Positions 1-64,000 of a stretch of DNA of 64,000 nucleotides are shown one piece after another. The stretch spans positions 620,001-684,000 of the forward strand of contig NZ_LUKE01000001.1 in NCBI RefSeq assembly GCF_001592735.1, written 5' to 3'. This DNA is from Bdellovibrio bacteriovorus. GTDB lineage: Bacteria; Bdellovibrionota; Bdellovibrionia; Bdellovibrionales; Bdellovibrionaceae. Position 1 is the stretch's first letter, and the number at the start of each line of letters is the position of its first letter. Made by a program: the position numbers and the translations under genes. A model generated the notes under the pieces. The model worked only from the letters and a program-made list of their open reading frames with translations. It was not told the origin of the DNA and made no database searches.

Positions 1-543
1 GTAAGGGCCATCAATACGATCGATTTCACCCTTTTTAGTATCACCTACTAAAACACCTAAGCGCAGATTGATGCGCCCTTTTATATTCATCGAGGACCAA
101 TTTTGTAAAACTTGTTCACCCCAGGCTTTAGATTCAGAATAAGCATCCGGAAAGGGCTTCGTGAAATTCAAGTCATAGGGCTTTACTAAATTCAATGAAG
201 AGTTAATGGCCGCCGCCACCGTGCTAGTACTTAAAAAATACGGAATTTTTAAAAGATCCGCGACCTTTAAAGCCGTTCCCATAGCCGAAACATTTTGCAA
301 AGTGCAATCCGCTTTCGGTTTCATCAAGTCATACAAACCTGACATATGTAACATCAAGGCATAATTCTTTTTAGAAAGTGCCGGTAAATTTAAACCTGCG
401 TTCCACTGCGTAAGATCACCCTGGACTTCAGTCGTGCCCGATCGTGATAGCACATCGACTTCGAATTTTTCACGAAGTAAAGGAATGACTCTTTTTCCTA
501 GAAAACCAGTCCCACCCGTGACCAGGATGCGCGGTCGATTCAC
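1..543 (-). CDS. NAD(P)-dependent epimerase/dehydratase, extended SDR (3' end off window)
   Basis: The 181 visible codons begin with a GTG at 541-543, preceded on the minus strand by AGGAG with good spacing. The N-terminus carries the Rossmann glycine motif TGGTGFLG. An extended-SDR active-site motif AYSESK (YxxxK) lies about 145 residues in. Family members oxidise, reduce or epimerise nucleotide sugars or related substrates; the substrate cannot be read here because the C-terminal half is outside the window. The gene starts 11 bases after the stop of the upstream lipid kinase gene, so the two probably share a transcript. The SDR class is clear; the specific role is unknown. Confidence 0.85.
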   Translation of the reverse strand, partial: MNRPRILVTGGTGFLGKRVIPLLREKFEVDVLSRSGTTEVQGDLTQWNAGLNLPALSKKNYALMLHMSGLYDLMKPKADCTLQNVSAMGTALKVADLLKIPYFLSTSTVAAAINSSLNLVKPYDLNFTKPFPDAYSESKAWGEQVLQNWSSMNIKGRINLRLGVLVGDTKKGEIDRIDGPY

Positions 544-554
544 TTTGAGAACTC

Positions 555-1553
555 CTAAGGACGAACCATCACAGGCAAACCGTGATGAATACAGCGGATT
601 TTGATTTCTTGAACGTCCTTCAGAAGGATCTCGCCATCTCCAAAAAAAGTCAAAGTTCGCTCTGGATTCTGGCTCTTTAGACTGAATTCTTTCAACTCAA
701 AAGATTTAAAAATAGGCGACTTTTCAGTAGTACCACGACGGATCTGTAAAGCCGCCATCGTGTGCTGTGGAATCGTTTTAGTTTCAGATAAAAGTAAATT
801 AACGGTGCCATCACTATTCGAAGTAAATGGGGCCGGAAAGAAACCTTTGCCGATGGTTTTTTGATTATTAACCAATACGATCGGCGAGGACGTTTGAAAA
901 CTGCGTTTACCAGGGATACTGACCTCAAGTCCCCAGCCTTCTGGGTTCCAAGTACGAATCGCCTCGGCACTCATCATGGAATAAACCGCGGGGCCCATTT
1001 TTTTAACGGCGTGATAACTTTTTTCGGCAATAAATTGAAATGCCTTACGCGTCGAAGGCGTGCTGGCCAGTGCTTGCAAGTGACCACGAAAACGATTTGC
1101 AAGCTCGGCCGCCTTCGCGGGCATACCTAAGCCACCGTTAGTGAGCATGTAAGCTTTTTCTTCCCCTGAAGAAATCTCGATCACATCGATTTTTTTCTCA
1201 ACACCTTCAAAGATATTGCGAACCGCATAATCCACTCGCGTGGAAACACCGATGGCGTGAGCGAGATCGTTGGCCGTGCCCGAGCGTACTAAGGCCAAAG
1301 GTGGAAGCACGTGAGTGTCTTTGTATTTCATCATCGATTGCAAAACCACGTTGATAGTGCCATCGCCGCCGCAAACGATCAGATAGTCCGTTTTTTGATT
1401 CAACTCTTCGTGAAGAAAGTCATCCATTTCGCCTAACGAAGTGGGTCGGCAAAAGCGTAAATCGCAGCGAAAAAGGGAGTCTCTCACCTTCGCCTCGATC
1501 AAGTCTGCGTTCACAGACCCGGCTTTAGAATTGATCAGTACCGACACTCTCAT
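555..1553 (-). CDS. Diacylglycerol/lipid kinase family protein (DAGKc, YegS/BmrU type)
   Basis: 332 residues. The chosen ATG at 1551-1553 has GGAG about eight bases upstream; a longer in-frame start adds ten residues but has no ribosome site. The protein opens with VLINSKAG, has the nucleotide-binding GGDGT motif at residues 62-66 and SGTANDLA at 92-99. These mark the NAD kinase/diacylglycerol kinase fold. Family members phosphorylate diacylglycerol, sphingoid bases or other lipids at the inner membrane. There is no signal peptide. The gene directly precedes the SDR gene (11-base gap), which suggests a joint lipid or sugar-lipid role, but that is only inference from position. Confidence 0.85.
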   Translation of the reverse strand: MRVSVLINSKAGSVNADLIEAKVRDSLFRCDLRFCRPTSLGEMDDFLHEELNQKTDYLIVCGGDGTINVVLQSMMKYKDTHVLPPLALVRSGTANDLAHAIGVSTRVDYAVRNIFEGVEKKIDVIEISSGEEKAYMLTNGGLGMPAKAAELANRFRGHLQALASTPSTRKAFQFIAEKSYHAVKKMGPAVYSMMSAEAIRTWNPEGWGLEVSIPGKRSFQTSSPIVLVNNQKTIGKGFFPAPFTSNSDGTVNLLLSETKTIPQHTMAALQIRRGTTEKSPIFKSFELKEFSLKSQNPERTLTFFGDGEILLKDVQEIKIRCIHHGLPVMVRP

Positions 1554-1738
1554 TTGCTTTCTCCGTCTAAGTAAGAAGAGCAAGAGTTGTACCCAAAATT
1601 TAAAGCTTAGGGGGCTGGTAAAATAGATCTGTATCGAAGAATCAGGCCAAAACCGTCATTTTGGCACTGATGTCAATTATTTGGACGATATCCGAGAAAG
1701 CTTAGGTTTATCGACTCATATTTGGAAAAATGCCCCAT

Positions 1739-2947
1739 TTACGTCGAACGGAGCAAATCGGGAATCGATTTTTTTAAGAGCTTCATAATAGGCCACAGAC
1801 TCGCGATGATCGTCGCCGCCATTGGTAATAACAGCGCTTGAGTAAAGTGGCTTGGTTGGATGTCTAAGAAGATTATAAACTGCCGAGTGATACCCGGAGC
1901 CGGTGGCATCAAAATCCCTTTTACTAAAAGAGTTTTATCAACCAAGATCGCTAAGCACACGCCAAGGAAACCACCTAAGATTCCCAACAATGCATTTTCA
2001 ATCACTAAGATTTTAAATAAGCGTGAGCGTTTTTCTCCGTTCGCACGAAGGGCACCCATTTCGCCCGCCCTCTCTAAAAGACCGGTCGAAATCACATTGA
2101 AAATCCCCATCGCCACAATCACCAAAATGATCGAACGAATGAATGCAAACTGCGCATTTAAAAAATCCACTGAGTTTTGATAATAGTTTTTATCCAGAAT
2201 TTCAAAAGGCACGGCTTCGACATTGGGATTGGCCTGATGAATTTCTTTTTCCGCTTGGGCCCAAGAGTCGACCCCTTTGGTCGCGAGCGCAAACATCTCA
2301 ACACGGTTTGTATCTAAAAGCTGCTGAGCTTGTTTTAAATCTAAGCGGTAAAAGGCATCATCAATCACTTTTTTTCCAGTAAAAAAAATGCCGGCTACTT
2401 TTAAATCCGCGCCATTGAGCTGGGCATTCACGGTTTGGGTTAAAAGCGTTACTGTGTCGCCGACTTTCGCATCGATACTTTCGGCTAAACCTTTACCCAA
2501 GATGATTTCATCCGGGCCCTGTAAGTCGTGACCTTCGATAAAGTTGAGCTCTGTAAAAAACTTGCCTTCACGTTCCGGAATGACGCCTTCCCCTTTGCCC
2601 CCTAAGGTGGTTCCGCCTTTCACGATGAAAGAGAAAAAAGACACTCGCGGGAAGACTTCCGTCACCGCACTCGAAGAGCGAATGTCTTTTTCCACCTGTT
2701 CAGGATTTTCAAACCACTGCTTCCACGGTGTCTCATGCACTTTGCCGAAGTAATTTTTTGGGAAAACCTGGCCATAGCCGTAATATCCATGAATGACATT
2801 TTCGCGGTATTGATTCATCACGCCAGTATTAAATCCTTGATAAATTAATAATCCTGAAGCACCGAAAGCCACGGTGCAAAGGCTGGCCAGCGTCCGGCGA
2901 GGGTTGCGAAAAAGATTGCGCCAGGCAATTTTGCAGAGTTCAAACAT
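1739..2947 (-). CDS. ABC transporter permease, FtsX/MacB (LolC/LolE-like)
   Basis: 402 residues. One N-terminal membrane segment (after IAWRNLFRNPRRT, the usual MacB/LolC entry) is followed by a large periplasmic domain of roughly 220 residues, then three C-terminal membrane segments (about 268-290, 310-335, 365-390). This is the 4-TM layout of FtsX-family permeases, which export lipoproteins or peptides or act as mechanical signal transducers rather than importing. It follows the ATPase gene by one base, so the two form one transporter, presumably as a homodimer because no second permease is present. Lipoprotein release (Lol) versus efflux (MacB) cannot be decided from sequence alone. Confidence 0.9.
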   Translation of the reverse strand: MFELCKIAWRNLFRNPRRTLASLCTVAFGASGLLIYQGFNTGVMNQYRENVIHGYYGYGQVFPKNYFGKVHETPWKQWFENPEQVEKDIRSSSAVTEVFPRVSFFSFIVKGGTTLGGKGEGVIPEREGKFFTELNFIEGHDLQGPDEIILGKGLAESIDAKVGDTVTLLTQTVNAQLNGADLKVAGIFFTGKKVIDDAFYRLDLKQAQQLLDTNRVEMFALATKGVDSWAQAEKEIHQANPNVEAVPFEILDKNYYQNSVDFLNAQFAFIRSIILVIVAMGIFNVISTGLLERAGEMGALRANGEKRSRLFKILVIENALLGILGGFLGVCLAILVDKTLLVKGILMPPAPGITRQFIIFLDIQPSHFTQALLLPMAATIIASLWPIMKLLKKSIPDLLRST

Positions 2948-2948
2948 A

Positions 2949-3629
2949 TTAACTTCCCTTCTCTATCTGTCCGTCTTTCATGCGATAAACAGACTTCGCA
3001 AAACTGACCAGATGGGAGTCATGAGTTGAAAAAATAAAACTGGTGTTGGCGCTTCTTTGCAGTTCTTTAAATGCATTGATGGTTTTTTCTGCCGTCACGG
3101 AATCTAAATTCGCTGTCGGCTCGTCGGCTAAAACCACCGCGGGCTTTTTAGCAATGGCGCGGGCAATGGCCACGCGTTGCCGTTGCCCGCCGGAAAGCTC
3201 TAAAGGTTTTTTATTGGCGTGATCTGCCAACCCCAAAAGATCCAAAGTTTCCATCGCCGTTTTATGTGCGTCACCGGTCGAATAGCCTAAAGAGGGCAAA
3301 AAGTAAGACGTATTTTCAATCACTGTTAATGTGGGAATCAAATAGAAAGCTTGAAAAATAAATCCGACCTTATGCAAACGCAGATCTTCTTTATGCTTTT
3401 CTTCTAAAGTGGTCACATCTTGGCCCGCAAATTCAATCTGCCCTTGCGAAGGAGAATCAATCAAACCCAAAAGGTTGAGCAATGTGGTTTTGCCCGTACC
3501 ACTAGGACCGACGATGCAGGCAAAGCAACCCGACTCAAGTTCAAGATCAATGCCCTTTAAAACGGGCACCTGTTGCTTATTCCACAGATAAGAATACTGC
3601 AGTCCCTTTAAACGATACAGAGCACTCAT
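2949..3629 (-). CDS. ABC transporter ATP-binding protein, LolD/MacB-like
   Basis: 226 residues from the ATG at 3627-3629, which has AAGGAG eight bases upstream; a GTG nine bases earlier is in frame but would sit against that ribosome site. Walker A is GPSGTGKTT, the signature is LSGGQRQRVAIARAIA and Walker B ends VLADEPTANLDS, all intact. The length and the HKVGFIFQAFYLIPTLTV segment match the LolD/MacB/FtsE group, which energises FtsX-type permeases. It is encoded between an outer-membrane barrel gene and the permease gene in a tight four-gene operon. Confidence 0.92.
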   Translation of the reverse strand: MSALYRLKGLQYSYLWNKQQVPVLKGIDLELESGCFACIVGPSGTGKTTLLNLLGLIDSPSQGQIEFAGQDVTTLEEKHKEDLRLHKVGFIFQAFYLIPTLTVIENTSYFLPSLGYSTGDAHKTAMETLDLLGLADHANKKPLELSGGQRQRVAIARAIAKKPAVVLADEPTANLDSVTAEKTINAFKELQRSANTSFIFSTHDSHLVSFAKSVYRMKDGQIEKGS

Positions 3630-3641
3630 GACGCTCACTCC

Positions 3642-4388
3642 TTAAAGATAAAAACGGAAACCGATCGAAATAAAGCCCCCGGAAAGATCTAAGCTTCGAG
3701 CGGTTCCATCGGCGCGCTTAACGCTGTCTCCACTGGTTTTGGCTCCACCAAAAGTGGAGACATCTTTGGTGTATTGAAGGTTTTCGATTTTAAGCTGACG
3801 ATAGCCGAACTCAACCGCAATGGTCGTGGTGTCTGTCAGAATATTTTCATAACCTAAAGAAGCGGCCAGCGCTGTTCCTGACCCCTTGCTTTCGGCGGTG
3901 TGATCAGAAACCCCTAAGGCGCTGGATCCTAAGGCCGTCATCGTGTATTCATTTTTCATCGTGACACTGGCTAAACCGCCCGCCACAGAGACATAGGAGC
4001 GCGAAATTTGATTGCCATGCAGATTGATTTCTAAAGCCAGCTTAGGGGCAAACCCTAAAATAGTGCTGCTTGCAGAATAATAATCAGCACCCGAACTGGT
4101 TGCGGTGGAATCTAAGACCGAAGGCTTCAAAATCTCGATACCGAAACGAAATCCTAAGCGAGACTTTGAATATAAAAAACCAAACTCGCCGGAATAATTT
4201 TGGCCGATACCGCCAGAGTAACTTAACGACGATCCTGCTTCATTATCTAAAGAAGTAATTCCTAATGCCGAGGATCCACCACCTACGGCAAAGTACCCCG
4301 CAAATGATTCTTTATTGATGTCAAAGACCCGCGCGTGGGCACAGGTCGCCGACATGGATAACAAAAAGATCCAGTATCTTAATTTCAC
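3642..4388 (-). CDS. Outer-membrane beta-barrel protein, exported
   Basis: 248 residues. A signal peptide (MKLRYWIFLLSMSATCAHA, cleavage after AHA) leads into a Gly/Ser/Thr/Tyr-rich sequence of alternating hydrophobic strands. It ends SIGFRFYL, with a terminal aromatic-hydrophobic pattern typical of barrels inserted by BAM. It lies three bases downstream of the AMIN-like gene and twelve bases upstream of the ATPase, so it is probably co-expressed with the transporter. I do not recognise a specific family; the OmpA-like/OmpW-like small barrel shape is inferred from strand pattern only. Confidence 0.75.
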   Translation of the reverse strand: MKLRYWIFLLSMSATCAHARVFDINKESFAGYFAVGGGSSALGITSLDNEAGSSLSYSGGIGQNYSGEFGFLYSKSRLGFRFGIEILKPSVLDSTATSSGADYYSASSTILGFAPKLALEINLHGNQISRSYVSVAGGLASVTMKNEYTMTALGSSALGVSDHTAESKGSGTALAASLGYENILTDTTTIAVEFGYRQLKIENLQYTKDVSTFGGAKTSGDSVKRADGTARSLDLSGGFISIGFRFYL

Positions 4389-4391
4389 AGA

Positions 4392-4928
4392 TTACTCCGT
4401 GATCAGATCGACAACGACTTTGCTGGTCGATTTTTTTCCAGCGACTTGGTAAACGCGCACTTTGGTATTTTGTTTTAAATCCAAAGTCAGGTTCAGCGAA
4501 TTATCCACAGGGTCTAAAGACATCTGCGAGTTGCGAACAGCCATGGAGCCCTGCAATCGTTGCTTGATCTGCTGTTGATTGATACGCGCATTTGGCATTT
4601 GCGAAAAATCAATGACCAGACGTTGAGGATTTTTCTTTAACTCTGCATAATAATATCCCGGCCAGCCCTTCATGGGTGCGCCTTGAATATCACCGACGTC
4701 CAAAACCAAGCGTTCTATTTTCTTTTTGGCATCAGCGGTACGGCGAACATCTAACAATGTGAAACCTGAACCTGCCAGTCCCCCAAAGCTGGCTCCCTCG
4801 CCTGCCAGAATTTTTGAAACCGGTTGAGGCTTGGCGGCGATTTTCTTTTTTGAAGGTAAGGCCGCGTGTGCCGTGGCAGAAAAAACCAAGGCCAAGATAA
4901 GCCCTGAGATACGTCCCATGTAATTCAT
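4392..4928 (-). CDS. Exported AMIN-like domain protein
   Basis: 178 residues starting at the ATG at 4926-4928, which has GGGAG six bases upstream. A signal peptide (cleavage near AHA, residue 22) is followed by a basic linker. A beta-rich segment (about 55-178) holds ERLVLDVGD and RLVIDFSQMP, the RxVxDx pattern of AMIN domains, which in amidases and secretins bind peptidoglycan or the periplasmic face of assemblies. It heads the four-gene operon with the barrel and ABC genes. No catalytic domain follows, so it is probably a binding or adaptor protein. The AMIN call is from pattern recognition and is moderate. Confidence 0.6.
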   Translation of the reverse strand: MNYMGRISGLILALVFSATAHAALPSKKKIAAKPQPVSKILAGEGASFGGLAGSGFTLLDVRRTADAKKKIERLVLDVGDIQGAPMKGWPGYYYAELKKNPQRLVIDFSQMPNARINQQQIKQRLQGSMAVRNSQMSLDPVDNSLNLTLDLKQNTKVRVYQVAGKKSTSKVVVDLITE

Positions 4929-5139
4929 AATCGACTCCCTTCGATTAAAGATACTTAAAGCCTAAATAAGATCGTGCTCTCTGCCAACCCTTTTGCGGCG
5001 CAAGGTGCCCGAAATGGTCACCCCCATGAAGGCATTACTCCTCATCTCAAATATAGACGGTCACACGCCGGTCTTCTTGGGGCACGAAACTTGGAGAAGG
5101 ACTCTCTGTTGAAAGATTTTTTAATTTAAGGAGCCCCCC

Positions 5140-5754
5140 ATGAAGACTTGGGTTGTTTTAATTTTCGCTTTATTCATGACGGCCTGCCAAGGTGATGGCG
5201 GCGGTGGTGGTGGCGGAGCTGTCGGGACAACAACGGTGACAACTCCCCTGACAAGCTGTTTAGACGGTTCAGTCTATTGCAATAATCAGCAATATGCAGG
5301 GATGCCCGGCTTTATGCCTTATCCAGGCATGTATGGCTATGCTTACAACTATATGACTTATTTCAACCAGAATGGCTTCTGTAACTGCCCGCAAGGTTGG
5401 ATCCCGGTTTACAATTCTTCTTACGGTTTGGGCTGCGTCCAATCTCGTCTTTTGATGCAAAACTACCAGGCTTCTTACTTGTATTGGCAATTCCAAAACT
5501 CCAGCTCTTGGAGCTATGGCTGGGCGCAAAGCAATGATTACTATTACTGGTCGTACTATTCAGCGCCAACAATGCCCAATAATTTTGGTCAATCTTCAAA
5601 TATTCCCAACGGCTACTATGGTGGCTCAGGCGGATCTTGCTCTAGAAACCTCACTCAGAGCTGCCTCCTGAATCAAGCAAACACTTGCGGCGCAGGGGCG
5701 ACGTGCCGTCAAGTGATTGCGGGATCGTCTTTGGGCGTCTGCGCAAACTATTAA
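5140..5754 (+). CDS. Cys/Tyr/Gly-rich lipoprotein of unknown function
   Basis: 204 residues with AAGGAG upstream of the ATG. The N-terminus ends in a lipobox (FALFMTAC, acylated Cys16) followed by a glycine run, so it should be a lipidated envelope protein. The middle is very rich in Tyr, Asn, Trp, Ser and Gly (YYYWSYYS-type runs). The ends carry about a dozen cysteines arranged as closely spaced pairs (CNCP; then CSRNLTQSC, CGAGATC), suggesting disulfide-stabilised surface modules. No known domain was recognised. It is a single-gene unit with a terminator-like hairpin directly downstream. Confidence 0.8.
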   Translation: MKTWVVLIFALFMTACQGDGGGGGGGAVGTTTVTTPLTSCLDGSVYCNNQQYAGMPGFMPYPGMYGYAYNYMTYFNQNGFCNCPQGWIPVYNSSYGLGCVQSRLLMQNYQASYLYWQFQNSSSWSYGWAQSNDYYYWSYYSAPTMPNNFGQSSNIPNGYYGGSGGSCSRNLTQSCLLNQANTCGAGATCRQVIAGSSLGVCANY

Positions 5755-5770
5755 GAGTTCGAAATTTAAA

Positions 5771-5800
5771 AGAGAGAGGCGGCTTCTCTCTCCGTTTTTT
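5771..5800 (+). terminator. Rho-independent terminator after the lipoprotein gene
   Basis: A seven-base stem (AGAGAGA at 5771-5777 with TCTCTCT at 5785-5791) is followed by CCG and six T. It sits 17 bases after the stop codon of the lipoprotein gene. Confidence 0.7.
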
Positions 5801-5826
5801 ACGGATATAATATGCCGCATTATCAT

Positions 5827-5869
5827 GGCCCTTTGGACGGATTAAACCACCAAGGGGCCTTTCCTTTTT
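5827..5869 (+). terminator. Second hairpin with T-rich tail ahead of the M3 peptidase gene
   Basis: GGCCCTTTGG at 5827-5836 pairs with CCAAGGGGCC at 5850-5859 (ten pairs, one of them G-U), followed by TTTCCTTTTT. It may be a back-up terminator for the lipoprotein gene. Alternatively, it is an attenuator if the M3 peptidase transcript starts upstream of it; its distance to the M3 start is about 100 bases. Confidence 0.6.
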
Positions 5870-5966
5870 CCCCTAGCAATTCCTGGTTTTCGCGGTCTGT
5901 TTCTTTTTGATTTTCCGCTCTGTTCATGAAAGAAATGAAGGGTTCTTTCACCCCTCTGGAGGCCCT

Positions 5967-8006
5967 ATGAACACGACCAATCCTCTCTTAAAACCCTTCA
6001 CCGCCAAAGACCAAGCGATCCCCTTTGATCAGATCAAAGTAGAACACTATGTTCCCGCCATTGAAGAAGCCATCAAAGTGGCCAAAGATAATATCGCAAA
6101 AATCAAAGCCACTACGGCGGCTCCTAATTTTGAAAATACCATTCTCGCTCTAGAAGCTTCCACGGAGCTTGTTGATATGGCTGGCGGAATTTATGGAAAC
6201 CTTGAGATCGCCAACGCCGATGAGGCCTTGCAAGCTTTGGCCAAAGATATTTACCCAAAAATCACCGCTCTTTCTTCCGACATTTCTTTGGATGACGAAA
6301 TCTTTAGGCGCGTAAAAACAGTTTATGACAATCGCAATTCGATGAACCTAAATCCCGAACAACTTCGCTTGTTAGAAAAAACTTATTTGTCTTTTTCTCG
6401 CAACGGGGCTTTGTTAAATGCGACGGACAAAGAAACTCTTCGTCAGATCGATCAAGAGATGTCTGTCCTTGGACCCAAATATTCAGAGAATGTTTTAAAA
6501 GCGACAAACTCATTTGAAATGATCTTGGATAAAAAAGAAGACGTGGAAGGCTTGCCTGAAGGGGCTCTTGAAGGAGCTGCCGCCATGGCCGAAGCCAAAG
6601 GTCACAAAGGCAAATGGCTTTTCAATTTGCAAATCCCCAGCTATCTGCCTTTCTTGACGTACGCGAAAAATCGCGCGCTTCGCGAAAAGATGTGGAGAGC
6701 TTATGCTTCTCGCGCCTTTAAAGGCGACTTTGACAACCAAAGCAATGTCTTAAAGATTGTCGAACTTCGTGCCAAACGCGCGAAGCTTTTGGGCTTTAAC
6801 ACGCATGCGGATTTCGTTTTAGCTGAGCGCATGGCTAAAAACCCGCAAACGGTGAATGATTTCTTAAGCAAACTTTTAACGGCTTCCAGAGATGCCGGTA
6901 AACGTGACCTGGCAGAGGTGGCGGAATACGCTAAGAAACTTGACGGCATTAAAGATCTTCAACCTTGGGATTTCGGATATTACTCTGAAAAATTAAAAGA
7001 AGAAAAATACGCTTTCAATGAAGAAGACTTGCGCCCGTATTTCCAACTTGAAAAAGTGGTTGATGGAGTTTTTGCGCACGCTAAAAAACTTTACGGTTTG
7101 ACGTTCAAAGAAAACAAAGACATCCCCGTCTATCATCCCGAAGTCAAAGCTTACGAGATTTACGAAGAAAAAACGGGCAAGTACATGGGCTTGTTCTATA
7201 CGGACTACTTCCCGCGCGAGACCAAAAAAGGGGGCGCTTGGATGACTCAGTTCCGAGGCCAAGGACTCATCGGTGGCGAAATGAAACGCCCGCATGTCAG
7301 CATCGTTTGTAACTTCACAAAACCAACGCCGACGAAGCCGTCCCTTTTAAGCTATGATGAAGTTCGTACTTTGTTCCATGAGTTCGGTCATGCCTTGCAC
7401 GGGATGCTTTCAGAGTGTACGTATCAATCTTTAAGCGGCACGAATGTGTACTGGGATTTTGTCGAACTTCCATCACAAATCATGGAAAACTGGGTCGGCG
7501 AAAAAGAAGGTTTGGATTTATTTGCTCGTCATTATCAAACCAACGAACCCATGCCCGCAGACCTGATCCAAAAACTAAAAGCATCGCAAAAATTCCAAGC
7601 GGGTTATGCTTCTTGCCGTCAGTTGCAATTTGCGATGATGGATATGGCATGGCACACGACGGATCCTTCAACAATCAAGGACGTCGATGCGTTTGAAGAA
7701 AAAGCGACGGCCAACACCCGCCTGTTCCCTAAGTTGGACGGCGTGAACTCTTCGGTCAGCTTTAGTCATATTTTTGCCGGTGGTTACTCTGCCGGATATT
7801 ACTCTTACAAATGGGCGGAAGTTTTAGATGCCGATGCGTTTGAGTACTTTAAAGAAAAAGGTCTTTTTAATGAAGAAGTGGCTAAGAAGTTTAAAGAAAA
7901 CATCTTAAGCCGTGGCGGCACCGAGCATCCAATGGAGTTGTACAAAAAATTCCGCGGACGTGAACCAGATACAAATGCCCTTCTTCGTCGTGACGGATTG
8001 ATTTAA
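5967..8006 (+). CDS. M3 family zinc metallopeptidase (oligopeptidase A / Dcp type)
   Basis: 679 residues from the ATG at 5967, which follows a CTGGAGG ribosome site by four bases; an earlier in-frame start has none. The zinc site HEFGH lies at residues 471-475 within FHEFGHALHGML, with the downstream glutamate region typical of M3. The length equals that of E. coli PrlC and Dcp. There is no signal peptide, so it probably degrades short peptides in the cytoplasm. In a predator this could process peptides from prey, which is inference. The gene overlaps the NAD kinase start by one base (TAATG), so translation of the two is coupled. Confidence 0.93.
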   Translation: MNTTNPLLKPFTAKDQAIPFDQIKVEHYVPAIEEAIKVAKDNIAKIKATTAAPNFENTILALEASTELVDMAGGIYGNLEIANADEALQALAKDIYPKITALSSDISLDDEIFRRVKTVYDNRNSMNLNPEQLRLLEKTYLSFSRNGALLNATDKETLRQIDQEMSVLGPKYSENVLKATNSFEMILDKKEDVEGLPEGALEGAAAMAEAKGHKGKWLFNLQIPSYLPFLTYAKNRALREKMWRAYASRAFKGDFDNQSNVLKIVELRAKRAKLLGFNTHADFVLAERMAKNPQTVNDFLSKLLTASRDAGKRDLAEVAEYAKKLDGIKDLQPWDFGYYSEKLKEEKYAFNEEDLRPYFQLEKVVDGVFAHAKKLYGLTFKENKDIPVYHPEVKAYEIYEEKTGKYMGLFYTDYFPRETKKGGAWMTQFRGQGLIGGEMKRPHVSIVCNFTKPTPTKPSLLSYDEVRTLFHEFGHALHGMLSECTYQSLSGTNVYWDFVELPSQIMENWVGEKEGLDLFARHYQTNEPMPADLIQKLKASQKFQAGYASCRQLQFAMMDMAWHTTDPSTIKDVDAFEEKATANTRLFPKLDGVNSSVSFSHIFAGGYSAGYYSYKWAEVLDADAFEYFKEKGLFNEEVAKKFKENILSRGGTEHPMELYKKFRGREPDTNALLRRDGLI

Positions 8007-8929
8007 TGGCAAAAAGTTCGATGAGCAAAATGTCTAGCCCTAAAAGTCGTACCAGCAAACTGGTGCTTCCCGAAGGAAGCGCCATCGCTTTGGTGTACCG
8101 CCTAGAAACAGCTCAGGCGGTTTCTTTAGCGAAAAAGGTTGCCGATCACTTGAAAGAAAAAAACTTTAAAGTGCTCACCGGCCCTGAACAGAAGCTGATT
8201 CCGGGAACGAAGGCGGCTAAAACCAAAGACCTTAACGATGTAAAACTGATCATCGTCTTAGGGGGGGATGGAACTTATTTGCGGGCCGTGCGAATGCTGG
8301 AAGGCAGAAATGTTCCGATTCTCGGCTTTAACATGGGCTCATTGGGCTTTTTAACCGCGCACAGTGCCGAATCGACTTTTGCTATTATCGAAAAAACATT
8401 AGCGGGAAAAATGGTTTTGCGCCCACGCTCGATGCTGGTCGCAAAAATCAATCGTAAGGGAAAAACTCGTGGTGAATACCACGCCTTGAATGACGTGGTG
8501 ATTGAAAGAGGCTCAATGTCTCAGTTGATCAACACGGCGATTTATTCAGAAAAGTTTTTAGTCAGCGAAGTGAAGGCCGATGGTTTTATCGTTGCCAGCC
8601 CTTCGGGTTCAACGGCTTACAACTTAGCGGCCGGGGGACCGATCTTGCATCCAGAGTCGCCGGTGTTTGTAGTAACCCCCGTGGCTCCGCACAGCCTGAC
8701 TTCGCGTCCTTTGATTTTCCCGGATGACAGAGAGCTTTCATTTAAGCTTGATGCCAAGAAAACGCAGAAGGCGCATTTTATCGTGGACGGACAAAAGATG
8801 ACGGAAATCACCCCCGATGACGAAGTAGTATTGACTCGCTCATGCTATGATCACTGGATGGTGCGCGAACCCGATCATAATTACTTCCACTTGCTGCGAG
8901 AGAAATTAAAATTCGGAGATCGTTCTTAG
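8006..8929 (+). CDS. nadK: NAD kinase
   Basis: 307 residues. Makes NADP from NAD and ATP. The GGDGT motif lies at residues 86-90. The second family motif (SPSGSTAYNLAAGGPI) and the VTPVAPHSLTSRP segment are intact. The N-terminus has about 20 extra Ser/Lys-rich residues compared with typical enzymes, so the true start could be a later ATG (residue 6 or 9), but the ATG that overlaps the preceding stop codon is well placed for coupling. recN follows after 23 bases, the same nadK-recN adjacency seen in many bacteria. Confidence 0.95.
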   Translation: MAKSSMSKMSSPKSRTSKLVLPEGSAIALVYRLETAQAVSLAKKVADHLKEKNFKVLTGPEQKLIPGTKAAKTKDLNDVKLIIVLGGDGTYLRAVRMLEGRNVPILGFNMGSLGFLTAHSAESTFAIIEKTLAGKMVLRPRSMLVAKINRKGKTRGEYHALNDVVIERGSMSQLINTAIYSEKFLVSEVKADGFIVASPSGSTAYNLAAGGPILHPESPVFVVTPVAPHSLTSRPLIFPDDRELSFKLDAKKTQKAHFIVDGQKMTEITPDDEVVLTRSCYDHWMVREPDHNYFHLLREKLKFGDRS

Positions 8930-8952
8930 AACGTTCTGTGAGGGGGTTTTAA

Positions 8953-10650
8953 ATGTTATTAGAACTAAAAGTTTCAAACTTTGCCATTATCGATAATCTT
9001 CATATCACCTTCAAAGAGGGCCTAAATATCCTGAGCGGTGAAACTGGTGCAGGCAAATCGGTGCTTCTAAAAAGCTTGTCCCTGTTGATGGGCGGCAAAG
9101 GCTCAAGTGACGCGATTCGCACCGGCGCCAGTCAAGCGACTATCGAAGGCTCTTTTGACATTAGCAAACGTCCCGACATTCAAGGACATTTAAAAGACAT
9201 GGGTATCGATGCCGATGAAGATACTTTGATTGTTCGTCGTGTTCTCAGTGCGGGTGATAAATCTAAAGTTTATTTGAATGGCTCTTTAAGCACTTTAAAT
9301 AGCTTGCGCGACGTCGTGGCTCCGCTCGTAGAGCTTGCCGGTCATTCAGCGCCGCTGATTGAAATGACCGGCCAACATGAAAACCGCAACTTGATGTCTA
9401 AGGCTTATCACTTAGACCTATTAGATCAGTATGCCGGAACTTGGGATAAACGCTTACTTTTCACCGAAAAATACAATCGCTATCACGCGATTTTTGAAGA
9501 AGTCACAAAATTAGAAAACGATGCGAAACAAAAAGCGCAACGTCTGGATTTTTTGGTTTATCAACGTGATGAAATCGCGCGCTTAGATCTTTCTCAAGGC
9601 GAAGACCTTGAGCTTGAAGTCGAAGTTAAAAAACTTAAAAACTCAAGCCGCATTGGCAGCTTTGTCGATCAAGCCGAAATGGCTTTGTACACGGACGATG
9701 ATTCGGCGATCAGCCGTTTAAATGCCATTCTAAAAAAAGGCACCGAGCTTGCCCACGTCGACCCCCAGATTGCCAATAAGCTTGAAAACTTAGAACAAGC
9801 CAAAGCGCTTATTGATGAAACCGTGTATGAGCTTCGTCAGTACGCATCTAAGATTGATGCGGACCCACAACGCCTAGAAGAAGTTGAGCAGCGTTTAAGT
9901 GATATTCGCAAACTGCAAAAAAAATATGGCAGTGGTGTCGATGACATCTTAACCGCACTGCTCAATATGGAAATTGAAATTTCCAATTTGCAAAACTCGG
10001 AAACCAAAATTGAGGCCCTAAAAAAAGAAGCAGCCCAATTGCGTAAAGAGTTAGAAGCTTTAGGAGCTGACATCCATAAACGCCGCCAAAAGGGGGCTGA
10101 CCTTCTGGCCGACAGTGTGAATGCGGAGCTTTTAGAGCTGAATATGAAAGGTGTTACTTTCCATGTTCAGGTGGAAAAACTGGCCGATCTTTCGTCGACC
10201 GGAATCAGCGATGTCGAGTTCTTGAGTCAAACTTCTGCCAAAGATGCTAAACGCCCGTTAGCGAAGTTTGCTTCTGGGGGAGAGCTTAGCCGTATCTTGC
10301 TATCATTGAAACGCGTGGTGGGCTCTCACAGCCAGCCTCGTACTTACCTGTTTGATGAAGTCGATACCGGGGTTTCAGGCGAAACGGCCGAAAAAGTCGG
10401 TCGCAAGCTAAAAACCATCGCTTCAGGACAACAAGTGATCTGTGTCACCCACTTGCCGCAAGTCGCGGCCTTTGGACACAGCCACTTCTTCATCCAAAAG
10501 GCTCCGCAAAAAGATTTCGTGGCCATGATGGTTTCAGAACTTAAAACCAAAGATCGCGTTCAAGAAATTGCGCGCCTCATCAGTGGGGAAAAGATCTCTA
10601 AAACTTCCTTAGCACACGCTCAGCAATTGCTGACCGAAGCTCAAGGGTAA
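8953..10650 (+). CDS. recN: DNA repair protein RecN
   Basis: 565 residues, an SMC-like ATPase acting on double-strand breaks. Walker A is GETGAGKS (residues 29-36). The central part (about 170-390) is coiled coil. The ABC signature is FASGGELSRILL and Walker B is TYLFDEVDTGVSGETA. The His-switch region VICVTHLPQVAAFGH is intact. AGGGGG upstream of the ATG serves as ribosome site. Co-oriented with nadK and probably on the same transcript. Confidence 0.96.
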   Translation: MLLELKVSNFAIIDNLHITFKEGLNILSGETGAGKSVLLKSLSLLMGGKGSSDAIRTGASQATIEGSFDISKRPDIQGHLKDMGIDADEDTLIVRRVLSAGDKSKVYLNGSLSTLNSLRDVVAPLVELAGHSAPLIEMTGQHENRNLMSKAYHLDLLDQYAGTWDKRLLFTEKYNRYHAIFEEVTKLENDAKQKAQRLDFLVYQRDEIARLDLSQGEDLELEVEVKKLKNSSRIGSFVDQAEMALYTDDDSAISRLNAILKKGTELAHVDPQIANKLENLEQAKALIDETVYELRQYASKIDADPQRLEEVEQRLSDIRKLQKKYGSGVDDILTALLNMEIEISNLQNSETKIEALKKEAAQLRKELEALGADIHKRRQKGADLLADSVNAELLELNMKGVTFHVQVEKLADLSSTGISDVEFLSQTSAKDAKRPLAKFASGGELSRILLSLKRVVGSHSQPRTYLFDEVDTGVSGETAEKVGRKLKTIASGQQVICVTHLPQVAAFGHSHFFIQKAPQKDFVAMMVSELKTKDRVQEIARLISGEKISKTSLAHAQQLLTEAQG

Positions 10651-10660
10651 AAATATACAA

Positions 10661-10690
10661 AAGGGGCGCATTTGCGCCCTTCACAAATTC
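10661..10690 (+). terminator. Hairpin after recN
   Basis: GGGCGCA at 10664-10670 pairs with TGCGCCC at 10673-10679, with flanking AA/TT pairs. The tail is only moderately T-rich, so termination efficiency is uncertain. Confidence 0.5.
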
Positions 10691-10709
10691 TTGCTAGCAT
10701 ACTTCCTAT

Positions 10710-12809
10710 ATGAATAAGTTCGTCTATGTACTTTTCTTTCTGGGAGCTTCTTGTATGCATAAAAATATTCCACTGACGGCCCCTCAGCCGGTCAAAAAGG
10801 CTTTCACCCATTCTAAACACGGCGACAATCGCCAAGATGACTACTATTGGCTGCGTGAAAGAGAAAACCCTGACGTCATCAAATATCTGCAAAGCGAAAA
10901 CGCTTACACCGAATCCGTCATGGCTCCGGCTAAAAAGATCGAAGAAAAAATCTTTGGGGAATTAAAATCTAGAGTCAAAGAAGACGAATCCTCTGCACCC
11001 GTTAAAGATGGAAACTACTATTATTCCGCCCGCTATGAGTTGGGACAACAATACCCCCTGCACGTCCGCCGTTTGGGTTCCGCCACCGGCCCTGAGGAAA
11101 TTCTTTTAAATATTCCCGCACTAGCGCAAGGACACAGCTTTTACCAAAGCACCGGTCCGCGCATGAGCATGGACCAAAATAAAATGGCTTATTCGGTGGA
11201 TACGGTCGGTCGCCGTTTTTTTACGATTTATTTTAAAGATTTGAAAACAAACACGATGCTGCCGGATAAAATCGAAAATGTTTCGGGCAACATGGCTTGG
11301 GCCAATGACAATGAAACGGTTTTTTATTCACAGCAGGATCCCAACACTTTACGCGTGCATAAGATCTTTCGTTACAGCTTAAAAACCCATAAAGCCGAAT
11401 TGATCTATGAAGAAAAAGATGAAACGTTTTCTTGTTACGTTTATAAATCACTTTCTGACAAATTTATTTATATCGGCTCATTTAGCACCTTGTCGTCAGA
11501 GATTCGCTATATCGACGCGGATCGCCCCTTGAATGCAGCCACCTTATTTCAAAAAAGGGAAAAAGAAGTCAAATACATGGTCACAGACCATGTGGATCGC
11601 TTTTACATCACCACCAATAAAGATGCTAAGAACTTTAAGCTGATGACGGCCGAACTGACTAACACGGCCGCTTCCGCCTGGAAAGAACTCGTTCCGCATC
11701 GCAAAGATACTTACTTGATGGACGTGACTGTTTTTAAAAATTATCTAGTCCTTGAAGAAAGATTTAACGGCATCACACAATTGCAAATCATGGACCTTCA
11801 AGGGAAAAATCCGTATTTAATTCCTTTTGCGGATCAAAGCTATCTAGCTTCCGTCGGCGACAACCGTGAGTTTGATACGGACACTCTTCGTTATGATTAT
11901 GAATCCATGCGCCTGCCTTCATCGGTTTATGATTTCAATATGAAGACTCACCAACAGGTCCTAGTAAAACGTGATGAAGTTCCTAATTACGACGAAAACC
12001 TTTACCGCACCGAGCGTGTTTTCTTAACAGTGCGTGACGGAACGAAAGTGCCTGTTTCTTTGATCATGAAAAAAGATCTAAAGCTTGATGGATCCGCCCC
12101 CATGCTGGTTTATGGATATGGGTCTTACGGCGCCAATATGGACCCTTGGTTTAACAGCGAGATCTTCAGTCTTGTTGATCGTGGATTTGTCTACGCCAAA
12201 GCCCATATCCGCGGTGGCTCTGAAATGGGCCGCGAATGGTATGATCAAGGGCGCACCGTAAATAAGAAAAATACTTTTTATGATTTCATCGACTGCACGA
12301 TGGAGCTGGTAAATTTAAAATACGCCGATCCTCAACGCATCTATGCCATGGGCGGCAGTGCCGGCGGCCTTTTGATGGGAGCGGTGATGAATATGCGACC
12401 GGATCTTTATAAAGGCATGGTAGCGCAAGTGCCATTTGTCGATGTGATCACCACGATGCTTGACGATAGCATTCCACTGACGACCTCTGAATATGACGAG
12501 TGGGGCAATCCCAATGAAAAGACGGCTTATGATTACATCAAGTCCTATTCGCCTTACGACAACGTCAAAGATGCACGATATCCCAATGTGTTAGTGACCA
12601 CCGGCCTGCATGATTCTCAAGTCCAATACTGGGAACCTGCGAAATGGGTGCCGCGCTTGCGCGAACACAATAAAGGGGACTCGGTCATTCTGTTAAAAAC
12701 GGATCTTGAGGCCGGCCACGGTGGGGCTTCGGGTCGCTTTGATCAATTAAAAGAAACTGCGACCGAGTATGCGTTTATTCTGATGCTGGATCAACCGGCG
12801 GCTTTATAG
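10710..12809 (+). CDS. ptrB: Oligopeptidase B / prolyl oligopeptidase family serine peptidase (S9A)
   Basis: 699 residues. An N-terminal propeller begins with KHGDNRQDDYYWLRER, typical of oligopeptidase B, and is followed by an alpha/beta-hydrolase domain. The nucleophile is Ser550 in GGSAGG; the acid and base lie in TGLHDSQVQYWEP and EAGHGG. The segment HIRGGSEMGREWYDQG is characteristic of the family, which cleaves peptides after basic residues. The first 16 residues look like a lipoprotein signal ending GASC, yet the ATG at 10710 has no ribosome site. A second in-frame ATG at 10755 has GGGAG eight bases upstream and would give a cytoplasmic enzyme. The cellular location is therefore open. 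Confidence 0.9.
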   Translation: MNKFVYVLFFLGASCMHKNIPLTAPQPVKKAFTHSKHGDNRQDDYYWLRERENPDVIKYLQSENAYTESVMAPAKKIEEKIFGELKSRVKEDESSAPVKDGNYYYSARYELGQQYPLHVRRLGSATGPEEILLNIPALAQGHSFYQSTGPRMSMDQNKMAYSVDTVGRRFFTIYFKDLKTNTMLPDKIENVSGNMAWANDNETVFYSQQDPNTLRVHKIFRYSLKTHKAELIYEEKDETFSCYVYKSLSDKFIYIGSFSTLSSEIRYIDADRPLNAATLFQKREKEVKYMVTDHVDRFYITTNKDAKNFKLMTAELTNTAASAWKELVPHRKDTYLMDVTVFKNYLVLEERFNGITQLQIMDLQGKNPYLIPFADQSYLASVGDNREFDTDTLRYDYESMRLPSSVYDFNMKTHQQVLVKRDEVPNYDENLYRTERVFLTVRDGTKVPVSLIMKKDLKLDGSAPMLVYGYGSYGANMDPWFNSEIFSLVDRGFVYAKAHIRGGSEMGREWYDQGRTVNKKNTFYDFIDCTMELVNLKYADPQRIYAMGGSAGGLLMGAVMNMRPDLYKGMVAQVPFVDVITTMLDDSIPLTTSEYDEWGNPNEKTAYDYIKSYSPYDNVKDARYPNVLVTTGLHDSQVQYWEPAKWVPRLREHNKGDSVILLKTDLEAGHGGASGRFDQLKETATEYAFILMLDQPAAL

Positions 12810-14165
12810 CTACAAGCAACTGCGTGCTGGGGGCTTTGCCCCTGGCACATAGTCTTCCAAATCCACATCAAAATGCAACTGACCTTGTTGGCACTTAGTC
12901 ACCAGAATATTTCTCACCTCTTGGGTGTTTTTGAAAATCCCTGCGAAGTCATTTTCAGAAAATAGCAGTTCTGCTTTGAAAAAATCTTTTGCGGCAGATG
13001 AGTTTAAGTCTTGAGCAAATCTCAACAGATGGCGATAGGTCGAATAACTCAGATGTCGAACTTTTTCTAAGGCTCCAACCTCTTTCATCATATTTGTTTT
13101 GATAACGCCGCAGTCATTGTCTTTAAGGATCATTTCCTTGAGCAACACCGCTTGTTTTCCTGCCATGATTTGGGATTCCGCCGGTGGAACAATGATTTTT
13201 CCGTTTTCAATTTTGGCATCAGATTTTTTACGACTGAAAGTGTTCGACCCTGGCTCAACAAAATACCAGAACAATTTAAAATGAATATTCCCGATGCGAT
13301 CTTGCTGACTTAAAATGCGATCTAAAATAACCATATCGCTCACATCTTTCATCTGCAGCACGATCTGCGCAACCTTGGTAAAATCCGATGTCCCAACGCT
13401 TTGGGATACTGATTGAGCGTCTGTCAGTCTTAAAAACGGCTTTTGCTGCATGAACCTTTCATATCGTCGATCGTAACTGCCCGTTCCACTCACCTCGATG
13501 TATTGCTCCTCTTTTTTTATGTTATCAATCAAGGCGCCATACACTTGAGTTTGGGTACTGTCATAAAGCAGGGGATAATTCTGTGGGTTTTGATGGGTGC
13601 GGGCGAATTGCTCCCAAATGGTCTTAATTAAGTCTTTCGAGTCCCGCAGATGGTTCACCGCTTTATTTGCAAGATCCTCGTGAATACGGATATCCATCGT
13701 GCGAATAACATTCACCGGAACTTGGCCGCCCCCTCCGAGGGCGCGTGAGACATGGTAATAAGCTAAGATGGCTGGAGTATAAGAACATGAAATACTTTGC
13801 TTAAACTTGGCTTCATTGTTTAGGTCCATCGCTTTGTAGTTGCATTGAGAGGCATCAATCACCTCCTTGGGATATTGAGCCGTCGGTTCTAATAAAAGAA
13901 TGGCCGGATTTGTCGATGTGTACTTAGGACAAATGCCGACGTTGCGATGAAAGTCATAACTGCATAACGTAGTTTCTTTGGCGGGATCCTCTTTTTTATA
14001 CATGCCCCCGGGCCATTTTTTGGGGACGACGCAAACTTCTTGCACGCCTCGGGGTGAAGAATACGTGGTTTTAGAGTCGCCTTGCAGATCATTTAAGTTT
14101 AAAGCCAGACTTGAAAAAGAAACTAAAGACAGAAGGATGCTTGCTAAGATTTTTATTTTTTTCAT
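12810..14165 (-). CDS. Exported protein with a possible atypical (HipA/Fam20/PI-kinase-like) kinase fold
   Basis: 451 residues from the ATG at 14163-14165; a GTG 18 bases earlier is also possible and neither has a strong ribosome site. A signal peptide (about residues 1-21, ending SLA) is present. I do not recognise the family by name. However, AILAYYHVSRALG followed by QVPVNVIRTM (about 132-157) resembles the start of the HipA/Fam20/PI-kinase core. LDRILSQQDRIGN (281-293) resembles their catalytic DRxxN loop, and LKEMILKDNDCG (342-353) resembles the metal-binding aspartate strand. The usual glutamate of the first motif is missing. Eight cysteines suggest disulfides. It ends head to head with ptrB with no gap. 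Confidence 0.6.
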   Translation of the reverse strand: MKKIKILASILLSLVSFSSLALNLNDLQGDSKTTYSSPRGVQEVCVVPKKWPGGMYKKEDPAKETTLCSYDFHRNVGICPKYTSTNPAILLLEPTAQYPKEVIDASQCNYKAMDLNNEAKFKQSISCSYTPAILAYYHVSRALGGGGQVPVNVIRTMDIRIHEDLANKAVNHLRDSKDLIKTIWEQFARTHQNPQNYPLLYDSTQTQVYGALIDNIKKEEQYIEVSGTGSYDRRYERFMQQKPFLRLTDAQSVSQSVGTSDFTKVAQIVLQMKDVSDMVILDRILSQQDRIGNIHFKLFWYFVEPGSNTFSRKKSDAKIENGKIIVPPAESQIMAGKQAVLLKEMILKDNDCGVIKTNMMKEVGALEKVRHLSYSTYRHLLRFAQDLNSSAAKDFFKAELLFSENDFAGIFKNTQEVRNILVTKCQQGQLHFDVDLEDYVPGAKPPARSCL

Positions 14166-14210
14166 CTCTTTGTTCTGCCGCACCCTTAAAGTACATGCAT
14201 CTTACAAAGC

Positions 14211-14257
14211 AGAAATTAAAAACGCCGTTCGTGTTAGGAACGGCGTTTTTATTTTTC
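14211..14257 (-). terminator. Rho-independent terminator after acnA
   Basis: AACGCCGTTC (14221-14230) and GAACGGCGTT (14238-14247) form a perfect ten-base stem with a seven-base loop. T-rich sequence follows on both strands, so it can work in either direction. It ends the acnA transcript on the minus strand. Confidence 0.85.
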
Positions 14258-14272
14258 AACTCTAAAAATTGA

Positions 14273-16957
14273 TTAAATCAGCTTTCTTAAAACATAGTGC
14301 AAAATACCGCCGTTTTTCATGTACTCAAGCTCAACTGCGGTATCAATGCGTGAACGCACTTTGACCTCTTCTTTTTGACCATTGGCGCGTGTAATCACTA
14401 AAGTCAAATCTTGCTGAGCTTTCATACTTGGATTGATACCGATGATATCAATTTTTTCGGTTCCATCAATTTTCAAAGTCTTGCGATCTGTGCCGGGATG
14501 GAATTGCAATGGCAATACGCCCATACCAATTAAGTTTGAACGATGGATACGTTCAAAGCTTTCAGCGATAACCGCCTTGATACCCAACAGACGGGTCCCT
14601 TTCGCCGCCCAGTCACGCGAAGATCCAGTCCCGTATTCTTTACCCGCAAAAACTACCAGTGGTGTTCCTGCCGCTTGGTATTTCATCGACGCATCGTAAA
14701 TCGACATCGCTTCACCCGTCGGGATGTATTTGGTGTTGCCGCCTTCTGCACCACCCATCATTTCATTTTTAATACGGATGTTGGCAAAAGTTCCGCGCAC
14801 CATCACATCATCATTACCACGACGAGCTCCGTAAGAGTTAAAGTCCACAGGTTGCACACCTTTACTCATCAAGAACTTGCCGGCTGGAGAATCTTTTTTA
14901 ATATTACCCGCCGGAGAAATATGATCCGTTGTGATCGAGTCACCTAAAACCGCAAGGACACTGGCCCCTTTGATTTCACTGACCGATCCCGGCTGCATTT
15001 TCATGCCTTCGAAATACGGAGGATTTTTGATGTAAGTACTTTCATCCCAAGAATAAGTTTGTGATGAAGTCGTTTCAATTTTCTTCCAATCATCTGTTCC
15101 CGCAAACACGTTACCGTAACGAGAATCAAACATCTTCGTTTCTACGGTTTTATTGACTAAATCCGCGATCTCTTGATTGCTTGGCCAGATGTCTTTTAGA
15201 TAAACCGGCTTGCCGGCAGAGTCTTCACCGATCGCATCTTTCGCAATATCAACATGCATATTGCCCGCTAAAGCATAAGCCACCACCAACATTGGCGATG
15301 CCAAGTAGTTAGCTTTGACATGCGGGTTGATACGACCTTCAAAGTTACGATTCCCAGAAAGAACCGCCGCCACTGTTAGGTTTCCTTTTTCAACCGCACC
15401 GGCAATCGGCGCTGGCAATGGACCTGAGTTCCCGATGCAAGTCGTGCACCCGTAACCAACCAGGTTAAAGCCCACTTGATCAAGGTATTTTTGCATTCCT
15501 GATTTTTCAAGATAATCGGTCACGACTTGAGATCCGGGAGCCAGTGACGTTTTCACCCAAGGTTTTACTTTCAAACCTTTCTCGATCGCTTTTTTTGCGA
15601 CAAGCCCCGCCCCCAACATCACTGATGGGTTTGAAGTGTTCGTACAGCTGGTGATCGCGGCAATTACCACGTCCCCATTGCCGACTTGATAGTTTCCACC
15701 TTCAACGGCTTGGGCCGAAGAAGCGCGAGACGTTTTATCAGCGGCAACTTGAAATCCAGTTAAAAGTTGATTTTGGAAATCACTGGCAGCATTTGTCAGA
15801 ACCACGCGATCTTGAGGACGTTTCGGTCCCGCCAATGATGGAACAACTGTCGACATATCCAAACTTAATGTGTCGTTAAAGAAATAATCTTTTTCATTTT
15901 CTTCTTTACGCCACATACCCGTGTTTTTCGCGTAAGCTTCAACCAACGCCACGGTTTCTGCAGGACGGCCCGAAAGGCGTAAGTACTTCATGGTTTCTTC
16001 ATCAATCGGGAAGAAACCGCATGTAGCTCCGTATTCCGGCGCCATATTGGCGATCGTCGCACGATCCGCCAATGGCATTGTTGAAAGACCTGGTCCATAA
16101 AATTCGACAAACTTACCAACCACACCTTTTTTACGCAGCATTTGCGTGATGACTAAAACTAAGTCTGTCGCCGTGGACCCTTCGGGAAGTTTCCCTTCTA
16201 AACGGAAACCAACAACTTCAGGAATCAACATACTTAAAGGCTGTCCCAACATGACGGCTTCCGCTTCGATACCACCGACACCCCAACCTAGAACGGCCAA
16301 ACCGTTCACCATCGTGGTGTGAGAATCTGTTCCCACAAGTGTGTCTGGATAAGCGTATTCAACGCCGCCATCTTTTTCATTCCAAACAGTTTTACCAAGA
16401 TATTCTAAATTTACTTGATGGCAAATCCCTGTTCCCGGGGGAACCACTTTGAAGTTTTGGAAAGCTTTTTGACCCCACTTAAGGAAAACATAACGTTCAT
16501 GGTTCCGTTCAAATTCCATTTTTACGTTTTCATCAAAAGATTTAGGGCTGGCAAAAGAATCCACCATCACCGAGTGGTCGATCACCAAATCCACCGGCAC
16601 CAGTGGGTTGATCTTTTTGGGATCGCCACCTAATGATTTCATCGCGTCTCTCATCGCGGCTAAATCGACAACCGCCGGCACGCCGGTAAAGTCTTGCATC
16701 AAAACGCGGGCCGGGAAAAAAGAGATCTCGCGCATCATGGCTTTAGGATCCAGACTTAAAAGTGCGTCGATATCTTCTTTGCTGACATGCAGGCCGTCTT
16801 CATGACGAAGCAAATTCTCAAGCAAAACTTTTAACGAGATAGGAAGTCTTTTTAAGTTTGGGTGATTGATTTTAGATGAATTGAAGATGGTATAAGACTT
16901 CCCACCAACATTCAGAACTTCTTTGGATTTAAAACTGTCTTTTGACTGGATATGCAT
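14273..16957 (-). CDS. acnA: Aconitate hydratase A
   Basis: 894 residues, the usual length for AcnA/IRP-type aconitase, which interconverts citrate and isocitrate in the TCA cycle. The iron-sulfur cluster cysteines lie in [11 protein letters not shown] and [12 protein letters not shown]. The swivel domain motif [16 protein letters not shown] is intact. AAGGAG precedes the ATG by about six bases. It lies 18 bases downstream of the Nudix gene and likely shares its transcript. Confidence 0.97.
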
Positions 16958-16975
16958 AGAAGGCTCCTTGCCCCC

Positions 16976-17524
16976 TTAATTCCACTCCCCATGGAGGATT
17001 TTATCAAGCCAAAAAGCCCCGATCTGGGTCTTTACATCCGTGACCTTACCTTCACGAACAAATTTCATAAGTTCGTCCGGGGACACCTCAACAACCTCTA
17101 AAAACTCCCCGTGATCTAGCTGCTGAGGCGCGGCCGTTAAATCCCGCGCTAGAAAAAGGTCGATATGTTCATTGGAATAGCCGATCACCGGGTGGATCGT
17201 GGTCAAGAACTTCCAATCCTTGGCTTCATAACCAGTTTCTTCACGCAACTCTCTTCGTGCGGTGAGCAAAGTTTCTTCGCCGCGATCACGCTTCCCTGCT
17301 GGAAATTCCAAAAAAACTTGTTTCACGGCATGACGATATTGATGAACCATGACCACTTTTTCGTTACTGAGAAGAGGAATCATCATCGCAGCGCCCGGAT
17401 GCAAGATATACTCACGGACATATGTTTTTCCGTCAGGAGCTTGAACTTGATCTTGTTCGACTTTCAAATAACGGCCGCGAAAGACTTGCTTAGAGGACAG
17501 AACTTTTTCTAAGAGATGTTTCAT
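16976..17524 (-). CDS. Nudix hydrolase, ADP-ribose pyrophosphatase-like
   Basis: 182 residues. The Nudix box GKRDRGEETLLTARRELREE, continuing TGY, matches Gx5Ex7REUxEExGU with all catalytic acidic residues present. The order of conserved parts (YVREYILHPGAAMMIPLL ahead of the box) is like ADP-ribose diphosphatase NudF. It hydrolyses ADP-ribose or related nucleotide sugars in the cytoplasm. It is the first gene of a two-gene unit with acnA. Confidence 0.9.
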   Translation of the reverse strand: MKHLLEKVLSSKQVFRGRYLKVEQDQVQAPDGKTYVREYILHPGAAMMIPLLSNEKVVMVHQYRHAVKQVFLEFPAGKRDRGEETLLTARRELREETGYEAKDWKFLTTIHPVIGYSNEHIDLFLARDLTAAPQQLDHGEFLEVVEVSPDELMKFVREGKVTDVKTQIGAFWLDKILHGEWN

Positions 17525-17700
17525 ATTTTCAGCCTCTCACAGCCCGTGAATTTTGTAAGCCAATACTCTGCTAGACAAAAGACAGATTGGCCCTTCGTCC
17601 AAGAGTGCCCACACCTCTTCCTAAACAGTTGCGGCTTCAGGGTGAATCTTTGAACCTATTAAAAGCCATTTAAAAATAGTCAAGATCAGGAGGATCCGAC

Positions 17701-18432
17701 ATGAAAACTTTTGGTAAAGTAGGCCTATTTATTGCGGCTGCCATTTTTGCATCTGTTCTTTTCACCCAAGATGCTTTTGCCCAACGTGGAAGAGTCAGCA
17801 GCCGTCCGAGCCTTGAAGGTGACATGTCACTGACTTTAGGAATTTCTACGGTATCGGCCGCTCAAGACGATATCAATGGCGCAGCTAAAGACACCGGTGC
17901 AAACGTTAAGGACATGAGCAGTGCCTGGGAATTTGTGGGCAACTGGGGATATCGCATCAGTGGATCCATGTATTCTTTCATTCTGCGACCCTCCTATTTT
18001 ATGCAATCTGCGGATGGTGGCGGATACAAATACGAACTTTCTGGTTACACGATCTTCCCCATGATGCGTATTTACGCCTTGGAAAATTATTTTATCAAAT
18101 TCTTTTTCCAAACAGGCGTTGGCTACGGTCAATTAAACGGTTCCATCACAGCCCCTTCGCAAACTTTAGATTTTAAAGGCGGTGCTTTTGGAGCGATGGG
18201 CGGCATCGGTGTTGATTTTTGTTTCACCGACGCTCACTGCTTAACGGTTGAGGGAAACCTTCGTTACCTCCCTATCGAGCGCAACCTGACTACGGGTGGC
18301 AGTTGCACCAATGGTTCGATCCCCGGCATCAGCCAATGTGGCGGTGGCAGCGAAGTTGAGCGTAATGGTTCGGACTTAAAAACCACCATGTCAGGTCTTC
18401 AAGGTCTGATCGGTTACACGATGAATTTCTAG
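17701..18432 (+). CDS. Exported outer-membrane beta-barrel protein
   Basis: 243 residues with a strong AGGAGG ribosome site. A signal peptide (cleavage after AFA, about residue 28) precedes a beta-strand-rich sequence of alternating aromatic and small residues. It ends GLIGYTMNF with a terminal Phe, as in BAM-inserted barrels. Two cysteine pairs (CFTDAHC and CTNGSIPGISQC) may form loop disulfides. Function unknown. It is a single-gene unit with a clear terminator downstream. Confidence 0.78.
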   Translation: MKTFGKVGLFIAAAIFASVLFTQDAFAQRGRVSSRPSLEGDMSLTLGISTVSAAQDDINGAAKDTGANVKDMSSAWEFVGNWGYRISGSMYSFILRPSYFMQSADGGGYKYELSGYTIFPMMRIYALENYFIKFFFQTGVGYGQLNGSITAPSQTLDFKGGAFGAMGGIGVDFCFTDAHCLTVEGNLRYLPIERNLTTGGSCTNGSIPGISQCGGGSEVERNGSDLKTTMSGLQGLIGYTMNF

Positions 18433-18455
18433 TTTCAAATTTCAAATTTTGAAAT

Positions 18456-18483
18456 AAAAGGAGCCGGAATGGCTCCTTTTTCA
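18456..18483. terminator. Bidirectional terminator between convergent genes
   Basis: AAAAGGAGCC and GGCTCCTTTT form a compact stem with a five-base loop at 18466-18470. A tracts on one side and T tracts on the other let it serve both the barrel gene and the ATPase gene that ends at 18485. Confidence 0.85.
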
Positions 18484-18484
18484 T

Positions 18485-19633
18485 TTAAAGAAATGTATAT
18501 TTCACTTTTCGACGTCCATCCTCTTGGGGAATAAGCACCTGATTGCTCACACCCACAATCAATGGATCCACGTTGTACCTGGTGTATTTTTTTACAAGTT
18601 TCAAAGCATCCTCGCCTGAACTTTCGGACATTTGAATGATCACCAAGTGCCCCGTGGCCGCCGCCTCATAAGCCGCGCCAAAAACTTGTTCTTCATTGCC
18701 AAAATAAGAAGACAGCCCCAAACAAATAACATCAGGATCTGATCCATGGATTTGGTGAAAGACGTTCGCAAAATCTTCGGGCTTCCTGGATTTAACTTCA
18801 ATTTGATTAACACCCTCAATGACCATCTCCACAGATTCTTCGATCGTAAAAATCACTCGGCCCTCAGATCGAAGCTCGTTTAACAACGAATGCACTGTGG
18901 TCGTTTTCCCTGATCCTGGGGCTCCGGTGACAATAATAATTCCGTGGGCCTTCTGGGTCCAGCTTTTGAATCTCTTCAAAGCCTCTTTATCTCCCCCACT
19001 GATCTTTTCCAAAGACAGAACATCTTTTTCCGGCTGCCAGATTCTTAAGGTCAAACGAGGCCCGGTGACCGTCTCAATTTTTTGATAACGAATCTGCAGA
19101 GACTCGCCTTGCTCACGATTAAGGTGAAAGCGACGAGAGTCTTCTTGCCCTATCGGAGAAGAAAAAGAAACTAAGCTTGAATCAAGCTCGTGAAAAAAGT
19201 CTTCTTGGATGGAACTAAGCTTATCCAAGCCCTCGTTATTACGATAAGAGATTTCGTACTTTCCCTTAGTGGGATAAATATGCACCAAGCGTGCTCCATG
19301 ATCAAAAGCATCCCAGATGATTTGTTCGGCCAAAGTGTGAGTATCCAATTGCATTGATGTCTCCTTTTTATTTTTCTTTCGAGACTGCAAAATCTCTGAA
19401 AGCTGAAGAAAATCCCTTTGCACATTGATCCGAGAGGCCTTCCCCGAAACATGGATCTCTAATTCCTCCCTTAAGAAACGCCATTGTCTGCCCAGCTTAT
19501 GACCCGGAATTTTCCCCGCCTGCAACCACTTATATAGAGTGCTAGGGGTGGTCTTCAGAAAAGCGACAGCTTCGTCAAAATCAAGGTATTCATTATTATC
19601 CATAGATAGCAATATATATCTTTTATTATCCAT
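18485..19633 (-). CDS. Excisionase-type HTH fused to a GspE/PilT-like secretion ATPase with degenerate Walker B
   Basis: 382 residues. Residues 15-62 form an excisionase/MerR-like winged HTH (TTPSTLYKWLQAGKIPGHKLG then WRF). Residues about 98-382 are a type II/IV secretion ATPase core: Walker A GAPGSGKT (237-244), acidic box FTIEESVEM (262-270) and His box ATGHLV (327-332). The Walker B stretch DVICLGLSSY lacks the glutamate and arginine of the usual VGEIRD, and the sequence stops soon after NQVLIP, with no zinc tetracysteine. This suggests a DNA-binding regulator built on an ATPase scaffold rather than a pilus motor. Both possible starts (19633 and 19603) arise from repeats and lack a ribosome site. 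Confidence 0.8.
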   Translation of the reverse strand: MDNKRYILLSMDNNEYLDFDEAVAFLKTTPSTLYKWLQAGKIPGHKLGRQWRFLREELEIHVSGKASRINVQRDFLQLSEILQSRKKNKKETSMQLDTHTLAEQIIWDAFDHGARLVHIYPTKGKYEISYRNNEGLDKLSSIQEDFFHELDSSLVSFSSPIGQEDSRRFHLNREQGESLQIRYQKIETVTGPRLTLRIWQPEKDVLSLEKISGGDKEALKRFKSWTQKAHGIIIVTGAPGSGKTTTVHSLLNELRSEGRVIFTIEESVEMVIEGVNQIEVKSRKPEDFANVFHQIHGSDPDVICLGLSSYFGNEEQVFGAAYEAAATGHLVIIQMSESSGEDALKLVKKYTRYNVDPLIVGVSNQVLIPQEDGRRKVKYTFL

Positions 19634-19653
19634 TGTAAACCATTATTATCCAT
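19591..19653 (-). repeat. Three phased ATGGATAATAA direct repeats at the start of the HTH-ATPase gene
   Basis: On the plus strand TTATTATCCAT occurs at 19593-19603, 19623-19633 and 19643-19653, with spacings of 30 and 20 bases, so all copies lie near the same face of the helix. The outer two extend to a perfect 13-mer, CATTATTATCCAT. The array spans the upstream region and first codons of the gene for a protein with an excisionase-type HTH, a class that binds direct repeats. An autoregulatory operator is the obvious reading, but it is inferred. Confidence 0.75.
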
Positions 19654-19768
19654 AAATACGAGGCCAAACTTTCCCAAAGGATTTCGAACAGATAACTATT
19701 CGAATTGGGCATATTAAGTTTTGAAACCCTCATTTTTGAATTCCGCCGAGCTCAGATATAAGAGCCGC

Positions 19769-20470
19769 ATGAAAACACTTATCGCCTTTTTAGCCATTTT
19801 TGCCACTGCCCCATCAAACGCTGCCATCGAAGGCATCAGCATCCCTAATGCCCACGTCGTCACTTCGACAGATCAGTCAGCGGTGCTTCGCGGACGGGCT
19901 CCGAAAAATACGGCCGAAATGAACGAGCTCATTAATGCGGGCGTGACTGAGTTTTTGATTTTTAAAAATGACACCAAAGGCGAAGTCGCCAAAGAACAAG
20001 CCCAGTTATTAAAACTCGGAATTCAACCTCAGAACATCACCCATATTCCCTTTTTATGGAAAGACATCAAAGATTTTAAAGCGGCTTGTGCAATGACCAT
20101 CCAAGCCTTGCAAGTGATTGAAAATGCCACTCAAGCGGGTCGTAATATTTATTTTCATTGCACCGTGGGCGAAGATCGCACGGGATACCTTGCCGGTCTT
20201 TGGGGAATTTGGACTTCTATTTATGACTCAGAAACTCACGCTTTAAATGAGGAAATGTGTCCTCGAGGTTACGAAGCTGGAAATCCGGGAAAACCTTACC
20301 AGAACGTGGTTTCAAAAATTCGCGAAACACTCACACCGACATACTTAAAAATGGCAAATATCCTAGCCAGCGCGAAAGCTCGCGGCGAAGCTTTAGACAT
20401 TTCGATGTGCGATCAAGAACCAAAAGTAAAAGTGGTTCCGTCGGTTCATTACTGCTCTTCTGGCAAGTAG
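19769..20470 (+). CDS. Exported dual-specificity/tyrosine phosphatase-like protein
   Basis: 233 residues from the ATG at 19769 (GAG five bases upstream), which places a signal peptide at the N-terminus (cleavage after SNA, residue 18). The phosphatase loop HCTVGEDRTG carries Cys131 and Arg137 of the CX5R signature. The preceding beta strand (NIYFHC) and the long helix after it fit the small tyrosine/dual-specificity phosphatase fold. It could act on phosphoproteins, phosphoinositides or inositol phosphates outside the cytoplasm; the substrate is unknown. Confidence 0.82.
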   Translation: MKTLIAFLAIFATAPSNAAIEGISIPNAHVVTSTDQSAVLRGRAPKNTAEMNELINAGVTEFLIFKNDTKGEVAKEQAQLLKLGIQPQNITHIPFLWKDIKDFKAACAMTIQALQVIENATQAGRNIYFHCTVGEDRTGYLAGLWGIWTSIYDSETHALNEEMCPRGYEAGNPGKPYQNVVSKIRETLTPTYLKMANILASAKARGEALDISMCDQEPKVKVVPSVHYCSSGK

Positions 20471-20545
20471 GAACCGGACCTCGGACGACCTCAACGGCCG
20501 ATATAGTTTTAAGAATAGATAAGCAAGAGATGAAGTTTGCAAAAT

Positions 20546-20573
20546 AAAAAAGCGGTCCCAAGACCGCTTTTTT
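20546..20573 (+). terminator. Rho-independent terminator after the phosphatase gene
   Basis: AAAAAAGCGGTC and GACCGCTTTTTT flank a four-base loop (CCAA, 20558-20561). The stem is perfect and the T tract is clear; A/T symmetry allows function in both directions. Confidence 0.88.
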
Positions 20574-20580
20574 ATGGATG

Positions 20581-20610
20581 AAAAGTCCCCTTCCGAACAA
20601 GGAGACTTTT
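20581..20610 (+). promoter_or_regulatory. Hairpin that buries the ribosome site of the 28-residue peptide ORF
   Basis: AAAAGTCCCCTT (20581-20592) pairs with AAGGAGACTTTT (20599-20610) with one mismatch and a six-base loop. The 3' arm contains the Shine-Dalgarno AAGGAG and ends right at the ATG at 20611. It may be a translation switch. It may equally be a second, symmetric terminator, since lpxH on the other strand also needs one. Confidence 0.55.
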
Positions 20611-20697
20611 ATGAATATACCCCAGCAAGGTACTATTCGGTTTTCCAAAGATTTTCTTAAACTGGTTATTTTAGCCATCCTGCTATTTTTAACCTGA
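20611..20697 (+). CDS. Possible 28-residue hydrophobic small membrane peptide
   Basis: The ORF has a perfect AAGGAG six bases before its ATG. It encodes a short polar N-terminus (MNIPQQGTIRFSKDF) followed by a hydrophobic stretch (LKLVILAILLFLT) that could span or lie in a membrane. Size and layout resemble type I toxin peptides and small regulatory membrane peptides. The ribosome site is inside a hairpin, and a strong terminator lies just upstream, with no clear promoter in between, so expression is unproven. Confidence 0.4.
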   Translation: MNIPQQGTIRFSKDFLKLVILAILLFLT

Positions 20698-20802
20698 AGC
20701 GGGCCATTCATATCTTAGAATGATACGTCACGAGCGATGGGCGCGCCGTGCTTAAAACACGGGAAGAACCTAGGGATAGGGGCGGTTTTTGGGACCACCT
20801 AA

Positions 20803-21555
20803 TTATTCAGGTAAATAGACCCAGTCGCCGATGCCGTCTTTCAGACGGAAGACTTTCACCTTGGGCTCAAACCATGAGCCCAAGTTAATTGAGCGTACAG
20901 ACGTGTTACCGTCAACGGCCACTTGATGATCATCAAACACATGCATATGGCCTGAGATAATTATATCAAATGGTTTTTCCGGATAAACTTTGACGGCATG
21001 ATCACGAATCATCTGCACAAGCTGATCGGTATTACGATTGGCGTAATCGGAAGTGCGCGCACGGCTTTTCTTGCTGGCTCTATTGCCGATATAATCCCAA
21101 AATTGACCCGGCAAGATATTGCCTAAGGGCTTAATACGCGGATTGCGGATGATGCTGCGATATTTCAGATATTTTTCATCTTGCAGATTAATCAGATCTC
21201 CGTGCTCAACCCGCACGCGCACGCCATCGATCAAGTAATGCTGGGCTTCGACAAAGACCTCAACACCCAGTTTTTTTTGAAAGTAACCTTCGACATGCAC
21301 GTCGTGATTGCCTTCGATGTAAGTGATTTTAGCACCGGCCTTTTTTAGATCCTTTAATGCTTCCATTAAAGGCCAAAACTTTTTGGCAAAATAAGTGTGC
21401 GGACCCACCCACAAATCAAAGATATCACCCACCAAAAATAAATGAACTTGCTGCGGATTTGCATTAAGCAAAGAACGCAAAAAGCGCAACAGGATTTTCC
21501 CATTGCGCTCTTCAGCGGTTTTCAAGTGGATGTCAGATAAAAACCAGGCTTCCAC
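20803..21555 (-). CDS. lpxH: UDP-2,3-diacylglucosamine pyrophosphatase LpxH-like metallophosphoesterase
   Basis: 250 residues starting with a GTG that overlaps the ftsZ stop codon (TAGTG). The calcineurin-like metal motifs are all present: SDIHL (7-11), GDIFDLW, GNHDVH and GHMHV. LpxH makes lipid X in lipid A synthesis at the inner membrane. Calling it LpxH rather than a general phosphoesterase rests on length, motif spacing and a coupled position after ftsZ; the assignment is likely but not certain. Confidence 0.75.
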   Translation of the reverse strand: MEAWFLSDIHLKTAEERNGKILLRFLRSLLNANPQQVHLFLVGDIFDLWVGPHTYFAKKFWPLMEALKDLKKAGAKITYIEGNHDVHVEGYFQKKLGVEVFVEAQHYLIDGVRVRVEHGDLINLQDEKYLKYRSIIRNPRIKPLGNILPGQFWDYIGNRASKKSRARTSDYANRNTDQLVQMIRDHAVKVYPEKPFDIIISGHMHVFDDHQVAVDGNTSVRSINLGSWFEPKVKVFRLKDGIGDWVYLPE

Positions 21556-23234
21556 TATTCTTTATTCAGATCGAATCCTTGTTTCTTGCGAATGAACGCA
21601 GGAACTTCCAAGTTTTGATTCGAAAAAGGAGAACTTAAAACTTCGCGAGCCATGCGACGAGCTTCATCAAGTGATTGCTGTTCGTGGTCCACGTTCATTG
21701 AAAGTTGCTCTGGAGTGTTGTGACGATCTTTCAAGCTTTGGCTTTCCTTAAAAGCGCGTGCTTTTGCCAGCAACAAATCGCGTGGAGACACATTTGTCTC
21801 CATTTGCGGTGCAATCGGCGTTGCCATTTCAGGAGCCGGTTGCGGAGCAACTGGAGCTTGGTGAGAAGCCGGCATTTGCGGCATTACATTTTGCGCTGCT
21901 TGCTGAGCCATTTGCGGAGTCACTGCTGGAACTGGTGGAGTTACCACAGTTTCAGTGATGTGCTGTTCTGGCGACTGAGTTTGCGTGAAAGTCATTACTT
22001 GAGTTTGCACCGTCGCAATTGGCGGCAATTCCGTCGGCATTTGCTGCGCTGGTTGCTGCGGTTGTGCTTGCTGAGGCATTTGCGGCATTACCGGCATTTG
22101 TGGAAACTGAGGCATCTGCGGCATTGTTGGCATCTGAGGCATCACCGGCATCTGAAATTGCGGCATTTGTGGCATTGGCGGCAATGTATTCATTTGACCG
22201 CCGAATTGCGCTGCTTGCTGATTCAAGAAGTTTTGCATTTGGTTTACTTGAGTCATATCGTTCACAAGCTTCACTTCATGAGAATCAAATCCCGTCGCAA
22301 TCACTGTCACACGAACGACGTCACCCATATTGTCATCGATAACTGCACCGAAGATGATTTCAGCTTCTTCGTGAGCGGCTTCCGTGATCAATGTCGTTGC
22401 TTCGTTCACTTCGTAAAGTGAAAGATCAGATCCGCCCGTGATGTTCACGATGATACCTGTAGCGCCATCGATTTTAACATTTTCCAAAAGTGGAGAGGAG
22501 ATCGCTGCCGTCGCTGCTTCAACGGCACGGTTTTCACCGCGAGCTGCACCTGTTCCCATGATCGCAATGCCTTTAGCTGACATAACCGTGCGGATATCGG
22601 CGAAGTCCAAGTTGATCAAGCCTCTAATGTTGATCAAATCAGAAATACCTTTCACCGCTTGCAGAAGAACTTCGTCCGCTTTTTTGAAAGTTTCCAAAAG
22701 GGGCGTTTTCTCTGCAGCGATTGAAAGCAATTTTTGATTTGGGATTACGATCAAGGTATCAACGTTTTCTTTGAGTTCTTGCAAACCGCCATCAGCATGT
22801 TTGCTACGTTTTTTACCTTCGAATAAGAATGGCTTAGTCACCACCCCGATCGTCAAAGCCCCTAGTTCGCGAGCAATTTTCGCGACGATGGGCGCGCCAC
22901 CAGTTCCTGTTCCGCCACCCATCCCAGCAGTGACGAAAACCATGTCAGAACCTTCCAATTTTTCTACGATTTCATTGTAAGACTCAATAGCTGCTCTGCG
23001 ACCCACATCTGGATTCGCACCAGCGCCCAAACCTTTAGTAAGGTCGATACCCAGTTGGATTTTGTTAGGAGCTTTGTTGGCATTCAAAGCTTGGATGTCT
23101 GTGTTGGCTACGATGAACTCAACACCGGACATATTGGATTCGATCATCGTGGTCACCGCGTTGCTTCCACCGCCGCCGACACCAACAACTTTGATATTCG
23201 CTCCGATATTGATATTTTCCTCTAACTCAAACAT
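21555..23234 (-). CDS. ftsZ: Cell division GTPase FtsZ with long Met/Pro/Gln-rich linker
   Basis: 559 residues with GGGGGAGG upstream. The tubulin signature GGGTGTG lies at residues 106-112, the core ends near residue 320 and the C-terminal tip [12 protein letters not shown] (543-554) is the usual FtsA/ZipA-binding peptide. Between them is a linker of about 220 residues, much longer than in E. coli. It contains imperfect MPQMPQF/MPVMPQ repeats at 353-388 and a Gln/Pro-rich part to about 480. Forms the Z ring at midcell or, in a filamentous predator, at several sites. It follows ftsA by 68 bases. Confidence 0.97.
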
Positions 23235-23302
23235 TTTGCCTCCCCCAGTTAACTATTTGGCTGTCCTCGAAAACAGCACCCGCCAGTAAAAAAAATTAAA
23301 AA

Positions 23303-24553
23303 CTAAAAAATCTGTCCAAAAAAATCTTTGATCTTTTTCGTGAATCCATCAAAAGATTCACTGATGTTCACTTCATGCTGATGCCCCAGACCCAAATCTT
23401 TGCGCTGGCTTAAAGCATATAACATCAGACCAACAACTGCTGAGAACTCTCCAGACTTCACAACATCTGTTAATCCACCGATTTCACGAGGCGAACCACG
23501 ACGAACCGGAATATCAAAAATAAACTCACCCATCTCAACCAAACCATCTAATTGACTTGCTCCACCCGTCAGGACAATTCCTGATCCAAGTAAAGGCATC
23601 AATCCGCTCATGCGCAGATCGTTGGCAATTAAATTTAAAACTTCTTCCGCACGCGCTTCAATCACGTCGGCTAAATCTTTGCGAGGAATCACGCGGGACT
23701 TACGCCCACCAACGCCTTCCACTTCAATGGTCTCAGTCTCATTGACCATCGAGGCCATCGCGCATCCATATTTCTTTTTCAAATCTTCTGCCGCAAATTG
23801 TGGAGTACGCAACCCCACCGCCACATCGTGTGTGAAATGCTGTCCACCCACCGGGATTGTTGAAGAATGCGCAACACTGCCGTTAACAAAGTACAACGCA
23901 TTACAAGCGCCGCCGCCCATGTCGACAACACAGACACCCAGATTTTTTTCGTCATTAGAAATCACGGCCGTGGCTGAAGCCAATTGACTTAGCACCAAGC
24001 CCGCAATTTTTAATCCGGCTTTTTCAACGCATTTAACAGAATTATTGATAGCACTTTGGCTGCCTGTCACGATGTGCACATTCGCTTCTAAGCGGATGCC
24101 CGACATGCCGATAGGATCCGTGATGCCGTCTTGGCCGTCGACCTTAAATTCGCGAGGCAGTACGTGTAAGACCGTGCGATCAGCAGGGACGGCAACAGCT
24201 TTGGCCGCATCAATCACACGCTCGATTTCACTGGCGGTGACTTCACGATTTTTGATAGCCACCATTCCTTTAGAATCAAAAGAAGTGATGTGAGTTCCGG
24301 CAACACCAACCCAGACTTCTGAGACTGAATAACCGGACATTAATTCCGCTTCTTCTTTTGCTTTTTTTATGGATTCGGTGGTGGCTTCGATATTAATGAC
24401 AACGCCTTGGCGAATACCTGTATTCGGAGCGGTGCCGACGCCGGCGATTTCAATTTTTCCTTCGGTAGTGACTGTGCCAATGACAAAAGAGACCTTGGTT
24501 GAACCAATATCCAAGCCAGCCAATACCGGTGCTTTCGGTTTTGATGTACTCAT
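23303..24553 (-). CDS. ftsA: Cell division protein FtsA
   Basis: 416 residues, an actin-like ATPase that tethers FtsZ to the membrane. The N-terminal phosphate motif is LAGLDIGSTKVSFVIG. VCVVDMGGGACN and GSGIVLTGGASQLDG are the other actin-fold nucleotide motifs. The C-terminus (DGFTKKIKDFFGQIF) is an amphipathic membrane-binding helix. GAGGA lies seven bases before the ATG. Confidence 0.96.
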   Translation of the reverse strand: MSTSKPKAPVLAGLDIGSTKVSFVIGTVTTEGKIEIAGVGTAPNTGIRQGVVINIEATTESIKKAKEEAELMSGYSVSEVWVGVAGTHITSFDSKGMVAIKNREVTASEIERVIDAAKAVAVPADRTVLHVLPREFKVDGQDGITDPIGMSGIRLEANVHIVTGSQSAINNSVKCVEKAGLKIAGLVLSQLASATAVISNDEKNLGVCVVDMGGGACNALYFVNGSVAHSSTIPVGGQHFTHDVAVGLRTPQFAAEDLKKKYGCAMASMVNETETIEVEGVGGRKSRVIPRKDLADVIEARAEEVLNLIANDLRMSGLMPLLGSGIVLTGGASQLDGLVEMGEFIFDIPVRRGSPREIGGLTDVVKSGEFSAVVGLMLYALSQRKDLGLGHQHEVNISESFDGFTKKIKDFFGQIF

Positions 24554-24641
24554 CCTTAAGTCCTCACGGATGCCTAAAGCTTATGTTGCAATCAGCCTCA
24601 AAATCATTTTAAGGCCTTATGGAGAATTTTAGACGGAGTTA

Positions 24642-24656
24642 GACTCAACCTAAGAC
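24642..24656 (+). promoter_or_regulatory. Weak match to the GTCTCAAAATAAGAC inverted motif upstream of ftsA
   Basis: GACTCAACCTAAGAC agrees with 12 of 15 positions of the motif found at 37159, 37219, 56818 and 59578. It lies in the 118-base ftsQ-ftsA gap. One arm is imperfect, so this may be chance. Confidence 0.25.
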
Positions 24657-24671
24657 TATCCAGACTTAAGC

Positions 24672-25418
24672 TTAGGGATCCTTACGCAACCTGACAAGGA
24701 CTTTCTTAGACAGATTCGCATCTATGACGCGCGCGTCAAACTGGCGAGTTTCGAGATAATCAACCACTTGGCTGACCCGTTTGGCCTTCAAAGCCATTTG
24801 ATCTTCACCCATTTTCACTCGAATGCCAGTTTTTATCATCGTCATCCAAAAACCTTCTTTAGCATCGTAGCGAATTTCCGAAATTGTTTTTTTACTGAAC
24901 GAACCTTCATTCGGAATTTGTTCGATCACTTCCACGGCTTTTTTTCGCAGCTCTGTTTTTTTCAGAAACGTTTCCCCTTCAAGCAACGCCACATCGGGCG
25001 CTTGCTTGGCTTTCACGGGCTCTAAAAAATCACCACTACTGATGATTGGCAAAAGATCTCCACCTTTCGCCATAAAAAGAAGTTTAACTTCGTGAGGACG
25101 TACGCGTACCGACAGAGTTGTAGGCCAGCTCCGCTTGATATTCAGTCCGTCCACCCAATCTAGGGATGAAACCTCTTTAGATATGTTTTTTAATTTTACC
25201 GTCCACAATGAAAGACCACGATATTTCGACAATAATTTTTCAAGTTCGTCGACATGCGGTTTTAAAAATTGTTCTTGGCCTGCGGGAGGATTTTCTAAAA
25301 CCACTTCTATATGAGCGACGTTAAAAAAACCATTTTGATTTAAATAATAAAGAGTTCCTGCCAGCGCGGAAGGTAAAACGACGAATCCAAATACCAGCTG
25401 TAAAACGATCTTTTTCAC
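24672..25418 (-). CDS. ftsQ: Cell division protein FtsQ (POTRA domain)
   Basis: 248 residues from a GTG at 25416-25418 with GGAG nine bases upstream; a TTG three codons earlier is possible but has no ribosome site. A short cytoplasmic start and a single membrane segment (about 5-25) are followed by a POTRA-like domain (FFNVAHIEVVLENPP...) and the FtsQ beta domain with SWPTTLSVRVRPHE, the typical FtsQ/DivIB motif. Bridges early and late divisome proteins at the inner membrane. Confidence 0.92.
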   Translation of the reverse strand: MKKIVLQLVFGFVVLPSALAGTLYYLNQNGFFNVAHIEVVLENPPAGQEQFLKPHVDELEKLLSKYRGLSLWTVKLKNISKEVSSLDWVDGLNIKRSWPTTLSVRVRPHEVKLLFMAKGGDLLPIISSGDFLEPVKAKQAPDVALLEGETFLKKTELRKKAVEVIEQIPNEGSFSKKTISEIRYDAKEGFWMTMIKTGIRVKMGEDQMALKAKRVSQVVDYLETRQFDARVIDANLSKKVLVRLRKDP

Positions 25419-25439
25419 TGTGGGCAACTCCGCGGCAGA

Positions 25440-25460
25440 TGCGACATCAAAGATGTCGCA
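25440..25460. promoter_or_regulatory. Perfect nine-base inverted repeat upstream of ftsQ
   Basis: TGCGACATC and GATGTCGCA flank a three-base AAA/TTT centre. It ends about 20 bases before the ftsQ start. There is no T tract on either strand, so it is more like an operator or an RNA hairpin in the ftsQAZ leader than a terminator. Confidence 0.5.
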
Positions 25461-25497
25461 AACTCAGAATAGCAATAAGCCCCACAACAATGAAACC

Positions 25498-25535
25498 GCG
25501 CTGACAAAACAAGACCTAAGTCAGAATGTCAGCGC
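25498..25535 (-). terminator. Inverted repeat after the lipoprotein gene
   Basis: GCGCTGACA (25498-25506) and TGTCAGCGC (25527-25535) are perfect nine-base arms with a 20-base loop, just after the stop of the lipoprotein gene on the minus strand. The downstream tail is only partly T-rich (GGTTTCATTGTT), so this is a weak terminator or a folded spacer. Confidence 0.45.
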
Positions 25536-25541
25536 TCAAAA

Positions 25542-26519
25542 CTATCGACTTCCAAACAATTCATTTCTTTCGGCTTCAGTAAGCTGCTGACCATTGACAT
25601 AAAAAGCCTCAGGCTCGTTATCAACTCTCGAGTATCCAATCCAAATTGCACCGCCCGGAGTTGACATCTTTGAGATGTTAGAGCTTTCCGACTTGCTGGT
25701 CTCCACGCCATTTTCGTCAACTAATCTTTCAGATCTTGAATAGTTTTGGCTGGTACTTTTGATCACGGTGCCGTTAGCCATCACGCTTTCGGAAGTTGAA
25801 GACCCGGCATTTGCATATCTAGAAACCTGTCTATACTTATATTCTGGTGAGCCGGACACTCGTTCAAATGTATATTCGGAATCAGACTTAGAAACACGTT
25901 GAGTCTTACTAGATTTAAAACCGACGGCGTTGATCACTTGCGCATTACGAATTTCTCTAGTTTCCGTCTCAACCTCATCTCTGATTGTGCGATCTACGGT
26001 CTTCGTATTTTCTGGGTTTTTTTCTTTTTTAAGATACTGGATTTTTATATCAGCATTTTTACTTTCCAAAAGCTCACACCCCGGACCGGAAGAAGACAAT
26101 CCCATTTTTACGGTGATAACATCCCCCTCTTTGGCATTCTCCGTATCCCCAGAAGCTGCTTTTGATACTGACGGACTGATCAGACATGTAGCCTTGATGC
26201 GTTCTAAATATTGCCGTCCCTGCTCATTCAATCGACCGATGGCTTTTTCGCGAGACTCGTCGGACACCTTAGAAACATAGTCGCCGAAAAATAGTTCCGC
26301 ATATATGGCGTCTCCATCGGGGATCAGGCCTTCGCTTTTTCCAGCGGATTTAAAGAGCTCCTTAATATAGGCTTTAGATGCGGGGTTCGGAGGGCGCTGT
26401 GCAGGATTGACCGGACCACCCATCGGGTCGACTTTACCGCCGCCATTCCCGCCACTTCCGCCGCCAGAACACGCGGCCAAAAATAAAACCGAACCCAAAG
26501 AAACTAAGGACATTTTCAT
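25542..26519 (-). CDS. Lipoprotein of unknown function inside the dcw cluster
   Basis: 325 residues. The signal ends in a lipobox (VLFLAAC, Cys17) followed by a Gly/Ser-rich tether. The rest is mostly polar, with many Ser, Glu and Arg and repeated VSRYA/VSKSDSEY-like stretches that suggest extended beta structure. Only two cysteines remain after the lipid anchor. No known domain was recognised. It sits between murC and ftsQ, the place where murB and ddl lie in many bacteria, so a link to envelope synthesis is possible but unproven. Confidence 0.75.
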   Translation of the reverse strand: MKMSLVSLGSVLFLAACSGGGSGGNGGGKVDPMGGPVNPAQRPPNPASKAYIKELFKSAGKSEGLIPDGDAIYAELFFGDYVSKVSDESREKAIGRLNEQGRQYLERIKATCLISPSVSKAASGDTENAKEGDVITVKMGLSSSGPGCELLESKNADIKIQYLKKEKNPENTKTVDRTIRDEVETETREIRNAQVINAVGFKSSKTQRVSKSDSEYTFERVSGSPEYKYRQVSRYANAGSSTSESVMANGTVIKSTSQNYSRSERLVDENGVETSKSESSNISKMSTPGGAIWIGYSRVDNEPEAFYVNGQQLTEAERNELFGSR

Positions 26520-26635
26520 GATAAACCCCTATTTGATTGATGGGACAGGGTTTACCATCGCCTGTTGTTCTTCTTCAAGGCTGACACATCGAGGGGCTAA
26601 TTATTTCGAAGGTGTAAAATATTTGATCAGCACAC

Positions 26636-26653
26636 ACGCTGCCAAAGCAGCGT
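26636..26653 (-). terminator. Short hairpin after murC
   Basis: ACGCTGC and GCAGCGT form a seven-base stem with a four-base loop 17 bases after the murC stop. There is no T tract, so it may only stabilise or partly end the transcript. Confidence 0.35.
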
Positions 26654-26669
26654 AAAGTGCCCTAGAGAA

Positions 26670-28031
26670 TTATAAATTATTCAAGACGTCTAAACCCAGT
26701 TTCCACCCATCCCCCGCGCCGAGGGTGATGAACACATCGCCCTCTTTCAGAGTGGATAAGATTTTCTGGGTCGCTTTTTCATCGCGCACAAAATATTGCG
26801 CATTTTCATGCTTCATTTCTTGCGCTAAACGTTCGCTGGTGACACCCGGAATTGGTGATTCCCCCGCTGGATAAATATCTGTCAGTAAAACCTGATCAGC
26901 ATCTTTAAAAGCCGTCGTGAAATCATGCCAGCAATGCTCCGTACGCGAATAACGATGAGGCTGAAAGAATACAACCAAACGTTGTTGCGGGAATTTTTCA
27001 CGGAAGGCCTGCATAACGGCCCGCACTTCTGTGGGATGATGCCCGTAATCGTCGTAAACTTTAATGCCACGCTTTTCACCTTTATAGTGAAAACGACGAT
27101 CCACACCCTCATAGCGTTGCAAACCTTTAGCACAAACCGCAAACGGAATTCCCGCGGCCATGCCCGCACAAATAGCGGCGGTTGCATTTAAGGCATTGTG
27201 ACGACCGGGAACGTTCAGTTTAAATTCGCCCACCAAGTGTTTGGTCCCAAGTAAACGATCGCTGCGATGAATTGAGTACTTCCCTTGCTCCCCACTGATA
27301 ACTAGATCGTTTTTTTCCTCAAAACCGTAAAACAAAATTCTTTTTGGGAAGTTTTCAAACACCTGTCGGACGATAGGATCATCCCCACACACGATGACCT
27401 TGCCGTAAAACGGAATGCGCAAAGCGAAGTCATGGAAGTTTTTTTGCAAGTTTTCAAAAGTTTTAAAATGATCCAAATGATCCGAGTCAATATTCGTGAT
27501 GATCGCAACTTCCGGGGACAGCTTATGAAAACTGCCATCCGATTCGTCCGCTTCAGCAATCAGCCATTCACCCGACCCTAAGATCGCCGTTGATTTAATG
27601 AGCTCCAAACGCCCGCCCACCACAATCGTAGGGCTTAGGTTGGCCTCTAAAAAAATCGCCGTGGTCATGGATGTCGTCGTCGTTTTCCCATGAGTTCCGG
27701 CCACCGCAATCCCGCGTTTGGAACGCATGATTTCGGCTAAGGCTTCTGCTCGCGGCATTAACGGAATTTGACGAGCACGTGCTTCAGAAATTTCCGGATT
27801 ACCATACTGAATCGCACTAGAATACACCACCACATCAGCATCGCCTACGTTGGAGGCCGCGTGACCCTTAAAAACCTTGACGCCTAATTCCTTCAAACGC
27901 TCGGTGTTGGCATTTTCCGAAATATCACTGCCCGAAACTTTCGCACCCATATTGTGTAAAAGCTCCGCCAGACCACACATGCCAATGCCCCCGACGCCGA
28001 CGAAATGGAATTTGGCCGTTTGTAACTTCAT
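26670..28031 (-). CDS. murC: UDP-N-acetylmuramate-L-alanine ligase
   Basis: 453 residues. Adds L-Ala to UDP-MurNAc. The N-terminal UDP-binding motif is FHFVGVGGIGMCGLAELL, the ATP loop is AVAGTHGKTTTTSM and the central DNIDSDHLDHF-like segment is present as TNIDSDHLDHF. The C-terminal DDYGHHPTEV motif is intact. Its ATG overlaps the murG stop (ATGA), so the two are translationally coupled. Confidence 0.97.
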   Translation of the reverse strand: MKLQTAKFHFVGVGGIGMCGLAELLHNMGAKVSGSDISENANTERLKELGVKVFKGHAASNVGDADVVVYSSAIQYGNPEISEARARQIPLMPRAEALAEIMRSKRGIAVAGTHGKTTTTSMTTAIFLEANLSPTIVVGGRLELIKSTAILGSGEWLIAEADESDGSFHKLSPEVAIITNIDSDHLDHFKTFENLQKNFHDFALRIPFYGKVIVCGDDPIVRQVFENFPKRILFYGFEEKNDLVISGEQGKYSIHRSDRLLGTKHLVGEFKLNVPGRHNALNATAAICAGMAAGIPFAVCAKGLQRYEGVDRRFHYKGEKRGIKVYDDYGHHPTEVRAVMQAFREKFPQQRLVVFFQPHRYSRTEHCWHDFTTAFKDADQVLLTDIYPAGESPIPGVTSERLAQEMKHENAQYFVRDEKATQKILSTLKEGDVFITLGAGDGWKLGLDVLNNL

Positions 28032-29110
28032 TGCAAGATTTCCTTTGCGATCGCGGTCGCAGCTTGAGGAATATAAAACGCTTTTATATTCTGAACCATC
28101 TGCTCACGCAATTGCTTATCGTTTCTTAACGCTTGTATTTCAGAAATCAAACGTTCAGGGGTTAAATCTTTCTGTAAAATCATTCTTGCTGCGTTCTTAG
28201 CCACCAAGCTTTCAGCATTTCTTTGCTGATGGTCGTCGGCCGCGGGCAATGGGATCACGATCGGGATGATTCCGAAAGCGGCGGCTTCTGCCAAGGAACT
28301 GGCCCCACCGCGACAGACAATAATGTCCGCCCATTGATAGTACTTCGGCATGTCGTAAATAAATTCCTGAGGCTTTACCTCGCACGGAGGCGCTTGGTAT
28401 TTTGCCAGAATCGTCTGAATGTCTGCAGAACCCACTTGATGAACGACAGAAAGATCCTTCACCCAATCGCCACCTTTTAAAATGGCGTCACTCAAAGCAT
28501 TGTTAATAACGCGAGAACCCTGACTGCCTCCGAAGGCCAAAAGATGAAATTTTTCGTCCGAGTGCTTTTCATGAACCGCAGATTCGATTTCAGCACGCAC
28601 CGGCATGCCTGGCTGCAAAACCTGATCGTTTTTCAGATGCTTCTTAGCATCCCCGAAAACCACAAAACACTTATCCACAAAGCGAGATAAAAGACGATTA
28701 GCCATTCCCGGCATCGCATTGGGTTCCCAGATGGCCGTATTAAAACCAATAGTGCTAGCAGCAAGCACGAACGGGCCCGAAGCATAACCACCGACGCCAA
28801 TCACGTACAATGGCTTTAAACGTCCTAAAAGCTGAACGGATTGCCACAGGGCTTTAGGAATCTTTAAAAGAGTTTTGATTTTTTGAATCGGACTTTTCAC
28901 ATTTAATTGCCCAGATTCAATGAGATGCAGTGGAAAACCCTCGCGAGGCACAATTTTACTTTCGAGTCCCCGTGAGGTCCCGACAAAATGCACCTCAATT
29001 TGAGGATCGATTTTTTGAATCGCGCGAGCAATGGCAATACCTGGATAAATATGACCGCCGGTCCCGCCCCCAGCAATAACAATGGTTTTTTTTGACGTAG
29101 AACTTTTCAT
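28028..29110 (-). CDS. murG: UDP-GlcNAc:lipid I N-acetylglucosaminyltransferase
   Basis: 360 residues from the ATG at 29108-29110, which overlaps the ftsW stop (ATGA); an upstream TTG start is less likely. Makes lipid II on the inner face of the membrane. GGGTGGHIYPGIAIA at the N-terminus is the lipid I loop, LAFGGSQGSRVIN and CRGGASSLAEAAAFG are the donor-site motifs of family GT28. Confidence 0.96.
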   Translation of the reverse strand: MKSSTSKKTIVIAGGGTGGHIYPGIAIARAIQKIDPQIEVHFVGTSRGLESKIVPREGFPLHLIESGQLNVKSPIQKIKTLLKIPKALWQSVQLLGRLKPLYVIGVGGYASGPFVLAASTIGFNTAIWEPNAMPGMANRLLSRFVDKCFVVFGDAKKHLKNDQVLQPGMPVRAEIESAVHEKHSDEKFHLLAFGGSQGSRVINNALSDAILKGGDWVKDLSVVHQVGSADIQTILAKYQAPPCEVKPQEFIYDMPKYYQWADIIVCRGGASSLAEAAAFGIIPIVIPLPAADDHQQRNAESLVAKNAARMILQKDLTPERLISEIQALRNDKQLREQMVQNIKAFYIPQAATAIAKEILQ

Positions 29111-30243
29111 GATTTTTTTGCTGCCCAACGTGTCCCGAATCTTCGAGCCACTTTATCATCTTCCATTGAGTTTTCGATGTTCAGGATTAATCCGAACATA
29201 AAACACAATGCCAATAAAGAACTTCCGCCATAACTGAGGAATGGCAAAGTGAGACCTTTTGTCGGAAGAAGTCCCATGACCACCCCGGCATTAATGAAAA
29301 CACTTAAAGCAAATGTCACCGAAAGGCCCAAGGCCAAAGATCTTTTAAAAGTGTCTTCGGCTTTCACCGCTATTTGGATTCCGCGGAAGACCACAAAACC
29401 ATAAAGGGCGAGCAAGAACAAAAATCCCACAAAACCCATTTCTTCACCAAAAACGGCCATGGTGAAATCCGTGTGCGCTTCCGGTAAGAAAAATAACTTT
29501 CCTTGTCCTTGTCCCAAGCCGACTCCCGTCAAGCCCCCGGAGTGAAAACTCAACATACTTTGAATCACCTGAAAGCCTTTTTGTGCAGGATCCGACCAGG
29601 GGTCCAAAAAAGCCAAAACACGAGCGCGACGATAAGGCACGGTCATCACGAGCATATAAAAAGAAGGCACCATCACCGCGAAAGCGGCAATGATGTAACG
29701 CCACTGCAATCCGAAAGCAAAAAGAGACGTCACACCGACGATGACGATGATCGCAAAAGTTCCGAAATCGGGCTGTTTAAGCAAAAGACCCAATGGAACA
29801 ACGGTCGCGATAAACAGCCAAGGCCATTTCACACGCGACAGAAAGTTTCCTTGACGAGTCAACAGACTTGCAAACCACAAACTAAAAGCAATCTTTAAGA
29901 TCTCTCCGGGTTCTAAGCGCAGTCCGAAAGGAAGTTGAATCCAGCGCAAAGCCCCACCAACTCGAACGCCCAAACCTGGAACGTAAGTAGCCGCAACACC
30001 CAAAGTTGCTGCCAGCCACATCACCCAACCGTATTTTTCAATCCAACGAAAAGGGATGTGAACCGTTCCCACTAAAACGCAAAAAGCCATAATGGCGAAA
30101 AGAAGTTGGCGTTTGAAAAAGAAGAGTCCATCACCGTAAGACTCAATCGCAAAGATGAAGCTAGAAGAATAGACCTGAACCAGGCCGATTCCTAGTAGCG
30201 TAATGATGGCCAAAAAAAGACTGCTGGATAAATATCTCAACAT
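29107..30243 (-). CDS. ftsW: Septal peptidoglycan glycosyltransferase FtsW (SEDS family)
   Basis: 378 residues with about ten membrane segments. The family hallmarks GLRLEPGEILKI, ALRWIQL and the C-terminal LPTKGLTLPFLSYGGSSLLA are present, together with FGEEMGF in the periplasmic loop. GGGAG precedes the ATG by nine bases. Polymerises lipid II at the septum together with FtsI, which is encoded in the same cluster. Confidence 0.95.
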   Translation of the reverse strand: MLRYLSSSLFLAIITLLGIGLVQVYSSSFIFAIESYGDGLFFFKRQLLFAIMAFCVLVGTVHIPFRWIEKYGWVMWLAATLGVAATYVPGLGVRVGGALRWIQLPFGLRLEPGEILKIAFSLWFASLLTRQGNFLSRVKWPWLFIATVVPLGLLLKQPDFGTFAIIVIVGVTSLFAFGLQWRYIIAAFAVMVPSFYMLVMTVPYRRARVLAFLDPWSDPAQKGFQVIQSMLSFHSGGLTGVGLGQGQGKLFFLPEAHTDFTMAVFGEEMGFVGFLFLLALYGFVVFRGIQIAVKAEDTFKRSLALGLSVTFALSVFINAGVVMGLLPTKGLTLPFLSYGGSSLLALCFMFGLILNIENSMEDDKVARRFGTRWAAKKS

Positions 30244-30345
30244 AAAAAAAGACTCCCGAGCACTGCAGTTAGTGTACCCGGAAGTCCATTCTTAGGTCTA
30301 TGACTCATCCAACGGGCCCGCAAAAGCTGGACCCACAAAAAATGT

Positions 30346-30708
30346 TTATTCTGGGATGATATCGGCGTCAGTAGAAGGGCCGCTAGTTGCAGGTGCGCCC
30401 GATGATTTCTTCGCCGCGGCCGAGGCTCGTTTGCCAGAAGTCGAGCAGCAGTAAACGACGCCGTTGTGATCTGAGGAATTTTTGTAATTAGTGATCGAAA
30501 AGTTTTTACTAGCATCGCAGCGTTTGGCCATCGACATGCTCAACTCAACATCCAAATCAGGAAACAAATCACCACTGACAAACTCGCAGTACATGCCGGT
30601 GCTGGCCGCCATTTTTTCACGCTGCTCTTGGCGAGCTTTGAATGTTCCGGAAGCACAACCTACGAAAAGTGTAGAAAGGGAAAGTAATAAGGCAAGACGA
30701 AGCAACAC
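30346..30708 (-). CDS. Small lipoprotein between murD and ftsW
   Basis: 120 residues from a GTG preceded by AGGAGG at good spacing. The signal ends in a lipobox (LSTLFVGC, Cys18). The mature part has a charged segment (KARQEQREKMA), then four or five cysteines including VVYCCS, and an Ala/Ser/Pro-rich tail. Function unknown. It is transcribed with the surrounding division genes. Confidence 0.75.
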   Translation of the reverse strand: MLLRLALLLSLSTLFVGCASGTFKARQEQREKMAASTGMYCEFVSGDLFPDLDVELSMSMAKRCDASKNFSITNYKNSSDHNGVVYCCSTSGKRASAAAKKSSGAPATSGPSTDADIIPE

Positions 30709-30735
30709 GGAAGCCCTCCTGGCAGCATTTATGGA

Positions 30736-30782
30736 GGGACGCCATCATGGTGTCCCCCGCTCGCCCCGACAAGGTCGGAGCG
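30736..30782 (-). other. Two adjacent hairpins in the murD-lipoprotein gap
   Basis: GGGACGCC/GGTGTCCC (30736-30743 with 30749-30756) and CGCTC...CGAC/GTCG...GAGCG (30758-30782) can both fold, filling most of the 83-base gap. Neither has a T tract. They may protect or process the polycistronic RNA. Confidence 0.45.
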
Positions 30783-30791
30783 TAGGTCAAA

Positions 30792-32183
30792 TCAATGAAA
30801 TTTTCTAACGATTTCCTTAAAATAATCGCCGCGTTCTTCAAAACTGTCAAACATGTCAAAGCTTGAACAGCCCGGAGAAAGCAGAACCGTGTCCCCGATT
30901 CTCGACTTTTGATATGCGATTAAAACCGCCTCCTCAAACGTACCAATCAGGAATGTTTCAGAGAAATCACCAAGGTCGCGATTGATGCGTTCTTTTGCTT
31001 CCCCGACCAAGATCAAGGTCTTCACCTTACGCTTCACCGCAGTACGCAATGGTTCATAGTTCAGATTTGTATCTTTACCACCCGCGATCAAAATCACGTT
31101 TTCATCAAAAGTATCCAAAGCGCGAAGGACCGCATGTACGTTTGTCGCTTTAGAGTCGTTATAGAACATAACTCCGCCGACTTTGCGAACGTACTCAATA
31201 CGATGCGGAAGACCTGTAAAAGTGTCGATCACTTTTTGAACCGCTTCACGAGTCGCTCCGTGTTCGCGGCTGGCTAAGATTGCCGCCATTAAGTTTTCAA
31301 CGGAATGTTTCCCACGCATTTTCATGTTCTTGATTGAGAATGCTTTTTCAATCTCTGGGCCGGTGCGCACGCGAATCTCATCGCCAATATTCACCGCACC
31401 ACCAATGTTCATAATTTGCGGTTCTAAAGCTGGTTTGCGGGAGAAATAGAAAATACGCCCACGTTGAACCGCCGGATCACGCGCTAACTCGACCACCGCA
31501 TTGTCATCTGCATTTAAAATGCTGGTTGTTGCTTGGTTGGTATTTTTAAAGATACGGCGTTTGGCGTTGACGTATTCTTCCATGGAACGATAACGGTCTA
31601 AATGATTTTCCGCCAAGTTCGTAAATACGATATTCATTGGATTGAAGCTATCGCAATGTTCAAGCATGAAGCTTGAAACTTCGGCGATGACCACTTGAGC
31701 TTTTTCATCTGAACGAAGGTAATCAACAAGCGGCTTGTCGTTAGCTCCACCCACCCAAGTTTTGATTCCAGATTCTTTCAAGATCGCTTCCGTAATTTTA
31801 GCCACGGTGGTTTTACCGTTTGTGCCGGTCAAGCCAATGATCGGCTCTTTGATAAATCCGGCAGAGAACTCAAACTCACCCGTGATGCGGATACCTTGAG
31901 AACGAGCGTAATCAAAGATTTTTAAATTACTCGGAACCCCCGGAGACAAGATCACCAGATCTTGGGCAATGAAAGTCTTAGGGCTGTGGCCACCAAGCTC
32001 AAACTTGATTGGCAATTCGCCCAGCTGTTCAAGCTGAGTTGAAAGTTCGGGTTTAGATTTATGATCTGTCACCGTCACTTGAGCGCCGTGCTTAGTTAAG
32101 AAGTGAGCCAAAGACGCACCGGTCTTACCCAATCCTACAACCAAAATTCTTTTATCTTTTAAATCACTAAACTCTTTATACAT
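30792..32183 (-). CDS. murD: UDP-N-acetylmuramoylalanine-D-glutamate ligase
   Basis: 463 residues. Adds D-Glu to UDP-MurNAc-L-Ala. The N-terminal Rossmann motif is VVGLGKTGASLAHFL, the ATP loop is GLTGTNGKTTVAKI, the Mur ligase NLAENHLDRY segment and C-terminal FYNDSKATNVHA and LLSPGCSSFDMF motifs are intact. GAGG precedes the ATG, four bases after mraY. Confidence 0.97.
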   Translation of the reverse strand: MYKEFSDLKDKRILVVGLGKTGASLAHFLTKHGAQVTVTDHKSKPELSTQLEQLGELPIKFELGGHSPKTFIAQDLVILSPGVPSNLKIFDYARSQGIRITGEFEFSAGFIKEPIIGLTGTNGKTTVAKITEAILKESGIKTWVGGANDKPLVDYLRSDEKAQVVIAEVSSFMLEHCDSFNPMNIVFTNLAENHLDRYRSMEEYVNAKRRIFKNTNQATTSILNADDNAVVELARDPAVQRGRIFYFSRKPALEPQIMNIGGAVNIGDEIRVRTGPEIEKAFSIKNMKMRGKHSVENLMAAILASREHGATREAVQKVIDTFTGLPHRIEYVRKVGGVMFYNDSKATNVHAVLRALDTFDENVILIAGGKDTNLNYEPLRTAVKRKVKTLILVGEAKERINRDLGDFSETFLIGTFEEAVLIAYQKSRIGDTVLLSPGCSSFDMFDSFEERGDYFKEIVRKFH

Positions 32184-32187
32184 TCGC

Positions 32188-33264
32188 TTACCTCAATTTC
32201 AACGTCGCCAAGCTTAAGACCGCAAGCAAGATCGAGATGATCCAGAAGCGGACAATAATTTTTGTTTCAGTCAGTCCACCCAATTCAAAATGATGATGAA
32301 TCGGAGCCATTTTAAATACTCTTTTTCCCGTCGTCTTAAAGGAGATCACTTGAGTGATCACCGATAAAGCTTCCACCACAAAAACCCCGCCCAGGACCAC
32401 CATGAGCAATTCGTTTTGCGTGATCACAGCCATGGATCCCAGGAATCCTCCTAAAGACAATGAACCTACGTCCCCCATGAAGACTTGTGCAGGGTACGCG
32501 TTAAACCACAAAAAGCCCATTCCTGCAGCTACTATTGTGGCCGCAACCGGAGTTAATTCACCCGCACCCACAACGTGAGGAATCTGCAAATACGAAGCAA
32601 TCGAAAAGTGACCGCAAACATAAGCAAAAAGACCTAAAGTAGCCGCGGAAATCATCACCGGCACAATCGCTAAACCATCTAAGCCGTCGGTGAGGTTCAC
32701 GGCATTGGCAGTGCCCACCACCACCAGCGCACCAAAGATGATATAGAAATAGCCTAAATCTAAAGACACTGCTTTCATAAACGGGATGGTCACCGCCGTG
32801 CTAAGACCATGGAAATAAACCAAGTAACCAATGACAGCACCGCTGATCAAAAACTCTCCCGCTAAACGAACCTTGCCCGAAAGACCTTTAGAATTTTTCT
32901 TACTTACTTTGAGCCAATCATCCATGTAACCGATCATGCCGAACCCCCAAGTGATCAGCAAAACAGCCCACACTAACGGATTCATCATATCGACCCACAA
33001 CAAACACGGAATTAAAGTCGACAACAAGATCAAACCACCACCCATTGTAGGTGTCCCGGCTTTCTTTTTATGACTTTGAGGACCGTCATCGCGAATCGCT
33101 TGACCAAAGTGTTTTAATTGCAGGCGGCGGATGAAATAAGGTCCCCACAACCAGCACAAGAAAAACGCCGTGAAAAATGAAATAAAAGTACGAACGGTAA
33201 TGTATCGGAAAACATTCAGCGGAGAAAATTGGTCCGCCATTGAATAAAGCCATTGATAAAGCAT
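32188..33264 (-). CDS. mraY: Phospho-MurNAc-pentapeptide translocase
   Basis: 358 residues from the ATG at 33262-33264 (AGGGGA nine bases upstream), which gives the usual family length; a GTG 42 bases earlier lacks a ribosome site. Ten membrane segments. The signature motifs [27 protein letters not shown] and [14 protein letters not shown] are intact. Makes lipid I in the inner membrane. Confidence 0.96.
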
Positions 33265-33464
33265 CTGCTGTGGTCCCCTGCTGCTGGTACTAAAAACTAA
33301 AATCACTAAGAACTTAAAGGATTTAGCACAGGTCCAGGACTAAACGCAAGAAAAACTTCTTAAGTAATTGATATTACTAGCAAATATTAAATCTATTGAC
33401 CTCTGACACTCGCCATAGGGTCGCAAGAACAAAGGTGTTAAAATGGGAAAGATAGGAGGTCGCT

Positions 33465-33929
33465 ATGAAAATGGCTTTAAAAGATCATATGACCAAGAAA
33501 CTTATCACCGTCAGCTTAAATGCTCCGGCTTCGGAAGCCCGACGACTGATGTCGAATTTCTGGATTCGTCACCTCCCGGTTATGGACGAGCAAGAAGACT
33601 ATATCGTGGGAATGATTTCTGACCGCGATCTTTTAGGGGCTTCTTCGACTGAAACACCAGTTTCTAAACTGATGAGTTCGCCGATTAAGACTTTTGACAT
33701 CAATACGCCTATTAAAGCGGTGGTTGCAGCGATGTTAGAAGAAAAAATATCAGCATTTCTGATTACGAAGCACGAGGATGTCGTGGGCATAGTGACATCC
33801 GAGGACATGCTCGTTTTATTAAATGAAATTTTAGGAAAAGATGAAGCGGACCGTTGGTCCATCATGGAGCTATTTTCTAGCCCCGCCATTCAACGGACCG
33901 CCTACACTGTGAGCCAAGCGGGAATTTAG
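33465..33929 (+). CDS. Two-CBS-domain protein
   Basis: 154 residues with AGGAGG before the ATG. It consists of two CBS motifs: residues about 8-60 (MTKKLITVSLNAPASEARRLM ... VGMISDRDLL) and about 68-120 (MSSPIKTFDINTPIKAVVAAML ... VGIVTSEDML). Such pairs form a Bateman module that senses adenine nucleotides or related ligands. No effector domain is attached. It is a lone plus-strand gene inside the minus-strand dcw cluster, its stop overlapping the stop of the next minus gene. Confidence 0.88.
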   Translation: MKMALKDHMTKKLITVSLNAPASEARRLMSNFWIRHLPVMDEQEDYIVGMISDRDLLGASSTETPVSKLMSSPIKTFDINTPIKAVVAAMLEEKISAFLITKHEDVVGIVTSEDMLVLLNEILGKDEADRWSIMELFSSPAIQRTAYTVSQAGI

Positions 33930-35545
33930 AAAACCGCTTGGCACTTACCTACCGCACCCAATGTTTTAAGTTTGGTCGCCGTTAGGTATTGAGCATTCCA
34001 CTGAGCTGTTTCACTAGAAATTTTACGACCGAAGTGCACACTTAGGTTGCCTTGGATATCAGCGCCATAACCCCTGACAACATATTTATCTGTGCCTAAA
34101 GCTGTCATTTTTTCTTTTAATTGAGCAGAGACTTTTTCGCGAATTTTCGCTTCATCTGCAAGCTCAGCCGTTGTCAAAGAAGCCATGGCTTTCGTCAATA
34201 CTTCACGCAAACCATCGGCACCGCCCACTTCACCAAGTAAAGCATTCGGAACGATATGGCCGTCAGCCATTCTCATTGCTGACGTGGTCGTCTGTTGGCG
34301 GATCAAAGTTTTATCCGCATCGACCATTGAGATCTTGCTGATCACTTCTTCTGTCGACAAAAGACCGAATGATAGTTGAGAACGAAGAGTTTCAATACGC
34401 TCTACCGTCACATCTGAAAGACCCAGACTCTTCATTTCCGCTTTTGTTGCTTTGTCCAGGTTCAAACGAGCCATATCACGAGTCACTAAAGTTTTCGTGC
34501 GCTCTTGGTAAACCTTGTCAAATTCAGCAGAGAAATCTTTCTGGAAACCGTATTCTTTAGCGATATTTTGTGCCGCGGCCACAACGTGAACTTTTAAACC
34601 GGCACTCCAAGAGCTCTTCGGATCACCCAAGACGTCGCGTCCGTGAACGAAGTCGAAAGGCGCGTATTTAGCTTCACCGAAATCAACGACTTCCGCGATA
34701 CCAAAGTTGTCCTTATTATGATTTGAAGCTGTCACGCGTGCATGTTCTTTTGCCGCTAGTGTACGAGCGGAACGTTGCACTAACCAATCTGCAAACTCTT
34801 GAGCCGTTAAAGTCTTCCCCGCTTCTTCCGCCACCAACGCACTTAAGTGGTCAACCGTGTTGCGAAGTTCTTGACCGGTACGATCCATCAAATCATTCAT
34901 ACGCAAAGTCGAACGGCTTAAACGGATGTAATTAGCTTGTGTTGAACCGCCATCACGGGGGCGGACCACCGCTAAAGCTCCAACATAAGTGTCCGCGCCT
35001 TTTTCCATCAAAACTTTTGAAAGCAATGTATCACGATGAGCTTCTGCCGCATCTAAGCTTCCGTCCGGCTGATAGTTTCTGCCGGCATTTCCGCCATAAC
35101 CCTTGATCGTCAAACCTTTTAATGGACGGCCATTGATGTAAGCAAAGGCATCACCGGTGGCTTGCTTTTCCCACACACCACTGCGGCCCACACCTTTACC
35201 CGCATAAAATACGGAGTTGTTCGCATTAAGCACCGCCGGATTTTGCGTGGTACGAATCGCAAAGGCGTTAAAGATACCTTTAGCGTCAGGAAGATTTCCG
35301 GTGGAAGCATCCCAACCCGGTAAATTCATTTTTTGATTTAAAAGAAGGTCGTTGTACATCAACGACAACTTATCTTGATTCGGAATGTCTTCGACGGCTT
35401 GAACCGTCGCTCCTGGAATCACTTGTTCTAATTTCACCGATGGAACTTTCGACGTTTCGATAAGCGCCTGCGCCGACGTGGAAATCATCATCACCGCACT
35501 CAAAGTCATTCTTGCTATTCTATTTACGTTCAAAATATTTTTCAT
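33926..35545 (-). CDS. Exported protein of unknown function
   Basis: 539 residues with a signal peptide (MKNILNVNRIARMTLSAVMMISTSAQA). The mature protein is mostly helical and charged, with a few segments such as GYGGNAGRNYQPDGSLD and VVRPRDGGSTQANY that look globular. It ends GKCQAVF, with its only mature cysteine near the C-terminus. No family was recognised. It lies 39 bases downstream of the transglutaminase-like gene and the two probably form an operon inserted between murF and mraY. Confidence 0.75.
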   Translation of the reverse strand: MKNILNVNRIARMTLSAVMMISTSAQALIETSKVPSVKLEQVIPGATVQAVEDIPNQDKLSLMYNDLLLNQKMNLPGWDASTGNLPDAKGIFNAFAIRTTQNPAVLNANNSVFYAGKGVGRSGVWEKQATGDAFAYINGRPLKGLTIKGYGGNAGRNYQPDGSLDAAEAHRDTLLSKVLMEKGADTYVGALAVVRPRDGGSTQANYIRLSRSTLRMNDLMDRTGQELRNTVDHLSALVAEEAGKTLTAQEFADWLVQRSARTLAAKEHARVTASNHNKDNFGIAEVVDFGEAKYAPFDFVHGRDVLGDPKSSWSAGLKVHVVAAAQNIAKEYGFQKDFSAEFDKVYQERTKTLVTRDMARLNLDKATKAEMKSLGLSDVTVERIETLRSQLSFGLLSTEEVISKISMVDADKTLIRQQTTTSAMRMADGHIVPNALLGEVGGADGLREVLTKAMASLTTAELADEAKIREKVSAQLKEKMTALGTDKYVVRGYGADIQGNLSVHFGRKISSETAQWNAQYLTATKLKTLGAVGKCQAVF

Positions 35546-35584
35546 AGCATGTACCTTCTTTTTAATTATTCTTTTAAAATCTAA

Positions 35585-37087
35585 TTAAAATCCAAGAACT
35601 CGACCGCAGCTCATCGCTCCACCGAAATGGTCCTCAAGAGCATGTTGCAATTTCTTACCCCTTTTTAGTTCTTCGGCGACTTTGACACGAGCAGCACCAT
35701 CCATCACTGCAGCAGCCTGAGGTCGGAATGTATTCAAAGGACCTTTCGCATTCACTTGTTGAGCCACGTCGACTAAATTTCGCTGAGAAGACATGCCATT
35801 GACCGCGCGATTTGAATCAATCGGCAATGGATTTAAAGCTTCAGACACTGACATACGGGCAAAGAAGTCCGCGGTGATACCATAATCAGCCCATCCTGGA
35901 TCAGAAATACCGCTCCAAGTGGAGGTTTTAATATCAACGCCTTTATAAGTCGCCTTTTCTGGTGGCAGCTTGATATTGATTTCCGTCATGTCACCGGCTT
36001 TGATGGCCGCTTTATTTTTTTTCAAAGCTTCTTCCCATAGCTCGTAAGCAAACACCTTATCAAAGTTCACCGTTTGCATATTCGTTTTAAGGTCGTAGCG
36101 AACAAATCCATGGCCACCTTGGGGATTTACCGTCGTGCCATTTAAATTATAGGCCTTGATACCCAAAGATTGGCCAACGCCTTGAATCGCGTATGAAAGA
36201 ACCAGGGCTTGGTCAAAACACACGCCACCGCCGCAAGCTCTCATCCCGATACCTTTACCGGAATTCGAAGGCGCATTACGATTCATCTTAAAGTGGCGAA
36301 AAATCTCTAGCATCAAGTCTTGCTGCTTTTTTTCGACGTCCGCACCATTAGCACGAAAATCAATTTCAAAATTCTTTTGCGCCATTTTTGATTTAAATTG
36401 TTCTAACTTATCACGCCAAACTTGGTCTTTTTGCCAATCAAGAACCTCACCCATTTTATCTTCAGGCAAAGAGCTGGCCGGTGAATTCAAAGCATCTAAT
36501 TCCGCCTTGGTCATGATTTTCGTGACTTTGGTTAACTCGTAATTGTCACCGTAATAAATGACATTGCCTTTACGGCCGTCATAGAAAGTTCCCTGACGTT
36601 GGGTCATCTTATCTGGCCCATCGACATAAACATCCACCGAGTAATAATCCACGCCGTTCACTTGAGCATGATCCGTGATTTGCGCGCGATGATTCACCTG
36701 ACCAATACCATAAGCACGGTCATGAGCTCCTTCTGCTTTCACCCACACCAGGTCACCAGATTCATAAGTGTAAGCACGCTGTAAGTATTTAAATTGAGCT
36801 TCGATTTTGGCCTGAAGCTCTGGCGTAAAATGAAGAACGCTTTCTTGCCGTACCTGCTTCCAATATCCCAAATCATCTAAAAGGTTACGGGCTTCGACCA
36901 CTGTGGCCATGGGTTTGCCATCGGCTTTCTTTAAAAGTTCGATCGCTTCCGGCAAAGTGTATTTGAAACGTGCAAAATAATCTGCTGTGGTATTGGCATT
37001 CACGGCTTGCGCGAAGGCCTGGGTCGCTGTCATAGAAATAACAGCACCTAACAACGTCATAGCGATGGTCTTCTTCATTTTTTTCAT
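35585..37087 (-). CDS. Exported transglutaminase-like protein
   Basis: 500 residues with GGAG six bases before the ATG and a signal peptide (cleavage after AFA, about residue 26). Residues about 265-350 resemble a transglutaminase-like cysteine protease core: GMRACGGGVCFDQALVLSYA carries candidate Cys290, GGHGFVRYD carries His326 and TVNFDKV carries Asp343, with spacing typical of the C-H-D triad. Such enzymes cleave or cross-link peptides, including peptidoglycan stems. It ends SCGRVLGF. The triad is by eye. It pairs with the downstream exported protein. Confidence 0.68.
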   Translation of the reverse strand: MKKMKKTIAMTLLGAVISMTATQAFAQAVNANTTADYFARFKYTLPEAIELLKKADGKPMATVVEARNLLDDLGYWKQVRQESVLHFTPELQAKIEAQFKYLQRAYTYESGDLVWVKAEGAHDRAYGIGQVNHRAQITDHAQVNGVDYYSVDVYVDGPDKMTQRQGTFYDGRKGNVIYYGDNYELTKVTKIMTKAELDALNSPASSLPEDKMGEVLDWQKDQVWRDKLEQFKSKMAQKNFEIDFRANGADVEKKQQDLMLEIFRHFKMNRNAPSNSGKGIGMRACGGGVCFDQALVLSYAIQGVGQSLGIKAYNLNGTTVNPQGGHGFVRYDLKTNMQTVNFDKVFAYELWEEALKKNKAAIKAGDMTEINIKLPPEKATYKGVDIKTSTWSGISDPGWADYGITADFFARMSVSEALNPLPIDSNRAVNGMSSQRNLVDVAQQVNAKGPLNTFRPQAAAVMDGAARVKVAEELKRGKKLQHALEDHFGGAMSCGRVLGF

Positions 37088-37158
37088 ACTTTTCTCCGAC
37101 GAGGAGGGACATGAAAACTTTATACCACGCTCTAAAGTCGTTTATTTTCTATAGGGTC

Positions 37159-37173
37159 GTCTAAAAATAAGAC
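37159..37173. promoter_or_regulatory. 15-bp inverted motif GTCTAAAAATAAGAC
   Basis: One of four close copies in this window of a GTCTCAAAATAAGAC-like element. It lies about 70 bases upstream of the transglutaminase-like gene. Confidence 0.5.
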
Positions 37174-37174
37174 A

Positions 37175-37194
37175 GGGAACCAATTTCGGCTCCC
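37175..37194 (-). terminator. Hairpin after murF
   Basis: GGGAACC and GGCTCCC pair (one G-U) with a six-base loop; on the minus strand the tail is TGTCTTATTTTT, which overlaps the neighbouring 15-bp motif. A plausible end of the murE-murF transcript. Confidence 0.5.
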
Positions 37195-37218
37195 AATTGA
37201 ATTAAGTGACCTTTTCTT

Positions 37219-37233
37219 GTCTCAAAATGAGAC
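37219..37233. promoter_or_regulatory. 15-bp inverted motif GTCTCAAAATGAGAC
   Basis: A perfect GTCTC/GAGAC inverted repeat around AAAAT, just after the murF stop. It is the most symmetric of the four copies. Confidence 0.5.
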
Positions 37234-37236
37234 GAG

Positions 37237-38658
37237 TTAAGTTTTCTCTGAAAAATCCAGCGGCTCACACGGGAAAACAAAGCGTTCAAGCTTTGTTCCG
37301 CGCGATGCTTTCAGGACGGCGATATCTCCGTCTTTTAAGTACTGAGCTAAGTCTTTACCCATCTGTTCGGTATAGTCCTTCTCGATCATCGATGGATTTT
37401 CATAGTCCGCCTTCATTAAGCCGGCGTGAAAAGACATCGCATCATCACCAATAAAGTACACTCGATCAAATCCCGCACGCGCGACCCAAAATCCCAATTC
37501 TTCGTGCAAATCCGGCGAGGCGGGTCCCATTTCACGCATCTGTCCAAAGACGCCGACCTTACGCCCCGGCACCGTTAACAATTTCATATTATCAATCAAG
37601 GCTTTCATGCTGTCAGGGTTGGCGTTATAGGCATCAAAAATCATTTGCGCACCTGATTTTAAATGCACCAACTGATTACGACCCCAATTAGTTTTACACG
37701 CGGGCAAACCTTTCCAGATTTGTTCAGGTGTCAGGCCGGCGGCGTAAGCCAGAGCCGCAGCCGCCATCAAATTCGTTAAATTTTGAGCCCCAAAAACTTG
37801 TACGGCCGCTTGCCCGTCTTTGCCTTTGATACGCCCCTTAACGACCAACTCCCTCATACTCATTGAATGAATCGTTAAATGAATATCCGCGCGTGGATCT
37901 TCGGCCGAAAACGTCAACAAACGATCTTTCGGATATTTTTCCATCGCCTTCACGTACATATTGTGAGTTTGCGGGTTATCCAAATTATAGATACGCAAAG
38001 CTTCTGGTTTTGCCGCGTTGTAAATTTCTTCTTTGGCTTCCGCGACTTTTTCAATCGTGCCAAAAAATTCCATATGGGCGCGCCCCACCATGGTACACAC
38101 CACAACATCGGGTTCGGCAATTTTCACCAGCTCCGTCAATTCGCCGGCGTGATTCATGCCCATTTCAATGATCGCGACATCTTTAATGGCTGGAAGCTGC
38201 AAAAGAGTAAACGGCACACCCCAGTGGTTATTAAAACTGCCTTTGTTATAATGAACGTCTTTAACCGTGTCGATTAAAGCCGCCGCAAATTCTTTGGTTG
38301 TCGTTTTTCCATTTGAACCGGTAATACCTAAAACTTTTGCATTGGATTCACGACGAGCCGCCGTCCCCATGCGCTGTAAAGCGATTAAGGTGTCAGGAAC
38401 TTTTAAAATAGTGACTTGGCCCTTAAGTTTCGCGACCTGTTCATTTTCTTCATGAACCAATAAAGCCGCAGCCCCTTTTTGTACGGCCATTTCTAAAAAC
38501 TTATGCGCATCAAAAGCTTCACCTTTAAGGGCAATAAAAAGTTGACCTTTTAAATCGGCGCGCGAGTCTGTGCCGATCCCCGCAAAGTTTTTTTCTTTCA
38601 GGCTGATTGTTTGCGCGCCTGTGGCTTTAATTACAAATTGAACGTCAACGGCTCTCAT
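37237..38658 (-). CDS. murF: UDP-N-acetylmuramoyl-tripeptide-D-alanyl-D-alanine ligase
   Basis: 473 residues. Adds D-Ala-D-Ala to the tripeptide precursor. The ATP loop is GITGSNGKTTTKEF; NHWGVPFTLL, IEMGMNHAGEL and FDAYNANPDSM are the conserved MurF segments. Its ATG overlaps the murE stop (ATGA). Confidence 0.96.
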   Translation of the reverse strand: MRAVDVQFVIKATGAQTISLKEKNFAGIGTDSRADLKGQLFIALKGEAFDAHKFLEMAVQKGAAALLVHEENEQVAKLKGQVTILKVPDTLIALQRMGTAARRESNAKVLGITGSNGKTTTKEFAAALIDTVKDVHYNKGSFNNHWGVPFTLLQLPAIKDVAIIEMGMNHAGELTELVKIAEPDVVVCTMVGRAHMEFFGTIEKVAEAKEEIYNAAKPEALRIYNLDNPQTHNMYVKAMEKYPKDRLLTFSAEDPRADIHLTIHSMSMRELVVKGRIKGKDGQAAVQVFGAQNLTNLMAAAALAYAAGLTPEQIWKGLPACKTNWGRNQLVHLKSGAQMIFDAYNANPDSMKALIDNMKLLTVPGRKVGVFGQMREMGPASPDLHEELGFWVARAGFDRVYFIGDDAMSFHAGLMKADYENPSMIEKDYTEQMGKDLAQYLKDGDIAVLKASRGTKLERFVFPCEPLDFSEKT

Positions 38659-40154
38659 ACGGACCTTTCTTGTAGCGCTTTTTCAGCTACACCCACATCA
38701 CTAAACGGGCGTTTTTCTTTACCGATGATTTGATAATCTTCATGCCCCTTACCGGCGATAAGTATGACATCACCAGGAGCCGCCTTTTTTATAGTACTGC
38801 GAATAGCTTCTTCACGGTCTAGGATGGCCGAGGTCTTATCTTTATCAGCCGCAGTGACACCGGTTAAAATTTCATTGATAATGCTTTGCGGATCTTCGGT
38901 GCGAGGATTATCAGAAGTGATCACGACCTGGTCAGAATATTTTAGCGCCATTTGCGCCATCAAAGGTCTTTTACCTTTATCTCGATCACCACCACAACCA
39001 AAGATCGTCCAAATGCGCGCTGAGGATTTTAAGTTTTCACGCACTTGATTTAAGGACTTTAAAACATTTTCCAAGGCGTCTGGTGAATGGGCATAGTCGA
39101 CAAATACCGAAAGCTCTTTTTGATTAGGCACGGACTGCAAACGTCCCGGCACACCCGTAAAATTATTCAGCGCTTGAATACAGATTTCTAATGACAAGCC
39201 TGCCGATAATCCGGCCCCCAGAGCCGCCAAGGCATTAAGCACATTATGAACCCCAGACATAGGCAATAGAACTTCACCGGAACCGCGAGGCGTATCCACC
39301 GTGAAATGAGTCAGGGCAAAATCCATTTTTTTAATTTGATAGCGGAGATCTGAATCTTTATCTCCGTAAGTCCAAAGAACCGCCGGTCCCGCGATCTGCA
39401 AACGGCGCCCATACTTATCCGCGGTGTTTACAATCGCATAACAAGGACTTTTGGGAGTCTTCCACAGCAGATCCGTGAACAATCTTTGTTTTGCTTCAAA
39501 GTAATTATCCATGTCTTTGTGATAATCCAAATGATCACGTGTAAGATTCGTAAAGATCACGGTGTTAAAAGGAACACTGTCCACGCGCTTTTGATCCAGA
39601 GCATGAGACGACACTTCAAGTGCCGCCGCCAAAGCTCCCTCATCGCGGAACTCGCGCAAGCGCTTTTGTAAAAACACGGGATCGGGTGTTGTCATCTCTG
39701 ACGCCCAAATTTTATCTTTTAAATGATGATTGATAGTGCCCACCACACCCGTCGGGATATGACCGGCATTTAAAATCGCTTCGGTCATATAAGTGACCGA
39801 AGTCTTCCCGTTCGTGCCCGTAACCCCAATGCAGAAAAGTTCTTGGCCGGGATCCAAATAAAAGCGGCTGGCCAGAAGATCTAAAGCCGTGCGGCTGTTT
39901 TGAACCTGAATGACCACGCCTGAAAAGTTTGTCGGAACAAGGGCCCTGTCTTCAACAACGAGAGCTAACGCCCCTTTTGATACCGCATCGGGGATAAACT
40001 TATGCCCATCCAAAGCGCTGCCTTTAATCGCCACAAAAACAGATCCGGGCGTGACAAGACGAGCATCGTTAAAGACGCCTGCCACCTGCGCATCTTGCGT
40101 CAGATTTTCAGAAGATATTTCTGGAAGAATAGAAAGTAACCGATTGAGTTTCAT
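38655..40154 (-). CDS. murE: UDP-MurNAc-tripeptide synthetase, meso-diaminopimelate type
   Basis: 499 residues from the ATG at 40152-40154; a GTG 12 bases earlier is also in frame. The ATP loop is GVTGTNGKTSVTYM. The substrate-selecting motif in SDNPRTEDP is DNPR, which marks enzymes that add meso-diaminopimelate rather than lysine. This supports a Gram-negative peptidoglycan. It is the first gene after a plus-strand esterase gene, with only about 40 bases between the divergent starts. Confidence 0.96.
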   Translation of the reverse strand: MKLNRLLSILPEISSENLTQDAQVAGVFNDARLVTPGSVFVAIKGSALDGHKFIPDAVSKGALALVVEDRALVPTNFSGVVIQVQNSRTALDLLASRFYLDPGQELFCIGVTGTNGKTSVTYMTEAILNAGHIPTGVVGTINHHLKDKIWASEMTTPDPVFLQKRLREFRDEGALAAALEVSSHALDQKRVDSVPFNTVIFTNLTRDHLDYHKDMDNYFEAKQRLFTDLLWKTPKSPCYAIVNTADKYGRRLQIAGPAVLWTYGDKDSDLRYQIKKMDFALTHFTVDTPRGSGEVLLPMSGVHNVLNALAALGAGLSAGLSLEICIQALNNFTGVPGRLQSVPNQKELSVFVDYAHSPDALENVLKSLNQVRENLKSSARIWTIFGCGGDRDKGKRPLMAQMALKYSDQVVITSDNPRTEDPQSIINEILTGVTAADKDKTSAILDREEAIRSTIKKAAPGDVILIAGKGHEDYQIIGKEKRPFSDVGVAEKALQERSV

Positions 40155-40195
40155 CTTGCCCCACACCTTTAGGGAGGATAACGTAGGCCCTGACT

Positions 40196-40873
40196 ATGAG
40201 ACAACTCGGAAAAATAAATTGCCTAGAAATAAATAATGACGATAACGCGCCTTGGGTGATTCTGTTTCACGGCTATGGTGCAGATTGCAATGATCTGTTC
40301 TCTTTAGGAGACATGATTAGTACTAAAAAAACCTACAACTATCTTTTTCCGAATGGGATTTTAGAAGTTCCGATTGGTCCAGGGTGGACCGGCCGGGCCT
40401 GGTGGCCCATAGATATGATGGAAATTCAAAGAGCAGCCGAACAGGGCACGCATCGTGATTTTTCGCAAAACACCCCTAAGGGCATGGATAAAGCTTATCA
40501 AGCGGCCTCTGAAATGATTCGTCAGATGAAAATTCCTTGGAACAAAATTATTTTAGGCGGATTTAGCCAAGGCGCTATGCTGGCGACCGAGCTTTATTTG
40601 CGCGCTCCGGAAACTCCGGCGGGCTTGGCGATTTTGTCAGGAACTCTTTTGCATCAAGAAGAATGGAAAAAACTCATCCCCGCCCGCACGGGTCAAAGAT
40701 TCTTTCAAAGTCATGGACAATTAGATACGGTTCTTGGATTTAAGCAGGCCCAGCAATTAGAAACTTTGCTGAACCAAAATGGCATGAAAGGAAGTTTGTT
40801 GGGATTCCGCGGAGCTCACGAAATCCCGGGTCCGGTCTTATTGAAACTGGGTGAGTATTTAAATTCCCTTTAG
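40196..40873 (+). CDS. Alpha/beta-hydrolase, carboxylesterase/phospholipase family
   Basis: 225 residues. VILFHGYGADCNDLF forms the oxyanion region, GFSQGAM holds the nucleophile serine, GQLDTVLG the acid and GAHEIP the histidine. This is the short acyl-protein-thioesterase/carboxylesterase type, acting on short-chain esters in the cytoplasm. No signal peptide. It is divergent from murE and its last 15 bases overlap the end of the next minus gene. Confidence 0.88.
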   Translation: MRQLGKINCLEINNDDNAPWVILFHGYGADCNDLFSLGDMISTKKTYNYLFPNGILEVPIGPGWTGRAWWPIDMMEIQRAAEQGTHRDFSQNTPKGMDKAYQAASEMIRQMKIPWNKIILGGFSQGAMLATELYLRAPETPAGLAILSGTLLHQEEWKKLIPARTGQRFFQSHGQLDTVLGFKQAQQLETLLNQNGMKGSLLGFRGAHEIPGPVLLKLGEYLNSL

Positions 40874-41509
40874 GTCTTCATCGGTAAGGTCTTCGACCTT
40901 GCCGTACTCCACATATCCCGGCCACCAGCTGCCCATGCCTGGGAAATAAACGACGTCCCCATTTTGATCCACGGAATTAAGATCACTCAGGAAAATCCAG
41001 ACCTCCCCACCGTTCACGCATGTTGTTTTAAACCATTCTTCTTGGGGAACATACATCGACGGATCATAATCTGTTTTTTCTAAGATATCTTGCGCTACCA
41101 CGTACTCGACACCTTTAAAACGCAAAGCAAACATGCCTTCGGAATAATAAATCAGATATTCTAACAGATCGCCTTTTTTGGCGAAGATGATGCCGTTGTC
41201 AGTGTCGTAATCAAAATCTTCCTTCGCATGCAGAGGAATGATTTTTGAGGCCGTTCGATATTGAACAACCCTGGCTTCATTCCAAGGGTGAAACACGGCC
41301 TTAAAGGGAAGCTGACAAGAAATCGAAGCCGGAATGTCCCGGTCCATCACGGGACGAGCCGGCACAGAGACGTTTTCTTTATAAACGGCAATGCCATTTC
41401 CATACTCTCCGGACCAGAAGTCATCCTGATACCAAGAATCGTCATAAGCCGCCTGAGCGGTGATTGAGAAAAGAAATCCTAAAGTCAGCATCGATGACTT
41501 GAAGCTCAT
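40859..41509 (-). CDS. Exported protein of unknown function
   Basis: 216 residues with AGGGGG before the ATG and a signal peptide (cleavage after AQA, residue 20). The mature protein is acidic and rich in aromatic residues (DDSWYQDDFWSGEYG), contains two cysteines and looks like a small mixed alpha/beta domain. The middle segment resembles SH3-like beta strands, but no family was recognised. Lone gene between recQ and the esterase. Confidence 0.72.
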   Translation of the reverse strand: MSFKSSMLTLGFLFSITAQAAYDDSWYQDDFWSGEYGNGIAVYKENVSVPARPVMDRDIPASISCQLPFKAVFHPWNEARVVQYRTASKIIPLHAKEDFDYDTDNGIIFAKKGDLLEYLIYYSEGMFALRFKGVEYVVAQDILEKTDYDPSMYVPQEEWFKTTCVNGGEVWIFLSDLNSVDQNGDVVYFPGMGSWWPGYVEYGKVEDLTDEDLKGI

Positions 41510-41592
41510 AAAACCCCCTCGCTAAAAAAGCTCAATCAATATGAAACCTCGAGGGAAGTAAAGTCCGTTCGCCTGACGAGTGTCTGATAACA

Positions 41593-43170
41593 CTATTTTC
41601 CTAATTCCGCCAAAACATCCCAGCCAAATTTTTCAAGCTTTTGGTCCCCAATGCCATGAACCTGCCGCATTTCATCTAAGTTGCGTGGGTTGCGCTGAGC
41701 CAAATGCCTTAAAGTCTGATCGCTAAAGATCACGAAGGCCGGCGCGTCCAATTGGCGAGCACGTTCGCGACGCCAAGCCCGCAAGACTTCGTATCTTTGT
41801 TCGGCCATTGCATCCAAAACGATGTCGGTTTGTTTTGATTTGGTCTTTTTGGTTTTCTTAAGCGTGGTTTTAATAGCGTCTAATGCTTGATCCACTTTGA
41901 CAAAGGAAGTGATCGGCTTAACCACCTTGCGCGTAGACTTGGCGTCACAGTTATCGCAATGCCCGCAACGTTCAATCCGTTGCGCATCTTTATAGTAAGT
42001 CAGGACTTCGGCATGACGACATTCCCCACCCTCAGAGTAATTAACCAAGGCATCAAGATTTCGCCAGCGAGCACTTTTAATTTCTTCCGGGGCTTCTGAA
42101 TTGTGAATGAAATAACTTTGCAAGCCTTTGTCTTTTTTTGAATACAACACCAGACATGTCGAATCTTTTCCGTCACGCCCCGCACGACCCATCTCTTGAT
42201 AAAGAGCATCGATGTTCGCCGGAATTTGAAAGTGCACCACCAAACGGACATCCGGTTGATCAATCCCCATCCCGAAGGCATTGGTCGCCACCAAAATTCG
42301 CAGATCGCCGCGTTCGTAAGCTTCTTGAGTTTTCGTGCGTTGTTCTGCCGGAAGACCTGCGTGATAGTAGCCTACTTTAGCAAATTTCTTACCTAAGGAC
42401 TCTGCCAAGCTTTCTGTGACTTTGCGAGTTCCGCAATAAACAATAATACGACCGGAAGGATGATTTTTAATTCCTTGAAGTAAAAAATCCATTTTCGCGT
42501 CATCGTTTTCACAAAGCTCGACTTGATAATATAAATTAGGACGATAGAAACCGTGCACGCGACGCTCAGGCTTATGCAAAGCCAAGTGTTTGGAAATATC
42601 ATCCAAGACCGTCGGCGTTGCCGACGCCGTCAACGCCAAGATCGGAACTTGGGGGCATAGTTTTTTTAAAATATTCAACTGCGCATATTCTTCGCGGAAA
42701 TCATGACCCCATTGCGAAACACAGTGGGCTTCATCAATGGCAAAAAGAGCTACATCACGATTTTGAATCCATTTTTGAAAACCCTCTTTTTGCGCACGTT
42801 CTGGTGACAAATACAAAACAAAGGCGCCACCCTTGTTGAGCTCTGCAAAGACTTCGCGCTTGGCATCATCTGATTGTCCCGAATGCAAGCATCCGGCCGG
42901 AATTCCTAAACGACGTAAAGAGCTGACTTGATCTTTCATCAAAGCGATCAGCGGGCATATCACGATAACCAATTTTTGAAAATAAATGGCGGGGTACTGA
43001 TAACAAAGGGACTTGCCACCGCCGGTTGGCAAAACAGCCAAAACATCTTTTTTATCAAGGGCGGAAGCAATGATCTCTTTTTGACCGCGGCGAAACTCTG
43101 GCAGTTTAAAATACTTTTGTAGCAGATCTTCGCGGACGGACGAGATGATTTCCATAGACGACACTTTCAT
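41593..43170 (-). CDS. recQ: ATP-dependent DNA helicase RecQ
   Basis: 525 residues from the ATG at 43168-43170, which has AAGGAG six bases upstream; longer starts have none. Motif I is LPTGGGKSLCYQ, motif II is IDEAHCVSQWGHDF. A zinc-binding RecQ-Ct segment has Cys in GECRHAEV and RCGHCDNCD. The C-terminal 75 residues form an HRDC domain (DQTLRHLAQRNPRNLDEM). The winged-helix part is short. Unwinds DNA in recombination repair. Its position between ftsI and murE is unusual. Confidence 0.94.
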   Translation of the reverse strand: MKVSSMEIISSVREDLLQKYFKLPEFRRGQKEIIASALDKKDVLAVLPTGGGKSLCYQYPAIYFQKLVIVICPLIALMKDQVSSLRRLGIPAGCLHSGQSDDAKREVFAELNKGGAFVLYLSPERAQKEGFQKWIQNRDVALFAIDEAHCVSQWGHDFREEYAQLNILKKLCPQVPILALTASATPTVLDDISKHLALHKPERRVHGFYRPNLYYQVELCENDDAKMDFLLQGIKNHPSGRIIVYCGTRKVTESLAESLGKKFAKVGYYHAGLPAEQRTKTQEAYERGDLRILVATNAFGMGIDQPDVRLVVHFQIPANIDALYQEMGRAGRDGKDSTCLVLYSKKDKGLQSYFIHNSEAPEEIKSARWRNLDALVNYSEGGECRHAEVLTYYKDAQRIERCGHCDNCDAKSTRKVVKPITSFVKVDQALDAIKTTLKKTKKTKSKQTDIVLDAMAEQRYEVLRAWRRERARQLDAPAFVIFSDQTLRHLAQRNPRNLDEMRQVHGIGDQKLEKFGWDVLAELGK

Positions 43171-43217
43171 TGAAAGCTCCTTTTTGAGCAACAAGAAAGC
43201 AATTCAAGGACCAAAAT

Positions 43218-43252
43218 AAAAACGAGGATTTCGCTAGATAATCCTCGTTTTT
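43218..43252 (-). terminator. Bidirectional terminator between ftsI and recQ
   Basis: AAAAACGAGGATT and AATCCTCGTTTTT form a perfect stem around a nine-base loop. It ends the rsmH-ftsL-ftsI transcript, so recQ needs its own promoter. Confidence 0.85.
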
Positions 43253-43280
43253 AAGCAGATTCGTCCGAAATACGGCGCGT

Positions 43281-45257
43281 CTATTTTAAAATGACCGTGA
43301 TCTCTTTATTTTCCGGCAAAATGGAGCCGATGGCAGGGTAAACATCGCTGACCAATCCTTGCCCCACAAACTTGACGCGCAGATCTTGGCCACTCACGCG
43401 ACGAAGAACCTCACGAGTTGTCATATTCAACAAGTTAGGAACATTTTCATTGGCTTCCACTTGCGTGACCTGATCTAACTCCGTTGAAGTTAAAATTTCT
43501 TTGGGCGGAAGTTTGGGTGGTTGCTTGATGTCAATGGCCGCCAGCTTACGTGCTTTTGATATTGTTGACTGTTCTGCAATGGCAAGCGGAGCAATACCTT
43601 CTTTACGAACAGCATATGAAGCCATGCGCGCAAACAAAGGGGCTGCCACAGTTGAACCATAATAAGCTTTTTTCGGAGAATCCACCGCGATGTAGATCAC
43701 GAACTTCGGATCATTTGCCGGAATGAAACCACCAAAACTTGAAATATAAGCACCACGGACATATCCACGACCGTTAGGATTTACTTTTTGCGCGGTCCCG
43801 GTTTTTCCCGCCACCATGAAACCGTCAACTCTGGCATTGCTAGCACTTCCGTCGGTGGTTACGCCCACCAACATCGCACGCATTTGCGCAGCTTGTTCAG
43901 AGCTAAGGACTCGACGAATCGGTTTTACTTTCGTTTCTTCTAACACACCGGTTTCAGCATCACGCACTGATTGTACGATGTAAGGTGTATTTAAAACTCC
44001 GCCATTGGCGATGGCCGCGTAGGCATTTGCCATTTGTAACGGCGTTGAGGTGATGCCGTGGCCAAAAGAAATATTACTTAAAAGATGCTGGCGCCATGGT
44101 AAGGCCAAAACACTGCCCCGCGCTTCGCCAGGCAGATCCACACCTAAACGTTGGCCAAAACCAAAATCTAAAAGACCTTGGCGCAAACGATCTTGCCCCA
44201 TCTTAAAGGCGATTTTGGTGGTCCCGACGTTCGATGAGAAAGCCAAGATCTGAGAAACCGTTAAGTCTTCAAATTTTTCTTTGGCTTCAGCTTCACGGAT
44301 GATGCGATCACCAACACGAAAGCTTCCCTTTTCGCAGTAAAATTTGGTATTAGGTTGAACCAAGTTCTCGCGCAAGGCCGCGGCGATCACAAAAGTTTTC
44401 ATCGTGGATCCCGGCTCAAAAGCATCCGTCACAATTTTATTACGACGAAATTCTGCCGCTGTTTTTTGTGCTTTGTTCACGTCAAATGTCGGTGCCGACG
44501 ACAAAGCCAAAATCGCTGAAGTTTTCGCATCTAAGATGACACCCACGGCGTGATCGGCTTCAAACGTAGAAACCGCATTGGCCAATTCTGTTTCCAAGCG
44601 ATATTGCAATTCAGAATCAACCGTCAAGCGCAACTCATGCCCTTCGGGATTTTCCGTGAACATCGTGCCATTGTTAATCAGTGGTCGACCGCGGGCATCA
44701 CGCTTCACCATAACTTTTTTAGGATTTCCAGCGAGCACTTTTTCATAGCCCAACTCTAAACCTTCAAGTCCTTGGCCTTCGATACCTAAGAATCCCAAAG
44801 TCTGCGCCATCAAAGTTTCATTGGGATAAACGCGACGCCATTCTTCAACAAACGAAAGACCGCGAATATCCCAAGCTTTAATTTCGTTGGCTTGAGTTTG
44901 ATCCATCATGCGTTGGATCCATACAAAACGGCGATTTTTATCTTTGATTTTACCGTAAATAGATTCTGAAGACTGACCCAAAATTTTGGCCAATTTTTTT
45001 GCCACGGCCTTGCGGTTCTCTAAAATCTTCGGATCCGCGTAAAGTGAATAAGCCGCCGCCGACATCGCCATGTCACGGCCATTGCGATCTACAATCGCGC
45101 CTCGACGGGCTTGCAAGGTCACCTTGGTTTGGAACTGACGATTCTGCAAAGAGTTCAAACGATCATTAGGTAAAAACTGAAGATAGCCGGCACGTAAGAT
45201 CAACATCGACCACAGCGTGACTATCCCGACAAAGATGATAACAATGCGTGCTTTCAA
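43281..45257 (-). CDS. ftsI: Septal transpeptidase FtsI (PBP3-like) with a C-terminal PASTA domain
   Basis: 658 residues. One N-terminal membrane segment (about 4-24), the dimerisation domain, then a penicillin-binding domain with the active serine in STMK (Ser284-Lys287), SSN (341-343) and KTG (485-487). The last 60 residues (VPNLLNMTTREVLRRVSG...) form a PASTA repeat, common in Gram-positive and some delta-type division PBPs but absent from E. coli FtsI. Cross-links septal peptidoglycan together with FtsW. Confidence 0.95.
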   Translation of the reverse strand: MKARIVIIFVGIVTLWSMLILRAGYLQFLPNDRLNSLQNRQFQTKVTLQARRGAIVDRNGRDMAMSAAAYSLYADPKILENRKAVAKKLAKILGQSSESIYGKIKDKNRRFVWIQRMMDQTQANEIKAWDIRGLSFVEEWRRVYPNETLMAQTLGFLGIEGQGLEGLELGYEKVLAGNPKKVMVKRDARGRPLINNGTMFTENPEGHELRLTVDSELQYRLETELANAVSTFEADHAVGVILDAKTSAILALSSAPTFDVNKAQKTAAEFRRNKIVTDAFEPGSTMKTFVIAAALRENLVQPNTKFYCEKGSFRVGDRIIREAEAKEKFEDLTVSQILAFSSNVGTTKIAFKMGQDRLRQGLLDFGFGQRLGVDLPGEARGSVLALPWRQHLLSNISFGHGITSTPLQMANAYAAIANGGVLNTPYIVQSVRDAETGVLEETKVKPIRRVLSSEQAAQMRAMLVGVTTDGSASNARVDGFMVAGKTGTAQKVNPNGRGYVRGAYISSFGGFIPANDPKFVIYIAVDSPKKAYYGSTVAAPLFARMASYAVRKEGIAPLAIAEQSTISKARKLAAIDIKQPPKLPPKEILTSTELDQVTQVEANENVPNLLNMTTREVLRRVSGQDLRVKFVGQGLVSDVYPAIGSILPENKEITVILK

Positions 45258-45593
45258 CTATAGGTCCTTTTTTGCAATGTCCTTACTAACAACCTTATCC
45301 CCTGAATCCGCAAGCGGCCCGGTCAGATGAATGATTTGGTTGGCTTGAACTTTTTTAAGAGTGAACTTTTGCTGAGCCACCGTATCCAACAACTGCGGAC
45401 GCGTGATCTTCGCCAAAGAAATCTCTTTCGTTCGTTTTTCTTCGTAAACTTTTTTATATTCGCGGGTCAGCTTTAAAACGCTGTAACCCATGCGGCGTTC
45501 TTCCATTTGCAAGAAGACGATAGAAAATAATGTGGCAATTATTAGCAAGATACTAAAGAAAGGTTTCAGCTGCCTAAAGTTTTGTGAGCTCAT
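45258..45593 (-). CDS. ftsL: Divisome protein FtsL-like
   Basis: 111 residues from the ATG at 45591-45593, which has GGAG eight bases upstream and lies 20 bases inside the end of rsmH. A short cytoplasmic start, one membrane segment (about 11-30) and a heptad-like helix (REYKKVYEEKRTKEISLAKI) match FtsL. Sequence is poorly conserved in this family; position between rsmH and ftsI is the best evidence. Forms a complex with FtsQ and FtsB-type partners. Confidence 0.85.
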   Translation of the reverse strand: MSSQNFRQLKPFFSILLIIATLFSIVFLQMEERRMGYSVLKLTREYKKVYEEKRTKEISLAKITRPQLLDTVAQQKFTLKKVQANQIIHLTGPLADSGDKVVSKDIAKKDL

Positions 45594-46560
45594 CCTGAGC
45601 ACTCCTCTCAAACACTCTCAATTTCGCGGAACGAGATCGAGAGTTCCTATCACACTCTTCCTGAGTGGGAACAATCACTTTTTTGTAAACCGGCTTTCCA
45701 AGATCTTCATTGTCTCGGAAAATATTTTTAACAATGCGGTCTTCTAACGAGTGAAAACTAATCACGGCCAGACGACCTTTAGGATTGAGCGCCTTCATCA
45801 TTTTCGGCAGTGCTTCTGCTACTACTTCTAATTCTGAATTCACGGCCAATCGCAACGCCATAAAATACTTTGTCGCGGGATGATGGCCTTTAATTTGCCA
45901 ACCGTCCACGCGTTCGATCAAACCTGCAAGTTGTAACGTTGATTGAAATGCTTTGGTCTTACGATCTTTGACGATCGCACGTACGACTTTTCCAGGGCGA
46001 TAAACTTCGCCATAGTCTTTGAAGATTCGAATCAAGTCATCCTCAGAAGCCGTATTAATGAGCACCTCAGCCGTCAGTCCTTGCTGCTGATTCATTCGCA
46101 TATCCAGGGGTCCATCGTGATAAAAACTAAAGCCTCGTTCGGCCTGGTCTAACTGCGGTGAACTTACGCCTAGATCTAAAAGCATCATATCAAAGTTTTT
46201 TAGATTGTGATCTGAAAACTCTGAGAAATTACCATGAATTACGTTTAACTGGCCCTTCTCGACGTCTGTCTTAAACGCATTTTTCGCATGACTAACGGCC
46301 GCTAGATCTTGGTCCATAACTGTCGCGATCATTTGCGGAATGGTATATTTCACCGCCGAGTAATGTCCTCCGCGTCCGAAAGTTCCATCGAAGTATGTGG
46401 GTGCGGATGCTTGTCGATAAGGATAGAAAGCGGCCAACACTTCTTGAAGCAATACAGGATAATGCTCAGGTGAAAATTCAAAGGGAAGCTCGACCTTTGG
46501 CGGGATGATTTCTTCAACGTGTTCTATGCGCTCGCCAGATTTCGGCTTATATTTTTTCAT
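45574..46560 (-). CDS. rsmH: 16S rRNA (cytosine-N4) methyltransferase
   Basis: 328 residues, first gene of the dcw cluster. The SAM-binding region is FDGTFGRGGHYSAV, followed by LLDLGVSSPQLDQAERGFSF and AVISFHSLEDRIVKN, all standard for RsmH (MraW). About 25 extra residues at the N-terminus precede the HYPVLLQEVL start of typical enzymes. The usual upstream partner mraZ is not present. Confidence 0.96.
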   Translation of the reverse strand: MKKYKPKSGERIEHVEEIIPPKVELPFEFSPEHYPVLLQEVLAAFYPYRQASAPTYFDGTFGRGGHYSAVKYTIPQMIATVMDQDLAAVSHAKNAFKTDVEKGQLNVIHGNFSEFSDHNLKNFDMMLLDLGVSSPQLDQAERGFSFYHDGPLDMRMNQQQGLTAEVLINTASEDDLIRIFKDYGEVYRPGKVVRAIVKDRKTKAFQSTLQLAGLIERVDGWQIKGHHPATKYFMALRLAVNSELEVVAEALPKMMKALNPKGRLAVISFHSLEDRIVKNIFRDNEDLGKPVYKKVIVPTQEECDRNSRSRSAKLRVFERSAQDELTKL

Positions 46561-46687
46561 CTTCTATCCAAGCTTTTTCAAGAGTGATCCGCGTAAGCCA
46601 GCGTATGAATTATTCTATTGAGCGTCAAGAAGCTTTGCCTTAGTCTATAAATAGGAACCTTCGAATTTTAAAAGGATTTGATTTTCG

Positions 46688-47689
46688 ATGCTAATTAATT
46701 GCCCCAAGTGTGGTTTTCAACAACCTAAAGACAAGTATTGCGCTCAATGTGGGGTCGACATGGAAACGTTCCGTCCAGCCAAGCCTCCCTTTTTTCAACG
46801 CGTCTTGGGCAATCCGATAGTTCCGCTTTCAATTTTAATTGTCATGGTCAGTGGTATCGGCTTTTTCATGTATAAAAGCGGTCAAGAAAATCTGCAAAAT
46901 CGCGTCACTTACCTAAAGTCATCAGTACAAATCGAATCTTCCGCCAGTTCTCCGGCAAGTACGGATGAGCAAGTTCTTTCTGCCAGTGGCGATGTTCCGT
47001 CACCTCCCCCGCCTCCGACCTCCACCCAATCTACGGAAGTCGCGTCGATGGCGGCGGCTAGTGAATCCGTGGATCCGACAGCAAAATCGCTGGTCGCAGG
47101 CCCTACCCCAGCCGCGGAAAAACCAAAAACCGCACAGATCGTCGTTTACTACGCCGAGGTGGGGCGCGGAATGCTGGGTGATTTTGTTAACTCGAGCCGA
47201 GGCACGGGACAGTATTTAAGTTTCAACGACTACTCTGCCGGAATTTTACCGGGCATCAATAAAGCGCTAACAGCCCCGACGGTAAAAATTCTGCGCAAAG
47301 AACAACGTTCGTTGTCGCAAAAGTCCAATCAATGGTTTTTAGGTTGGACCGATAAAAGAGATCCTTCACGACAAATTGGTTTAAATACCTATTTTGAAGT
47401 GAACGACATGGAGGCCGGCAACCTGCGAGGCAATATCGAGATTTTAAGAACATGGCGCGAAGAGACAGCACCGGGCGTTTTTGAGGTCCAAAAGCGCACC
47501 TTCCCCGCTATTTTTGAAATCGGTGGAGAAACAGGTTTTTTTATGTGGGGCGTGATGCCTCGCCGCTCTAATTTACCTAATGAAGATGAGCTTGTTGAAG
47601 TTGACGTCTATAAGATTTTGCGATCTCCTCAATTTCGTTCCCACGAAAGTGAGTTCGTCATCTTTGTCGAATTTGAACGTAGCCAATAA
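46688..47689 (+). CDS. Zinc-ribbon membrane-anchored protein of unknown function
   Basis: 333 residues. An N-terminal zinc ribbon has cysteines 5, 8, 18 and 21 (CPKCG then CAQCG). It is followed by one membrane segment (about 43-62), a Ser/Pro/Ala-rich linker (about 80-145) and a C-terminal domain of about 180 residues with many beta-type segments. The layout, cytoplasmic zinc finger with an external domain, recalls sensors of envelope state. It is divergent from rsmH. No specific family was recognised. Confidence 0.75.
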   Translation: MLINCPKCGFQQPKDKYCAQCGVDMETFRPAKPPFFQRVLGNPIVPLSILIVMVSGIGFFMYKSGQENLQNRVTYLKSSVQIESSASSPASTDEQVLSASGDVPSPPPPPTSTQSTEVASMAAASESVDPTAKSLVAGPTPAAEKPKTAQIVVYYAEVGRGMLGDFVNSSRGTGQYLSFNDYSAGILPGINKALTAPTVKILRKEQRSLSQKSNQWFLGWTDKRDPSRQIGLNTYFEVNDMEAGNLRGNIEILRTWREETAPGVFEVQKRTFPAIFEIGGETGFFMWGVMPRRSNLPNEDELVEVDVYKILRSPQFRSHESEFVIFVEFERSQ

Positions 47690-47710
47690 AACTTAAAGGA
47701 TTCTAAAGCC

Positions 47711-48499
47711 ATGATCACCCATCAGGAGCTTAAGCACCAATACGGGGCTCAAGTGCATATCATTGACAGCCCTTTTTTGAACGGTCTTTTAGCACAGCTG
47801 TGTTCTCCACAATGTTTTCAACCGGAAATCAACCGCATCGTGGAAGTGCTTTACACGCATTTGATTTCAATCACCGTCAACAATCAATTTGCGATTGAAA
47901 ATTTCGAACAAGACACCCGCATGACAAGCATGCATCCGGGAAAAACTTTGAAATCCACCCGCATTGATTCCAATCAAAAAGCCGTGACCGTCAATCTGGC
48001 TCGCGCCGGCACTTACCCAAGTCATATCTGTTACAGCTTTTTACATTATGCTTTACCCGCGGCCAATATTCGTCAGGACCATATTTTCGCGGCTCGCGTG
48101 ACAAACAGCAAAGAGACCGTCACCGGAGCTGAGTTCGGTGGCATGAAAATCGGGGGCGATGTCGACGGGGCTCACGTGATCTTCCCCGACCCTATGGGGG
48201 CCACAGGCACCACGATGGTGAACGCCATTGAGCATTACAAGCAACATATTGCAGGAAATGCGACCAAATATATCGCTTTAAACCTGATCGTGACGCCCGA
48301 GTATTTGAAGAATCTTCTGAAGGCGCACCCGGACGTTGTGATCTACACCTTAAGACTTGACCGAGGACTATCTCCTCAGGCAGTTTTAGATGCAATTCCG
48401 GGCCAATTTTGGGATCAGGAACGCGGCTTGAACGATAAGCAATATATCGTCCCCGGCGGCGGTGGTTTCGGCGAAATCATGAACAACTCATTTGTATAA
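47711..48499 (+). CDS. Uracil phosphoribosyltransferase-like protein
   Basis: 262 residues, about 50 longer than usual UPRT. The PRPP loop appears as DPMGATGTT (UPRT usually DPMLATGGS), and the C-terminal uracil-binding segment appears as RGLNDKQYIVPGGGGFGE (usually KGYIVPGLGDAGD). The aspartate that normally follows PGLG is replaced, so substrate choice may differ. It lies 27 bases before the hpt gene, suggesting a joint pyrimidine and purine salvage unit, useful for a predator taking up prey bases. Confidence 0.75.
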   Translation: MITHQELKHQYGAQVHIIDSPFLNGLLAQLCSPQCFQPEINRIVEVLYTHLISITVNNQFAIENFEQDTRMTSMHPGKTLKSTRIDSNQKAVTVNLARAGTYPSHICYSFLHYALPAANIRQDHIFAARVTNSKETVTGAEFGGMKIGGDVDGAHVIFPDPMGATGTTMVNAIEHYKQHIAGNATKYIALNLIVTPEYLKNLLKAHPDVVIYTLRLDRGLSPQAVLDAIPGQFWDQERGLNDKQYIVPGGGGFGEIMNNSFV

Positions 48500-48526
48500 G
48501 AGCTTTGCAAAAACGGAGATAGAAAC

Positions 48527-49057
48527 ATGACAAATCTAACCCTTAAACCTTATATCACTGAAGACCAAATCCAAAATAAGGTGCGTGAGTTGGGCGAAAC
48601 CCTTACAAAAAAATTCAAAGGCGAAAAAGTCGTCGCCGTTTGCGTTCTTAAAGGTTCTTTCATGTTCTATTCTGATTTGATCCGCAACATGGGCGGCGAT
48701 GTGACTTGCGAATTTTTCGGCGTTTCTTCCTACCACGGTGGAACATCTTCATCGGGCGAAGTCAAAGTGACTTTGGATCTTGCAAGCCCGGTCGAAGGCT
48801 GCCACGTTGTTTTAGTGGAAGACATCATCGACACCGGTCTTACGATGAACTATCTAAAAAATGCAATGACTTCACGTAAACCAAAATCTTTGACCACAGT
48901 TTCATTGCTTGAAAAACCAGATGCATTAAAAGTGAAATGCGAAATCGACTATGTTGGTTTCAAAATTCCCAATGACTTCGTCGTTGGTTACGGCTTGGAT
49001 TATCAGGGTTACTACCGTAATCTTCCCTACATCGCGCAAGTTCAGAACTTCCAATAG
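48527..49057 (+). CDS. hpt: Hypoxanthine phosphoribosyltransferase
   Basis: 176 residues with GGAG eight bases before the ATG. The PRPP motif is VVLVEDIIDTGLTMNYL; the N-terminal KGSFMF loop and DFVVGYGLDYQGYYRNLPYI near the end are typical of HPRT. Salvages hypoxanthine and guanine to IMP and GMP in the cytoplasm. Confidence 0.94.
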   Translation: MTNLTLKPYITEDQIQNKVRELGETLTKKFKGEKVVAVCVLKGSFMFYSDLIRNMGGDVTCEFFGVSSYHGGTSSSGEVKVTLDLASPVEGCHVVLVEDIIDTGLTMNYLKNAMTSRKPKSLTTVSLLEKPDALKVKCEIDYVGFKIPNDFVVGYGLDYQGYYRNLPYIAQVQNFQ

Positions 49058-49082
49058 TTTTATCATTAAACTTAAAACGAAA

Positions 49083-49117
49083 ATCCCCAAGGCCTTAAAC
49101 CTTGGGGATTTTTTTTA
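49083..49117. terminator. Bidirectional terminator after hpt
   Basis: AATCCCCAAGG (49083-49093) and CCTTGGGGATT (49101-49111) form an eleven-base stem around a seven-base loop, followed by a run of T. It separates hpt from the convergent DUF1552 gene and slightly overlaps that gene's end. Confidence 0.88.
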
Positions 49118-50464
49118 GCCAATATTGATCGTGCTGCTAGTGCCAGAATAACTTGTTACAGCCGCTCCGAATTTTTTCGCCACCGACAGATGGAAATGCG
49201 ACATATTCGTGCGTGTCGGAAAAGTACGTAAAGCCCCTTGCTGAAGATTCCCGCCAGCACGCCCCGCCAAGATCAGAGGAAGGTTCGTGACATCGTGATT
49301 ATGCGAATCCATCATTGAACTTCCGTACATGATGATACTGTTATCAAGAACAGTTCCTCCGGACTCACTCATTGATTTCAGACGCCCTAAAAGACGCGCG
49401 AACTTACTGGCATAGAACTTATTAATTTTCTGCACCATTGGACCCAGCTTCGCAGGATCGTTTCTCCAGTGAGAGATCTCATGGGCTAAGCCCTGAACGC
49501 CAGAGATAAAACTCATATTGCGATACCCGGGTTCTGGGTCAAACATATGAGTCATGACACGTGTGCGATCCGCCTGGAATGCGAGCGCAATCATGTCCAT
49601 CTTAATATCCATATCCAAGGAGTAATCAGCACAACTTCCTTTACTTGCCAGACTTGAACACGTCGCCATCGCTGGATTCAAAGTCAGATTTCCAGGGGGT
49701 GTTACTGGTGGTTCTGTGGCTTGAATCTTTTGCTCTACCTCGCGAAGATTTGTGAGGTATTGATCAAAAGTCTTTTTATCTTGAGATCCCAGTTTACCGT
49801 TAAGGCGTGTGATACTGTCTTTTGCAAAATCAATGACGGACTGACGTGATTTTGTTTTCGAAGAGGTCGTCGTCGTTGTTGTTGTCGTGGATGAACCGCC
49901 AGGAACAATCAAATCAAAGATTTGCGAATTCCGAATCAGGCGCGTGTTCGGCGTTTCTTTACCAATCCAAGAAATATTAGTTCCATAAATCCCGCTGATA
50001 CTGGCCTCTCCGCCACTCAGCTCGTCCGACCCCATTGCGATACTGTGAATCAAACCCGTGGCTTGAAGTTTGTCAGCAATAAGCTGATCCGTTGTGCGGC
50101 ATGTGTTTACTACATTTTGTTGAGGAGTAAACCCTGCCGTCATAAACGTCGTTACACCACCGGGATGCAAAGACCAGTTATCGGCCATTAGATTTTTATA
50201 GAACGAGATATCAGCAACATAAGGATCCAGTGGCGACAGCATGCCTGATGCATTCATGATCAGCTGGTTATTAACAAATGTTGGAAACCAGTCCGAATCC
50301 TGCGTCGTTCCGTGAGGGTAAAAAAGACAAGCAAACCGCAACGGCGCTTGGCCAGCGGCCCAGGCAGTTTTTCCAAAAGGAAGCATGATCTCTAAAAACG
50401 GAAGCGCAATCGCTGCACCTCCGGCATGAAGAAAGGTTCTGCGCGAAATCTTGGGTGTCGACAT
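49115..50464 (-). CDS. DUF1552 family Tat-exported protein
   Basis: 449 residues. The N-terminus has a twin-arginine signal (SRRTFLHAGG). The body matches the DUF1552 pattern (RFACLFYPHGTTQDSDWFP; GSDELSGGEASISG; FMTAGFTPQQNV), a family related to the alkaline phosphatase/sulfatase fold group often annotated near DUF1592 proteins. A Thr/Ser run (about 195-206) is a low-complexity insert. It lies one base after the DUF1592 gene and is surely co-transcribed. The role is not known. Confidence 0.85.
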   Translation of the reverse strand: MSTPKISRRTFLHAGGAAIALPFLEIMLPFGKTAWAAGQAPLRFACLFYPHGTTQDSDWFPTFVNNQLIMNASGMLSPLDPYVADISFYKNLMADNWSLHPGGVTTFMTAGFTPQQNVVNTCRTTDQLIADKLQATGLIHSIAMGSDELSGGEASISGIYGTNISWIGKETPNTRLIRNSQIFDLIVPGGSSTTTTTTTTSSKTKSRQSVIDFAKDSITRLNGKLGSQDKKTFDQYLTNLREVEQKIQATEPPVTPPGNLTLNPAMATCSSLASKGSCADYSLDMDIKMDMIALAFQADRTRVMTHMFDPEPGYRNMSFISGVQGLAHEISHWRNDPAKLGPMVQKINKFYASKFARLLGRLKSMSESGGTVLDNSIIMYGSSMMDSHNHDVTNLPLILAGRAGGNLQQGALRTFPTRTNMSHFHLSVAKKFGAAVTSYSGTSSTINIG

Positions 50465-50465
50465 A

Positions 50466-52340
50466 TTATTTTCCCTTCACTTTTGTAAATAGATCGCTGC
50501 GAACAATGGCTTCAATCGTGTCCGCGACGCCCTTATCTTCGCTGACACTACTTTTTGCGATGTCTTTCACATTGCAATCGTCGTCGTCATCAAGTTTGCG
50601 GGCCATCGCATAAGTCATTAGATACTTAGAAATACACTGATCAAAGGCCTTCGTTGACTGCAAGTAAGCTACGAGCATTTCCGGATTATTAAACGGAGAT
50701 CCATCAGGCAGAGCCCCGGCATTATCCACCGGCTTACCGTTGAAACTTGTGCGCCAAGCCCCGATCGCATCAAAGTTTTCTAAGCCAAATCCCAGCGGTT
50801 CCATACGCGCATGGCAACTAAAGCAGCTCGCATTATTGCGATGAACCTCTAGCTGTTGGCGTTTCGTCAAAGTCATGTCGTGAAGACTTGAACTGTCCCC
50901 CACATTGGGAGGTGGGGGTGGAGGTGGGTCGCACATCAAGTTTTGCATAATCCATTTTCCACGTTGAATAACGGAAGAATCATCTGTATGGGATGTCATC
51001 ATCAAGACACTGCCGTGAGAAGCCAGCCCGCGACGAGGAGTATTTGCGATACTCACTTTTTGGAACTGAGTCCCCACAACGCCACCAATACCGTAGTGTT
51101 TTGACAATTCTTCATTCACGTATGTGTAATCGGCACTAATAATTTCGGTAAGACTTCTGTTTTGCGAAAACATATTTTCAAAGAAGGTGCGCGTTTCGGC
51201 TTCAAAGGCCGTTCTTAAGCTCGGCTTATAATTTGGATATACCGTCGCATCCGGAACTCTTTGCGAAATACGGCTTAAACCAATCCAACGAGAAGCAAAG
51301 TTCTGCGTCAGACGTTTTGCTTTTGGGCTTGCCAGCATTCGCGCAATTTGCGTTTTGAGCTGGGCTTGCTGCTTGATAGTTCCATTTTTTGCTAGATTTA
51401 AAAGCTCCGCATCCGGAGTACTGCTCCATAAAAAATAAGACAAGCGCGTTGCAAATTCATAGTTGTTCAATTCAGAAATAGCCCCAGAGCTTGATTCCAC
51501 CGTGCGATACAAAAAGTGAGGTGAAAAAAGAGCCGCGACCAATGCCGTTTGAATCCCGGCCTCAAAATCCGTTGCACTCACGCCTGAAGTCGTAGGCACC
51601 ATGGCCAAAAGCTTCGCGCGCTCCGCCGAATCTAAGGGGCGGCGCAAAATCTTCGGAGTCCAGGCATCGATAATATTGGCAGCACATGTTGCCGGTGCTG
51701 TTGAAGTCGCGTTGCACGTCATTATAAGAGCTTTGTTTGTCGAAAAAACAGTCTCCACAATTTTCTCTGCAGCATAGAGGTACTGTTCGATCTGGGCGCT
51801 CGAAGCATATGCCAGTTGCGCGGCGCTATTGGCGAACATTTCGCCGTCATTGTCTGGTGGGAAGTTATCAGCGACTGATTCTGGAACACCAAAAAGATCT
51901 GCGACCGTATTTGTGTACTCTCCTTTATTCATGCGAAAGATGGCCGTGATATCAGCAGCACGAGTTCCTTTGCAGGAATTTGCGGAAGCATTTGGATTAT
52001 AACCCAACGCATAGGAAATCTTATTGATCTGATCGGCAGAAAGAGTTCTTAAGGCAGACATCTGTGACAACGTCGAAATCGCGGTGCTGATCTGAAACGG
52101 CGTTCTTTCTTTTTTGTTAGAGCTATCAATAGCACCATGGCAGGCCGCACAATTTTGTGAATAAAGAATTTTTCCGTCGGCGATTTGTTCGGGTGGAATA
52201 TTAACTCCGCCTGAATCATTGTTATCGATGATTTCAGACGGCATCGATAGTGGCTTGAAACCTTCCGTACAATTTTGAAACGCGGTTACAACAAGAGTAC
52301 TTACCAGAATAACGCCGGCCGCCTGTATTGTGCGATTCAT
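50466..52340 (-). CDS. DUF1592/DUF1588-type cytochrome c-like protein
   Basis: 624 residues. An N-terminal export signal ends in VTAFQNC, a possible lipoprotein site. A cytochrome c-type heme motif CAACH lies at 64-68. Then follow segments typical of DUF1587 (FRMNKGEYTNTVADLFG), DUF1595, DUF1592 (NNYEFATRLSYFLWSSTPDAE), DUF1588 with a second CFSCH motif (CFSCHARMEPLGFGLENFD) and DUF1585. The set is known from planctomycetes and myxobacteria and may take part in extracellular polymer or sugar oxidation; the function is not established. Forms an operon with the DUF1552 gene. Confidence 0.85.
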   Translation of the reverse strand: MNRTIQAAGVILVSTLVVTAFQNCTEGFKPLSMPSEIIDNNDSGGVNIPPEQIADGKILYSQNCAACHGAIDSSNKKERTPFQISTAISTLSQMSALRTLSADQINKISYALGYNPNASANSCKGTRAADITAIFRMNKGEYTNTVADLFGVPESVADNFPPDNDGEMFANSAAQLAYASSAQIEQYLYAAEKIVETVFSTNKALIMTCNATSTAPATCAANIIDAWTPKILRRPLDSAERAKLLAMVPTTSGVSATDFEAGIQTALVAALFSPHFLYRTVESSSGAISELNNYEFATRLSYFLWSSTPDAELLNLAKNGTIKQQAQLKTQIARMLASPKAKRLTQNFASRWIGLSRISQRVPDATVYPNYKPSLRTAFEAETRTFFENMFSQNRSLTEIISADYTYVNEELSKHYGIGGVVGTQFQKVSIANTPRRGLASHGSVLMMTSHTDDSSVIQRGKWIMQNLMCDPPPPPPPNVGDSSSLHDMTLTKRQQLEVHRNNASCFSCHARMEPLGFGLENFDAIGAWRTSFNGKPVDNAGALPDGSPFNNPEMLVAYLQSTKAFDQCISKYLMTYAMARKLDDDDDCNVKDIAKSSVSEDKGVADTIEAIVRSDLFTKVKGK

Positions 52341-52482
52341 GGATTGGTTCCTTATCCGTTATTGATACCTAACTAAAGAATAATATGAATACTCCTTTTT
52401 ATTCGGATAATATTCTCAGGTTCTCAACAAAGGACGCGGATATATAAAGAAGTTCGACGGTTTATGTTCGGTAGCTCTCTGT

Positions 52483-52517
52483 GCACCCCCTTTTCCCAGG
52501 AAAACGGGGTGCTTTTT
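52483..52517 (+). terminator. Orphan plus-strand terminator with no gene ahead of it
   Basis: GCACCCC (52483-52489) and GGGGTGC (52506-52512), with inner TTTTCC/GGAAAA arms, form a long hairpin followed by five T on the plus strand. The flanking genes are both on the minus strand, where the tail is not T-rich. This may mark the end of a small RNA transcribed from the 52341-52480 region. Confidence 0.6.
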
Positions 52518-52520
52518 GCC

Positions 52521-53075
52521 TCACCCTGAGACAAGAATTCCCACTCCGAATAAGACATATATCAGTGAGGTGACATAGTGAATCCATTTCATTGGAATAC
52601 GCGACGTCAGTTTTTCGCCAAAAACCACTGCCAAACCATTAGAGAAAAGCATCCCCAAAGTTGTTCCCATCGTCACCAGCAAAAGGTTGTTGTATTGAGC
52701 CGCCAAAGCCACGGTCGCAAGCTGAGTCTTATCACCAATTTCGGCAAAGAAGAAAAGAACGGTCGTTGTCCAGAAGGCCCCCCAGCGCATACTGCCTTCG
52801 TTTGATTCATCCTTATCTGGGATTAAAATCCATATGGCAAAAGCAAAGAATGTGAAGGCCAATAACCAAGTCAGGTACTGCATCGGCACAAGCTTAGAAA
52901 TCCACTCACCCGCCCATGCGGCAAGACCGTGATTTAATAGTGTCGCCACGAAAATACCTGCAATAATGTGCCAAGGTTTTTTGTATTTGGCCGCCAAGAC
53001 AAGGGCGAGAAGTTGGGTTTTGTCGCCCATTTCAGCGATAGCGACAAGAACAAATGAATTAAGGAGAATCTCCAC
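52521..53075 (-). CDS. GDT1/UPF0016 family manganese exporter
   Basis: 184 residues from a GTG at 53073-53075 with AAAGGG seven bases upstream. A longer reading frame begins inside the leader terminator and is not likely. Two symmetrical halves each carry the family motif ExGDKT (AEMGDKTQL near residue 15, AEIGDKTQL near 115), and there are six membrane segments. The family (yeast Gdt1, human TMEM165, Vibrio MneA) exports Mn2+ or moves Ca2+. The manganese riboswitch in the leader supports the Mn2+ role. Confidence 0.9.
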   Translation of the reverse strand: MEILLNSFVLVAIAEMGDKTQLLALVLAAKYKKPWHIIAGIFVATLLNHGLAAWAGEWISKLVPMQYLTWLLAFTFFAFAIWILIPDKDESNEGSMRWGAFWTTTVLFFFAEIGDKTQLATVALAAQYNNLLLVTMGTTLGMLFSNGLAVVFGEKLTSRIPMKWIHYVTSLIYVLFGVGILVSG

Positions 53076-53126
53076 AAAGGGACCCTTTCGTTTTTTGCCG
53101 CGAACTCGAATTTTATTTTTGGAAAT

Positions 53127-53176
53127 AAAAAAACGAGACAACACGGCGTTTGGTTAAACACTCGTGTTAGTCTCGT
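53127..53176 (-). terminator. Leader terminator of the manganese riboswitch
   Basis: On the minus strand ACGAGACTAACACG (53176-53163) pairs with CGTGTTGTCTCGT (53145-53133) with one bulge, and seven T follow (53133-53127). It lies between the aptamer and the exporter start, so Mn2+-bound aptamer most likely prevents it forming. Confidence 0.8.
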
Positions 53177-53210
53177 CAACAGTGGATTCTAAAAAGGCAT
53201 TTTAGAATCT

Positions 53211-53303
53211 TGCACTTAAACCGGAGCCTCGTAAGAAACTCAGTATGTCGGCTTAAGCCCATCTATTTTTCTGGGAAGATGGCGACTACTCCCTAACTTG
53301 TGC
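53211..53303 (-). promoter_or_regulatory. yybP-ykoY manganese riboswitch aptamer
   Basis: The minus strand holds the two conserved parts of this class: AGGGAGTAG near the 5' end and CCGACATACTGAG (class consensus CAACATACT) in the second metal-binding loop. GCAC/GTGC close the base of the structure. A perfect ten-base hairpin (GATTCTAAAA/TTTTAGAATC, 53185-53209) lies between aptamer and terminator. Controlled gene is a Mn2+ exporter of the family that this riboswitch is known to regulate. Confidence 0.85.
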
Positions 53304-53345
53304 CCTGAAACTAAGGCATCATCGCCACTCCCGTCAATTTTTATT

Positions 53346-54047
53346 TTATTTTAAATCAAACAAGAGGAACTCGGTCTCCCGGATCCCTTTTATTTTGATT
53401 CTAGACTCGTCTTCAATCACCAGACCATCCCCGGAGGATACACGGCGCCCATTCACTTCGATTTCTCCATCCGCTAGCTGCAGCCAAATACCGCGCCCTT
53501 CGCGTAAAGTGAATTCCAGTTCGCTTCCTTGTTCCAGAACGGAAGCATAAAGATCCACATCCTGGTTGATCTTTTGACTGCCTTCGCGCCCCGTCTTTGA
53601 AGCTAGTAAGCGCAAGCCATTAAGCTTCTCTGCGCGCGTGAAAGACTGTTGCGTGTATCCCGGTTCCGCACCAACGACATCCGGCAAAAGCCAGATTTGG
53701 AAAAGCCGCAAATCTTCTTTCGAAGACGGATTGAATTCACTATGACGAATACCCGTTCCGGCATGCATCACTTGAATTTCGCCGGCTTTGATTTGGCCGA
53801 CATTTCCCAAGCTGTCTTTATGGGCCACTTCACCTTGCAAAACGTAAGTGATGATTTCCATATCGCGATGAGGATGAAGAGGAAAGCCCGAGCTTCTGGC
53901 AATCCAATCTTGGTTGATGACTCGCAAATCCCGATAGCCCATAAATTGGGGATCATAGTAATCACTGAATGAAAACGTATGATAGGATTTCAACCATCCG
54001 CCAAATTCTGCATAACCTCGTTCATCGGATTTTCGTAAATACATCAT
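53346..54047 (-). CDS. Pirin family protein
   Basis: 233 residues from the ATG at 54045-54047 (AGGAGG five bases upstream); a second ATG follows at once. Bicupin fold. The metal-site motif FPLHPHRDMEIITYVLQGE and HAGTGIRHSEFNP, the two most conserved pirin segments, are present. Some pirins have quercetinase activity or act as redox cofactors. It lies 62 bases downstream of the DoxX gene, both divergent from a LysR gene. Confidence 0.9.
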   Translation of the reverse strand: MMYLRKSDERGYAEFGGWLKSYHTFSFSDYYDPQFMGYRDLRVINQDWIARSSGFPLHPHRDMEIITYVLQGEVAHKDSLGNVGQIKAGEIQVMHAGTGIRHSEFNPSSKEDLRLFQIWLLPDVVGAEPGYTQQSFTRAEKLNGLRLLASKTGREGSQKINQDVDLYASVLEQGSELEFTLREGRGIWLQLADGEIEVNGRRVSSGDGLVIEDESRIKIKGIRETEFLLFDLK

Positions 54048-54108
54048 AGCTCCCTCCTTTGCCTGGGGGCTTCGGCGGGCAGGCCCTCGCCGTTGCATCT
54101 AACTTCTA

Positions 54109-54489
54109 TTAAACCTTTTTAAATAAAGGCTTATAGCTATTAAAGTACGCGACTCCTAAAAAGACATTCAGGATCACCATCAAAAGTGTCACGCCCATTC
54201 CTGCTGGCGCTAAAATCGCATGGAATAAAAGAATGTTCACCGTGATCGGTGCGATCAATACTAAAGCCAAAGGTACGGCGATATTGGCCACCAACATCAA
54301 GCCCACAATAATTTCCAGCGACTTAATTGTCGGGAACATATAAGGATTCGCCATCAATCCGCCTAAAAACTTCATCGCCTCCTCTGGCACCGGCGGCTGA
54401 GGTGGTAAGAAGTTAAAAAAGAAATTCAGACCGAAGATCAACCACAAAAGACCGAATACGATACGCGCTGCTGTTTTTGCTTTATTCAT
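54109..54489 (-). CDS. DoxX-like membrane protein
   Basis: 126 residues with four predicted membrane segments and the DoxX-type start ARIVFGLLWLIFGLNFFFNFL. Function in redox or membrane stress is suggested for the family but not proven. It is the first gene of a unit with pirin; DoxX-pirin pairs next to LysR regulators are common. Confidence 0.85.
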   Translation of the reverse strand: MNKAKTAARIVFGLLWLIFGLNFFFNFLPPQPPVPEEAMKFLGGLMANPYMFPTIKSLEIIVGLMLVANIAVPLALVLIAPITVNILLFHAILAPAGMGVTLLMVILNVFLGVAYFNSYKPLFKKV

Positions 54490-54609
54490 AGAACTACTCC
54501 TTCAATTATTTTTAGCGTTCTTTGATGCCCTTATCATACAAAACTAGACGATCTAAAAAAATTATAATTATTTGATTAACATGATCTATTTTTCTGATAT
54601 AGTTTCCTT

Positions 54610-55482
54610 ATGACGTTGGATCAGATTCAAGTTTTGCAAACCATCATCAAGACCGGCAGTTTCCGTGCGGCCTCTCAAGATCTGCATCGCGCCCAAAGCG
54701 CGGTCAGTTACGCCATTCGTTCTTTAGAGGATGAATTGGGTTTTAAACTTTTCAGTCGTGATCAATACCGTCCGCAGCTCACACCACAAGGAAGAGCCTT
54801 TATCAAAAAAGCGGATGATCTTATTTGTCAGTACACGGAATTAGAAGAAACGGCCGAGTTTTTAAAACTGGGCCATGAACCCGTTATTAGAATCGCCGTC
54901 AGTTCGCTCTGGCCCCTCCCGTTATTGGTAAGAGCGCTGAAGGATTTCAAAAAACTCTATGCTCAAACAGAGATCAAAATCATTCACGATGTGTTGAGCA
55001 ACGACGAGCAGCTTCTGGAGGATCGCGCGGATATTGCCTTTGGAACGATCTTTAACGACCAGGCGCTGCTCGTCGTTAAAGACCTCTTTGAGGTCAAAAT
55101 GGTTGCGGTGTGCGCCGCTGGCCATCCACTAACTAAATTTAAAAACAAAGCCCCCGATTCCGAACTAGCGCGCCACCCTCAAGTGATTATGTCTAGCACC
55201 GGGGGGTCTAATCGATCTGGGGGAATTATCAACCCCGCCAATGTGATCAGTGTGCAAGAATACCTCACAAAAAAGACGTTTTTGATAGAGGGCTTAGGCT
55301 GGGGGCTGATGCCCGAACATTTGGTGGCGGAAGAAATCAAGAAGAAAAGCCTTGTGACACTGACGCAAAAACCCTACTTAGCGATGACGCGCATTGCTCG
55401 GCACTCGCAAAGGGAGTTGGGTCCCTGCGGTAAATTCCTTTGGAACTATTTTTCAAATGGACAAAAAGGTAAGCTGAAATAA
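54610..55482 (+). CDS. LysR family transcription regulator
   Basis: 290 residues. HTH at about 1-60 (FRAASQDLHRAQSAVSYAIRSLE) and a substrate-binding domain from about 90. It is divergent from the DoxX-pirin unit over a 120-base AT-rich gap and is the likely regulator of it. A TATAGT hexamer at 54598-54603 lies six bases before the ATG and there is no ribosome site, so the message may be leaderless. The inducer is unknown. Confidence 0.9.
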   Translation: MTLDQIQVLQTIIKTGSFRAASQDLHRAQSAVSYAIRSLEDELGFKLFSRDQYRPQLTPQGRAFIKKADDLICQYTELEETAEFLKLGHEPVIRIAVSSLWPLPLLVRALKDFKKLYAQTEIKIIHDVLSNDEQLLEDRADIAFGTIFNDQALLVVKDLFEVKMVAVCAAGHPLTKFKNKAPDSELARHPQVIMSSTGGSNRSGGIINPANVISVQEYLTKKTFLIEGLGWGLMPEHLVAEEIKKKSLVTLTQKPYLAMTRIARHSQRELGPCGKFLWNYFSNGQKGKLK

Positions 55483-55503
55483 GATAATTTTAAGAGGTCT
55501 CCC

Positions 55504-56298
55504 GTGAAGCAATACCACGACTTAATCCAGACAGTTTTAGATAACGGCGTAAAAAAAGAAGATCGTACCGGCACCGGCACACTTTCCGTATTCGGTTATC
55601 AAATGCGATACAACCTGCAAGAAGGTTTTCCTCTTTTAACAACGAAGAAGCTTCACACTAGATCTATCTTTCATGAGCTTTTGTGGTTCCTTAAAGGCGA
55701 AACCAACATCAAATATCTTCACGATAACAAAGTGACGATTTGGGATGAATGGGCGGATGAAAATGGCAATCTCGGCCCCGTTTACGGTAAACAATGGCGT
55801 TCGTGGGAAACCGCGGACGGTCGCACGATTGATCAAATCAGCAACGTCGTCGCGCAAATTAAAAAAAATCCTGATTCTCGACGCCTTTTGGTGGTGGCAT
55901 TTAATCCTGGCGATGTTGATAAAATGGCTCTGCCTCCTTGCCACGCGTTTTTCCAATTCTATGTGGCGCAAGGAAAACTTTCTTGCCAGCTTTATCAACG
56001 AAGTGCGGATATCTTTTTAGGCGTTCCGTTTAATATCGCAAGTTACGCTTTACTGACCCACATGATCGCGCAAGTTTGCAATCTTGAGGTCGGTGATTTT
56101 GTTCATACCTTGGGTGATGCGCACTTATATTTAAATCATTTAGAACAAGCGCAGCTGCAAATGTCGCGCGAGTTCCGCCCATTGCCACAATTGAAGTTAA
56201 ACCCGAACGTTAAAGATCTTTTTGCCTTCACTTACGAAGACATTGAAATTTTAAACTATGATCCGCACCCTGCGATCAAGGCTCCGGTGGCCGTATGA
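55504..56298 (+). CDS. thyA: Thymidylate synthase
   Basis: 264 residues from a GTG with AGAGG upstream. Identical in length to E. coli ThyA, with the catalytic cysteine at the same place (Cys146 in [10 protein letters not shown]). The folate/dUMP sites ([41 protein letters not shown]) are intact. Makes dTMP using methylene-THF. The dihydrofolate reductase gene overlaps its end by four bases, so dTMP synthesis and folate recycling are coupled. Confidence 0.97.
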
Positions 56299-56810
56299 TT
56301 TTAACCCATGTGGTGGCTTGTTCCGAAAATCACGTGATTGGAACTCAAGGCGGGCTGCCTTGGGACTTACCGGAAGATATGAAATTCTTCCGCGATACCA
56401 CCAAGGGTCATATCATGATTATGGGGCGTAAAACTTTTGATTCTTTCAACGGCCGCGCCCTGCCCCACCGTTATCACATCGTGATCACTCGCGATCCAAG
56501 TAAGCACAGCTTCCCATCGAAAGAATCTTCACCCGTGGTCTTCGTAGCGTCCATTGAAGAAGCTGTAGAACATGCTAAGCCCCTGACCGCCAAATGGGGC
56601 GATGAGGTTTTTATCATTGGCGGTGGTGAAATCTATAAACAAGCGATGCCCATCACGGATAAGATCTATCTGACGTTGATCCACCGCGAATTTCCTGGTG
56701 ATACTTATTACCCGCAAATTGATCAAAAGATTTTCACCCAGACAGCTCGACGTGACGTCCAGGAACCGATTCCTTTTTCCTTTTTAACATTCGAAAAAAA
56801 GCGTCAATAA
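56295..56810 (+). CDS. folA: Dihydrofolate reductase
   Basis: 171 residues starting at the ATG of an ATGA overlap with thy[31 protein letters not shown] and [12 protein letters not shown] are the NADPH and folate motifs. Restores tetrahydrofolate used up by ThyA. Confidence 0.96.
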
Positions 56811-56817
56811 AGCAGCC

Positions 56818-56832
56818 GTCTTATTTTGAGAC
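56818..56832. promoter_or_regulatory. 15-bp inverted motif GTCTTATTTTGAGAC
   Basis: Reverse complement reads GTCTCAAAATAAGAC, one of four close copies in the window. It lies 62 bases before the PilZ start and just after folA, a natural place for control of the pilZ-murB pair. Confidence 0.5.
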
Positions 56833-56894
56833 GAATGAAGTTTGGACTCTACGAACGCGACTTTTCTTCCGAGAATATATTTAGGAGCCGCGGG

Positions 56895-57209
56895 ATGAAC
56901 ACTACCACAGCAAAACGATATCCAACTAAAGAAGTCGCTCACCTAGAAGTTTATGGCCACATTGGCACCTTGGTCGCCAATGTTCGTAACCTATCTACCA
57001 GCGGTGCTTTCCTTGAAGTCGTTTCCCAAGGCGACTATGTCCCACAAAAAGGGGATCTTTTAAGCATGACCATCAAACTTTCAACCTTGCAACGCGAACA
57101 CAATGTTTCGGCCGAGGTTGTTTGGAGCAAAGATCTTGGCCTGGGTATTTGTTTTATCAATAAAGGCGAAGTTCTTGAAAGAATGATGGCCAAAAGTTCC
57201 GGGTTCTAA
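56895..57209 (+). CDS. PilZ-domain protein (possible c-di-GMP receptor)
   Basis: 104 residues from the ATG at 56895, which has AGGAG seven bases upstream; an upstream in-frame start is not supported. The NxSxxG half of the c-di-GMP site is present as NLSTSGAFLE. The RxxxR half is weakened to KRYPTK, so binding is uncertain. The domain fills the whole protein. It is followed 14 bases later by murB. Confidence 0.82.
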   Translation: MNTTTAKRYPTKEVAHLEVYGHIGTLVANVRNLSTSGAFLEVVSQGDYVPQKGDLLSMTIKLSTLQREHNVSAEVVWSKDLGLGICFINKGEVLERMMAKSSGF

Positions 57210-57223
57210 TAAACTCCTGTTCT

Positions 57224-58234
57224 GTGATTCAAACACAGGTCGATCTTAGTCATTTAAACACTCTGCAATTGCGTTCGATCGCCGAGCACTATGCCGAAGT
57301 TCGCTCGGCGGAAGATGTATTATCATTATTGAATGATTCAGAAACCAAAAGCATGAGCTGGCATCTATTGGGTGGCGGTAGCAATCTGGTTTTGCCTTCG
57401 GTGGTCTCAGGCCTCACCGTTAAGATCGGCAATCATGGCCGAAGCCTCGTGGATGAAGACAAAGATTTTTGGTTTGTAAAAGCCCAAGCCGGTGAAGTTT
57501 GGGATGACTTTGTTCAATTCACTTTGCAACACGGCTATTGGGGATTAGAAAACCTGTCGTTGATTCCCGGAACTGTCGGCGCTGCCCCTATTCAAAATAT
57601 TGGCGCTTACGGCGTTGAAGTGAAAGATTACTTATGGGAAGTGACGTGCCTTGATTTAAGAACTGGCAAAAGCAAAGTTTTTACCAATGCCGAATGCCGT
57701 TTTTCTTACCGCGATAGTTTTTTCAAGCAAGAAGGCGCCGGCAGATACCTAGTTTGGGATGTGACGTTCCGTTTGCCCAAAAAAAATCAGCTGCATCTTG
57801 AATATGGCGATATAAAAAAAGAAGTGGAACGTCGTGGTTTAGCGGCAAATCCAAAGACGATTTCTGAAGCCGTCATCGCCATTCGCCAAAGCAAACTGCC
57901 CGATCCTAAAGTGATTGGCAATGCGGGTAGCTTTTTTAAAAACCCGATTGTTTCAGCAGAAACTCGCGAAAAACTTTTACAAACACATCCTGATCTTGTC
58001 AGTTTTCCCTATGGAAATGGTGAATTTAAACTTGCCGCTGGCTGGTTGATTGATCGTGCCGGCTGGAAAGGCAAAAAGCTAGGCCCCGTGGGCATGTATG
58101 AAAAACAAGCGCTGGTTCTAGTAAATCATGGCGGCGCAAATTCAGAGGATGTCTGGAGCTTAGCTGATCAGGTTGTTCGAGATGTGGAAACGAAGTTCGG
58201 TGTCACAATAGAACCAGAACCGATTCGATGGTAA
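57224..58234 (+). CDS. murB: UDP-N-acetylenolpyruvoylglucosamine reductase, type I
   Basis: 336 residues from a GTG without a clear ribosome site, so it probably depends on translation of the PilZ gene 14 bases ahead. FAD-binding motifs are LLGGGSNLVLP and LIPGTVGAAPIQNIGAYG. YRDSFFK and the catalytic-serine segment GNAGSFFKNP are type I (E. coli-like) hallmarks, and it ends EPEPIRW with the conserved glutamate. It is outside the dcw cluster, which lacks murB. Confidence 0.96.
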   Translation: MIQTQVDLSHLNTLQLRSIAEHYAEVRSAEDVLSLLNDSETKSMSWHLLGGGSNLVLPSVVSGLTVKIGNHGRSLVDEDKDFWFVKAQAGEVWDDFVQFTLQHGYWGLENLSLIPGTVGAAPIQNIGAYGVEVKDYLWEVTCLDLRTGKSKVFTNAECRFSYRDSFFKQEGAGRYLVWDVTFRLPKKNQLHLEYGDIKKEVERRGLAANPKTISEAVIAIRQSKLPDPKVIGNAGSFFKNPIVSAETREKLLQTHPDLVSFPYGNGEFKLAAGWLIDRAGWKGKKLGPVGMYEKQALVLVNHGGANSEDVWSLADQVVRDVETKFGVTIEPEPIRW

Positions 58235-58312
58235 TCCTCTGCCTAGACTTTAGCCCTAAACTTTTTTCCCCTCGGACTTAAGCCTGTACGCCCTGCTTGA
58301 AGTTTGAGCACA

Positions 58313-58342
58313 ATAATTCCACTTCCTTGAGGGGGGAATTAT
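58313..58342 (+). promoter_or_regulatory. Hairpin enclosing the ribosome site and start codon of the M14 peptidase
   Basis: ATAATTCC (58313-58320) and GGAATTAT (58335-58342) are perfect eight-base arms; inside them CCT/AGG can pair. The GAGGGGGG ribosome site is in the loop and 3' arm, and the 3' arm ends inside the ATG at 58341. This would limit translation unless the helix is opened. Confidence 0.6.
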
Positions 58343-59564
58343 GAATATTCGTTATGCGTTGCCCGCTCTGTGCGTGGCACTTTTGGCGTTCACGCCGGTA
58401 GACAAAAAAGATGACACTCAATATTGGATGAAGGTTCGTGCGACAGATAAGTTCACACGCACGCAAATCGCGAACACGGGCGTGGTCATTGACAGTGTCC
58501 GTGAAGATTTCGTCGCGGCTGTAGGGAATGCCGAAGAAAAAGCTCAACTTGAAGCAATGGGATTAGTCGAAGTCAGCTTTCCTTTGACCGCTGAAATGGA
58601 CTTCCCCGCAAAAGATGCGGCTTTCCATAACTATGATGAAATGACGACCAAGCTTCGGGATTTGACCACTCGTCATTCGGGAATTTCGCGTATGCAAAGC
58701 ATCGGCAAGACCGTTGAAGGTCGCGATATTTGGAATGTTGAAATCAGCGGAAATTTAGCCCAAGCCGAAACCTTGCCAGCGGTCGTTTTCATGGGCGGTC
58801 ACCACGCACGCGAACATTTGTCCGTAGAACTGCCAATCTATTACATCGAGTATCTTTTAACCGAATACGCGAATGGCAATCCCCGTATTAAGCGCCTTGT
58901 AGATTCACGCGATATTCATATCATTCCGTTAGTGAATGCCGATGGTGCCGAATACGATATTTCAAACGGCAGCTATAAAGCGTGGAGAAAAAATCGCGCG
59001 AATGTGGGTCGCGGTTCTTACGGCGTGGATCTAAATCGCAACTATGGTTTCGGTTGGGGTGGCGCCGGCGCCAGCACAAGTCCCTCCAGCGACACGTATC
59101 GCGGACCGCAAGCTTTCAGTGAGCCAGAATCTATCGCCATTAAAAATTTCATCGAACAGCATGAAAACATCACGATCCTGCTTTCATTCCATACTTTTTC
59201 AGAGTTGATCTTGTATCCTTGGGGTCATATCTATGATTCGATCGCTGTGGCTCGCGACAAACAAGTGCATGAGACCATGGCAAAAAAGATGGCCACTTGG
59301 AACGGATACACTCCTCAACAGTCTTCAGAGCTTTACATTGCCAGTGGCGACACGACGGATTGGTCTTACGGTGAACACAAGATCATCTCTTTCACTTTCG
59401 AATTAGATCCGAAAGATGCCTGGGGAACTTCAGGCTTTTACCCGGGAGCGGACGTGATTCCGCAGGTGCAGCAAAAAAATCTTGAGCCGATTCTTTACTT
59501 AATTGAATATTCTGACAACCCTTACCGAGTCATCGACGGCGACGGTCCCATTTTAAAACCCTAA
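58341..59564 (+). CDS. Exported M14 family zinc carboxypeptidase
   Basis: 407 residues. A signal-like N-terminus (about 1-17) precedes a pro-region and an M14A catalytic domain. The zinc ligands are His155 and Glu158 (HHARE) and His284 (SFHTFSE); the general base is Glu354 (FTFELDP). The substrate segment SDTYRGPQAFSEPES and DLNRNYGFGW are typical of carboxypeptidase A/T. Trims C-terminal residues from peptides, probably in the periplasm or outside the cell, fitting digestion of prey protein. Confidence 0.92.
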   Translation: MNIRYALPALCVALLAFTPVDKKDDTQYWMKVRATDKFTRTQIANTGVVIDSVREDFVAAVGNAEEKAQLEAMGLVEVSFPLTAEMDFPAKDAAFHNYDEMTTKLRDLTTRHSGISRMQSIGKTVEGRDIWNVEISGNLAQAETLPAVVFMGGHHAREHLSVELPIYYIEYLLTEYANGNPRIKRLVDSRDIHIIPLVNADGAEYDISNGSYKAWRKNRANVGRGSYGVDLNRNYGFGWGGAGASTSPSSDTYRGPQAFSEPESIAIKNFIEQHENITILLSFHTFSELILYPWGHIYDSIAVARDKQVHETMAKKMATWNGYTPQQSSELYIASGDTTDWSYGEHKIISFTFELDPKDAWGTSGFYPGADVIPQVQQKNLEPILYLIEYSDNPYRVIDGDGPILKP

Positions 59565-59577
59565 AGTTTTTTTCACC

Positions 59578-59592
59578 GTCTCAAATTAAGAC
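59578..59592. promoter_or_regulatory. 15-bp inverted motif GTCTCAAATTAAGAC
   Basis: One of four close copies of the same element. It lies 62 bases upstream of the start of the pro-domain/subtilase operon and ahead of the hairpin at 59622. Confidence 0.5.
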
Positions 59593-59621
59593 CAACGTTA
59601 GAATTCCACACTTTTTCAACG

Positions 59622-59647
59622 CCCCTCCTCTAGAATAAGAGGAGGGG
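59622..59647 (+). promoter_or_regulatory. Ten-base hairpin burying the ribosome site of the subtilase operon
   Basis: CCCCTCCTCT (59622-59631) pairs perfectly with AGAGGAGGGG (59638-59647) around a six-base loop. The 3' arm contains the AGGAGG ribosome site, eight bases before the ATG at 59654. GC-rich pairing of this kind should strongly block initiation. It is similar in effect to the hairpin at the M14 gene. Confidence 0.7.
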
Positions 59648-59653
59648 GAAAAA

Positions 59654-60409
59654 ATGTTAAGCGCTCGTAGCATCTTGTTCGCAGCAGCGATACTCATCGG
59701 GTATTTTTACTTCTTAAGTTCAGAATACAAAGATCGCACCTTGGATTCCATGGCCAAACTTATTCAAACTCAGGATAAGTATCATCCTATTCAACCACCT
59801 CCCCAAAAAATAGAAATGGCTTCACAAGCTCCCGCAGAGCCGCCGGCTCCGGCAGGTGCTGTTCAATCTGCTCTTCTGGCAGCGGCGATCGAACAGGACA
59901 AAGCCAAAGTCGTTTTACCTCCGCAAGAAGAAGCATTAGAACACTTAAGTCCCTCGACAGAACAACTTCGTCGTTATGCGACCAACGATTTTTTTATTCA
60001 AGGACAAGGCAGTTTTCAAGTTTTACGCCTGCGCGCTATTTCAAAATATTCCTACACGGAGGAAATGGGAACAGTGATCGACCAAAAAATGAATTTGGTT
60101 TTCTTTGACCCGTCGGAATCGTCAGCGACGGCAAAACCGATGACGTTCCCGGTGGTCATGAAAAGTTCAAATGGGCAGTTAGGAATTTTAAGCGGCACCC
60201 TGTTAGTAACGATGAAAGACATTCAACAAGCAGGTCTATTGGCGCAGCGGTTTGGCTTGGCTTTAAAAGCCCAGGATAACAGCCTGGGGCTGGCTTATTT
60301 AGGCGCCCCTCGCGCCGATGAGGTGAGCGAACTGATCAACAGTCTTCGTCAAGATCCAGCCGTCAAATCTGTTGAAGCTGAAATCGTGCAGAACTGGAAA
60401 AAGAGGTAA
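59654..60409 (+). CDS. Membrane-anchored or exported protein with I9-like pro-domain segment
   Basis: 251 residues. An N-terminal hydrophobic segment (about 6-24) anchors or exports it; a Pro/Gln/Ala-rich linker follows to about 90. The C-terminal third (GAPRADEVSELINSLRQ then DPAVKSVEAEIVQ) matches the end of subtilisin pro-peptides (inhibitor I9 fold), which fold and hold the protease. The subtilase gene starts two bases after its stop and itself lacks a pro-domain. It is probably a separate chaperone-inhibitor of that protease. The I9 similarity is by eye. Confidence 0.65.
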   Translation: MLSARSILFAAAILIGYFYFLSSEYKDRTLDSMAKLIQTQDKYHPIQPPPQKIEMASQAPAEPPAPAGAVQSALLAAAIEQDKAKVVLPPQEEALEHLSPSTEQLRRYATNDFFIQGQGSFQVLRLRAISKYSYTEEMGTVIDQKMNLVFFDPSESSATAKPMTFPVVMKSSNGQLGILSGTLLVTMKDIQQAGLLAQRFGLALKAQDNSLGLAYLGAPRADEVSELINSLRQDPAVKSVEAEIVQNWKKR

Positions 60410-60411
60410 CA

Positions 60412-62439
60412 ATGAAAAGATCCGCGCTTGTGGGTCTTGCTTTGCTGCTATCCAGTTGCACGCAAAGTTTTGAAGTGGATCCTAAGGCCAATACGCCTAT
60501 CACTAAAAATCCGACGACGATCAGCGATCCGGAAGAAGAAGACGCGGGCGTTGTCGCCGACTTTACCGCTTATCAAGATGTAACCTTCAATCAAGGTCTA
60601 ACCACCACCCTGACATCCTCCCCTCAATTCACTGTGACTAACAAGCCTAGTTGGCTGACCCTTGATACTAACACCGGGACGATGTCAGGAACCCCAACCA
60701 CGACGGGCGTTACTTATGATGTCACCTTCACAGTGACAGACTCTAATAATGCGACGGAAACTTTAGGGCCTTATATCTTTAAGGTCACCGGTGATACATA
60801 CAAAAAATATCAATGGCATCTGACCAATACTGGCCAATCTGCGTTCGCCGGTCGCTCTGGAACCGCAGGGCAAGATATTCATCTGACGAATACGATTGCC
60901 AGTGGCCTTAATGGATCCGGAATTAAAATCGCGATATCTGATACCGGCATTCAAGAGGCTCATCCCGGATTAAAAAACAGTTTGATCGCCGGCGCTTCTA
61001 GAAATTATTTATTAGATTATTCTTCTACCAACTGGATCGGGGATTCAACTCCAGACACCTCTGAAGCTGACAACGCCCACGGCACGGGCGTCGCGGGCTT
61101 GGCGGCAGAGCGGGGCTGGAAAGGTTTTGGCGGAAGAGGTGTCGCCCCTCGAGCTTCTGTCGCAGGATTCATGTTCTTACCCGCGCAAGAAGATCTTTTT
61201 ATAAAAGGACGCCTCACCCAAGCCCTCATCAACCAATATCAGGGCGATTTTGATATTTTCAATTTCAGTTGGGGTGACTTGCAGTGCGAACTTACGGAAT
61301 ACGACGCCAGTTACAAATATGCTTCACAATACGGGGTTACCAATGCCCGCGCGGGCAAGGGAGCTCTCTATGTAAAAGCCGCGGGCAATGATTTTACGGG
61401 GCCACTTAGGGACTGTGTTTCTTCCGCCAGTTCTTCGGCCTACTTTTTAGGGAATTCTAACTTCAGCGAAGACAGCGGCAGTCCTTATATGATTGTTGTC
61501 GGCGCTTTAAACGCGAAGGGCACAAGTTCAAGTTACTCTTCACCGGGCGCAAATCTCTGGGTCTCTGCTCCGGGAGGCGAATTTGGTTACAGCACCTACA
61601 GCAATTCCTCCAGTGTGGCCTTAGATCCCGCTTTGCTGACGACCGATTTCGTGGGTTGCAACTTAGGACTTAAAAAGGGTTCGAACAACACTTTCGACCA
61701 AGGACAAAGTCCTAATACAAATTGTGAATACACCGCCACGATGAATGGAACCTCCGGAGCCTCCCCCATTGTTTCAGGTGCCATTGCACTAATTCTGCAA
61801 GCCAATCCCGCCTTGAGCTGGCGAGATGTAAAACACATTCTGGCTTCAACATCAGATCAAGTCGCACCCACCTCCATAAATATTCCGCACCCTTCCTCTT
61901 CCGGCGCATTGGCGGGAGTGACTTATGAACCGGGATGGACCACGAACGATGCTGGTTACCGCTTTCACAACTGGTATGGATTTGGTCGCATCAATGTCGA
62001 CGCCGCCGTGACCATGGCCAAGACGTACACTTCAAGTTTGGGAATTTTTAAACAGACCAACACTACTGACTCCAGCAGTATTGCTTGGAAATATGACTCA
62101 GGATCTATCGCCGCCACGGTGACGGGTGGGACCGCGGCGGGTACGACTCGCACCTTGAATGTGACTGAAAGTTACGTGATTGAAGGCGTGCAAGTAAAAC
62201 TCAACGCCAGCAGTTGTATTGGCAACTTGGGGGTTGAATTGACCTCGCCCAAGGGCACAAAAAGTGTGATCATGAATATCAATAGCTACCTGCAAGACAG
62301 CTCGATGAATCACACCTTCTTAACAAATATGTTCTATGGCGAAGACAGCCAAGGTACCTGGACCCTAAAACTTATTGCGGCGAAATCAGGCTGCAACACC
62401 ACGTGGAATAGTTGGCAGTTGAATATCCTTGGGCATTAA
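60412..62439 (+). CDS. Subtilisin-like S8 peptidase lipoprotein with Ig-like and P domains
   Basis: 675 residues. The signal ends in a lipobox (LALLLSSC, Cys16). Residues about 48-127 form a putative Ig-like domain (PSWLTLDTNTGTMSGTPTTT). The catalytic triad is Asp177 (ISDTGI), His223 (NAHGTGVAGL) and Ser448 (NGTSGASP). From about 555 to the end is a P/homoB domain as in kexin-type convertases (GVELTSPKGTKS, QGTWTLKL). It lies two bases after the pro-domain gene. Lipid-anchored surface protease, a good candidate for prey attack, though that role is inferred. Confidence 0.93.
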   Translation: MKRSALVGLALLLSSCTQSFEVDPKANTPITKNPTTISDPEEEDAGVVADFTAYQDVTFNQGLTTTLTSSPQFTVTNKPSWLTLDTNTGTMSGTPTTTGVTYDVTFTVTDSNNATETLGPYIFKVTGDTYKKYQWHLTNTGQSAFAGRSGTAGQDIHLTNTIASGLNGSGIKIAISDTGIQEAHPGLKNSLIAGASRNYLLDYSSTNWIGDSTPDTSEADNAHGTGVAGLAAERGWKGFGGRGVAPRASVAGFMFLPAQEDLFIKGRLTQALINQYQGDFDIFNFSWGDLQCELTEYDASYKYASQYGVTNARAGKGALYVKAAGNDFTGPLRDCVSSASSSAYFLGNSNFSEDSGSPYMIVVGALNAKGTSSSYSSPGANLWVSAPGGEFGYSTYSNSSSVALDPALLTTDFVGCNLGLKKGSNNTFDQGQSPNTNCEYTATMNGTSGASPIVSGAIALILQANPALSWRDVKHILASTSDQVAPTSINIPHPSSSGALAGVTYEPGWTTNDAGYRFHNWYGFGRINVDAAVTMAKTYTSSLGIFKQTNTTDSSSIAWKYDSGSIAATVTGGTAAGTTRTLNVTESYVIEGVQVKLNASSCIGNLGVELTSPKGTKSVIMNINSYLQDSSMNHTFLTNMFYGEDSQGTWTLKLIAAKSGCNTTWNSWQLNILGH

Positions 62440-62532
62440 GCGTCTCGTGTTGAGAAGTTAGACGGTCAAAATCCCCTAAAATCGATATAAAGCCACCTCA
62501 GCCAAGCCTTGCTTTTGCATTCTTGGCAAAGC

Positions 62533-63006
62533 ATGAAATTGCACGTTGTCTCTAATTATTTCTTGGCCTTTATTCTGATATCTGTCGCGAGCTTGTCTTC
62601 GGCCTCCGCACAAAATCTTTGCGTGGTCTCCAGCAAGCGTACCTCACTCGCTATGGACCAAAGAGATGACGTCCGTATGAAATGCATGAAGACCAACAAA
62701 GCAAAACTTTCGACGAAGTCTTGTCTTCAGGTCGCAAACTCGATGGAGTATTCTAACAACGCTGAAGATGCTCGACTTATCTGCCTCTACGAGCTAAAAA
62801 AACAACCGCGATTATCGGAGTGCTTGGCGATAGCTGAAAATATGGAGTATCCTGACTCTGGTGATGAAGCCCGTTGGGAGTGCATTCGCCGCTTTAATAG
62901 AGTCATCTCTAAAAAGGAATGCCGTAAGGTGGCGCAAAAAATGAGTTATCCTGGCAACTCTAGACGCGCCACAATGTATTGTTCCGAAGAGCTGCTGGCT
63001 AAGTAG
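62533..63006 (+). CDS. Exported protein with three Cys-x20-Cys repeats
   Basis: 157 residues from the ATG at 62533, which gives a signal peptide (cleavage after ASA, about residue 27); an upstream TTG is less likely. Three units of about 37 residues follow, each with CLxVAxxMxYxxxxxxARxxC: CLQVANSMEYSNNAEDARLI-C, CLAIAENMEYPDSGDEARWE-C and CRKVAQKMSYPGNSRRATMY-C. A weaker first unit may precede them. Each pair of cysteines probably forms a disulfide in a helical hairpin. No family was recognised. Confidence 0.75.
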   Translation: MKLHVVSNYFLAFILISVASLSSASAQNLCVVSSKRTSLAMDQRDDVRMKCMKTNKAKLSTKSCLQVANSMEYSNNAEDARLICLYELKKQPRLSECLAIAENMEYPDSGDEARWECIRRFNRVISKKECRKVAQKMSYPGNSRRATMYCSEELLAK

Positions 63007-63066
63007 GCATATTCTACAAAATCCTGAGTATATTGATCAACATTACAGGTTTGTAAAAAACCAGAC

Positions 63067-63095
63067 TTGCCTATGGGTCCACTAGTCCATATTCT
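63067..63095 (+). promoter_or_regulatory. Promoter with embedded palindrome ahead of the TetR gene
   Basis: A -35 TTGCCT (63067-63072) and -10 TATTCT (63090-63095) are separated by exactly 17 bases. The spacer holds TATGG...CCATA inverted arms (63072-63091), a plausible site for the TetR-family product itself. Confidence 0.55.
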
Positions 63096-63137
63096 GTCCC
63101 CAATTCGAAATAAAGGACAAAGGACAGATTACACGCC

Positions 63138-63803
63138 ATGACTCAGACTTTAGATAGCAAGGAAAAGGCTAAAAAAACTAAGATAATCGTGAAAGCCCCC
63201 ACTCAAGAACGTTCGCGTCAAACTGTCGCGACGATCTTAGACGCATGCTCCAGGCTTCTGATTTCTGAAGGTTTTTATTCAATCACGACGGACAAGATCG
63301 CTAAAGAGGCCGGCGTAAGTATTGGATCTCTTTATCAATTCTTTGGAAATAAAGAATCCGTTGTTCAAGCCGTTGTTAAAAACATTATGGAAGAAGACAA
63401 GCGCATCATCAGCGAAAAAATGCGCGCGATCTCTCCCCTGCCTTCTGAACAACGCATGAAAGCGATGATTGAATTGTGCATCGAAACTTTCCGTCGCAAT
63501 TCAGACCTGCGTTCAAAATTATCTACTATTCAATATTACGTGGCGGACGCATCTTATATGTCAGATTCTATCCGCTTCTTCCAAGAAGTGGTTCGGTACA
63601 ATCTTCCGCAAATTCCAGGCCGCGATATGGACAAGGTTTCTTATCTTATTGTGAACTCGTTCATTGGTTTGGTGAATACAATGTGCGTGGATCGGCCCGA
63701 AGCCCTTCATGATCCAACGATCGTGACAGAGATCACCCAGATGTTTATGAAATATCTAGATCTTTCAGATAAGCCGGCACAAAAAAAATCAGATTTTATC
63801 TAA
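63138..63803 (+). CDS. TetR/AcrR family transcription regulator
   Basis: 221 residues. An HTH at about 22-70 (VATILDACSRLLISEGF, then TTDKIAKEAGVSIGSLYQFFGNKESV) is followed by a helical ligand domain. It has a lysine-rich N-terminal extension of about 20 residues. A promoter with a palindrome lies about 45-70 bases upstream, consistent with self-repression. The target beyond itself is unknown. Confidence 0.92.
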   Translation: MTQTLDSKEKAKKTKIIVKAPTQERSRQTVATILDACSRLLISEGFYSITTDKIAKEAGVSIGSLYQFFGNKESVVQAVVKNIMEEDKRIISEKMRAISPLPSEQRMKAMIELCIETFRRNSDLRSKLSTIQYYVADASYMSDSIRFFQEVVRYNLPQIPGRDMDKVSYLIVNSFIGLVNTMCVDRPEALHDPTIVTEITQMFMKYLDLSDKPAQKKSDFI

Positions 63804-63805
63804 AT

Positions 63806-63836
63806 AAAAAGAGCTCCTAACGGGAGCTCTTTTTAT
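63806..63836. terminator. Bidirectional terminator after the TetR gene
   Basis: AAAAAGAGCTCC and GGAGCTCTTTTT flank a short loop at 63818-63822. The hairpin also contains the last codons and stop of the minus-strand gene that follows. Confidence 0.85.
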
Positions 63837-64000
63837 TTGTATTACTGTCATCCATCGCAATCGTTCGATCCTTCCGAGCCAACGACACCAAAGCCACATT
63901 ATATCGATCTTTAGGAACCGCCACGATTGTTTTTGCCGGGATCGTTCCTTTGCGCGCTTTCATCGTCAAATGCGGATTGAAGATTTGAACTTTACGATCA
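63817..64000 (-). CDS. C-terminal end of a cut gene, function unknown
   Basis: The visible 60 codons on the minus strand end with a TAG at 63817-63819. The sequence includes KVQIFNPHLTMKARKGTIP and VAVPKDRYNVALVSLARKD and ends in a polar, basic tail (NTNKKSSR) whose codons are part of the terminator hairpin. It is too short to classify; no known domain can be claimed. Confidence 0.6.
   Translation of the reverse strand, partial: DRKVQIFNPHLTMKARKGTIPAKTIVAVPKDRYNVALVSLARKDRTIAMDDSNTNKKSSR

Follow-up and report, generated by a model that had tools for sequence, protein, structure and literature searches.

Hairpins that sequester the ribosome-binding site (RBS) silence read-through transcripts of the insertion sequences IS10 and IS50, where the genes concerned encode transposases. 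Among secreted proteases, the Aeromonas gene orf2 lies downstream of asp, and ORF2 acts as chaperone and temporary inhibitor of ASP (PMC5638518). The window analysed here, a stretch of 64,000 nucleotides from contig NZ_LUKE01000001.1 of Bdellovibrio bacteriovorus, carries an inverted repeat over the ribosome site of an operon which, judged from its sequence, is an ASP-ORF2-like chaperone/subtilase pair, with the chaperone role predicted (Table 1). The best explanation of this repeat, held tentatively and at somewhat less than an even chance, is that it is embedded in the operon's promoter and blocks the translation of read-through mRNA.

Table 1. Features of the operon, its leader and its upstream neighbour; position 1 is the first base of the window
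Feature	Position	Strand	Basis
M14 carboxypeptidase gene, 89 nt before the operon	58341..59564	+	PF00246 1.1e-72
GTCTCAAATTAAGAC, one mismatch from palindromic GTCTCAnnnTGAGAC (putative operator)	59578..59592	.	Motif counts; same place in genus paralog leaders
TTCCACACTTT, promoter upstream (-35-like) block	59604..59614	+	Matches TTCCATACTTT of 13 genus paralog leaders; 15.0/17.1 bits
5' arm of the inverted repeat, CCCCTCCTCT	59622..59631	+	Sequence reading, folding
TAGAAT, probable -10 in the hairpin loop, 16 nt after TTCCACACTTT as in paralogs	59631..59636	+	PWM, -10 sub-score
3' arm of the inverted repeat, AGAGGAGGGG, containing Shine-Dalgarno AGGAGG (59640-59645)	59638..59647	+	Sequence reading, folding
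Predicted transcription start of the own promoter	59642..59645	+	Position of the -10 alone (6-9 nt after it)
251-aa membrane-anchored partner, ORF_2_N domain (ASP-chaperone-like)	59654..60409	+	PF18492 E = 6.2e-11, above curated cut-off
675-aa lipoprotein-like subtilase: He_PIG, S8 peptidase, P domain	60412..62439	+	PF00082 4.4e-42, PF01483 4.3e-14, PF05345 6.6e-9

The operon combines an S8 and P-domain protease of the ASP type with an adjacent ORF2 homolog. The best PDB matches of the subtilase were 3hjr (E = 8e-62) and 3wqb (E = 1.9e-61), both of an extracellular serine protease, i.e. Aeromonas ASP, and the ORF_2_N partner gave no direct sequence match to the solved ORF2 chains. A second, paralogous copy of the pair is located in the same genome (G000:C1:1727653), and the relatives within the genus mostly possess a paralogous pair; the closest relatives of the window pair are found in order-level MAGs (the nearest, L072, with 57% identity). 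Protease/chaperone pairs of the ASP-ORF2 type are widespread in the Bdellovibrionales, with the chaperone-like gene upstream of the protease. No intrinsic terminator was called in the gap between the carboxypeptidase gene and the operon, and two relatives (G009 and G018) present a terminator directly after the orthologous carboxypeptidase gene.

The first-pass annotation had described a perfect 10-bp stem whose 3' arm contains AGGAGG, placed 8 nt ahead of the ATG, and direct reading of the sequence bore this out. The arms enclose the loop AGAATA (59632-59637), and an 8-nt spacer (59646-59653) separates AGGAGG from the ATG at 59654, the A of which is the end coordinate given in that annotation. 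By itself the stem folds at -19.4 kcal/mol (z = -3.8), and with the outer TTTTTC/GAAAAA extension at -22.3 kcal/mol (z = -4.5), with 0/200 shuffles as low in either case; folded within its 161-nt context, the hairpin presents z = -3.15. It is, then, a stable helix that pairs the Shine-Dalgarno (SD) sequence within reach of the start codon. An Rfam search of the hairpin returned sub-threshold chance matches only and no family match.

The predicted opening of the SD at 37 °C depends on the assumed start of the transcript: it was at most 0.001 for starts at or before 59619 (SD at least 99.9% paired), 0.16 for a start at 59625, 0.59 at 59638 and 0.88 at 59643. The strong block of translation proposed in the first-pass annotation is thus physically plausible for mRNAs whose 5' end is at about 59619 or further upstream, but it would probably not extend to the operon's own mRNA, which is predicted to lack the 5' arm. 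The control by prey contact that the annotation gave as an example found no support in any of the results. Opening by heat, also suggested there, is contradicted in silico, as the SD was closed at 42, 50 and 60 °C. Hairpins that bury the SD are the core of RNA thermometers, and GC-rich stems are the core of intrinsic terminators and attenuators, yet either identity is very improbable here: leaders with both arms showed no melting when folded at 20-70 °C (at 50 °C the SD opening did not exceed 0.001, at 60 °C 0.003), and after the stem comes GAAAAAATG in place of a T run, with no terminator called.

The alignment of the genus paralog leaders (n = 13) revealed a common ungapped block, TTCCATACTTT-N16-GAAAATAG, which lies downstream of an imperfect GTCTCA...GAGAC palindrome and includes GAAAAT as -10 in 13/13 leaders, at a fixed spacing of 16 nt. 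With a PWM of this ungapped 35-bp promoter, positions 59604-59638 ranked fourth among 2.53 million positions, training copy included, and among the non-training sequences in 464 kb a leader-region profile matched the window leader best (E = 0.11; 59576-59622). The -10 sub-score of TAGAAT in the hairpin loop was tied best among 82 intergenic offsets. This promoter alignment suggests that the operon start is placed in the 3' arm, near 59643.

With a -10 in the loop, the main transcript would be made without the 5' arm. The own promoter, composed of the palindrome, the -35-like block and the -10 (Table 1), would overlap the 5' arm and the loop of the repeat, and its mRNA, starting inside the 3' arm, would form no hairpin and would be translated from a very short leader. 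Since no terminator was called and the carboxypeptidase gene lies so close on the same strand, a transcript reading through from that gene would carry both arms, fold the 10-bp hairpin, hide AGGAGG and stay untranslated, while the own-promoter mRNA would escape; the protease pair would in this way be tied to its own promoter. In favour of this promoter-embedded arrangement we count, on sequence and folding grounds, the rank of the promoter, the spacing of TAGAAT, the palindrome located upstream in both the window and the paralogs, the SD-opening figures and the lack of a called terminator. Against it, other species do not share the design, the -10 holds few bits, and an mRNA beginning near 59643 would lose part of the SD and keep little beyond GGGGGAAAAAATG.

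The -10 assignment is the weaker half of the promoter match, as the TTCCAYACTTT block holds 15.0 of 17.1 bits and the -10 part adds just 2.6 bits. Because most of the bits are in that block, it could itself be the -10 region, in which case transcription would start near 59618 and the mRNA would include the whole hairpin; such a start is possible if CACACT (59607-59612) serves as -10, and a second TAGAAT is present at 59599-59604. The hairpin would then act in cis to repress translation of the operon's own mRNA: starting upstream of 59622, this mRNA would carry the hairpin near the 5' end of its leader, and the ribosome site would be shut until a protein or a small RNA opens it. The z-score of -4.5 and the SD opening computed for starts no later than 59619 are consistent with this repressor, which we nevertheless consider doubtful: the alignment of the promoter block puts the -10 in the loop, the helix is too stable for a thermometer and still closed at 60 °C, it has no Rfam family match, and no opener was identified. 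In addition, covariation of the helix across relatives, the check recommended in the first-pass annotation, was not found, nor was conservation of the helix. The hairpin was absent from the other examined leaders of the protease pair and was found in this genome only, though the pair occurs order-wide.

Other hairpins were observed in the leaders of related pairs. A TGAGC/GCTCA hairpin in the paralog leaders occurs in some species only, and its candidacy as a conserved structure was rejected, since the covariation score of 0.129 is near that of shuffles (0.096 +/- 0.022). The L072 leader presents a different 11-bp hairpin, which buries AAGAGG just before the ATG and overlaps a FliA-type -10, ACCGATAAG, beside the ATG. 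The mapped consensus of attack-phase promoters in Bdellovibrio is TTAAG-N16-CCGATA (PMC3627812), and several near-leaderless genes with a promoter of this kind 8-11 nt before the ATG were seen in the L152-L286 sample (for example in L263, L264, L268, L251 and L170). As FliA-type promoters recur at this distance in the genome, the L072 hairpin is probably absent from the transcript of its FliA-type promoter. We count this SD hairpin over a -10, as read from its sequence, in favour of the promoter-embedded repeat in the window.

The background set for the stems comprised 1,129 predicted gene starts, taken from heuristic start calls in 1.26 Mb of the 3.93-Mb genome. Start-region energies (-45 to +6) in this set had a mean of -8.0 (sd 3.9), and that of the window hairpin, -22.6, was tied lowest; at 10 bp its perfect stem over the SD ranked third in length, after two of 11 bp. 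Among the perfect stems of 10 bp or more in a 464-kb sample, it tied for the highest GC content. Perfect stems of at least 9 bp overlapping the RBS were roughly seven- to nine-fold commoner than predicted from dinucleotide shuffles (8 observed against about 1 expected), and for those of at least 10 bp 3 were seen against about 0.2 expected by composition. A similar excess of long perfect stems was found 15-150 nt further upstream of the starts, and a specific enrichment at the RBS was therefore rejected.

Since long stems are as common elsewhere upstream of genes, an incidental origin of the hairpin is possible, and since upstream regions are rich in stems for several reasons, the position over the SD is by itself no evidence of function. 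The repeat would then play no part in translation and would be either a product of chance or a palindrome around the promoter to which a protein binds. This is unlikely in our judgement: an excess of long perfect stems that differs little across the 0-150 nt preceding the starts, two sampled starts with still longer stems and an operon leader for which no close copy was found within the genus all agree with it, but the energy of the hairpin is among the lowest of the start regions, and composition alone would rarely give ten perfect base pairs over the strongest part of the SD.

Two other loci of this survey present long stems. At L253:1754, on the minus strand, the ATG of a predicted gene marks the exact end of an 11-bp perfect stem, AAGACCCTCTG/CAGAGGGTCTT. 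In the leader of a lipoprotein gene (L266:8358, at G000:C1:2088331), a 13-bp SD-burying stem with one bulge, CCGATTCCTCCTTA/TAAGGAGGATCGG, overlaps the FliA-like promoter TCAAG-N16-CCGATT. A genome-wide class of perfect CCTCCT/AGGAGG hairpins before the ATG was rejected, with only 2 in the genome, and across relatives the counts of such hairpins were little above the reversed-pattern control. An excess of SD hairpins at FliA-type promoters was likewise set aside as weak (5/57 with stems of at least 7 bp vs about 3% overall).

The palindrome upstream of the promoter block belongs to a wider set. In this genome GTCTCAnnnTGAGAC has 13 exact copies (control 0) and 77 with at most one mismatch (reversed control 5), and 58/60 genomes of the order contain exact copies; the sites frequently precede predicted gene starts. 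Besides the site in the operon leader, the window includes sites of this type at 37219-37233, 52518-52532 and 56818-56832. From its distribution, GTCTCAnnnTGAGAC is a probable operator of an order-wide regulator, and we found nothing on this motif in the papers searched. Seven of the 14 occurrences of CCGATA, the FliA -10, lay 42-50 nt downstream of GTCTCAnnnTGAGAC (164 site contexts, orthologous sites included), a clustering that suggests the position of an activator relative to FliA promoters; no sigma-70 -10 was seen at a set distance from the GTCTCAnnnTGAGAC sites.

If transcription starts inside the 3' arm, the promoter-embedded repeat would show by what means a secreted protease is kept silent in a predator as long as the protease's own promoter does not fire; it would also call for caution, as a strong SD hairpin in the genome may be missing from the main mRNA. 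With a start further upstream instead, the operon would have a very strongly closed leader, the opener of which would be worth finding. A broader proposal is that in these predators repeats overlapping both the promoter -10 and the SD restrict translation to own, nearly leaderless transcripts and leave read-through mute, as a general insulation device for attack-phase and surface-protease genes (the window, L072 and G000:C1:2088331); we regard this extension as quite unlikely.

Compared with the described systems, the window hairpin resembles the RNA thermometers ROSE and fourU in placing the SD inside a hairpin, but it has no imperfect or U-rich helix and does not melt at physiological temperature. 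As in the cis-repressing SD/anti-SD leader hairpins, an anti-SD arm pairs AGGAGG perfectly close to the ATG, whereas no conserved switch, ligand or opener accompanies it here and it is probably outside the main transcript. The genes themselves follow the Aeromonas sobria ASP-ORF2 arrangement, as an S8 and P-domain subtilase adjoins an ORF_2_N protein, but the gene order is reversed, with the partner upstream here and across the order Bdellovibrionales. IS10 and IS50 differ in that the repeat described here precedes a chromosomal chaperone/protease operon, with no transposase or IS ends seen, and in that read-through is something we infer. With these elements, the promoter-embedded arrangement that we prefer would share a repeat at the start of the gene and an internal promoter that starts after or within the 5' arm, so that only transcripts entering from outside would fold over the SD.
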